From an uncultured Verrucomicrobiota bacterium (GTDB lineage: Bacteria; Verrucomicrobiota; Verrucomicrobiia; Palsa-1439), in assembly GCA_903825435.1 (NCBI GenBank), contig CAIKAP010000144.1, positions 1-36,113 on the forward strand: a stretch of DNA of 36,113 bases, given 5' to 3'. Position numbers and translations under genes: made by a program. This document shows positions 1 to 36,113 of the stretch, in pieces. The notes below the pieces were generated by a model. That model worked only from the letters and a program-made list of their open reading frames with translations, was not told where the DNA came from and made no database searches. The first letter of the stretch is position 1; every line of letters begins with the position of its first letter.

Positions 1-1
1 A

Positions 2-148
2 CGGGCCGACGCCAAGGGCGGAGCATGGTCGCCCATCGTAAAAGTAAGCCGAAGGGCCTCTGGAAAAACTGTTTTCACACCTTCGGCTCGCCATCTCCAC
101 TCCAATCGCCATCCACTAAAAGAAGTGTTGCAAGAACGTCTAGAGTAA
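2..148 (+). CDS. possible C-terminal tail of a gene entering from the left edge
   Basis: One forward frame is open from the window edge to a TAA at 146-148 and gives about 48 basic residues ending LKEVLQERLE. I recognise no domain. A competing forward frame is also open here, so this may not be coding at all. The roughly 200 bases that follow (149-351) show no convincing gene, and the small reading frames there have no recognisable protein character. Confidence 0.2.
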   Translation, partial: RADAKGGAWSPIVKVSRRASGKTVFTPSARHLHSNRHPLKEVLQERLE

Positions 149-351
149 AGTATCGCGATGGTGTTTGCAATTACTGTCTTGACGCATTGGAGCACGGTTT
201 TTGGATCATATGGTGGCATGATCGGCATTTTTAGCATGTGTTTGCTGCTGTGTTGGTGCTTCGAGAAAACGAAGAATCTTACCAACTGCATTCTTTGTCA
301 CTTCGCCTACAATGCGTGTTTAGTCATCTATGATTGGAGCAAGATTGTGCA

Positions 352-768
352 ATGGTAGGCCTCATGCGTGTCGCACGACATTTAATTTGCGCAGGTCTGC
401 TATGCGTTCTGGGTGATCTCGCCGCGTGGAAAACATACGGGCTTATGATCACACACATTTTTACTTACCGGGATACAAGCTACCCCACCGAAGAGCGCCA
501 GAAGGCCATTTTTCTGGATCACATCATGTGTGCCTACGTTATCCCGTATGCGCTTTTAACTAAACTGCCCGGCCTGAATAGCGACAAGATCCTCGATTTT
601 GAGCGTACATATCCGCGCGCTGGTTTTGGTGCAAACGCCGTAGTATGGACTGGCGTTCTTTACGGTGGAGGTTTTTTATTGTTCGCTTTTTACCGTCGGA
701 TGAAAGACCGAACCAAACAGTCCACCCAACGGCTTTCCGCTCGGAGCATTGAAAAACGTTCATCATGA
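352..768 (+). CDS. small hypothetical membrane protein
   Basis: A protein of about 138 residues that I do not recognise. It has a hydrophobic N-terminal segment (about residues 8-25, around HLICAGLLCVLGDLAAW) and a second one near residues 98-117 (VVWTGVLYGGGFLLFAFY), followed by a basic, Ser/Arg-rich tail. This suggests two membrane passes with a loop of about 70 residues between them. An ATG at 352 was preferred to an upstream TTG at 334; an ATG at 364 is also possible. The base composition is visibly more AT-rich than the GC-rich operon that follows. It converges on the nucleoside phosphorylase-family gene and has no functional neighbour, so it could be an orphan of foreign origin. No function is proposed. 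Confidence 0.5.
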   Translation: MVGLMRVARHLICAGLLCVLGDLAAWKTYGLMITHIFTYRDTSYPTEERQKAIFLDHIMCAYVIPYALLTKLPGLNSDKILDFERTYPRAGFGANAVVWTGVLYGGGFLLFAFYRRMKDRTKQSTQRLSARSIEKRSS

Positions 769-849
769 TTAAACCATCAACCAGCATTCACCCGCCGCTC
801 CCAGAGAGCCGTTGTTGACTTTGGACGTCAACTGAACCGGAACACGGCG

Positions 850-1608
850 TCAAGCGTGGTGCGGTTGGAGTCGAGGGATGGAGACTTCGAGGAACCGTGC
901 GAGGTTGGCGCCGGCGATGCTGGCGCGGTGGCCGAGCCGGGCGAGATCGAGAATCAGGCGCGGATGGCGGTTGCAGGCGGACAGTAGGCGGCTAAGTTGA
1001 AGCTGGCCGACGACGAAGAAATCATCGAGATCCTCCGGCAAGTCCTCGTGGTCGTTATCAGTGATGCAGCGCAATGCCAGCATGTCGGTGCCGTGCGCGG
1101 CGCAGACGGTGGCGACGGCGCTAGTCTCCATGTCCGCTGCCAATGCACCGGTGGCGCGACCGAGGTGCTGTTTGGTGGCGGCGCGGATGACGATATCGTC
1201 GGTGGTGAGGATTTTGCCGCGATGAACCTTGCAGTTGTTGTTTTCCATCGCCAGTTCGTCGCGCGGCGCAAGTGTGAGCGCCGAACGCCAGCGGACTTGG
1301 GCGCCGGAATCCTGCGAAAGGTCGAGCACCTCGGTGCCGATCACGATGTCGCCGTCGGAGACCGACGGGTGCAGCCCGCCGCCGAACCCCGCGCTGATGA
1401 CAAGGTCGGGACGGTAACAGCGGATGGTGACCTCGGCGGCGATGCGCGCGCACTCCTTGCCGGCGCCGAGCGCAAGCATGGCGACAGGCTCGCCCGCGAG
1501 CGTGCCCTCGTAAAAGTCCAAGTGCGCCTGCCGCACGAGATGGTTCGCGCTAGCCCGGCGCAATATTGGATTCAACTCCTGATTGACGGCGACAAGGATT
1601 GCAATCAT
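850..1608 (-). CDS. nucleoside phosphorylase/hydrolase family protein (MTAN/HpnG-like)
   Basis: A 252-residue protein of the PNP/UDP phosphorylase fold. The start MIAILVAVNQE is the canonical first strand of the 5'-methylthioadenosine/SAH nucleosidase class, so the ATG at 1608 was chosen over a 40-residue upstream extension that runs into the neighbouring gene. Visible landmarks are the glycine-rich strand SAGFGGGLHPSVSDGDIVI (about 72-90), the purine/ribose-site motif ADMETSAV (about 158-165) and a late acidic residue in CITDND (about D184), where the family's catalytic Asp normally sits. Family members include MTA/SAH nucleosidase, futalosine hydrolase and the hopanoid-associated HpnG; the sequence alone does not decide among them. 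It is the last gene of the minus-strand operon, 35 bases after the cytochrome gene. Confidence 0.75.
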   Translation of the reverse strand: MIAILVAVNQELNPILRRASANHLVRQAHLDFYEGTLAGEPVAMLALGAGKECARIAAEVTIRCYRPDLVISAGFGGGLHPSVSDGDIVIGTEVLDLSQDSGAQVRWRSALTLAPRDELAMENNNCKVHRGKILTTDDIVIRAATKQHLGRATGALAADMETSAVATVCAAHGTDMLALRCITDNDHEDLPEDLDDFFVVGQLQLSRLLSACNRHPRLILDLARLGHRASIAGANLARFLEVSIPRLQPHHA

Positions 1609-1643
1609 GTCAACGGCATTAAAACACCATCGTGGCAGCAACG

Positions 1644-3842
1644 TCAACGGCGTTGGAGGATATCGTTGAGGAGGGCGGTGGCGTCGTTGTGGTTGGGGTG
1701 ACGCTGGAGAAGGGCGCGCAAAGTGCACTCGGCACCGGCGATGTCGCCTTTTTGCCGTTGGTAGAAGGCCTGAGTGTACGCGTAACGCGGTTCCTGCGGA
1801 CGCGCGGCGGCGGCGCGGGCGCAGAGCGCGATGGCCTCGTCAAGATTCTCCCGCGAGATGATAACGGCGAGGTTGTAGGCGGCGGGGGCAAATTGTGGAT
1901 CGGCCTTCAGCGTGGTGCGCAGACAAACTTCGGCGGCTTTCGTGTCGCCTTTCTCGGCAAGGAGGAGCCCGAGGTTGAAGTTGATTTCGGCGCTGGCGGG
2001 ATCGAGTGCGATGGCTTTACGAAGCGCGGCCTCGGCTTCGGCGTTGCGATTCTGGCGGGCGTAGATGAGCGCGGTGTTTACCAGTGGCGGAACGAAATTC
2101 GATTCGAGTTTCGTCGCGATGGCGAATTCGGTGAGGGCGGCGTCGGGTTGGCTGAGGTTGAGGTAGTGGTTGCCGAGGTTGTAGTGCGCGGCGTGGGCGT
2201 CGGGCTGGCTGCGGAGTGAATCTTCGTATTCTTTTGCGGCGCTGCGGAGGCGCGCGGCGTCAGCCGTCTCGAACATGCCCGGTGGATAGGCGTCGAGCGC
2301 GGCACCGGCACTGATGCGGACGAGACGGAAGTCATCGCCAAGCACGGTGAGGAGCGCGGTGACGTTTTCCGGGGTGAGATTGTGGCCGAGCGAGGTGGCG
2401 GCGGCGCTGCGAATGAGCGGTGACGAATCTTTCAATGCCTGACGTAGCACGGGCCATTTGGTGTCGCTGTCGCATGCGTCGAGGAGACGGATCAACGCAG
2501 TGGCGAAAATCTCTTCGTGGTCGGGACGCGCGATGTAGGCGAGCATGTCGGGGAGCTTGGTCCAGTCGCGTTTGCGGGCGGCGTCAACGAGTGCGGCGCG
2601 CTGGAGGACGGGCGCTTGGTAGTCGTCCTTGTGCCAGGTTCGGACTTGTTGGTCGGCCCACGTGGCGGTCTTGTTGGTGTGGCAGATTGTGCAGGAGAGG
2701 GGAGACTTGTAGAGCGCGGCGGCGGCGGGTGTGGGTGGCAGGAAACTGTGGTCGCTGCGGCGCATCCGACCGAACTCGGTCATCGGCATGTGACAGGAGT
2801 TGCAGGTCGGCTTGACGGGGCCGGGTTTGTGGTTGGAGTGCGCGGTGATGTCGGAGACTTTGTTGGCGTGGCAGGGGAGACAGGAGTCGTTCGGGTTCTT
2901 CTCGAAACGGTAACGCCCGCTGGAGGTGTGACAGTGAGTGCAGTCGAGTTTACCGGATTTGGCGCAGGGGTTCATTCGCCAGCCGGTGTAGGTGTAGTTC
3001 TCGCCGAGGTCGCGTCCGTCGGGATAGAAATCAATGTGTTCGACGGCGACGAGACCGTAGTGGTCAAAGTAGCGGTCACTCGGCTGGAAGGATTGGGTGA
3101 GCGTGTTCATCTTCGCGTGGCAAGGCGCGCAGAGGTCGTTGCGCTGGTTGATGGTCATCTTGCGGACGCTGATGATCTTGAGATCGGCAGGCGATGGCTT
3201 GCCTTTGGCGGCGAGGCAGACGCGGACGTGTTCACCGGCGGGGCCGTGACAGGTTTCGCAGTTGATGCCGGGCTCGGTCCAGGTGGTGCGGTAGCTGTCG
3301 TTGGTGGCGTCGTAGTTCTTCGAGATCTGGCTGACGTGACAGCCATAGCAGGAGGTGTTGAACGTGTACGGTCGCTCGGTCCAGTGGAGGAGTTCGTTCG
3401 TCACGCCGCTGAAATGGCGAATCGCGCTGGCGGCGGTGTCGTACCACTCGTTGCGGCGGACATCGAACGCGACGGGCAACGTCTGGAACCAGCCGCGGTC
3501 GAGCTGCGTGAGGAAGTAGAAGACGTTCTTGCCACCGAGAGCGTGGAGGATTTTGTAGCGCTTCTCACCGGTCGGGGTGCGCTCGATGACGAACGGCGGC
3601 TCGGCCCGGTAGTGCGATTGGCCGACGACGATGTCGTTGGTGTGCGGCGGCAACGTGGCGGCGAGGTTTGTCGTGAACGGCTGCATCGCGAGGCCGTGGA
3701 ACGACGTGGCCCATTTCTTGTAGAAGTCCTCGTGGCAGTCGCGGCACGTGGCGGAACCGACCCAGTCGGTTTTCGGCGGTGGCTCGGTTTTGGAACAGGC
3801 TGCGAGCAGCGCGATGGACGCGATGAGAACGACCAGCCGCAT
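1644..3842 (-). CDS. octahaem cytochrome c lipoprotein with HEAT-like and TPR repeats
   Basis: A 732-residue exported protein. It begins with a lipoprotein signal (MRLVVLIASIALLAAC, lipobox LAAC with Cys16). Eight CXXCH haem-attachment motifs follow, at about residues 33-37, 165-169, 195-199, 238-242, 301-305, 321-325, 347-351 and 384-388. The architecture resembles the cytochrome c554/multihaem family. Residues of about 430-540 look like HEAT-type helical repeats (LIRSAAATSLGHNL, LVRISAGAALDAYP). About 555-730 are TPR units (HYNLGNHYLNLSQPDAALTE, INFNLGLLLAEKGDTKAAE). The protein probably sits on the periplasmic side of a membrane as an electron-transfer scaffold; the redox partner is unknown. 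It starts one base after the purC stop codon, so the two are co-transcribed. Confidence 0.85.
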   Translation of the reverse strand: MRLVVLIASIALLAACSKTEPPPKTDWVGSATCRDCHEDFYKKWATSFHGLAMQPFTTNLAATLPPHTNDIVVGQSHYRAEPPFVIERTPTGEKRYKILHALGGKNVFYFLTQLDRGWFQTLPVAFDVRRNEWYDTAASAIRHFSGVTNELLHWTERPYTFNTSCYGCHVSQISKNYDATNDSYRTTWTEPGINCETCHGPAGEHVRVCLAAKGKPSPADLKIISVRKMTINQRNDLCAPCHAKMNTLTQSFQPSDRYFDHYGLVAVEHIDFYPDGRDLGENYTYTGWRMNPCAKSGKLDCTHCHTSSGRYRFEKNPNDSCLPCHANKVSDITAHSNHKPGPVKPTCNSCHMPMTEFGRMRRSDHSFLPPTPAAAALYKSPLSCTICHTNKTATWADQQVRTWHKDDYQAPVLQRAALVDAARKRDWTKLPDMLAYIARPDHEEIFATALIRLLDACDSDTKWPVLRQALKDSSPLIRSAAATSLGHNLTPENVTALLTVLGDDFRLVRISAGAALDAYPPGMFETADAARLRSAAKEYEDSLRSQPDAHAAHYNLGNHYLNLSQPDAALTEFAIATKLESNFVPPLVNTALIYARQNRNAEAEAALRKAIALDPASAEINFNLGLLLAEKGDTKAAEVCLRTTLKADPQFAPAAYNLAVIISRENLDEAIALCARAAAARPQEPRYAYTQAFYQRQKGDIAGAECTLRALLQRHPNHNDATALLNDILQRR

Positions 3843-3843
3843 C

Positions 3844-4719
3844 TCAGGCCGTCAGGCGTTGGAGCGCCTCGACGTATTTCTCCGTCGTCTTGCGGACGAT
3901 CTCTTCGGGAAGAGACGGGCCGGGGTACTGCTTGTTCCAGTCGAGGGTTTCAAGGTAATCGCGGACGTATTGTTTGTCGTAGCTCGGCTGCGGGCCGCCG
4001 GGTTTGTATTGGTCGGCGGGCCAGAACCGGGAGCTGTCGGGCGTCAGGACTTCGTCAATGAGGATGACCTTGTCGCCGAGGAGGCCGAACTCGAACTTGG
4101 TGTCGGCGATGATGATGCCGCGCGTGCCGGCGTAGTCGCGGGCGAATTTGTAAACGGCGATCGCGAGGTCGCGGACTTTCGCGGCGAGCGGCGCGCCGAG
4201 AATCTTGACGGCTTCGTCGAAACTGATGTTCTCGTCGTGGCCGGTGTCGGCTTTCGTCGAAGGTGTGAAGATCGGTTCGGGCAGTTTGCTGGACTCGACG
4301 AGACCGTCGGGGAGCTTGATGCCGCAGACGGTCTGGCTCTTCTTGTATTCCTTCCAGCCGGAGCCGCTGAGGTAACCGCGGACGATGCACTCGACGGCGA
4401 GCGGCTGGCATTTCTTCACGAGCATCGAACGGCCGCGGAGCGATTCGTGGCGGCCGACGCGCTTGGCGATGGCTTCGAAGTCGGAGGTGATAAAATGGTT
4501 CTCGGTGATCTGCTTGGTCTTGCCGAACCAGAACTCGCTGAGCGCGGCGAGGACGCGGCCTTTTTCCGGGATCGGCGTCGGCAGGACAACGTCGAACGCG
4601 CTGAGCCGGTCGCTGGCGACGAAGAGCAACGTGTCGCCAAGATCGAAGATCTCGCGGACTTTGCCGCTGCGGGTTTTCTTGAGGCCTGGGATTTCGATGT
4701 TGGAGAGGGCGGTGGTCAT
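3844..4719 (-). CDS. purC: phosphoribosylaminoimidazole-succinocarboxamide synthase (SAICAR synthetase)
   Basis: A 291-residue cytoplasmic enzyme of de novo purine synthesis. It joins CAIR and aspartate with ATP to form SAICAR. Recognisable PurC segments are the N-terminal GKVREIFDLGDTLLFVASDR with SAFDVVLPTPIPEKG after it, the middle GYLSGSGWKEY, and IIADTKFEFG near the ATP/metal site. The length fits the yeast-like PurC subgroup (about 300 residues) rather than the shorter E. coli form. The ATG at 4719 is preferred because the family homology starts there, and an AGGAAAA-type ribosome site lies just upstream. It starts 13 bases after the pepA stop and ends one base before the cytochrome start. 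Confidence 0.95.
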   Translation of the reverse strand: MTTALSNIEIPGLKKTRSGKVREIFDLGDTLLFVASDRLSAFDVVLPTPIPEKGRVLAALSEFWFGKTKQITENHFITSDFEAIAKRVGRHESLRGRSMLVKKCQPLAVECIVRGYLSGSGWKEYKKSQTVCGIKLPDGLVESSKLPEPIFTPSTKADTGHDENISFDEAVKILGAPLAAKVRDLAIAVYKFARDYAGTRGIIIADTKFEFGLLGDKVILIDEVLTPDSSRFWPADQYKPGGPQPSYDKQYVRDYLETLDWNKQYPGPSLPEEIVRKTTEKYVEALQRLTA

Positions 4720-4732
4720 GATGGCGTTTTTC

Positions 4733-6187
4733 CTATTTCCAATTCTGCAAAAGGTCAAGCAAGAGCCGGACGCCGAAGCCGGTGGCGCCTTTGGCGAGGT
4801 AGGGGCGTTCTTCGGTCGTCCACGCGGTGCCGGCAATGTCGAGGTGCGCCCACGGAATGTCGCCGACGTACTTGGCGAGGAACGCAGCGGCGGTGCTGAC
4901 GCCGCCTTCGCGGCCGCCGGTGTTTTTGATGTCGGCGATGTCGCTCTTGATTTTGTCTTTGTATTCCTGCCAGAGCGGAAGCGGCCAGAGGCGTTCGCCG
5001 GTGCGTTCGCCGGAGGCGCGGAGTTTTTCCTGGAGAGGTTCGTTGTTGCCGAGCAGCCCGGCGGCGAAGGAGCCGAGAGCGATGACGCAGGCGCCGGTCA
5101 ACGTGGCGAGGTCGATGATGGCTTGGGGGTGGCGTTCGCGGGCGTAGGCGATGGCGTCGCCGAGGACGATGCGGCCTTCGGCGTCGGTGTTGAGGACTTC
5201 GATGGTGACGGCGCGTTTGTCGGTGCCTTTGTAGCTGGTGACGATGTCGCCGGGGCGGTAGCTGGTGGCGCTGGGCATGTTCTCGGCGGCGCCGATGATA
5301 CCGATGACGTGCAATGGAAGTTGGAGCGCGGCGATGGCGCGCATCGCTCCGAGCACAGCGCAGCCGCCGGATTTGTCGAACTTCATTTCGTCCATCTTGT
5401 CGGAAGGTTTGATGGAGATGCCGCCGGAGTCGAAGGTGAGGGCTTTGCCGACGAGTGCGATGGGTTTGGCGTTGGGGTCGGGCGTGCCGTGGTATTCGAG
5501 GACGATGAGGCGCGGGTCGCGTGCACTGCCACTGCCGACGGCGAGGATGCCGCCGAAGCCGCCGGTTTCGAGGGCGGATTTGTCGAGGATGGTGCAGGTG
5601 AGGTTGCATTCCTCGGCGAGGCGGCGGGCGTGGTCGGCGAGGACTTCGGGGTAAACGATGTTGGCGGGGAGGTTGGCGATGTCGCGTGCGTAGTTGGCGG
5701 CGTTGGTGATGGCTTGGGTGCGGGCGACGACGGCCTTGGCGGCGGCGAGGTCAGCGTTCTTGGGAAGGCAGATGGTGAGTGTCTTGAGTGCGGCGTGGTT
5801 ATCGTTGGGAGATTTGTACTTGGTGAATTTGTAGGAGGCGAGGATGGCGGCTTCGACAGCGTGCGGGAGTTGGTCGGGGGCGAGGACGATGGCGGCTTCT
5901 GTGATGCCAAGTGTGGCGAGTCGTTTGACGGCGAGACCGGTGGCGCGGCGGGTTTTTTCGGGGGTCAGTTCCGCGGTTTTGCCGAGGCCGACGAGGAGGA
6001 GGTGAGTGGCGGTGGAGTGGAGGAGGAGGAGCTGTTTGTCGGCGCCGCTGAATTCCTTGCGGGAAAGCCGCCGAAGGAGGTTACGGAACAAAACCGGAAC
6101 ATCGAGCCGTTCTTTTTCGTGGCAAAAGAGAACGAGAGCGGGTAGTCTTTGGTCAAAGATGGAGGTGTTGACGAGTCGGAGTTTCAT
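4733..6187 (-). CDS. pepA: leucyl aminopeptidase (M17 family, PepA)
   Basis: A 484-residue cytosolic metallo-aminopeptidase that releases N-terminal residues from peptides. The C-terminal catalytic domain carries the M17 signatures: VGKALTFDSGGISIKP (metal-binding Lys and Asp), DEMKFDKSGG, and the diagnostic NTDAEGRIVLGDA. The N-terminal part is the more variable macro-like domain. The ATG at 6187 (MKLRLVNTSIFD) was chosen; the in-frame ATG at 6196 lies inside the -10 box of the promoter described below, so the longer form would not be transcribed from that promoter. It is the first gene of the four-gene minus-strand operon. Confidence 0.95.
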   Translation of the reverse strand: MKLRLVNTSIFDQRLPALVLFCHEKERLDVPVLFRNLLRRLSRKEFSGADKQLLLLHSTATHLLLVGLGKTAELTPEKTRRATGLAVKRLATLGITEAAIVLAPDQLPHAVEAAILASYKFTKYKSPNDNHAALKTLTICLPKNADLAAAKAVVARTQAITNAANYARDIANLPANIVYPEVLADHARRLAEECNLTCTILDKSALETGGFGGILAVGSGSARDPRLIVLEYHGTPDPNAKPIALVGKALTFDSGGISIKPSDKMDEMKFDKSGGCAVLGAMRAIAALQLPLHVIGIIGAAENMPSATSYRPGDIVTSYKGTDKRAVTIEVLNTDAEGRIVLGDAIAYARERHPQAIIDLATLTGACVIALGSFAAGLLGNNEPLQEKLRASGERTGERLWPLPLWQEYKDKIKSDIADIKNTGGREGGVSTAAAFLAKYVGDIPWAHLDIAGTAWTTEERPYLAKGATGFGVRLLLDLLQNWK

Positions 6188-6194
6188 GGGGCGC

Positions 6195-6223
6195 ATTATA
6201 TGTGTGGATGGTGGCGGCGTCAA
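6195..6223 (-). promoter_or_regulatory. sigma70-type promoter of the pepA operon, probably giving a leaderless mRNA
   Basis: On the minus strand TTGACG (6218-6223) is followed after exactly 17 bases by a perfect TATAAT (6195-6200). Only 7 bases, GCGCCCC, separate the -10 box from the pepA ATG (6185-6187). Transcription would therefore start at or next to the A of the start codon, and there is no room for a Shine-Dalgarno site. Confidence 0.65.
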
Positions 6224-6256
6224 CGGTCAGAGGTTTCCGAAAGGAAAAGATGAAAC

Positions 6257-8503
6257 ATGCAGGTGGCGGTGTTGCCAGAGATTATCGAAGATCTTAGCCA
6301 GACGTTTGATCCCCAGTGGTTGAACTCGGCATTGGTGCTGGCGTTGTTCAGCACAGTGGTGGTTGTTGGCGTGTTCGCCTACCTGAACCGTTTTGCGAAG
6401 AAGTTGTATCTCAACCTCTGGATCGTCGCGTGGGTGCTGTATGCGCTTTGGCTGGGGGCATGCATTCGGTTGGAAAGCGCCCCGGGGATGCCTTGGCTGG
6501 TGATGGCGCAACGTGCCTGTATCGGGGCTAGCGCGCTGTGCATGTTCTGGGGTAGCTTCGAGATGGTAAACCTCGCCCGCGCGATTCGTGAGTTGAAGTA
6601 TGGAATTGCGTTGATCGTGGTGTGGAGCTATGTGGCCGCCTACGTGGTGCGGGACCACCTCTGGATCACGTTACCGATGTTTGTGCTGTTGGCAATGGCA
6701 AGCGTGTTCATCGGGTTCCTGTACCTACGCTACCGAGGTCGGTATCGTGGAGCCAACCTGCTCGCGTGTGGGTTCATCCTTTGGGGGATTCACTTGCTGG
6801 AGTTTCCATCTCAGCCATACCTGCCGCCGTTGCTGGTGGTCTGCGGGTACTACATGACGGCGGCGTTGGCGCTGTTCATCGCGTTGGGAATGATCGTGCT
6901 GGTGCTGGAGGAGGCCCAGGAGCGTCACCGGGAGTTGGTGGACGAGTTTAATCAAGGGATAGTCAACCGCCGTCAACTGGAGCAGGATGTCATGGTCTCG
7001 GAGCAGAAATACCGCGCCCTGTTTCGCGCGGCGGGCGATGCGATTTTCTTGGTGAATCTGGAGACGCTGGATATCGTGGAGGCGAACGAAGAAGCCAACC
7101 AACTGGTTCTGGGCGCTAGGAGTGGGAGTGAGTTACCGAAGTCATTCCTCAATATCCTCCCCGACCTGCACTGGTGCGCGCCATCAGTCATGGAGAACCA
7201 CCGGCGAATTGGAGGGATTATACGTTCGTCGCGCGAGTTCTCAATCCAACGCGCCAACGCAACCCTTGCGCCGTGTGAGGGCAGCGTCGCCATGGTGGAG
7301 TATAGCCATCAACCCGTGTTGTTGGTGACAGTGCGTGAAATCAGCGAACGCAAGGAGTTCGAACAACAGTTGCGCCACTCCGAGAAGTTGTCGGCGTTGG
7401 GGCAGTTGGTGGCGGGTGTGGCCCACGAGTTGAACAACCCGCTAGCCGTCATCATGGGCTACGCCCAGATCCTGACCTCGCAGGAACAGCCCGCCGCGCG
7501 TGTGCGTGGCGACCTCCAAAAAATCCTCCACGAATGCGAACGCGCCGCCAAGATCGTCCGCAATCTCCTAACCTTTGCCCGTCCGCTCGATCCGCAACTG
7601 ACACCGGTAGACATCAACTGCCTCATCACCAGCCTCGCCGAGAACCACGAAGCGGAGATGGAAAGCGCCGCCATCGTGTTCCACATTGCCTTGCAGCCTG
7701 GCCTGCCGCGAACGATGGCCGACCCTCACCAGATCGAACAAGTCCTCACCAACCTCATCGCGAACGCCGTGCAAGCGTTGAGTGAACACAATGGGCATCG
7801 ACTTTTGGAAGTTCGTACAGAATGCCTGGGAGCGGACGTGCGCATCACTGTTGCCGACACCGGCCCCGGCATTCCATCTGACGTGGTCCCGAAGATTTTT
7901 GACCCGTTTTTCACCACTAAGGGGCCGGGCAAGGGAACCGGTTTAGGCCTGTCAATTTGCCACAGTATTATTCAGGAACATCATGGTCGCATAGTCGTCG
8001 AGAGCGAGCTGGGAAAAGGCACGCGCTTCTACATCGAGATCCCCATCGTCAAATGCCCGACGACATCGCCCATCACCCCGATGGCTCCACGCCCCAGGGA
8101 ACCGCGTGCCGAAGCATCCCGCTACCGTGTGTTGCTGGTGGACGACGAGCCGGGGATCGTGGAAGTGCTACAGACGTTGTTGGAGGAGAGTGGGTATACT
8201 GTCGGGTCCGCCCAAAACGGTCTGCAGGCTCTCGAAATCATCAAGACAACTTCCTGCGATCTCATTATCAGTGACCTTTGCATGCCCAACATGGGTGGCG
8301 AAGCGCTCTACGGACGGGTCCGTCAGCTCTCGCCCGCCTTGGCCCGCCGCATGATTTTCATCACCGGCGACACCGTGAGCGGTACGTCCCTCAGCTTTTT
8401 GGAGAGCACAGGCAACCACTGGTTTGGTAAGCCGTTCAACCTGGACGAGATCGAGAAAACCGTACGCCAATTGTTGGAGCAGCCGGCGACAAGCGCGGTT
8501 TGA
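6257..8503 (+). CDS. membrane-bound hybrid sensor histidine kinase with receiver domain
   Basis: A 748-residue sensor. Residues of about 20-215 form roughly seven hydrophobic helices. A coiled linker (about 216-245) leads to a PAS-like domain (about 248-365, [20 protein letters not shown]). The HisKA dimerisation domain carries the phospho-accepting His at about 390 in [14 protein letters not shown]. The ATPase domain shows the N box ([10 protein letters not shown]), [15 protein letters not shown] and [10 protein letters not shown]-terminal receiver (about 624-745) has DD at 629-630, phospho-acceptor Asp at about 673 ([12 protein letters not shown]), Thr at about 703 and Lys at about 725. An AAGGAA ribosome site precedes the ATG. 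It is divergent from pepA; the signal and output partner are unknown. Its position beside the glycan locus may mean it controls surface polysaccharide, but that is conjecture. Confidence 0.93.
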
Positions 8504-8578
8504 ACGGACGACGTTGGTGATGAGCTTGACAAGCGTAGCGGCCTGTCGGATACATCGGCGTTCACTTACTTGATTGTC

Positions 8579-9640
8579 ATGAGCACAGATCCTAAAGTTT
8601 CCGTCATTATTTTGAATTATAATACGGTGAAGTGGTTGCAGAAGTTTCTGCCTGTGCTGATGCAGAAAACTCAGTACGATAACTTGGAGGTTATCGTGGC
8701 CGACAACCATTCCGCCGATGGTAGCATCGAGTTTGTGAGGAAAAATTTCCCGTCCATCAAGACGGTTTACTTTGAGAAGAATTTTGGGTTTGCCGAGGGG
8801 AACAATCGGGCGATAGCGGCCTTGGCAGAAGGGGAATACATCGTTTTGCTGAATTCTGACATCGAGGTTTCTCCGAGATGGCTGGATACGATGGTGGCAT
8901 TCATGGAACAGCATCCTGATGCGGCGGCGTGCCAGCCGAAGATTTTGTCCTATCGGAAGCGCAACGAATTTGAGTATGCAGGGGCGGCGGGAGGATTTAT
9001 TGACCAGTATGGGTACGTTTTTTGTCGTGGACGTTTCTTTGAAGTTTGCGAGGAAGATCACGCTCAGTACGACAGCGTGAAGGAAGTCTTTTGGGCTAGC
9101 GGCGCCTGCATGATGATACGCCGTTCCGTGTGGCGGCAGATTGGTGGGTTGGATGACGATTTTTTCATGCACATGGAAGAGATCGACTGGTGTTGGCGTG
9201 CCCATCTCTGTGGCTACAAACTCTACTGCGTGCCCCAGAGCGTTGTGTATCACGTGGGCGCGGGCACGCTCACCAAACAGAATCCGCGGAAGACCTACTT
9301 TAATTACCGGAATAATCTGTTGATGTTGCAGAAAAATCTGTCGTGCGTTACTGCATGGCGCGTGTTGTTGTTTCGTCTGATCCTGGATCACCTGTCACTC
9401 TACCGTCACTTGGCACATGGGCATTTCGCCATCTGCACTGGTATCCTGCTGGCGCACCGCGATTTTTTGGTTCACCAACCCAAATGGGTGCGCAAACGAA
9501 TGGCCAACCAGAAATTCCTTCGAAATGTCAATCCGCAGGTGCGGTTTGGGTTGGATTTTCCGCGAGTGGTTTACAACGGCGACATCGTTGTTGACCATTT
9601 TTTAAAACAAAAAGAATCCTTCTCCGAGCTGAAGCTGTAG
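8579..9640 (+). CDS. family 2 glycosyltransferase (rhamnosyltransferase-like)
   Basis: A 353-residue GT-A fold enzyme that opens with KVSVIILNYNTVKWLQKFL and continues with VIVADNHSADGS and the metal-binding-type LLNSDIEVSP. A later conserved block, FWASGACMMIRRSVW followed by FFMHMEEIDWCWRAHLCGY, is typical of the WbbL/RfbN-like rhamnosyltransferase group of O-antigen loci. It is expected to act at the inner face of the membrane on a lipid-linked acceptor. The ATG at 8579 is preferred over a TTG at 8570. It is the first gene of the plus-strand glycan operon, about 75 bases after the histidine kinase, and is followed by the CDP-sugar genes. The exact sugar cannot be read from sequence. Confidence 0.88.
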   Translation: MSTDPKVSVIILNYNTVKWLQKFLPVLMQKTQYDNLEVIVADNHSADGSIEFVRKNFPSIKTVYFEKNFGFAEGNNRAIAALAEGEYIVLLNSDIEVSPRWLDTMVAFMEQHPDAAACQPKILSYRKRNEFEYAGAAGGFIDQYGYVFCRGRFFEVCEEDHAQYDSVKEVFWASGACMMIRRSVWRQIGGLDDDFFMHMEEIDWCWRAHLCGYKLYCVPQSVVYHVGAGTLTKQNPRKTYFNYRNNLLMLQKNLSCVTAWRVLLFRLILDHLSLYRHLAHGHFAICTGILLAHRDFLVHQPKWVRKRMANQKFLRNVNPQVRFGLDFPRVVYNGDIVVDHFLKQKESFSELKL

Positions 9641-9710
9641 CACGGCAGTGACGGTGGAAAAGCGACGACAATTGCAATTTCCTGTTGAGGATGATAAAGT
9701 TTCTTTCAGT

Positions 9711-10484
9711 ATGAAAACTGTGATCTTGTGTGGCGGATTGGGAACGCGCTTGCGCGAAGAAACGGAGTTTCGCCCAAAACCAATGGTGGAAATCGGCGGA
9801 CGCCCTGTTCTCTGGCACATCATGAAAATCTACGCACACTCCGGGTTTCGTGAGTTTGTGTTGTGCCTCGGATATCGTGGCAACCTGATCAAGGAGTACT
9901 TTTTAAATTACGAGGCGATGAACAACGATTTCACCATTTGCCTTGGACGACAGCATGACGTTACTTATCTCGGCGCCCACGCGGAACAGGACTTTAACGT
10001 CACGCTCGTGGATACCGGTGCTGACAGCATGACGGGTGGACGCGTGAAACGCACGGAGCGGTACATGGATGGGGATACGTTCATGGTTACCTACGGCGAT
10101 GGGGTGTCGGACGTGGATATCTGCAAGCTGCTCGCGTTTCACAAATCACATGGCAAACTCGCGACCGTGACAACAGTCAAACCGGTCTCACGCTTTGGGC
10201 TTCTGGAACTCAATAATCAGGGGCGAGTGATTGATTTTGCCGAGAAACCAGAGTTGAACGGTTGGGCCAGCGCCGGGTTCTTTGTGTTTAACAAGCGTGT
10301 GTTCGAATATCTGACCGGCGACGATTGCATTATGGAACGCGAGCCGCTGGAGCGATTGGCGCGCGAAGAACAGTTGATGGCGTATCGCCACGAAGGCTTT
10401 TTCTACGCTATGGATACTTATCGCGAATACCAATATTTGAATGAGGTGTGGAACAGCGGTAAAGCCCCGTGGAAGGTGTGGTGA
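9711..10484 (+). CDS. rfbF: glucose-1-phosphate cytidylyltransferase
   Basis: A 257-residue nucleotidyltransferase, the usual RfbF length. It makes CDP-D-glucose from CTP and glucose 1-phosphate, the entry step to CDP-3,6-dideoxyhexoses. The N-terminal signature MKTVILCGGLGTRLREETEF is followed by RPKPMVEIGGRPVLWHIM, and the metal-binding region MVTYGDGVSDVD and the FAEKPELNGWASAGFFVF block are present. The ATG at 9711 begins the family homology, so a 21-residue upstream extension was rejected. Its stop codon overlaps the start of rfbG by one base (TGATG), which indicates translational coupling. Confidence 0.95.
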   Translation: MKTVILCGGLGTRLREETEFRPKPMVEIGGRPVLWHIMKIYAHSGFREFVLCLGYRGNLIKEYFLNYEAMNNDFTICLGRQHDVTYLGAHAEQDFNVTLVDTGADSMTGGRVKRTERYMDGDTFMVTYGDGVSDVDICKLLAFHKSHGKLATVTTVKPVSRFGLLELNNQGRVIDFAEKPELNGWASAGFFVFNKRVFEYLTGDDCIMEREPLERLAREEQLMAYRHEGFFYAMDTYREYQYLNEVWNSGKAPWKVW

Positions 10485-11554
10485 TGTTCGCCGATGTCTT
10501 TTGCAACCGCTCGGTCTGGCTCTCTGGTCATACCGGCTTCAAGGGTGCCTGGCTGGCGGAATGGCTGTTCGAATGCGGTGCTACTGTTTACGGTTTTGCC
10601 CTACCGCCGAACACCAAGCCGGCATTGTTTGAGCAGCTTGGCCTTTTGGAACGTGTGCGACACGAGATTAACGATGTGCGTGATGCGGCGGCAGTGCAAC
10701 GGTCCATACAACAGGCACAACCTGATTTTGTTTTTCATCTAGCCGCACAACCACTCGTGCGTTTGTCCTACGCCGAACCCGTGTCCACCTATGCCACGAA
10801 TGTCATGGGTACCGTTCATGTGTTGGATGCCTTGCGTTCCCTGAAGAAACCGTGTGCGGCGATTTTCGTGACCACAGACAAGTGTTACGAAAATCGCGAA
10901 TGGATTTACGGTTACCGTGAAGACGATGTGCTGGGAGGTTATGATCCTTACAGTTCCAGCAAAGCCGCGGCCGAAATCGTGATTGCGGCCTATCGCCGAT
11001 CCTTTTTCCAGAATCATCCGGTTCGCATCGCCAGTGCTCGTGCCGGTAACGTCATTGGCGGTGGTGATTGGGCGACCGACCGGATTGTGCCCGATTGCAT
11101 CCGCGCGCTGCAGGCTGGGATGCCCATTCCGGTTCGCAAGAAGACAGCCATCCGTCCATGGCAACATGTGCTGGAACCGTTGAGTGGATACCTCTGGCTC
11201 GCCGCTCTTCTCGCTCAACCGTCAACCATCGACTCTCAACTCTGTTCCGCCTTCAATTTCGGCCCGACGCACGAGGCCAACCGGACCGTGACCGAATTGT
11301 TGCAGGAAATTCTAAAGCACTGGCCGGGACGCTGGGAAGACAAGAGCGATCCGAACGCCGTCCACGAAGCCGGTTTGCTCCAGCTTTCCATCGACAAGGC
11401 CCATACGCTGCTCCGGTGGAAGCCGGTATGGGATTTCCCGACCGCCGTCGAACAAACGGTTTGCTGGTATCGGAATCCCTCACGAGAATTAAGTGTTCGT
11501 CAAATCAACCAATATGTTACGGCGGCTAGCCGATTAGGGTTGCCGTGGGCTTGA
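10484..11554 (+). CDS. rfbG: CDP-glucose 4,6-dehydratase
   Basis: A 356-residue extended short-chain dehydrogenase that converts CDP-D-glucose to CDP-4-keto-6-deoxyglucose with bound NAD. Visible are the nucleotide-binding [11 protein letters not shown] (about 14-24), [12 protein letters not shown] (about 85-96), the active-site TTDKCYEN (about 130-137) and the YxxxK pair in YSSSK (Tyr156, Lys160). The downstream [20 protein letters not shown] is a CDP-glucose dehydratase hallmark. The ATG at 10484 overlaps the rfbF stop; starts further upstream would intrude into rfbF. It lies 2 bases before rfbH. Confidence 0.95.
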
Positions 11555-11556
11555 CC

Positions 11557-12864
11557 ATGACCAATAAGGAATCACTGCGAAACCAAATCGTGGAACTGGT
11601 GCGACAGTACCACGCGGTATCATTTTCACCGTCACCGTTCATTCCCGGGGAGACGCCTGTACCCTATGCCGGGCGGGTGTTCGATGCGACCGAGTTGGAG
11701 TATTTGGTGGATGCGTCGCTTGACTTCTGGTTGACCACGGGGCGTTTTGCAGAACGGTTTGAACGCGAGTTTGCAAAGTTCTGCGGGGTGCGCCATGTCT
11801 CGCTGGTCAATTCCGGTTCTTCAGCCAATCTTGTGGCTCTCTCGTCGTTGACCTCGCCGAAACTCGGCGACCGTCAACTGAAAGCCGGCGATGAAGTCAT
11901 CACCGCCGCGACCGGTTTCCCAACAACGGTGAATCCGATCATTCAAAATCAGCTCGTGCCGGTTTTCATTGATGTAACGGCACCGACGTACAACCCGGAT
12001 GTTAGCCAGCTTGAAGCTGCCTTCTCGCCTCGCACACGGGCGGTGATATTTGCGCACACGCTGGGAAACCCGTTCGACCTCGATGCCGTGGTGGATTTCT
12101 GCAAGCGCCACAAATTATGGTTGATCGAAGACTGTTGTGACGCCGTTGGTTCCACGTACACCGGCCGGATGGTTGGCGCTTTTGGCGATCTGGCGACCGT
12201 GAGTTTTTATCCGGCGCATCACATGACGATGGGCGAAGGCGGGGCGGTGCTTACCAACTCGCCGCTGTTGAAAACGCTGGTGGCGTCTTTTCGTGACTGG
12301 GGGCGCGACTGCTGGTGCGCGCCCGGCAAGGACAACACCTGCGGCAAACGATTTGAATGGCAACTCGGTGAGCTGCCGTGTGGTTACGACCACAAGTACA
12401 TCTATTCCCACATCGGCTACAACCTGAAGCTCACCGATATGCAAGCGGCTGTTGGCTGCGCCCAATTGAAAAAACTGCCAGGCTTCATCGAGGCTCGTCG
12501 CCGCAATTTCCGCGCGCTCTATGAGAGCCTGAAGGATTTGGAGAATGTTTTCATTCTACCGGAAGCCACCGTGAACAGCGACCCGAGTTGGTTTGGGTTC
12601 CCGCTGGCAGTGCGACCGGAGGCGCCCTGTACGCGCGAGCGGGTCATCCAGCACCTGAACGAACACAAGATCAGCACGCGATTGCTCTTTGGCGGCAACT
12701 TGGTGCGACAACCTGCTTATCTACAAGTTCCCCATCGCCGCATTGGCGATCTGCACAATGCCGACTTTGTCATGAACCAAGTTTTCTGGCTCGGCGTTTA
12801 TCCCGGGTTGTCGGGTGAAGCCGTTCAATATATGTCCGATACGGTGCACAAGTTCTTCAGTTGA
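11557..12864 (+). CDS. rfbH: CDP-4-keto-6-deoxy-D-glucose 3-dehydratase (E1, PMP/[2Fe-2S])
   Basis: A 435-residue DegT/DnrJ-fold enzyme that removes the C3 hydroxyl of CDP-4-keto-6-deoxyglucose. Two features identify it. The PLP-anchoring Lys of aminotransferases is replaced by His in [14 protein letters not shown] (His221/222). The iron-sulfur spacing known from Yersinia E1, C-X57-C-X1-C-X7-C, is matched exactly by Cys194, Cys252, Cys254 and Cys262. The enzyme needs an iron-sulfur flavoprotein reductase (E3, DdhD/AscD); none is present in this window, so it must be encoded elsewhere or be replaced by another reductase. The ATG at 11557 is preferred over an in-frame GTG at 11545 inside rfbG. 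Confidence 0.96.
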
Positions 12865-12867
12865 CCT

Positions 12868-13785
12868 ATGCGATGTCTTATTACAGGTGCCTCTGGGCAT
12901 CTCGGTTCTTATCTGACGCGGCAACTGCTTGCGGGAGGGCACGAAGTTTCCATCATGGTGCGACCGCAAAGTAATCTTTGGCGCATTGCGGATGTCCTCA
13001 ACCAGACGCGTGTGATATACGGTGACCTGTCGGTCATTGAACAGGCAGAAAATGGCATCCTCACCATTGCGCCCGAGGTTGTTTTTCATCTCGGTTGGCA
13101 TGGCGTGGCCAGTGAGCATCGCGATGATCTCAATCAAATCCATCACAACCTCACCGGCACGCTGCGTTTGTTGGAGTACGCCCAACGTGGCGGTTGCCGT
13201 TGTTGGGTTGGGGTTGGATCACAAGCGGAATACGGACGGTTTGAGGGGGTGCTGCACGAGAAACAGCCGACGCAACCGATTACGTTGTATGGTGTGACCA
13301 AGTTGTGTGCAGGCCTGTTGACCCGACAGCTATGTGCGATGAACAATGTCCGCTACGTTTGGTGCCGCTTGTTGGCCACATATGGGCCGAAGGACGACCC
13401 GCGCCATTTCATTCCCACGGTCATTCGGAAGCTGCTCGCCGGGGAGAAGCCGTCGCTGACACCCGGTGAACAGATGTGGGATTATCTGCATGTTGCCGAT
13501 GCAGCAACTGCGCTGCAACAACTGGCCGAGGAATCTCTCGCCGAAGGAGTGTTTGTTCTGGGATCCGGCCGCGCCGTTAGCATACGGCAGGTTGCCGAGA
13601 CGATCCGCGACCTGATTGATCCCCAGTTGCCGCTTGGCCTTGGTGAATTGTTCTACCGGGCCGACCAAGTGATGCGCTTGGAGGCAGACAGTGGGCGGTT
13701 GAAAGCGGTGACGGGCTGGTCACCGCAGATGTCGTTGGAACGTGGGCTGGAGATGACTGTTGCGTGGTATCGAAATCAGATATGA
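12868..13785 (+). CDS. NAD(P)-dependent sugar epimerase/ketoreductase (extended SDR)
   Basis: A 305-residue extended SDR with the nucleotide-binding TGASGHLGSY (about 6-15), a Ser in VGVGSQAEYG (about 114-123) and the catalytic pair in LYGVTK (Tyr141, Lys145). It starts 3 bases after rfbH and ends 10 bases before the TPP enzyme. In CDP-3,6-dideoxyhexose loci this slot is filled by abequose or paratose synthase (4-keto reduction), or by YerF, which reduces the acetyl branch in yersiniose synthesis. Because a YerE-like gene follows directly, a YerF-like role is the preferred inference, but the sequence alone does not separate these options. Confidence 0.82.
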   Translation: MRCLITGASGHLGSYLTRQLLAGGHEVSIMVRPQSNLWRIADVLNQTRVIYGDLSVIEQAENGILTIAPEVVFHLGWHGVASEHRDDLNQIHHNLTGTLRLLEYAQRGGCRCWVGVGSQAEYGRFEGVLHEKQPTQPITLYGVTKLCAGLLTRQLCAMNNVRYVWCRLLATYGPKDDPRHFIPTVIRKLLAGEKPSLTPGEQMWDYLHVADAATALQQLAEESLAEGVFVLGSGRAVSIRQVAETIRDLIDPQLPLGLGELFYRADQVMRLEADSGRLKAVTGWSPQMSLERGLEMTVAWYRNQI

Positions 13786-13795
13786 TACGCGGCGA

Positions 13796-15505
13796 ATGAA
13801 AGTCTCAGACTACATCAGTGAATTTCTCCACGCGCAAGGCGTGCAGTACGTGTTCGAACTTGTGGGGGGGATGATTACGCATCTTGTGGATTCGATTCAC
13901 ACGCAGGGCAAGATCAAGCTTGTCAGCGTTCATCATGAACAGGCAGCGGCCTTCGCAGCGGACGCGATGGGACGGATGACGGGAATGCCTGGCGTTGCGA
14001 TGGCGACCAGCGGGCCGGGTGCGACGAATTTGTTAACCGGTATTGGCAGTTGCTACTTTGATTCGTCGCCAGCGGTGTTCATCACCGGTCAGGTCAACCG
14101 CAGCGAACAGAAAGGCGACCGCCCCATTCGGCAATTGGGATTTCAAGAGACGAATATCGTGGCGGTAGCCGGTCTGTTGACGAAGGCAGCGTGGCGTATC
14201 CAGACACCTGAAGAATTACCGGCGCGTCTGACAGAGGCGTTCCTGTTGGCGCAGTCGGGACGACCCGGTCCTGTGTTGTTGGACATTCCGATGGATGTGC
14301 AGCGCGCGCAGATTACCGTGGATCGGCCGTTGCGTGTCATGCCGAGCATTGCCGGCAACCCCAACCTCACGGAATTGTTTGCGGCTTTGGCGGTGGCAAA
14401 GCGACCGTTGATTTTGGCGGGTGGGGGTGTTCGTGCCGCGCGTGCGACGGAGGAATTTCGCCGGTTTATGGAGCAGGTGCGCGTTCCGGTGGTGAACTCG
14501 TTGATGGCAGTGGATGTGCTGCCGTACGTGCATCCGTTGCGAGTCGGGATGATCGGTAGCTACGGCAACCGTTGGGCGAATTTGGCCATCGGGCGAGCCG
14601 ATCTGCTGTTGGTGCTCGGCAGCCGCCTCGATGTGCGCCAGACCGGGGCGATGCCCGCCGCATTCAAAAGTGACCGTACGGTTTTCCATATCGATTGCGA
14701 CAATACGGAAATCAACAACCGGGTCACTGGTTGTGTGCCGATGGTGAGTCACTTGCAGCCATTCCTGCGCGTCGCGTCAGCTGCCGCTACGTCACAATCC
14801 TGGCCGGACTGGTCTGCGTGGTGCAAGGAGTTGGGCGAGTTACGACAGCAGTGGACGGATACGGAAGAACTGCATGATGTACCCGGCATCAATCCGAACA
14901 CGTTGATGCATCAGATCAGCCAGCGGCTAAAACACGCCGCTGGCTATGTTGTGGACGTGGGGCAGCATCAAATGTGGGCGGCGCAATCACTCGAATTGGA
15001 AGCGCACCAGCGCTTCCTTACGTCAGGTGGGATGGGGGCGATGGGGTTCGCCTTGCCAGCAGCCATCGGTGCCTGTCTGTCCGCGCCCGGGCAAGTGGTG
15101 ATGATGATTGCTGGCGACGGTGGATTCCAACTGAACATCCAAGAACTCCAGACCATCACCCATAATAATCTACCGGTGAAATTGGTGGTGCTCAATAATG
15201 GCTGTCACGGCATGGTGCGACAATTCCAAGAGAGTTATTTCGACAAGCGGTATGTTTCGACTTATTGGGGCTACTCGGCGCCGGATTTTGCGGCGGTAGC
15301 ACGGTCGTACGAAATGGAGGCTGATACAGTGAGCGACCCGGTCAGCGTGGAACGCGCCCTCGACCGTATGTCCGCCGACAAGCGACCCTATTTGCTACAG
15401 GTCATGATTGACCGGTCAGTCAACGTTTATCCAAAAATCGCTTTTGGTCATCCGATTACCGAGATGGAACCATTCGTGAAGCCACTTGATATGGAAGGAA
15501 CTTAA
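13796..15505 (+). CDS. thiamine-diphosphate-dependent enzyme, acetolactate-synthase-like (YerE candidate)
   Basis: A 569-residue three-domain TPP enzyme. The N-terminal pyrimidine-binding domain has the activating Glu in SVHHEQAAAFAADA. The middle domain runs through RPLILAGGGVRAA, with a possible FAD-type region. The C-terminal diphosphate domain has the GDG-NN motif (AGDGGFQLNIQELQTI, then LVVLNNG). It resembles acetolactate synthase large subunits, but no small subunit or other branched-chain amino-acid gene is nearby. Immediately after rfbFGH, the best-known member is YerE, a TPP flavoenzyme that adds an acetyl group from pyruvate to C4 of CDP-4-keto-3,6-dideoxyglucose. The ATG at 13796 is used. 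Its TAA overlaps a further ATG (see the next entry). Confidence 0.85.
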   Translation: MKVSDYISEFLHAQGVQYVFELVGGMITHLVDSIHTQGKIKLVSVHHEQAAAFAADAMGRMTGMPGVAMATSGPGATNLLTGIGSCYFDSSPAVFITGQVNRSEQKGDRPIRQLGFQETNIVAVAGLLTKAAWRIQTPEELPARLTEAFLLAQSGRPGPVLLDIPMDVQRAQITVDRPLRVMPSIAGNPNLTELFAALAVAKRPLILAGGGVRAARATEEFRRFMEQVRVPVVNSLMAVDVLPYVHPLRVGMIGSYGNRWANLAIGRADLLLVLGSRLDVRQTGAMPAAFKSDRTVFHIDCDNTEINNRVTGCVPMVSHLQPFLRVASAAATSQSWPDWSAWCKELGELRQQWTDTEELHDVPGINPNTLMHQISQRLKHAAGYVVDVGQHQMWAAQSLELEAHQRFLTSGGMGAMGFALPAAIGACLSAPGQVVMMIAGDGGFQLNIQELQTITHNNLPVKLVVLNNGCHGMVRQFQESYFDKRYVSTYWGYSAPDFAAVARSYEMEADTVSDPVSVERALDRMSADKRPYLLQVMIDRSVNVYPKIAFGHPITEMEPFVKPLDMEGT

Positions 15506-15611
15506 TGATCCCCCGCAACTGATTTCTGCCTCGTGTTTCAACAAAAAAGAGAATGTTCGCGAGTTGTTTGAGATGGTGCGCTTGGGGGTGTCACCAGCGT
15601 GGAGGAAGTGA
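15505..15611 (+). pseudogene. frameshifted N-terminal remnant of a GT2 glycosyltransferase
   Basis: Overlapping the TPP-gene stop (TTAATG) is an ATG at 15505 that stops after five codons. One base out of frame, from 15519, the sequence reads LISASCFNKKENVRELFEMV, the typical opening of a family 2 glycosyltransferase, and then hits TGA at 15609. Adding one C to the five-C run at 15510-15514 would join the ATG to this frame as MIPPQLISAS. Only about 35 residues survive, so it is a scrap and not a working enzyme. Its last codons contain the GGAGGAAG ribosome site of the next gene. Confidence 0.5.
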
Positions 15612-15614
15612 ACT

Positions 15615-16808
15615 GTGAGTGAAACGCAACAGGTCTGTTCCAAAACGGTGGCCATTTGCTGCCATGATGTCGTGCCTGGTCCTCCGCATTTTCTGCGGGA
15701 TTACCTGCTGCAAACCGGCTGCCAGCAGTTGCTCTTCATCAGCCATGTGAACCGCGCGGTGCCAAGCAACCCGATCCGTGCGTCCTCGTGTACTTTGTAC
15801 CAGAAGGGTAGCACTGTGCAGAAACGCACTGGGTCGTCCCGCCCCATGTCTGATTTGCTGCAGTATGGCTTTGATGTGCTGCGAACGTTGTGGTGGACGC
15901 TGGTAATCGTGAAGGGACCGATTGATCTGTTCGTGGGCGCCGGCAATCTCAACGCATTCTGCGGCGTGCTGCTGAAGCGGGTTGGCAAGGTTCGGCAGGT
16001 GGCCTATTATGTAATTGATTACATCCCCGACCGTTATCCTAACCGGCTGAAGAACTGGCTTTACAACTACTTGGAGAAGTTGGCGGCGAGGCATAGTGAT
16101 GTGACTTGGAATTACTCTCAGGTAATGATTGACCGACGGGAACAGCGCTGGGGGAAGATTTTCCGCAACCAGATTGTGACTCCCCACGGTGCCACCCCGC
16201 GATACCAGGACAAAGTATGGGAGGAGAAACCTGAGTACTTGGATATTGCGTACTTTGGTTTTGTGCATCGCGAGCAAGGGTGTGAACTGGTTCTCGCGTG
16301 TTTGCCAGCCCTGCGGGCTGTTCTTCCCGGTGTCCGCTTTCGACTCGTTGGTCATTGCGAACCCGACTACTTGGAGGAACTCCATGCAAAGTCTCGAAAT
16401 CTAGGCGTTGCCGACATCGTCACATTCCTTGGAATGGTGCCGGACCACAAAGAGGTGGAAAAGGCACTGCTGCATTGTGCGGTGGGCGTTGCCACATATC
16501 GAGACACCCACGGGTTCATTCGCAATACCGATCCGGGAAAGGTGAAGACTTATCTGGCATGCGGCTTGCCGGTGATCATGACGGATGTCGGCACCATGGC
16601 GAAGCTGATTAAGGAAACTGACGCCGGGGTGATTATCCCGTATGATAAACAGGCTTGTGAAGAGGCGTTACTCAAGGTGTTGAATGATCCGCAACGCTTG
16701 CGGCGGATGTCGGAAAATGCCGGACGGCTTTCGGAAAGATACAGTTGGACGGCAATCTTTCAGACCGCGTTTGCGTCGTTAAACCTCGGAAAGGATTGGG
16801 AATTGTGA
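15615..16808 (+). CDS. family 4-type glycosyltransferase (GT-B fold)
   Basis: A 397-residue GT-B enzyme. The C-terminal donor-binding half is clear: YFGFVHREQGCELVL, VRFRLVGHCEPDYLEEL, VTFLGMVPDHKEVEKAL and NTDPGKVKTYLACGLPVIMT, a variant of the family's donor-sugar site. The N-terminal half (about 1-190) is divergent, as usual for acceptor domains. The GTG start at 15615 is set by a strong GGAGGAAG nine bases upstream. The stop overlaps the GTG of the next gene by four bases (GTGA). It should act at the cytoplasmic membrane face and add one sugar to the lipid-linked glycan; the specificity is unknown. Confidence 0.85.
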   Translation: MSETQQVCSKTVAICCHDVVPGPPHFLRDYLLQTGCQQLLFISHVNRAVPSNPIRASSCTLYQKGSTVQKRTGSSRPMSDLLQYGFDVLRTLWWTLVIVKGPIDLFVGAGNLNAFCGVLLKRVGKVRQVAYYVIDYIPDRYPNRLKNWLYNYLEKLAARHSDVTWNYSQVMIDRREQRWGKIFRNQIVTPHGATPRYQDKVWEEKPEYLDIAYFGFVHREQGCELVLACLPALRAVLPGVRFRLVGHCEPDYLEELHAKSRNLGVADIVTFLGMVPDHKEVEKALLHCAVGVATYRDTHGFIRNTDPGKVKTYLACGLPVIMTDVGTMAKLIKETDAGVIIPYDKQACEEALLKVLNDPQRLRRMSENAGRLSERYSWTAIFQTAFASLNLGKDWEL

Positions 16809-18061
16809 ATATTGAAGGAACCAAGAAACTGGCAGGAGTCATCGAGTTATTGCTGGAATCCGCCAGCCGCATTAACGAGGCGAAGCCTCAGCGATACTGG
16901 TATCCGTTGAGCATGGCCACCTACGGCGTCGAGGAAATCCTTGAAGCGATTGATTCGATGTGCAGTTTCCGCACGACGATGTGGGAGAAAACGTTGCTGT
17001 TTGAGCGGAAGTTTGCCGCCGCCCAAGGGTGCGCCGACGCGGTGATGGTCAACAGTGGATCGTCAGCGGATTTGCTGCTTTGTTTCCTGATGACCGACCC
17101 CAATAATCCCCGGTTGGGTCCGGGTGATGAGGTGCTGGCGCCAGTCGTCACTTGGCCGACGCAGATTTGGTCCGTTCTAATGGCTGGATTGCAGGTACGG
17201 TTGGTGGACATTGATCCCACGACGCTGAACATGGATGTGGCCGATCTGGAGAGCAAGATCGGTCCTTCGACACGGGCGATCTTTGTCACGCATCTCATGG
17301 GCAATCCCTGTGCGATGGATCAGATCATGGCGTTGGCACGGAAACACAATCTGGTTGTCTTGGAAGATTGCTGCGAAGCATTGGGGGCGGAGTTTGACGG
17401 GCGCAAGGTTGGCAATTTCGGTATTGGGGGCAGCTTCTCATTTTTCTTCTCGCACCACCTAACGACCATGGAAGGCGGTATGATCTGCTGTCCGGACACC
17501 AAGACGGCGGAGCAGTTGCGGATATTGCGGGCGCATGGCTGGTTGCGCAACGTGGACACGACTGCTTACAAGTTGGGGGCGGACGTGGATCCGCGTTATG
17601 CGTTTGTGAACTGGGGGTTCAATCTTCGCCCAACGGAACTCCAGGCCGGTTTTGGGCTGCACCAGTTGAACCGCATGGCGGGATTTGAAAAACGGCGGGA
17701 GATCATTGCCAACCGGGTTCATGCCTTTGTGGATCAAAGCAAGTTTTTGACGCGTCCCCATGTTCACTCGAAAGCACAACCCTATTGGTTTGCCCTGCCA
17801 ATGGTGGTTCGGGAGGACGCTCCCTTCAGCCGATATGACATCACCAGCTACTTGGAGAAGGAGGGCGTGGAAACCCGTCCCATCGTGGCGGGAAATCTCG
17901 CGCGTCATCCCGCTGCGCAGCTGTTTGCGTCCTTCCAGCGCGACAAGTTTCCCGGCGCCAACATCATTCACGAGCGAGGTTTCTATATCGGCCTGTCGCC
18001 CATGCAGTCGAACGCCAATATTGGCCGTCTTTTGCAGTGTCTGGAAACGTTTCAAAAATGA
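16805..18061 (+). CDS. DegT/DnrJ-family PMP-dependent 3-dehydratase, ColD-like
   Basis: A 418-residue PLP-fold enzyme and the second DegT paralogue of the locus. The PLP lysine is again replaced by His (SFFFSHHLTTMEGG, His217/218), so it cannot be an ordinary sugar aminotransferase. Unlike RfbH it lacks the CXC...C iron-sulfur cysteines after the active site. That combination matches GDP-4-keto-6-deoxymannose 3-dehydratase (ColD) of GDP-colitose synthesis. The partners Gmd and ManC are not in this window, but a GDP-fucose-synthase-like reductase and a GT10 lie a few kb downstream. The GTG at 16805 is chosen because it overlaps the previous stop as GTGA; an in-frame ATG at 16745 would lie deep in the GT4 gene. 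Confidence 0.8.
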   Translation: MNIEGTKKLAGVIELLLESASRINEAKPQRYWYPLSMATYGVEEILEAIDSMCSFRTTMWEKTLLFERKFAAAQGCADAVMVNSGSSADLLLCFLMTDPNNPRLGPGDEVLAPVVTWPTQIWSVLMAGLQVRLVDIDPTTLNMDVADLESKIGPSTRAIFVTHLMGNPCAMDQIMALARKHNLVVLEDCCEALGAEFDGRKVGNFGIGGSFSFFFSHHLTTMEGGMICCPDTKTAEQLRILRAHGWLRNVDTTAYKLGADVDPRYAFVNWGFNLRPTELQAGFGLHQLNRMAGFEKRREIIANRVHAFVDQSKFLTRPHVHSKAQPYWFALPMVVREDAPFSRYDITSYLEKEGVETRPIVAGNLARHPAAQLFASFQRDKFPGANIIHERGFYIGLSPMQSNANIGRLLQCLETFQK

Positions 18062-18278
18062 GCAACAGGGGCGCTTCATGTGCTTTATTAGATGGCTAAA
18101 GTATGGAGGCCAATATAAGATGCGAAGTAATTTTGATCCGGTCATTACACGCACACGTAATAATTGTCGAGCGCTAGACTGAGCGGCTGTCCACTTTTAA
18201 CATCCTTCATAAAACCAAATTCCTGTCAGTCCGTTTTTTGTCAGCTTCCATCCTTGCGGTTGTTTGCCGATAACAATG

Positions 18279-19898
18279 TCAGGGCGATCTGCGAGACCCG
18301 ATAGCGATGAGTCCGTTTTTGCCGGCAACAGACGGTCTTGATCCCGACCATCCAGCCACATACGAAAAGCGGCCGCTGAAAATTCCGGATAGCACTATTC
18401 TCAGCATTTTATTCATCACTTGGACGGTATAGACGACATCCTCCCAGGAATGGATTTTTCTCAAAATGTCCATGACCGTGCCCAAAGACAATTTCTTTAT
18501 GAGGAAAGTTTTCTGTGCCCTATTGGAATAGGATTGAACATCGTTTTTCGAAAGGTGTACTAAATTCCAGCCCCCATAGAACTGGTCGGCTTCAAAGGAA
18601 TCAACAAGGAGACCCTCCTTGATGAAATCGTCCCGCATTTTTGTGCCGGGGTATGGAGTTGCGATACTGAGGGCGAGGAAATCGACTCCGGACTGCATTG
18701 CGAGTTCCTTGGTGGCGCGCATATCCTCGGCTGTCTCATACGGGAAGCCTATCATGAAATTGCCGCCGGTCCAGAATCCGAGCCGTTTGGCCTCTCGGAT
18801 GGCCGACAGGCCTTCTTCGCGGTCGTATTTGCGCTTGATGTAGCGGGTGGTGTTCTCAGATCCGCTCTCGAATCCCACGACAAACCGGTACGCGCCCGAG
18901 CGTTTCATCAGGGTGAGTACCTCTCGATCTAGTCCCTTGATCCCGATTCCGCTGACGGCAGCCCATTTGATCCGGAGTCCAGAATTAATGATTCGAGTAC
19001 AAAGCTCGATAAATCTTGGTTTGTGGACGTTGATGTTGTCGTCCATGAAATGGATTTCGCGAATGTTGAACCGGGTAATGAGATGTTTCATTTCGGAGAC
19101 GACATTCTCGGGTGACCGGGCGCGCCACTTGGCTTGTTTTCCCCAGATCAAAGGGAATGCGCAGAAAGTGCATCTGAAGGGGCAGCCCCGGCTTGTCACC
19201 ATCGGCAGAACAGGGACTCTCATGTTGTAGGATTCGCGGTGATACTTTCGGGCATTCGCGAAATACCGTTCCATGTCGAACAGTGACCAGTTCGGGAATG
19301 GGATCTCGTCCAGGTTTTCGATGAGCGCTCGTGGGGCGTTTTCGGTCACTACGCCATTGTTACGGTAAATCAGGCCGTCGATGGTTGAAAGCCGTTCCGG
19401 ACCAGTTTTTGACGCGCCGACTGTCCGGGCAAGCTCGAAAAAAGTGACTTCCCCTTCACCTGTGACGCAAAAGTCCAGTTCCGGGAATTCTATGAGTAAT
19501 GCACCTTTTTCAATACCAACGTGGTTTCCTCCGACCACGATGCAGGCATCGGGAAACACCTGACGGAATCTGAGGATGTAGTCCTTCAGTACGGATTTAA
19601 TCTTTGAACTCACCGCAGAGATGGCGATGATGTCTGGCTTGTAATTTGGGTCATCTTTGCGCAACAGTCCGATCACCTGATCCGCAGCGATTCCGTGAAT
19701 CCCTATGGTCCCTTGTGGCTTGACTTCGGTCCCAGCCTCGAGCATGCAATCGATCGCGATCTCTTGGAATTCCCCAGGTGCGTGTTTTTGCAGGTAAGCG
19801 GACAGATAGGCGATTCCCAACATGGGCATACATGGTGGAATCACCTGGTCACTGGCTCCGACGATGTTGGCGGGTATCACATAGGCAATTCGGGTCAT
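18279..19898 (-). CDS. B12-binding-domain radical SAM protein
   Basis: A 539-residue protein. The N-terminal cobalamin-binding Rossmann domain (about 1-160) shows PPCMPMLGIAYLSAYL, PDIIAISAVSSKIKSVLKDY and CIVVGGNHVGIEKGALL. The linker NLDEIPFPNWSLF precedes the radical SAM core, whose [4Fe-4S] ligands are in TSRGCPFRCTFCAFP (Cys239, Cys243, Cys246). VVGFESGSENTTRYIKRKYD and GGNFMIGFPYETAEDM follow, as in BchE/P-methylase-type enzymes. Such proteins do C- or P-methylations, ring closures or rearrangements; the substrate here is unknown. The start at 19898 has a clear AAAGGA ribosome site. It is transcribed against the main operon; 217 bases (18062-18278) separate the converging ends with nothing recognised in them. 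Confidence 0.88.
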   Translation of the reverse strand: MTRIAYVIPANIVGASDQVIPPCMPMLGIAYLSAYLQKHAPGEFQEIAIDCMLEAGTEVKPQGTIGIHGIAADQVIGLLRKDDPNYKPDIIAISAVSSKIKSVLKDYILRFRQVFPDACIVVGGNHVGIEKGALLIEFPELDFCVTGEGEVTFFELARTVGASKTGPERLSTIDGLIYRNNGVVTENAPRALIENLDEIPFPNWSLFDMERYFANARKYHRESYNMRVPVLPMVTSRGCPFRCTFCAFPLIWGKQAKWRARSPENVVSEMKHLITRFNIREIHFMDDNINVHKPRFIELCTRIINSGLRIKWAAVSGIGIKGLDREVLTLMKRSGAYRFVVGFESGSENTTRYIKRKYDREEGLSAIREAKRLGFWTGGNFMIGFPYETAEDMRATKELAMQSGVDFLALSIATPYPGTKMRDDFIKEGLLVDSFEADQFYGGWNLVHLSKNDVQSYSNRAQKTFLIKKLSLGTVMDILRKIHSWEDVVYTVQVMNKMLRIVLSGIFSGRFSYVAGWSGSRPSVAGKNGLIAIGSRRSP

Positions 19899-20152
19899 CT
19901 GCGATTCCTTTGTATGAATTCTAATTGATAGAAAACTAGGTGAGCAGATTATCCTGCGCAAGAAGTTTCGTGTTCACGGGCGTTGAGAGGTCGTGACAGA
20001 GTCGGGCGATGTGTTAGGCGTGTTCAATCCAGAATTGGCGTGCGTGTTGGATTCTGTCAATACCCAGTCTATCCTGGTCGTGCTGTTAGATCGGTGGCAT
20101 TCTTTTTTTCCTGTCGCAGAAGATGGCATTTGAAGGGATTTCTCCAAACAGT

Positions 20153-21055
20153 TCAATCCCACATCTTCCGCAGTAAGAGGTCGAGTAGATATTTGAGTTT
20201 GTCGCCATATACTTTAGCATAATCGTGTATTCCATATTCTTTGGAATACCTTTCCAGAAAACTGAGGATTTGGACAGGAGAGATTTCGGCCACAGCCTTT
20301 GATTCACCGCCAACTGATTGACAACGGAACTGCAAAAAGGAGGTGTCGCGAAAATTTGCAACAATCAGTCCTGCCTTGTGGCAAAGCTTTGCCAGATTAA
20401 ATGCAGAAAAATTCTGTAGGTGTTCATGATACAAGAATTTCTTGAGGCTGTAACTGCCCGTTGGCCATAGAATGTTAGGAACCTCCAAATATAAAACTCC
20501 ACTCGGCTTCATGAGTTGTTGTAAGCGACGTAAGAATAAGTAGGGATTGTCCACATGTTCCAAAGTGTGGCTGCACAGGACGAGATCAAACCCTTCTCCT
20601 TGAAACTCCTGCAAAAGGACTGGCTCAATTCGAATGTCAAAAAGTTCCTTGCCGATCTGAGACGTCTCCATCGAAGGTTCGATCCCTACGACCTTGCAGT
20701 TATAGTCCCGCTTCAGAACATAAAGAGTTTCCCCGTATGCACACCCGACATCAACAACGGACTTTCCATGCGGGCTTTCCCCTAAGAGCGAGACGATGGT
20801 CGTCACGTGTTTCTCTCCGTATTTTATGAGAAGACTGCGGCTTATCATCTGTTTCCGTAAGGCGATATTCGGGGACTTAGTGAAATAGCTGCCTCGCTTG
20901 TAATAAGCAGCATTGATGTCCGTTCTTCTGGTGATAAAGACCAATCCGCAATCGAGGCACAAGTGGTTTTCCGTCTTACAGTATCGTGGAAACAAAGCGT
21001 GAAAATTCTCTGTATTTTCGCATACTGGACACCTCATTGAGGATTGTGAGTTCAT
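20153..21055 (-). CDS. SAM-dependent methyltransferase with N-terminal zinc ribbon
   Basis: A 300-residue class I methyltransferase. The N-terminus has CPVC (Cys9, Cys12) and CLDC (Cys33, Cys36), a zinc-ribbon module common in sugar C-methyltransferases and their relatives. The SAM-binding strand is VVDVGCAYGETLYVLK, followed by VVGIEPS, FDLVLCSHTLEHVDNPYLFL and a LKPSG-like loop (LMKPSGVLYLEVPN). The neighbours suggest it methylates a sugar nucleotide or glycan, possibly after the B12 radical SAM protein 254 bases downstream on the same strand. It is visibly AT-richer than the flanking chromosome. The gap 19899-20152 contains no gene that I can support. Confidence 0.85.
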   Translation of the reverse strand: MNSQSSMRCPVCENTENFHALFPRYCKTENHLCLDCGLVFITRRTDINAAYYKRGSYFTKSPNIALRKQMISRSLLIKYGEKHVTTIVSLLGESPHGKSVVDVGCAYGETLYVLKRDYNCKVVGIEPSMETSQIGKELFDIRIEPVLLQEFQGEGFDLVLCSHTLEHVDNPYLFLRRLQQLMKPSGVLYLEVPNILWPTGSYSLKKFLYHEHLQNFSAFNLAKLCHKAGLIVANFRDTSFLQFRCQSVGGESKAVAEISPVQILSFLERYSKEYGIHDYAKVYGDKLKYLLDLLLRKMWD

Positions 21056-21598
21056 AAAATGCGGTTACTCGCGTTCGTTAGTCGTTTTCTGAGCAGCCTT
21101 GTGACTGGTTTTCTGAGTCTGAACATGTGCGTTCTGGGATAAATCGGAGAATACACAACCAAGGTGAGCGTGGCAAAGGCGTAATCGTGGTTGCGGCAGG
21201 GAGATGAACCCGGTATCCTGTAGCCGCATGAGGAACTTGGATAAATGCACAACCGGCTCCTGTGCGGAACCGTTGAAGCAAATGGACTGTAAAGAGGTGT
21301 TGCGGTGAAAGCTCTTCTGTTGAGCGTCTTATCGGAGAGCTTCTGGTAACGCTCGGGCGTCCGACTTGCAGATTGAGATTGAACCGAACCAATCCATTTA
21401 ACTCGGTATTGACAATCGCGTGAAAGCCACCTTTGGAAGAATAAAAAGCAAGATACACACAAGCTCACACATTACATGTCTGCAGCGCGTGATCTTCCCC
21501 AAGCATGTTCAACCGTATCACTTGCTTCTCTTGGCCGAAGGGAGCCAAGGCATATTACCAGCAATCTCAGTTGTTATGGCTGGCCATTGTTATGAGCT
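21056..21598. other. gene-free stretch between divergent genes
   Basis: Some 540 bases with no reading frame that looks like a protein; the short open frames on both strands have low-complexity or random-looking translations. A structured patch at about 21221-21275 can pair CCGCATGAGG (21224-21233) with CCTGTGCGG (21259-21267). It must hold the promoters of the methyltransferase (minus) and the GT10 gene (plus), but no convincing -35/-10 pair was seen. It may be a remnant of a lost gene or mobile element. Confidence 0.4.
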
Positions 21599-22654
21599 AT
21601 GAACATCGGCTTCTACAACTTTTATACCGTCTACAATCAGAATCGCATGTTTTGTAGTCCGGAATCACCGTTAGGCCACAAGCTTGCGGCACCTGCGATG
21701 AGGGTTGCTGAGATTTTGGCGCATCATGGTCACTGCGTCAGTACGATCGACACCGAGCCGCTGACCAGCTACGACTCAGTGGTGTTCCTCGATTACCCGA
21801 CCCGGTTCAATCTGCTGTTCCGTCAGTTGCTTCGGCTGCCGCGCATTCCCTTATACCTGATGCTTAACGAGAATCCCTCGATCCGTCCGGACAACTACTG
21901 GCGTCGCCATCATCGGGTGTTTCGCAAGGTGTTCACGTGGCATGATGACTTGGTTGGTGGTGACAAGTACGTCAAGTTCCTTCCCCCAGTCGCACTGGAA
22001 TGCGAACCAAGGGAAGAGCAACAGACGCGCTCTCGGTTCTGCGTTATCATTAGCAGTAACAAGTTCAGTAATCATACGGCGGAACTGTGTTCGGCGCGCC
22101 GACGGACATTGGACTGGTTTGCTCAAAACCAGCCGCAATACATGGATTTGTATGGCGCTGGTTGGGATCGCTGGTTTGTCCCCCCATTCGGTTTTCTTTT
22201 CAATGCAGTGCTAAACCGCGCCTACCAAAGATGTTCCGGTCTCCCCCGTTGTGTGACGTATCCCTTCTGGAAGGGTACCATTCCGAACAAGCGACTTGTC
22301 CTCCGTAGTAGCAAGTTTTCTATTTGTTACGAGAACGCGGTCTTTCCCGGTTACATCACGGAAAAGATCTTTGATTGTTTCTTTGCCGGGTGCGTTCCGG
22401 TTTATCTGGGAGCACCCAACATCACTCGCTACATCCCAGCCAATGCCTTTATTGACCGTCGTCAGTTCCCATCTGAAGTGGAACTATTCCACTACCTGCG
22501 GGACATGCCCCAGACGGAGTATCTTGCGTACCGTGCGGCGATGGATGATTTCTTGCGAAGCCCGGAGATTCAACGTTTTGGTTCGGAGGCTTTTGCCAAA
22601 CTGATTTTGGAGCACGTTGTGGGCGCGAGCCCGACGGAAGAAATGAACATATGA
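21599..22654 (+). CDS. family 10 glycosyltransferase (alpha-fucosyltransferase-like)
   Basis: A 351-residue GT-B enzyme. The C-terminal half carries the GT10 donor-site signature: SKFSICYENAVFPGYITEKI, then FDCFFAGCVPVYLGAPNI and AFIDRRQF. Family members transfer L-fucose from GDP-fucose in alpha-1,3/1,4 linkage and are found in bacteria making Lewis-type surface glycans. The next gene, overlapping by four bases (ATGA), is a GDP-fucose-synthase-like reductase, so donor synthesis and transfer are translationally coupled. With a ColD-like dehydratase in the same locus, the donor could be GDP-L-colitose (3-deoxyfucose) instead of GDP-fucose; that is inference. Confidence 0.88.
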   Translation: MNIGFYNFYTVYNQNRMFCSPESPLGHKLAAPAMRVAEILAHHGHCVSTIDTEPLTSYDSVVFLDYPTRFNLLFRQLLRLPRIPLYLMLNENPSIRPDNYWRRHHRVFRKVFTWHDDLVGGDKYVKFLPPVALECEPREEQQTRSRFCVIISSNKFSNHTAELCSARRRTLDWFAQNQPQYMDLYGAGWDRWFVPPFGFLFNAVLNRAYQRCSGLPRCVTYPFWKGTIPNKRLVLRSSKFSICYENAVFPGYITEKIFDCFFAGCVPVYLGAPNITRYIPANAFIDRRQFPSEVELFHYLRDMPQTEYLAYRAAMDDFLRSPEIQRFGSEAFAKLILEHVVGASPTEEMNI

Positions 22655-23589
22655 ACAAAAACGCAAAGATCTACCTGGCGGGGCATAACGGCATGGTGGG
22701 AGCTGCGCTCCAACGGGCCATGATCATCGCTGGCTTTCAGAATGTCATTACCGCATCGCGTGAGGTATTGGATTTGCGCGATGGCCTGTCTGTCCGTGAG
22801 TTTTTCAGGCGAGAACGGCCGGAGTGTGTAATTTTGGCGGCGGCAAAAGTGGGAGGTATCGAAGCGAACCGTCGGTTCCCGGCGGAGTTCATTGCCGACA
22901 ACCTGATGATCCAGACAAATGTGATCCATCAGGCACATCAGTGTGGAGTGGGAACACTGGTCTTTCTGGGGAGTTCCTGTGTTTATCCACGTGAGTGTCC
23001 CCAGCCGATGAAGGAAGAGTATCTGCTAACCGGGCCGCTGGAGCCGACCAACGAGGCTTATGCCGTGGCGAAGATTGCTGGTTTAAGGATGGCCCAGTAT
23101 TATCACCAGCAATATGGCATGCGGGTTGTCTGTCCGATGCCCTGCAACCTTTACGGACCTAAAGACAGCTTCGATCTACAGAAATCTCACGTTTTCAGTG
23201 CGCTTGTGAAGAAATCCGTAGACGCCATTGACGATGGTTGCGACCAGATCATGTTATGGGGTACCGGAAAATCACGTCGGGAATTCATGCATGTGGACGA
23301 CCTTGCGCAGGCGGTGTTGCTGCTGTTGGAGAAATGGTACTCGCCGGAAATCATCAATGTTGGAACTGGCACGGATGTCGCCATCGCAGAGTTGGCACGG
23401 TTGATCGCCGTGACAGCTGGGTTCCGGGGTAAGATTTACTGGGATGCTACCATGCCAGATGGGATGCCGCGAAAGTGCCTCGATATCACTCGCCTCGATC
23501 GACTGGGCTTCTGCCCATCGTTTTCACTGGCCGCGGGAATCGAATCCATGATTCGTCAATACCGTCAGCTGAAAGGCGATTTCAAATAA
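22651..23589 (+). CDS. GDP-L-fucose synthase / GDP-L-colitose synthase-like epimerase-reductase
   Basis: A 312-residue extended SDR of the GDP-4-keto-6-deoxymannose 3,5-epimerase/4-reductase family. It has AGHNGMVGAAL (NADP site), ILAAAKVGGIEANRRFPAEF, FLGSSCVYPRECPQPMKEEY, and the catalytic region NEAYAVAKIAGLRMAQYY (Tyr and Lys of YxxxK) followed by a MPCNLYGPKDSFD block. The length and motifs fit Fcl (WcaG). ColC of colitose synthesis belongs to the same family, so the substrate may be the 3-deoxy sugar if the ColD-like gene at 16805 feeds it. No gmd is present in the window. A hairpin follows the stop. Confidence 0.88.
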   Translation: MNKNAKIYLAGHNGMVGAALQRAMIIAGFQNVITASREVLDLRDGLSVREFFRRERPECVILAAAKVGGIEANRRFPAEFIADNLMIQTNVIHQAHQCGVGTLVFLGSSCVYPRECPQPMKEEYLLTGPLEPTNEAYAVAKIAGLRMAQYYHQQYGMRVVCPMPCNLYGPKDSFDLQKSHVFSALVKKSVDAIDDGCDQIMLWGTGKSRREFMHVDDLAQAVLLLLEKWYSPEIINVGTGTDVAIAELARLIAVTAGFRGKIYWDATMPDGMPRKCLDITRLDRLGFCPSFSLAAGIESMIRQYRQLKGDFK

Positions 23590-23598
23590 GATGTACAA

Positions 23599-23625
23599 CC
23601 TCTCTCAAAAGCGTTTGAGCAGAGG
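23599..23625 (+). terminator. hairpin after the fucose-synthase-like gene
   Basis: CCTCTCTCAAA (23599-23609) pairs with TTTGAG (23614-23619) and AGAGG (23621-23625), with an AGCG loop and a single bulged C. It starts 10 bases after the stop codon. No U-run follows, so intrinsic termination is uncertain; it could protect the 3' end of the message. Confidence 0.4.
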
Positions 23626-23728
23626 GACCGTGAATGGTTTAATACAAGACGGATGCAAAACACTTCTTGACTGAATCATGGCAGTAGTGACTGTTTTGGT
23701 ACACGGTTAATTCTCTTTCGGTAAGAAA

Positions 23729-25157
23729 ATGGCAAAATTTCTTCTAATGACTACAAGTATCGAAGATGGCGCGCGGTCGCCATCTGTCCAGCATAATTCA
23801 CACTATCCTATTGGGGTTGCATATCTGCATTCCTATCTGGAGTCAATCGGACATCGGGTGGAGACACTTGATTTGAATGATTATCCTTTTGACCAGTGTC
23901 GGACTATAGCGATGGACAAAATCGCTGCTGAACATTGGGACATTGTGGGTTTCCAAATACTTGCGTTCAATCGTACGTCAAGCTTCCGATTGATTGAGGA
24001 AATTCATCAGCATCGCCCTGATATCCACTTGGTGGCGGGGGGAGTCCATGCCACGGTGATGTATGAGCAAATCGTTTTACGTTACCCATTTCTTACAGTC
24101 GTCAGAGGAGAGGGGGAGATGACAATCTCTGAGCTTGCAGACAAGTGGTCGGGGGGGGGGGGGGGATATGGGTTCAGTGCCGGGGATTGGTTTTTCCGTA
24201 GGTGGGAAGCTTGTTGTTACTGAGGATAGGCCGCTCATAAACGACTTAGATTCTTTACCATTTCCCAAGCATGAACTATTTTTTCACAAGAACAGGACTC
24301 GATGTAATATTCTAACAAGCAGGGGCTGTCCATTTACCTGCAGTTTCTGTTGTTTGGACTCAATTTCCCACAGACGGGTTCGGTATCGTTCGATTCCTAA
24401 TGTGATGAAAGAAATCGAATATATGATCTCGAAATTCCCGCAAATGACGCATATATGGATTCACGATGACTCGTTCTTTTTAAAGAATGAACGAGTCGTT
24501 GAGTTTTGTGATGAGATCGTGAGACGGGGCATTTCGCTGAAATTCATCTGTAGCGCAAGGTTTAAGCCCCTGTCATCAGTAGTGATTGCCGCGCTTGAGA
24601 GGGCAGGTTTTGCGATGGTACTGTTCGGGCTTGAAAGTGGTTCTAAAAAAATACTGCAATCCTGTCACAAGAATATATCCACCACTGACGTGATACATGC
24701 ATTCCGTCTATTTGCAGGGTCTCCAATCAACATTGTAACGTTTTTGATTGTTGGCTTGCCGGGTGAAACTTGGAGTACCGCACGAGAAACAATCGCGTTG
24801 ATTAAACAAGTGCAGAGAATTAAGTATGCGTATTTTGATGACATTGGCATCTTGAATATCTATCCTGGAACGGAGGTGTATGAGATTGCGAAGAGAGCCG
24901 GTATGGTGTCAGACGACTACTGGATGACGGAAGGAAAGGTGCCTCCTTACACGGTTGAGCATTCACTAGCTGCCTTGCTGAAGTTAAAAGAAGAAATCAC
25001 CTCTCATATCTCATTGCGCAAAATCATTACTGCTAAAGGGTTTCTTCGCCAGATTGCAATGTTTCCCCATGTCGTTAAGTGGGGTTTCCAGACGCGGCGA
25101 GTGATCGCTTTTGGGGTAACGGAGAAAGTCAGGCAACGTCTAGCCCGTCGCGGTTGA
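23729..25157 (+). CDS. B12-binding-domain radical SAM protein, interrupted by a poly-G frameshift
   Basis: Two frames join into one protein of about 475 residues. The first (23729 to the poly-G run) is the cobalamin-binding domain: HYPIGVAYLHSYLESIGHRV, WDIVGFQI, IHLVAGGVHATVMYEQI and VRGEGEMTISELAD. After the 15-G run the frame shifts by +1, and the protein continues with VPGIGFSVGGK, INDLDSLPFPKHELF and the radical SAM cluster TSRGCPFTCSFCC (about Cys200, Cys204, Cys207 of the joined protein), then VLFGLESGSKKIL and FLIVGLPGETWSTA. As written the first frame ends at 24223, before the catalytic core. With 14 G the gene would be intact. It is a paralogue in architecture of the gene at 18279-19898; the substrate is unknown. 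The next 139 bases are discussed in the findings. Confidence 0.85.
24151..24165 (+). repeat. homopolymer run of 15 G inside a coding sequence
   Basis: Fifteen consecutive G lie at the junction between the cobalamin-binding and radical SAM domains, encoding a Gly stretch. A run of 14 restores the frame, while 15 causes early termination. Such runs slip during replication and transcription, and they are also prone to sequencing error. Confidence 0.95.
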
Positions 25158-25296
25158 GCGCCGCTGCGGCGGGGGTCGATGGCGAGACACAGGCTGTGCT
25201 ACTTTGCGGACAGGGTGCCGCGAAAATGTCTCGACGACACATCCTCTGGCGAATGGGATCCAATCTATGATGCGGCAATCCGGAGACTTGGAAGCG

Positions 25297-26316
25297 TCAA
25301 CGCCCCGGTGATTCTACGTGTTGGGGCAGCCAGCTGCGGACTGCGCTGAAGCATTCTCCAAGCAAGCCAAACGGCAAAGCAAGTTTGTTCCGCAGGTAGG
25401 GGTCTGACTGATGGACGGTGCGCATGGTGTCACGGATCACCTTCCTGTTGCCGCTGCGCATCCCGGCAATGACGCTCAACATGCATCGTTTCGAGGCGAA
25501 GTAGTAACTCCGACGGATCAAGTTTGGGAGTTCGGCTGCCGTGAAAAGTTCCTGAACATCCGGTCGCGCGAGGTACTGACATGCCAACGAGTAGAAGACG
25601 CTGTTGTTCAACCCTCGCTTGTGAATCTGTACTGTGTCGGATTGGGCGTTGAACCGCCACGAATTCAGCGGTTCGGCGATATAGTAGAAATCGTACTTGG
25701 TTGCAAACCTCATGCAGAGTTCCACGTCGCACGCAAAATCCGCTGACAGGTCGAACGAACCGAGCCGTTCAAAACATTCTCGCCGGTACAACAAACCCGA
25801 CGGCACGCAGCACGGATATATCCGCGTCAGGAAATCCCGCAAGATCTCCCGTCCGGGGACGCAGCCATCCGTTTTCCGATAGGCATAGAGCAGTCGCATT
25901 CTTTTGATGAGATAAAAGCGGGGCGTTACAGCGCGCCCTGTTTCATCCACAATGTCCAGTGGCGACATGACCACCCCGACCCGTGGCTGCGATTCCAGTA
26001 TCGCTGCGCTACGTTCCAGTGAACGAGGCTTCATCAAATCGTCGTCCATCAACAACTTGATGAAGCGCCCCTGACTGCGCTCCACAGACAAGGCTAAATT
26101 TTTGAAGCCGCCAAGATTGCCGGGGTTTCGAAAGTACCGGAGTTTCGGTGATCTAATCCTCCGTACAACCGATTCGGTCTCGTTGTTGGTACTGTTATCG
26201 GACACCACGATCTCAAAATCCTGATAGGTCTGCGCCAGACAAGAGCGAATGGCCTGTTCCAGAAAGGTCGGGCGGTTGTAGGTGGGGATTGAAACTGAAA
26301 TGGTGGGTTTACTCAT
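25297..26316 (-). CDS. family 2 glycosyltransferase
   Basis: A 339-residue GT-A enzyme. It opens with TISVSIPTYNRPTFLEQAI, then EIVVSDNSTNNET, and carries the metal-site-type motif KLLMDDDLMKPRSLE. CCVPSGLLYRRECFERLGSFD and DFACDVELCMRFATKYDFYY belong to the same family region as SpsA-like transferases. It is the last gene of the minus-strand export/assembly operon; its start overlaps the end of the YfhO-like gene by 8 bases. It probably adds a sugar to the lipid-linked glycan; donor and acceptor are unknown. Confidence 0.87.
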   Translation of the reverse strand: MSKPTISVSIPTYNRPTFLEQAIRSCLAQTYQDFEIVVSDNSTNNETESVVRRIRSPKLRYFRNPGNLGGFKNLALSVERSQGRFIKLLMDDDLMKPRSLERSAAILESQPRVGVVMSPLDIVDETGRAVTPRFYLIKRMRLLYAYRKTDGCVPGREILRDFLTRIYPCCVPSGLLYRRECFERLGSFDLSADFACDVELCMRFATKYDFYYIAEPLNSWRFNAQSDTVQIHKRGLNNSVFYSLACQYLARPDVQELFTAAELPNLIRRSYYFASKRCMLSVIAGMRSGNRKVIRDTMRTVHQSDPYLRNKLALPFGLLGECFSAVRSWLPQHVESPGR

Positions 26317-28774
26317 GGAGAACGAAACTTGAGGGCTGACAAACTCCTAACAGTCCGATCAATGCCGTCAAACCTAGGGCGGCAAGGTGGACGTAGACGG
26401 GGATCGCCGAGCTTTGATAGCGCAGCACAAGTGCGGAACGACCAGCGGGGACGGGTACGGCATAAAGGATCATGTCCGTGCGGAAGGGTGTCACGGGTTG
26501 GTTGTTGACTGTTGCGCGCCAATTGAGGTCAAAACGGTCGTTGATGAGGACGTAACCGGGCGCGGTGGTTTCCGCTTCAACTTCAATGCGACTCCCTGAA
26601 TAACGTCGGAGTCGAACTGTTCCCGTCGCATCACTGCTTGCGCTTGCGGCTGATGGTTGATCAAACAAGAGCGTGTGGCGAGGGTTCCAGTCGGGCGCGG
26701 CTAGACGACGGCTCAGGGCGGCTTGATCGGGCAGGACTTCGATGCCGGGCACGAAGGTGGCCTTGGGCAGATAATCTTTCAACGTCACTAGTGCGTGAGT
26801 GGCAGGTTGGTTGTCGCCGACAGAGATGACTTGGAGATCGTCGAGCTTGCTGCCCTGTGCTTGGAATCGTGTCGCGCCCGCAATATTGGCGCGCAACTCG
26901 GGCGACTGGAGAACCTGATTAAGAACGGATGCCGGTATCGCCAGATATTTGACCCCGGCAAGTTGCCAAAGGCGGATGGGATTGTTTTGCAGCGCAGTGA
27001 AGAAAGCAAGGTAGTCTTCAGGGATTCGTGATGATGCCGGAATGTCAACGGAGGCGATTCGATGGTATGGGAAGACAGCGCTCAGATAATAATGCAGCAA
27101 GCCATCTTGACCAAGGAACTTGACTCTGACAGGTTCAGGGTTGGTGCGGATTGTCTCGATGAGCGGGTTTGTCCGGTAGGCTGCGCGGAAGTTGAACGGT
27201 TCGAGATAATGCCGGTGGACCCAATACATCTGTCCCGCTACCGATACGGCAAGCAGCAGAATACCCCATTCCGGTTTTACCCAAATAAGCCACAATACTC
27301 CAAGCACTAGGGCCGCCACAAATGCCGTGAGCCGGGCGACGCCAATAGCCGCTGTGATTTCAGGTGGGCTGTAGCCTTGAGCTGTTAGAGGCGAGACCAA
27401 CCACGAACTCGCTCCCGCTGCTGCCAGCAAAATCAGCACGGCGATTACACTAACTCCCGTCAGCAGGCGTCGTAGAGCCACGCGGGAGGAGTCTAACATG
27501 GCCTGTGTGCCAAAGGCTGCGAGCACGGTCAAACACAGTCCGCCGGGCACCATGAACTTCATCGGGTTTCGCCATGTGCCCATGTACGGAAGTTTGTAGA
27601 AGAACCAGTAGAATGGCGCATACCGGCCCAGCGCCAACAGGTAACAAATCACCAGCACCGCCACAAAAAAACGGCCATAGAATATCTGGTCATCGTACAA
27701 CGGTTGGTAGGGGCGACCCACCGTGTTGCCCGCGCTGTTGCGTAATGAAGGACGAGCCGTCGGCTCGTCCCTGCCACGTTTCCGCAACAACGTCCATCCG
27801 CCCGCAAGTGCAAGGATGAATGCGGTAGTCCCAAAACTGTTGGTGCTGATTAAGAAGTTCCGGAAGCCTCGGTGATGTTGTTCCCAGCCCGCTTGCTGGC
27901 CGATTCGTCCCCAGTACGGCCCGTCCATGCTGCCGGAACGCCAGCCAAAAAAACCTGGCACAAGATAATCCAGCGTTTCTGTGAGAGGCAGGCTCCACTG
28001 CGTGGCCCAATCCCAATGCTGCTGCGGATCATCACTGGTAACCTGTTTCACACCGGAGATGCCGGTCTGAACTGTTGTTTGGAGTGCCGGTAGGGCCACC
28101 AAGACCGACATCATAATGGCCGCGAGCAACCGGCCAAAGAGCATCGTGCCTTCACGTGGTTTGCGACGGCCCGACCGTACGATACCGACGAGATATAGCG
28201 CGCCGATCAACAGCGCGACCAGCATCCCTTGGTCTGGTGCAAGACAGATGTTCATTCCTAACACGCTCCCGCAGACCACCGCCGCTCGCCAATCCAGGTT
28301 TCGTATCGCCCGCAACGCCATTACGGCAGCAACTGGAGTCAGTGCCAGCAACGCCATCGGTGCGAAGTGCCCCCCATAGATGTTGCTAAGCAACGGTCCC
28401 TGCCAGCCATAAATCAGGCCGCCAATCACGGCGGCATGGCTGGACAATTTTAACTCCCGCATCAACCAATAGCTACTGGCCACCGCCAACGTACCAAACA
28501 TCGGATAGTACACTGTAAACAACAGCCAGACGGGCAAATGAGCCAGCATCGTGAACGGGGTCAACGGTACAGGATAGTTGGCAAATCCTAGCCAGTAATC
28601 GTACGAGACAAATCCCTGCGGAGGAAAGTGAAACCGGAACTCCCAGCAGTTGGCCGGGATGATGTCATTTGTCATGGGAATAACGCTGCCGAACGAGAAG
28701 AAATAGCACAGCCACAACTGCAATAGAAATGTTCCGACAATCGCCAGCAAAAGAGGTTTCAGGGAAAGCTTCAT
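26309..28774 (-). CDS. YfhO-family polytopic membrane protein (putative GT-C-type glycosyltransferase)
   Basis: An 821-residue membrane protein with about a dozen hydrophobic segments. The first is at residues of about 8-25, more run through about 90-500 (for example AAVICGSVLGMNICLAP-like and LLAVSVAGQMYWV regions), and the last is near the C-terminus (YVHLAALGLTALIGLLGVC). A soluble extracytoplasmic region (about 530-790) ends with the YfhO-typical block GYVLINDRFDLNWRATVNNQ and VPAGRSALVLRYQSS. YfhO-type proteins glycosylate cell-wall polymers with polyprenol-phosphate sugars. The gene directly upstream makes such a donor, and the two overlap as ATGA, so they should work as a pair. The ATG at 28774 fits this overlap and gives a good signal-anchor (MKLSLKPLLLAIVGTFLLQL). 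Confidence 0.8.
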   Translation of the reverse strand: MKLSLKPLLLAIVGTFLLQLWLCYFFSFGSVIPMTNDIIPANCWEFRFHFPPQGFVSYDYWLGFANYPVPLTPFTMLAHLPVWLLFTVYYPMFGTLAVASSYWLMRELKLSSHAAVIGGLIYGWQGPLLSNIYGGHFAPMALLALTPVAAVMALRAIRNLDWRAAVVCGSVLGMNICLAPDQGMLVALLIGALYLVGIVRSGRRKPREGTMLFGRLLAAIMMSVLVALPALQTTVQTGISGVKQVTSDDPQQHWDWATQWSLPLTETLDYLVPGFFGWRSGSMDGPYWGRIGQQAGWEQHHRGFRNFLISTNSFGTTAFILALAGGWTLLRKRGRDEPTARPSLRNSAGNTVGRPYQPLYDDQIFYGRFFVAVLVICYLLALGRYAPFYWFFYKLPYMGTWRNPMKFMVPGGLCLTVLAAFGTQAMLDSSRVALRRLLTGVSVIAVLILLAAAGASSWLVSPLTAQGYSPPEITAAIGVARLTAFVAALVLGVLWLIWVKPEWGILLLAVSVAGQMYWVHRHYLEPFNFRAAYRTNPLIETIRTNPEPVRVKFLGQDGLLHYYLSAVFPYHRIASVDIPASSRIPEDYLAFFTALQNNPIRLWQLAGVKYLAIPASVLNQVLQSPELRANIAGATRFQAQGSKLDDLQVISVGDNQPATHALVTLKDYLPKATFVPGIEVLPDQAALSRRLAAPDWNPRHTLLFDQPSAASASSDATGTVRLRRYSGSRIEVEAETTAPGYVLINDRFDLNWRATVNNQPVTPFRTDMILYAVPVPAGRSALVLRYQSSAIPVYVHLAALGLTALIGLLGVCQPSSFVLHE

Positions 28775-29475
28775 TTTTTCATCGCCCGCACTTTGCGCCA
28801 TGTTCTCCATGTTTCCCTCCAGATGTCCCAGACGGCGTTGAGACCGACCCCGCCGTACTTGAGTTGGTGGTTGACCACCACCGGGGCTTCCGCCATCTTC
28901 GCGCCGGCTTCGACTAGGTGGACGAGTAGTTCCAGGTCGAATGCAAAACCTTCCACCCGAGTCTTATCAACCGCTTGAGTCAAAATCTCGCGACGGACCA
29001 GTTTCAAGCCAGTCTGGGTATCGCGTACGGGAAGGCCGAAGAACAACTTCACTAGCAGATAGTAGCCATAGCTGTAAATCCGTCGGATCAGGGGGTAGTC
29101 CACGTTGCTGTCGGGATGCAGTTTGCTGCCGATGACTGCGTCGGCTTGGTGGATGTGCTGGAGCGCTAGAAATAACGTGATCTGGTCCGGCGGGAGGTCC
29201 AGATCCGAGTCCAGAAAAATCACCCAATCGCCCTTGGCTGCGCGCGTTCCTTGGCGCAACGCCTCGCCTTTGCCCCGGTGAGGCAGTTGCAGGACGCGGA
29301 CCTCGGCCAGTTCCCCAGCGGCATTATCCAGTTCGGTGGCGGAATTGTCGCTGCTGCCATCGTTGACGGCTATGATCTCGAATGGGCCAAGAGGGCGGAA
29401 CACCACCACAGTCCGTCGAAGGTTCTCGCGGATCACGGTGCCTTCATTATAAACTGGCATTACCACCGAAAGCAT
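28771..29475 (-). CDS. polyprenol-phosphate glycosyltransferase (DPM1/dolichyl-phosphate sugar synthase-like GT2)
   Basis: A 234-residue GT2 enzyme with MLSVVMPVYNEGTVIRENL, EIIAVNDGSSDNS, HRGKGEALRQGTRAAKGDWV and FLDSDLDLPPDQI, the classic dolichyl-phosphate mannose/glucose synthase set. VRDTQTGLKLVRREIL and GFAFDLELLVHLVEAG follow. There is no C-terminal membrane segment, as in the soluble DPM1 group. It would move a sugar from a nucleotide donor to a polyprenyl phosphate, giving the substrate of the YfhO-like protein whose gene overlaps its stop by four bases. The ATG at 29475 is preferred; an in-frame ATG six codons upstream (29493) is possible. Confidence 0.88.
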   Translation of the reverse strand: MLSVVMPVYNEGTVIRENLRRTVVVFRPLGPFEIIAVNDGSSDNSATELDNAAGELAEVRVLQLPHRGKGEALRQGTRAAKGDWVIFLDSDLDLPPDQITLFLALQHIHQADAVIGSKLHPDSNVDYPLIRRIYSYGYYLLVKLFFGLPVRDTQTGLKLVRREILTQAVDKTRVEGFAFDLELLVHLVEAGAKMAEAPVVVNHQLKYGGVGLNAVWDIWRETWRTWRKVRAMKK

Positions 29476-29521
29476 GATTGGACACCGATACACGAAGACG
29501 TCGCCGATGTAAAATACGAAT

Positions 29522-30751
29522 TCAATCTCGCCGATTGTTCAGTAACGTCGTTGCTCCGACCAACACGAAGGTGGCAGTTGCGCCCGAGAGGATGAGGGTC
29601 AGCAATGTTTGTGCATCACGGCCCCACCAAGTCAACGCAGCGCCGTATAGCAGGCCGCAAGTGCCATAGACCAACGCCGAGGTGAACCGCCGTCCCGCCA
29701 GCACGTAGAACGCAAGCGCCTGTAACAGGCCGACCGGGATCATGACGACGGCGAAACGGTTCATCAACGCCAGCACTGTCGTGTCCGTCCGGTTGAGCAG
29801 GAGGCGGCAGAGAATTTCCTTGCCGAGCATCACGGCTCCCGCGCCGACAATGAGCAGCCCGGCGAACGCCACCAGTTGCAGCAGCGTGGCCTTGTCGGAG
29901 CGTTCCTGGCCGGAACGCGCCGTAAAGAACACCGTCAGGATTGGCATCGGCAGCCAGATCACGGCACGCCCAAATAATCCTGCCGCTGTGTACGTGCCGA
30001 GGTCGGGACCGCTCAGCCAGCGTTGTGCCACGACGACGTCGGATTGGGTGAATGCGTAGTTGCCGATGCAAACGGCAAGCGAAGCAATGAGGAACCGAAT
30101 GAATTCCGGATCCCGCAATGGCCCCAGTCGTCCGCGCACGCACACAAATGTGCGGTCGCGCCACACGACCACCGCGACGATCGTAAGGCCGGAGAAGACA
30201 GAGGCCGCGATACCGGTTTCCGCGTTGCTCCAGATGCGTCCGCCGAAGCCGCCGACGGCAAGTCGCATGGACACGCTTGCCAAGCCCAACACGGCCATGA
30301 AATGAAACTGTCCCAGCCCGGCGCACCACGCGTTGGCCAGCCCACCCCAGAGGCTGACCAAGATTGTCGCCAGCACCCAGACCGTGACCGCCGTGCGCGG
30401 CACGTGGAAGAACACCGAGATCGGATGAATGAAGATGACAGCCATGATGGAACAGAAGATCGTCAGGCGAAACAAGAACGCGCTGCTGGCTGCCTTCAAT
30501 TCCTCGACACGGTTTTGTTCGCCGCATGCTTGGTGACGGGCGAGGTGATGCGTGACTGCCTGGCTAGCTGCACCGATGCCGATAGTCAGCATGCCAGCTA
30601 TGCCAAGCGCGGCGTTGAGATGGCCGAACTCCTCTATCTTCAGCCACCGGCCCATGATCGCTTGAAACAGATAGTTACCGCCGGCACCAGCTAAACTGGC
30701 CAGCGTCAGCACGGCGCTGCTTTGCCACAGGAATCGTTGTCGGTCAGACAT
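29522..30751 (-). CDS. polysaccharide flippase/exporter (Wzx-like, MATE/MOP superfamily)
   Basis: A 409-residue polytopic membrane protein with about 10-12 hydrophobic helices. It begins with [20 protein letters not shown] and [20 protein letters not shown], the usual opening of O-antigen and capsule flippases (RfbX/Wzx and PST families). Long hydrophobic stretches continue to [19 protein letters not shown]. It should translocate lipid-linked oligosaccharide across the inner membrane. The frame stays open into the antisense of argG, but the true start is the ATG at 30751, where the Wzx-type sequence begins. It leads the minus-strand operon, with 46 bases before the next gene. Confidence 0.85.
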
Positions 30752-30778
30752 GCTCCGCAGATTGTTAGGCCAAAACCG

Positions 30779-30807
30779 TTGCGGCGGCCAGACTTTTCGT
30801 GTACAAG
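30779..30807 (+). promoter_or_regulatory. possible argG promoter with very short leader
   Basis: TTGCGG (30779-30784) and TACAAG (30802-30807) are separated by 17 bases, and only 10 bases lie between the -10-like box and the argG ATG. The matches are moderate (3/6 and 4/6), but position and spacing repeat the pattern seen at pepA. Confidence 0.3.
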
Positions 30808-30817
30808 AGCGCTCGCT

Positions 30818-32029
30818 ATGAAAATTGTTGTCGCTTACTCCGGTGGATTGGACACGTCGGTCATCCTGCACTGGTTGAAGGAAACCTACCGGTGCGAGGT
30901 CATCGCGTATTGCGCTGACATCGGCCAGGAAGATGAACTCAAGGGTCTCGATAAGAAGGCGAAGGCCACGGGCGCGAGCAAGTTCTACGCGCTCGATCTC
31001 GTTGAGGAGTTCGCGCGAGATTTTATTTTCCCGATGATTCAGGCGGGGGCCATTTACGAGAACCAGTACTACCTCGGTACCAGCATCGCGCGGCCGCTCA
31101 TCGCCAAGGCGCAGGTGGACATCGCGCGGAAGGAAAAGGCCGATACTGTCGCCCACGGCGCAACGGGCAAGGGGAACGACCAGTGCCGGTTCGAGTTGAC
31201 GTATGCGGCGCTCGCGCCGAGCCTCAACATCATCGCGCCGTGGCGGATGGCTGAGTACCAGAGCCAGTTCAAGGGACGGACCGAGATGCTCGCGTACTGT
31301 GCGGAGAAGGGGATCAACGTCGAAGCTACGGCGAAGAAGCCGTACTCGATGGACCGGAACCTTCTCCACATCTCCTACGAGAGCGGCATCCTCGAAGATC
31401 CGTGGCTCGAACCGCCCAAGGAAATCTTCAAGCTCAGTGTCTCGCCCGAGGACGCACCCAACAAACCGGAGTACGTCGAGCTGGATTTCGAGTCCGGCAA
31501 CTGCGTCGCCGTCAACGGCAAGCGGCTCACCCCCGCGGGCGTGATGCGGGCGTTGAACAAGCTCGGCGGCAAACACGGTATCGGCCGGGTTGACCTCGTC
31601 GAGAACCGGTTCGTCGGCATGAAGAGCCGGGGCGTGTACGAGACGCCGGGTGGGACAATTTTGCATTTCGCGCACCGGCAGATGGAGACGTTGACGATGG
31701 ACCGCGAGGTCATGCACCTGCGGGACTCGTTGATTCCGCGCTACGCGGAGCTGGTGTACTACGGATTCTGGTTCGCCCCCGAGCGGGAGGCGTTGCAGGC
31801 GTTCGTGACCGAGAGCCAGAGGAACGTCACCGGCACAGTGCGGCTGAAACTCTACAAGGGCAACGTCATCACGGCGGGACGGAAGAGCCCGGTCTCGTTG
31901 TACAATCCCTACGTCGCCACGATGGAGGCGGACAAGGGTGCGTACAACCAGTCCGACGCCACCGGTTTCATCCGGCTGAACGCGCTACGGTTGCGGACGC
32001 GGGCCGCAGTGCTGGCGAAAAAGAAATAG
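30818..32029 (+). CDS. argG: argininosuccinate synthase
   Basis: A 403-residue enzyme that condenses citrulline and aspartate with ATP in arginine synthesis. It has the N-type ATP pyrophosphatase P-loop in [17 protein letters not shown], the [11 protein letters not shown] strand, [30 protein letters not shown] and [20 protein letters not shown]. The length is normal for ArgG. The ATG at 30818 starts the family homology. It is divergent from the flippase gene, and argH lies 1.5 kb downstream with gph and a secreted-protein gene between them. Confidence 0.97.
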
Positions 32030-32044
32030 GCTCTGCCTCAGAGC
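32030..32044 (-). terminator. hairpin between convergent argG and gph
   Basis: GCTCTG (32030-32035) and CAGAGC (32039-32044) form a 6-bp stem with a CCT loop immediately after the argG stop and over the gph stop codon. Read on the minus strand it is followed by a U-rich stretch (CTATTTCTTTTTC), so it can terminate gph; on the plus strand it has no U-run. Confidence 0.45.
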
Positions 32045-32685
32045 AATTGCAACAGTTCATCGGGGCGGGCGATCAGTTTCAGCGCGCCTGCCTCGACCAA
32101 CTCTTCCCGCTCGCGAAATCCCCACAGCACGCCGACCGGGAACATCCCCGCTGCGGTGGCGGTGTGCATGTCGGTATTCGTGTCGCCAAGATAGATCCAC
32201 TCCGACGGCGAGATACCGAGTTCCTCCGCGATCTGCAACGCCACCGTCGGGTCTGGCTTGATCGGCAGGTTCGCCCGTTGGCCGCGCACAGCGACGAATG
32301 GCGAATCCGGAAAGTAATGCGCGACCATCCGCTTGGTAAAGTCGTCGGGCTTGTTCGAGAAGACCGCCAGCTTCAAACCTTGCCGGAACAAAACCGGAAC
32401 AAGTTCTTGGATGCCGGGATACAATCGCGTCTCGTCGAAACAGTGCGCTTCGTAGTGCGCGCGCATCAACGCCAGCGCCTTGTCGGCGAGCGACGCCTTG
32501 TCGGCGGGCAGCGTGCGCAGGATCAGGTTCCGCGCGCCGTCGCCGACGAAGTGGCGGTAGGCGGGCAGGGGATGCGTCGGGCAGCCGAGCGTGGCTATGG
32601 CGTGGTTGACGGCGTTGGCCAGGTCCGTCAGCGTGTCGGCCAGCGTCCCGTCGAGATCGAAGAGCACGGCGCGGAATCGTTTCAT
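32038..32685 (-). CDS. gph: HAD-family phosphatase, phosphoglycolate phosphatase-like
   Basis: A 215-residue HAD hydrolase. The nucleophile motif is AVLFDLDGTLADTLTDL (Asp10, Asp12), the motif II region is LAVFSNKPDDFTKRMV, and the metal-binding motif IV is WIYLGDTNTDMHTATAAGM. The cap domain of the Gph type lies between (AYRHFVGDGARNLILRTL). It likely dephosphorylates 2-phosphoglycolate or a similar small phosphate ester; substrate specificity within the family is not certain. The ATG at 32685 is chosen, because the longer open frame upstream has no homology and crosses the promoter region. Confidence 0.85.
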   Translation of the reverse strand: MKRFRAVLFDLDGTLADTLTDLANAVNHAIATLGCPTHPLPAYRHFVGDGARNLILRTLPADKASLADKALALMRAHYEAHCFDETRLYPGIQELVPVLFRQGLKLAVFSNKPDDFTKRMVAHYFPDSPFVAVRGQRANLPIKPDPTVALQIAEELGISPSEWIYLGDTNTDMHTATAAGMFPVGVLWGFREREELVEAGALKLIARPDELLQLL

Positions 32686-32693
32686 GCGGCGTT

Positions 32694-32722
32694 TGTATAG
32701 CAAACCGACGCGGCGATGTCTG
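32694..32722 (-). promoter_or_regulatory. possible gph promoter close to the start codon
   Basis: On the minus strand CAGACA (32717-32722) and TATACA (32694-32699) are 17 bases apart. The -10-like box ends 8 bases before the gph ATG, so the transcript would be leaderless or nearly so. No Shine-Dalgarno site is visible. Confidence 0.4.
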
Positions 32723-32726
32723 CTTT

Positions 32727-32757
32727 TTGATTGTTCCACGTTGCGCGACGTGATAAT
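32727..32757 (+). promoter_or_regulatory. possible promoter with inverted repeat upstream of the secreted-protein gene
   Basis: TTGATT (32727-32732) and GATAAT (32752-32757) lie 19 bases apart; the -10-like box is 10 bases from the ATG at 32768. Between them sits an inverted repeat CACGT-N6-ACGTG (32737-32752), which could be an operator. The spacing is longer than ideal. Confidence 0.3.
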
Positions 32758-32767
32758 TTGCGTCCTC

Positions 32768-33538
32768 ATGACTACCACACGATTTCTACACGTTATCGCC
32801 CTGTTCGCCAGCGTCATTGCCGCCGACGCGTTCGCCCAGGGAATGCCCGGTGCCCGGATGAAGAATCCCGGTGAACAACTGGTGAAGTTCCTCGGCAAGA
32901 ACACCGCGTTCACTGCCGATGCCCATGTCTCGATCCAGAACGCCAGCGGCGAGAACGTTCACGAGATGGAGTTTGCGTACGCCATGCTCGACACCAAGGT
33001 CCGCACGGAAATGGACATGACCAAGATGCGGCGGGCCGCCATGCCGCCCGAGGCCATGGCGCACCTCAAACAGATGGGTATGGACAAGACCATCAACGTG
33101 TTTATTCCCGAGAAGCAGGTCATGTATTTGATCTATCCGGGATTGCAGGCCTACTGCGAGATGCCCACCCCCGGGGCCGCTGCCGCCGCCGGCGGCGCCA
33201 AGGACGCCAAGGAACCGAAGATCGAACAGACCGAGATCGGCAAGGAAACCATTGACGGCCATCCCTGCGTGAAATGGAAAGTCATCGTCACCGACGACTC
33301 CGGCAACAAAGCCAACGCCCTCCTCTGGAGGGCCACCGACCTGAAGGAGTTGCTGATCCAGACCCAGGTGACCACCGACAACGGCACGCTCATCACGACG
33401 CTCTTCAAGAACGTCAACCAGAACAAGCCCGACGCCGCGTTGTTCGTGCCGCCCGCCGGTTTCAAGCGTTACGGCAGCATGCAGGAACTCATGATGGACA
33501 AGATGCAAAACATGATGCCCGGCGCCGGTACACGGTAA
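32768..33538 (+). CDS. secreted conserved protein, DUF4412-like
   Basis: A 256-residue exported protein. The signal peptide is MTTTRFLHVIALFASVIAAD, with probable cleavage after AFA at about residue 23. The mature part has a mostly beta pattern with EMEFAYAMLDTKVRTEMDM, INVFIPEKQVMYLIYPGLQA, a low-complexity Ala/Gly linker (GAAAAAGGAKDAKE) and TIDGHPCVKWKVIV, then LWRATDLKELLIQTQV and PDAALFVPPAGFKRYGSMQE. This layout resembles periplasmic DUF4412/LolA-like proteins; no biochemical role is known to me. It is Met-rich at its C-terminus (about 240-252). It starts within 82 bases of divergent gph and is followed after 6 bases by argH, so it probably shares argH's transcript. Confidence 0.75.
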   Translation: MTTTRFLHVIALFASVIAADAFAQGMPGARMKNPGEQLVKFLGKNTAFTADAHVSIQNASGENVHEMEFAYAMLDTKVRTEMDMTKMRRAAMPPEAMAHLKQMGMDKTINVFIPEKQVMYLIYPGLQAYCEMPTPGAAAAAGGAKDAKEPKIEQTEIGKETIDGHPCVKWKVIVTDDSGNKANALLWRATDLKELLIQTQVTTDNGTLITTLFKNVNQNKPDAALFVPPAGFKRYGSMQELMMDKMQNMMPGAGTR

Positions 33539-33544
33539 GCGTCC

Positions 33545-34876
33545 ATGAAGAAGTCATCCCAACAAACTTGGGGCGGGCGGTTCGCTGCTGGCCCGGCGGA
33601 GATCGTCAAACAGTTCACAGAAAGCGTCAGCTTCGACTGGCGGCTCTACCCGCACGACATCGCCGGCTCGATTGCACACGCGAAGGGCCTCGCGAAGATC
33701 GGCGTCCTCACGAAAGCCGAGGCGGCGAAGATCGCGCGGCGACTCCGGACAATCCGGCCGCAACCGAATCCCGCGCTCGAAGACGTCCACATGAACGTCG
33801 AGGCCGCACTCGGCCCTGTTGGACGGAAACTGCACACCGGCCGAAGCCGGAACGATCAGGTTGCCACCGACATTCGGCTTTGGCTCCGGGACAACATCGG
33901 CTGCCAGCTATCGGCGATCTCTGATCTCCAGCGCGCGTTAGTCGCGCTGGCGGACAAGAACGCCGACGTCGTCATGCCAGGCTATACGCACCTCCAGCGG
34001 GCGCAACCGGTGTTGTTCGCCCACCACGCACTCGCCTACGTCGAGATGCTCGCGCGGGACGCCATGCGGTTCGCCGACTGTGCGAAGCGCGCCAACGTCA
34101 GCCCGCTCGGCTCCGGCGCCATTGCCGGGAGCACGCTGCGGCTCGCGCGGGAGTTCGTCGCCAAGGAACTCGGTTTCGACGGCGTGACGCAAAACTCGAT
34201 GGATGCCGTCAGCGACCGGGATTTTGTCGTCGAGTTTCTCGCCGTCGCGGCGATCTGCGGGATGCACCTGTCGCGGCTGGCCGAGGACCTCGTTCTCTGG
34301 TCGAGCGCCGAGTTTGGTTTCGTTCGCATCGGCGACGCCTACACGACCGGCTCCTCGCTGATGCCGCAAAAGAAAAATCCCGACATTGCCGAACTCGTCC
34401 GGGGCAAGACCGGCCGTCTTTACGGCAACCTCGTCGCCGTATTGACGATGCTCAAAGGCCTCCCGATGACCTACAACCGGGACATGCAGGAGGACAAGGA
34501 GCCGTTGTTCGACACTGCCGACACTATCGGCGCATCGTTGCGGGTGATGGCCGACATGCTCCGGCACACGAAGGTGAACCGGTCTCGGTGTGAAGCCGCC
34601 GCAAGCGATCCGTTGCTGCTGGCGACCGACCTTGCGGACTTTCTCGTCAAGCGCGGTATACCGTTCCGGCAAGCCCACCATGCTGTTGGCGCACTCGTTG
34701 CCGCGTCAGAGAAGGGTGGGGTGTCGTTACCGAAGCTGGCGGCGAAGAAATACGGTGCCGGTGCTGCGAAAGTATTCAACCTGCAGTGCGCTCTCGCCGT
34801 GCGCAAAGCCATTGGCGCGCCTTCGCCAAAGAATGTTCGCGCTCAGATTGCTCGCTGGACGAAATTTCTGAAGTAG
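33545..34876 (+). CDS. argH: argininosuccinate lyase
   Basis: A 443-residue enzyme of the fumarase/aspartase superfamily that splits argininosuccinate into arginine and fumarate. It has TWGGRFAAGPAEIVKQFTES, the VHMNVEAAL region, LHTGRSRNDQVATDIRLWLR, MPGYTHLQRAQPVLFAHHAL and the superfamily signature GSSLMPQKKNPDIAEL. The start MKKSSQQTWGGRF is natural. It begins 6 bases after the secreted-protein gene and ends directly against the ROK gene start (TAG-ATG), which suggests one transcript for all three. Confidence 0.97.
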   Translation: MKKSSQQTWGGRFAAGPAEIVKQFTESVSFDWRLYPHDIAGSIAHAKGLAKIGVLTKAEAAKIARRLRTIRPQPNPALEDVHMNVEAALGPVGRKLHTGRSRNDQVATDIRLWLRDNIGCQLSAISDLQRALVALADKNADVVMPGYTHLQRAQPVLFAHHALAYVEMLARDAMRFADCAKRANVSPLGSGAIAGSTLRLAREFVAKELGFDGVTQNSMDAVSDRDFVVEFLAVAAICGMHLSRLAEDLVLWSSAEFGFVRIGDAYTTGSSLMPQKKNPDIAELVRGKTGRLYGNLVAVLTMLKGLPMTYNRDMQEDKEPLFDTADTIGASLRVMADMLRHTKVNRSRCEAAASDPLLLATDLADFLVKRGIPFRQAHHAVGALVAASEKGGVSLPKLAAKKYGAGAAKVFNLQCALAVRKAIGAPSPKNVRAQIARWTKFLK

Positions 34877-35662
34877 ATGCGGATGTATCTCGGCGTCGAA
34901 ATCGGCGGGACCAAGCTCCAGTTCGGCGTCTGCGACCGCCGTGGTCGCCTCCTTGCGTTGCGGCGCGCGCCCGTTGAGCGGCGCGCCGGTCGCGCGGGGA
35001 TTCTGCGACAAATTCAGATTGCCTTGGCCGAGTTCCATCGTGTGACGGCCATCGGTGTCGGGTTCGGCGGCCCGGTGGACTCGGAGCGAGGGTGCGTGGT
35101 GAAGTCGCATCAGGTATCCGGATGGACGGGGTTTGAGTTGCGGCGGTGGTTCGAGAAACAGTTTGGCCTGCCGACTGTCGTGGAGAACGACGCGAAGTGC
35201 GCGACGCTGGCCGAGGCGCGTTTTGGGGCAGGGCGGGGGAAACGAGTTGTCTTCTACACGAACATCGGTACGGGCATCGGTGGCGGGTTGGTCGTGGACG
35301 GCCAGCTCTACACCGGGCATTTCGGCTCGATGGAGATCGGGCACACGAAGATCGGTGACAAGACAGTCGAGGAACTGGCGTCGGGGTTGGCGATTGAGCG
35401 TGGTGTCAGCACGGTCGAGGAGGCGGCACGATGGTACGGCACTGCGATTGCCAACGCGATCACGCTGCTGAATCCCGATGTTGTCGTAGTTGGCGGCGGC
35501 GTGTCACTGGCGGGCGCGAAGTTCTGGAGGCCGCTGCGGCAGACAGTGCGAGATTTGGTCTTCCCGCCATTCCGCAACAACTTCAAGCTCGTCCCGGCGG
35601 TGCTGGGGGAGACGGTGGTGGTGGTGGGTGCGGCGTTGCTTGCAGCGGCGCGGGAAACGTAA
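34877..35662 (+). CDS. ROK-family sugar kinase-like protein lacking the zinc motif
   Basis: A 261-residue actin-fold protein. The ATP phosphate loop LGVEIGGTKLQFGV and GVGFGGPVDSE lie near the N-terminus. The catalytic-base region is VVENDAKCATLAEARFG (Asp105). NIGTGIGGGLVVDGQLYTG and the adenosine loop VVVGGGVSLAG are also present. Typical ROK proteins have 300 or more residues and a CXCGXXGCXE zinc motif after GH. Here EIGHTKIGDKTVEELASG runs straight through, so the zinc cysteines and about 10-15 residues are absent. His156 is kept. It may be a glucokinase- or ROK-type kinase, but activity without the zinc loop is uncertain. It begins immediately after the argH stop. Confidence 0.85.
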   Translation: MRMYLGVEIGGTKLQFGVCDRRGRLLALRRAPVERRAGRAGILRQIQIALAEFHRVTAIGVGFGGPVDSERGCVVKSHQVSGWTGFELRRWFEKQFGLPTVVENDAKCATLAEARFGAGRGKRVVFYTNIGTGIGGGLVVDGQLYTGHFGSMEIGHTKIGDKTVEELASGLAIERGVSTVEEAARWYGTAIANAITLLNPDVVVVGGGVSLAGAKFWRPLRQTVRDLVFPPFRNNFKLVPAVLGETVVVVGAALLAAARET

Positions 35663-35667
35663 AAAAA

Positions 35668-35693
35668 CCGGGCTGGAGGCGACTCCAACCCGG
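35668..35693 (-). terminator. intrinsic terminator for the minus-strand repeat gene
   Basis: CCGGGCTGGAG (35668-35678) and CTCCAACCCGG (35683-35693) form an 11-bp stem with a four-base loop. In the minus-strand RNA all positions pair (one G-U wobble), and the stem is followed by seven U (35661-35667). It lies about 20 bases after the stop of the minus-strand gene ending at 35714 and overlaps no coding sequence. Confidence 0.8.
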
Positions 35694-35713
35694 TGCTGCT
35701 TCGGACTTGACGG

Positions 35714-36113
35714 TTACAGCATGGTGACCAACGCGGGGTCGCTCCAGCCACCGGTATTATGGCTGCCTTTGGCGGCGACGCGCACCCAGCCCCGGCTGAC
35801 CGGCGTCAACCCGCCTATCTGGCCATTCCGAAAGAAACGGTGCCACCATAAAAAGACGGGCGGTTTTTCTAGCCGAATCGTCGTTCCACCGCCATCCAAG
35901 CCGGGTTTGCCGTCATCCCGGCTCGGTTGACCGTAATCCGCCCTCGGTTCGTCATCAACCCGGCACGGATTACTGTGAACCGTCCCAGGTTTACCGCAAA
36001 CCGTCCCAGGTTTACCGCAAACCGTCCCAGGTTTACCGCAAACCGTCCCAGGTTTACCGCAAACCGTCCCAGGTTTACCGCAAACCGTCCCAGGTTTACC
36101 GCAAACCGTCCCA
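35714..36113 (-). CDS. 3' end of a gene with heptapeptide repeats and a fibronectin-III-like tail (partial)
   Basis: The minus-strand frame is open from the window edge to TAA at 35714-35716, about 132 residues. It starts as tandem GKPGTVC heptads, passes through diverged heptads (SNPCRVD, DEPRADY, GQPSRDD, GKPGLDG) and ends in a unique segment. The end, GLTPVSRGWVRVAAKGSHNT then GGWSDPALVTML, resembles the last strands of a fibronectin type III domain. The proline of each heptad is kept while its codon third base changes (CCT, CCG, CCC), which favours real coding. A good terminator follows the stop. No start codon exists in this frame before the repeats, so the gene must begin outside the window. 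Function unknown; a surface or repeat protein is possible. Confidence 0.5.
   Translation of the reverse strand, partial: GTVCGKPGTVCGKPGTVCGKPGTVCGKPGTVCGKPGTVCGKPGTVHSNPCRVDDEPRADYGQPSRDDGKPGLDGGGTTIRLEKPPVFLWWHRFFRNGQIGGLTPVSRGWVRVAAKGSHNTGGWSDPALVTML
35889..36113. repeat. 21-base tandem repeat array running off the window
   Basis: Units of 21 bases in register from 35889. The first four (35889-35972) are diverged, the fifth (35973-35993) is nearly canonical, and from 35994 the units are identical copies of CCGCAAACCGTCCCAGGTTT plus A, with a partial unit at the edge. There are no spacers, so it is not a CRISPR. 21 = 7 codons, and on the minus strand each unit reads GKPGTVC. Confidence 0.95.

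Follow-up and report, generated by a model that had tools for sequence, protein, structure and literature searches.

A run of 15 G interrupts a gene for a cobalamin-dependent radical SAM enzyme in the window analyzed here, that is, the whole stretch of 36,113 nucleotides that constitutes contig C144 of a 3.43-Mb draft genome (242 contigs) from an uncultured Verrucomicrobiota bacterium. This locus raises the question of whether the gene is switched on and off by changes in tract length, as an initial annotation had suggested, or whether it is misassembled, read by slippage during expression, decaying, or divided into two functional proteins.

A radical SAM gene split at a poly-G tract

The run reported at positions 24151-24165 indeed comprises exactly 15 G and lies inside a single gene on the plus strand. 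The 5' part of this gene (23729..24223, plus strand) starts with the ATG at 23729 and encodes 164 amino acids, including a B12-binding domain (PF02310, E 1.3e-16, residues 23-136), and everything that it encodes beyond the tract is out of frame. As had been described, this frame closes soon after the run, at the stop codon 24221-24223, 19 codons beyond the tract. The 3' part (24168..25157, plus strand) encodes the radical SAM domain (PF04055, E 3e-18), and the CxxxCxxC cysteines were found in this downstream frame, within RGCPFTCSFCC, where the annotation had placed them. Both Pfam matches exceed their gathering scores and follow the order B12-binding, then radical SAM, and they are fused only after a one-base shift. 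The further claim that the domain order becomes continuous when one G is removed is correct: the loss of one G suffices, giving 14 G, and any other length congruent to 2 modulo 3, such as 11 or 17 G, joins both frames as well.

The poly-G tract is the sole lesion of the gene. From the ATG at 24168, 329 sense codons remain open while the two other frames contain 25 stops each, and the upstream part has no stop in its own frame compared with 7 and 9 in the others. Tract length sets whether a full-length or a truncated product is encoded, and both domains are contiguous once the frame is shifted by one base.

The read-through protein, translated with one four-letter step at the tract, is 475 amino acids long and shows sequence similarity to AprD4 (6fd2, E 2e-17). 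NCBIfam profiles of the HpnJ, BchE and AprD4 types match one or both halves in the correct order, with a best score of 123.5 bits for halves scored separately against the HpnJ cut-off of 577.6; the separate halves fall below all NCBIfam cut-offs. An AlphaFold model of the read-through protein, built from four sequences (mean pLDDT 70, with an unreliable C-terminus), was matched by Foldseek to the whole structures of TsrM, OxsB, CysS and AprD4, with E values of 1e-16 to 1e-21. The split gene shares domain order, the CxxxCxxC motif and predicted fold with the cobalamin-dependent radical SAM enzymes AprD4, OxsB, CysS, TsrM and HpnJ, although it is only 17-33% identical to the nearest relatives seen.

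Sequence, read-through translation, homolog alignment and the AlphaFold model together place this candidate slippage tract in a Gly loop between the two domains. In the model, the four-Gly stretch (residues 142-145) forms a loop between a helix at 129-141, predicted to be the last of the B12 domain, and strands at 153-163 that lead into the radical SAM domain (block pLDDT about 75). Among 24 aligned relatives (23-31% identity in local alignments), the linker mostly consists of about 5 ordinary residues, for example MESGED or VLMEKD; it is longer in two of them, and more than two adjacent Gly at the linker were found in none. A tract of 11 G would match the common linker length, and 14 G adds one Gly. 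As the tract encodes a loop that consists of about five ordinary residues in most relatives, the enzyme should tolerate the gain or loss of three G. In addition, GGG accounts for 20% of Gly codons in 22 genes of the window, so that the chance of four adjacent Gly codons all being GGG is about 0.0015.

These alignments bear on the idea that the locus encodes two proteins, one that binds B12 and another, a stand-alone radical SAM protein, initiated at the ATG at 24168. This ATG is a possible internal start, suitably spaced after the G run, which lies at the would-be Shine-Dalgarno position, and it precedes the first-frame stop at 24223. All 24 aligned homologs, by contrast, cross the junction as one open chain, and the ATG falls within a linker segment that is conserved in the fused relatives, which makes the two-protein arrangement extremely improbable.

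No ortholog of the split gene was found in 20 relatives, in 384 genomes of the class or in a scan of GTDB contigs, where the comparison genomes were represented by one per species and the order holds only 11 genomes. Distant relatives (23-33% identical) do carry ordinary linkers of the non-G kind that the annotation had named as evidence against switching. The G+C content of the gene (0.45-0.47) is lower than that of most genes in the window, and taken with the missing ortholog this suggests that the gene was probably acquired. The gene is probably dispensable too, and the tract could then represent a fresh inactivating mutation in an incipient pseudogene, without any functional switching. We consider this very unlikely, as no second lesion occurs in 329 codons, the one lesion lies in a tract whose changes in length are readily reversible, and this genome and its family contain similar cases, as described below.

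The surrounding glycan locus

The genes around the split gene agree with the annotation in that the run sits in a glycan locus. Its upstream part (8570..18061, plus strand), assigned with NCBIfam and Pfam, comprises a glycosyltransferase, a glucose-1-phosphate cytidylyltransferase, a CDP-glucose 4,6-dehydratase, RfbH, an NAD-dependent epimerase, an acetolactate-synthase-like ThDP enzyme, a glycosyltransferase and a second RfbH-like enzyme. TIGR02623 and TIGR02622 score above their cut-offs, as does NF011936 (RfbH) for the first copy, and the ThDP enzyme may point to branched CDP-sugar pathways, such as that of yersiniose. Immediately 5' of the split gene are a putative glycosyltransferase (21599-22654, plus strand), recognized by eye only and lacking an NCBIfam match, and a GDP-L-fucose synthase (22651-23589, plus strand; NF047922, E 2e-120, with a bit score below the cut-off of that family). 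A family 2 glycosyltransferase (25297..26316, minus strand; PF00535, E 2.5e-24) is convergent with the split gene. The split gene lies among CDP-sugar enzymes, a GDP-fucose synthase and glycosyltransferases, and the enzyme that it encodes probably modifies a sugar or glycan. Its setting is of a contingency type, as phase variation usually affects genes for glycans or for restriction-modification.

The locus also contains a second, intact B12/radical SAM gene (18279..19961, minus strand; HpnJ/BchE-like in NCBIfam, below family cut-offs), which lacks a long homopolymer and in which all G/C runs are shorter than 7. At the contig end, a short tandem repeat occupies positions 35714-36112 and reads on the reverse strand as repeated GTVCGKP; this repeat is probably the assembly break point.

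Long G/C tracts in the genome and in related genomes

Pattern searches of the whole genome revealed 14 G/C runs of at least 9, of which five have 9 bases, three have 10, three have 11, one has 13 and two have 15, whereas every A/T run is shorter than 10. A composition-only model, with a G+C content of 0.57 taken from sampled loci, predicts about 61 runs of at least 9, 0.4 of at least 13 and 0.03 of at least 15, where 14, 3 and 2 were observed, respectively. Chance alone would thus give more short G/C runs and fewer very long ones than the genome contains, a pattern that would arise where slippage has lengthened a few tracts; the 15 G of the split gene lie within a reading frame in a genome for which about 0.03 such runs are expected.

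The other 15-G run of this genome (C34, 7389-7403) is preceded by GTGTGTGT and is apparently intergenic, flanked by a transposase-like and a glnB/glnK-like open reading frame as judged by eye (locus L009). G012, a relative from within the class, has runs of 20, 19 and 18 G on contigs C1 and C31 (L073 3007-3026 and 5064-5082; L075 1493-1510). The 20- and 19-G runs share 30 identical bases upstream (ttacgatttggatgctagcgcgctgtgcgc), which suggests a repeated element.

Split genes were also sought at other G/C tracts. A codon-usage frameshift classifier applied at 122 G/C runs was dropped as too insensitive, as it missed the split gene itself, and an open-frame geometry screen, whose rows were read manually, was used instead. 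This screen, which is permissive in high-GC DNA, yielded 33 rows, four of which were accepted. Rejected candidates include L071, where the run marks a natural boundary between histidine kinase and response regulator, L194, a UspA-like protein whose frame is seemingly lost before the run, and L229, where the run lies upstream of an rsmH-like gene. Runs of 10 C at L195 and L196 also appeared in the screen, outside the four accepted.

In the genome of the split gene, an 11-G run at approximately C199:38461-38471 (L019 1961-1971, minus strand) breaks a type II-like DNA methyltransferase, of which PF01555 profile positions 2-193 are encoded in one frame and 191-220 in the next. The G codons specify the Gly part of the DPF-V-GGG-TT motif. 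Its closest ortholog (G009:C60; L189 2536-2545, minus strand), from G009, a genome of another genus of the family, is 83% identical and carries 10 G at the same codons, again out of frame, whereas in 23 other homologs (57-80% identical) ordinary mixed codons specify the motif and the frame stays open. Between the two genera, therefore, the +1 phase of this tract is kept while its length differs (11 G vs 10 G). In both genomes, an intact type II restriction-enzyme-like gene (PADLOC REase_II; DUF6996/DUF6997) lies 3' of the methyltransferase. In G009, the start of this gene and the in-frame stop of the methyltransferase overlap (TGATG), and in C199 it starts one base after that stop (TGACGTG), an arrangement that suggests translational coupling. 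A search for solved structural relatives of the restriction-enzyme-like protein found none. Similarly, an 11-G run at G009:C8 (L064 3027-3037) divides a type I-like methyltransferase-specificity gene fusion, in which one PADLOC specificity profile runs on across the tract (35-117 / 117-191); no relatives of this gene were found in the class at E 1e-60.

The two genomes together thus contain four out-of-frame tracts, all in glycan or restriction-modification genes (a tiny sample), and all four are one G too long (+1). Five further tracts of at least 10 lie in frame within open genes. They comprise 13 G at C106:12334-12346 (L010), in a frame of 1683 codons with a weak CBM9-like match; 10 G on C38, in a zinc-ribbon-like protein; 11 C encoding poly-Pro on C78; 11 C encoding poly-Pro on C79 (L015 2034-2044), in a gene that is glycosyltransferase-like by eye; and 15 C encoding poly-Pro at G009:C25 (L065 2239-2253), in a gene that by eye resembles a membrane glycosyltransferase. 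The poly-C genes of C79 and G009:C25, like the 13-G gene of C106, could be contingency genes that are switched ON.

A rival reading concerns the assembled length itself. If it reflects an assembly or consensus error, the real tract would be in frame (e.g., 14 G) and the gene on in nearly all cells; the tract might still be mutable, and the OFF state would be the artifact. Both sequencing and assembly are prone to errors at long G runs, only a draft in many contigs is available for this genome, and an error would account for the common +1 phase and for an intact restriction-enzyme-like gene after an apparently inactive methyltransferase in two genomes. On the other hand, no other gene in the window appears split and its next longest homopolymer is only 7, so that there is no sign of a general indel error. 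Indiscriminate consensus errors would be expected to break other genes also, and the five long tracts listed above are in frame, although the sample is tiny. Moreover, a one-base mistake leaves unexplained both the presence of a long G run and its recurrence at the same methyltransferase codons in two genera. A length error is thus a rather unlikely account of the split gene.

The +1 phase is also compatible with slippage during transcription or translation, under which a fixed 15-G gene would yield a mixture of full-length and truncated enzyme in each cell, with no switch in the DNA. Homopolymers of at least 8 are known slippage sites (PMC3711429), the 3' frame is kept intact, and an out-of-frame methyltransferase expressed in this way could still protect the cell from the restriction enzyme. 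Nevertheless, conserved programmed sites are usually A or T runs, the methyltransferase tract varies in length between genera, and four of four tracts at +1 has a chance of 1/16 if +1 and -1 are equally likely. We regard slippage at the level of expression as quite unlikely to be the explanation for the split gene.

Proposed replication slippage and comparison with known phase-variable systems

Contingency switching classically affects genes for glycans and for restriction-modification, and on this basis we propose, with moderate confidence, that replication slippage in the poly-G tract, with ON/OFF switching of the radical SAM gene, would best explain the observations. Slipped-strand mispairing at replication would add or remove G in a hypermutable interdomain tract; cells with 11, 14 or 17 G would produce the full-length enzyme (ON), and those with the assembled 15 G only the 164-amino-acid B12-binding fragment (OFF). 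Length variation within the population and reversibility are steps that we infer. Such switching may alter a glycan and thereby diversify the cell surface, with selection by phages as one conceivable driver. The C199 methyltransferase, its 10-G ortholog of different tract length and the type I-like gene of G009 lend indirect support, and the interpretation given in the annotation is partly supported. The single lesion, the fold matches of the read-through protein, the excess of very long G runs and the in-frame poly-C tracts of C79 and G009:C25 also count in its favor.

Three observations count against replication slippage as the cause. The 15-G tract exceeds the 9-10 G typical of Campylobacter, where 13-15 G are rare (PMC6321876), all four out-of-frame tracts share the +1 phase, and the restriction-enzyme-like gene beside the methyltransferase is intact in both genomes, a danger to the cell if no methyltransferase is really made. 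This intact gene and the +1 phase would both be accounted for by a consensus error, or by leaky slippage during expression. A broader proposal is that this family of uncultured Verrucomicrobiota controls glycan-modifying and restriction-modification genes through poly-G contingency. The tract in the SAM-binding motif of the type II methyltransferase, present at differing lengths in two genera, would then be tolerated beside an intact restriction enzyme because slippage at transcription or in coupled translation maintains some methylation. We put this forward only tentatively and think it doubtful.

Most documented cases of slippage-driven phase variation come from host-associated bacteria with small genomes. 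As in the poly-G/C loci of Campylobacter, Helicobacter and Neisseria (PMC6321876), a G homopolymer lies in an open reading frame, its length sets the frame, and surface-glycan and methyltransferase genes are the targets; the split gene differs in belonging to another phylum, in its longer tract (15) and in being known here from one assembly. Campylobacter fetus has radical SAM genes with G(9-10) that PhasomeIt counts as phase-variable (PMC6321876), but these are listed as MoaA/NifB/PqqE/SkfB-type, whereas the split gene is B12-binding. The methyltransferases of phasevarions (e.g., modA, modH) resemble the C199 gene and its ortholog in being breakable and restorable by repeat length, but in C199 the tract lies in the DPF-GGG-TT motif, the enzyme is type II-like and a restriction-enzyme-like gene follows downstream.

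Within what we take to be the same phylum, the Akkermansia muciniphila capsule offers a target of the same kind. There, an inverton-driven phase-variable capsule has been demonstrated (PMC13343947), whereas slippage at mononucleotide repeats (8-10) has only been proposed for capsule genes (PMC3048395). None of the open-licence papers found in our literature search demonstrates a slippage switch in Verrucomicrobiota. Switching by poly-G tracts is well known in itself, and the split gene adds a candidate from an uncultured Verrucomicrobiota draft, in which both a cobalamin/radical SAM glycan gene and restriction-modification genes bear the slippage signature. Should reads confirm mixtures of tract lengths, stochastic switching of surface and restriction functions would extend to this Verrucomicrobiota lineage, and such "broken" genes ought to be annotated as switchable, not as dead. 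The methyltransferase tract common to two genera is the most valuable lead.

With regard to the phylum, the 16S signatures of the class sample, including four from the family of the window, all read ACACCTACGGGTGGCAGC, the target of the EUB338-III probe, which is typical of Verrucomicrobiota, and the genome probably belongs to that phylum; no 16S signature was found in the window's own draft.
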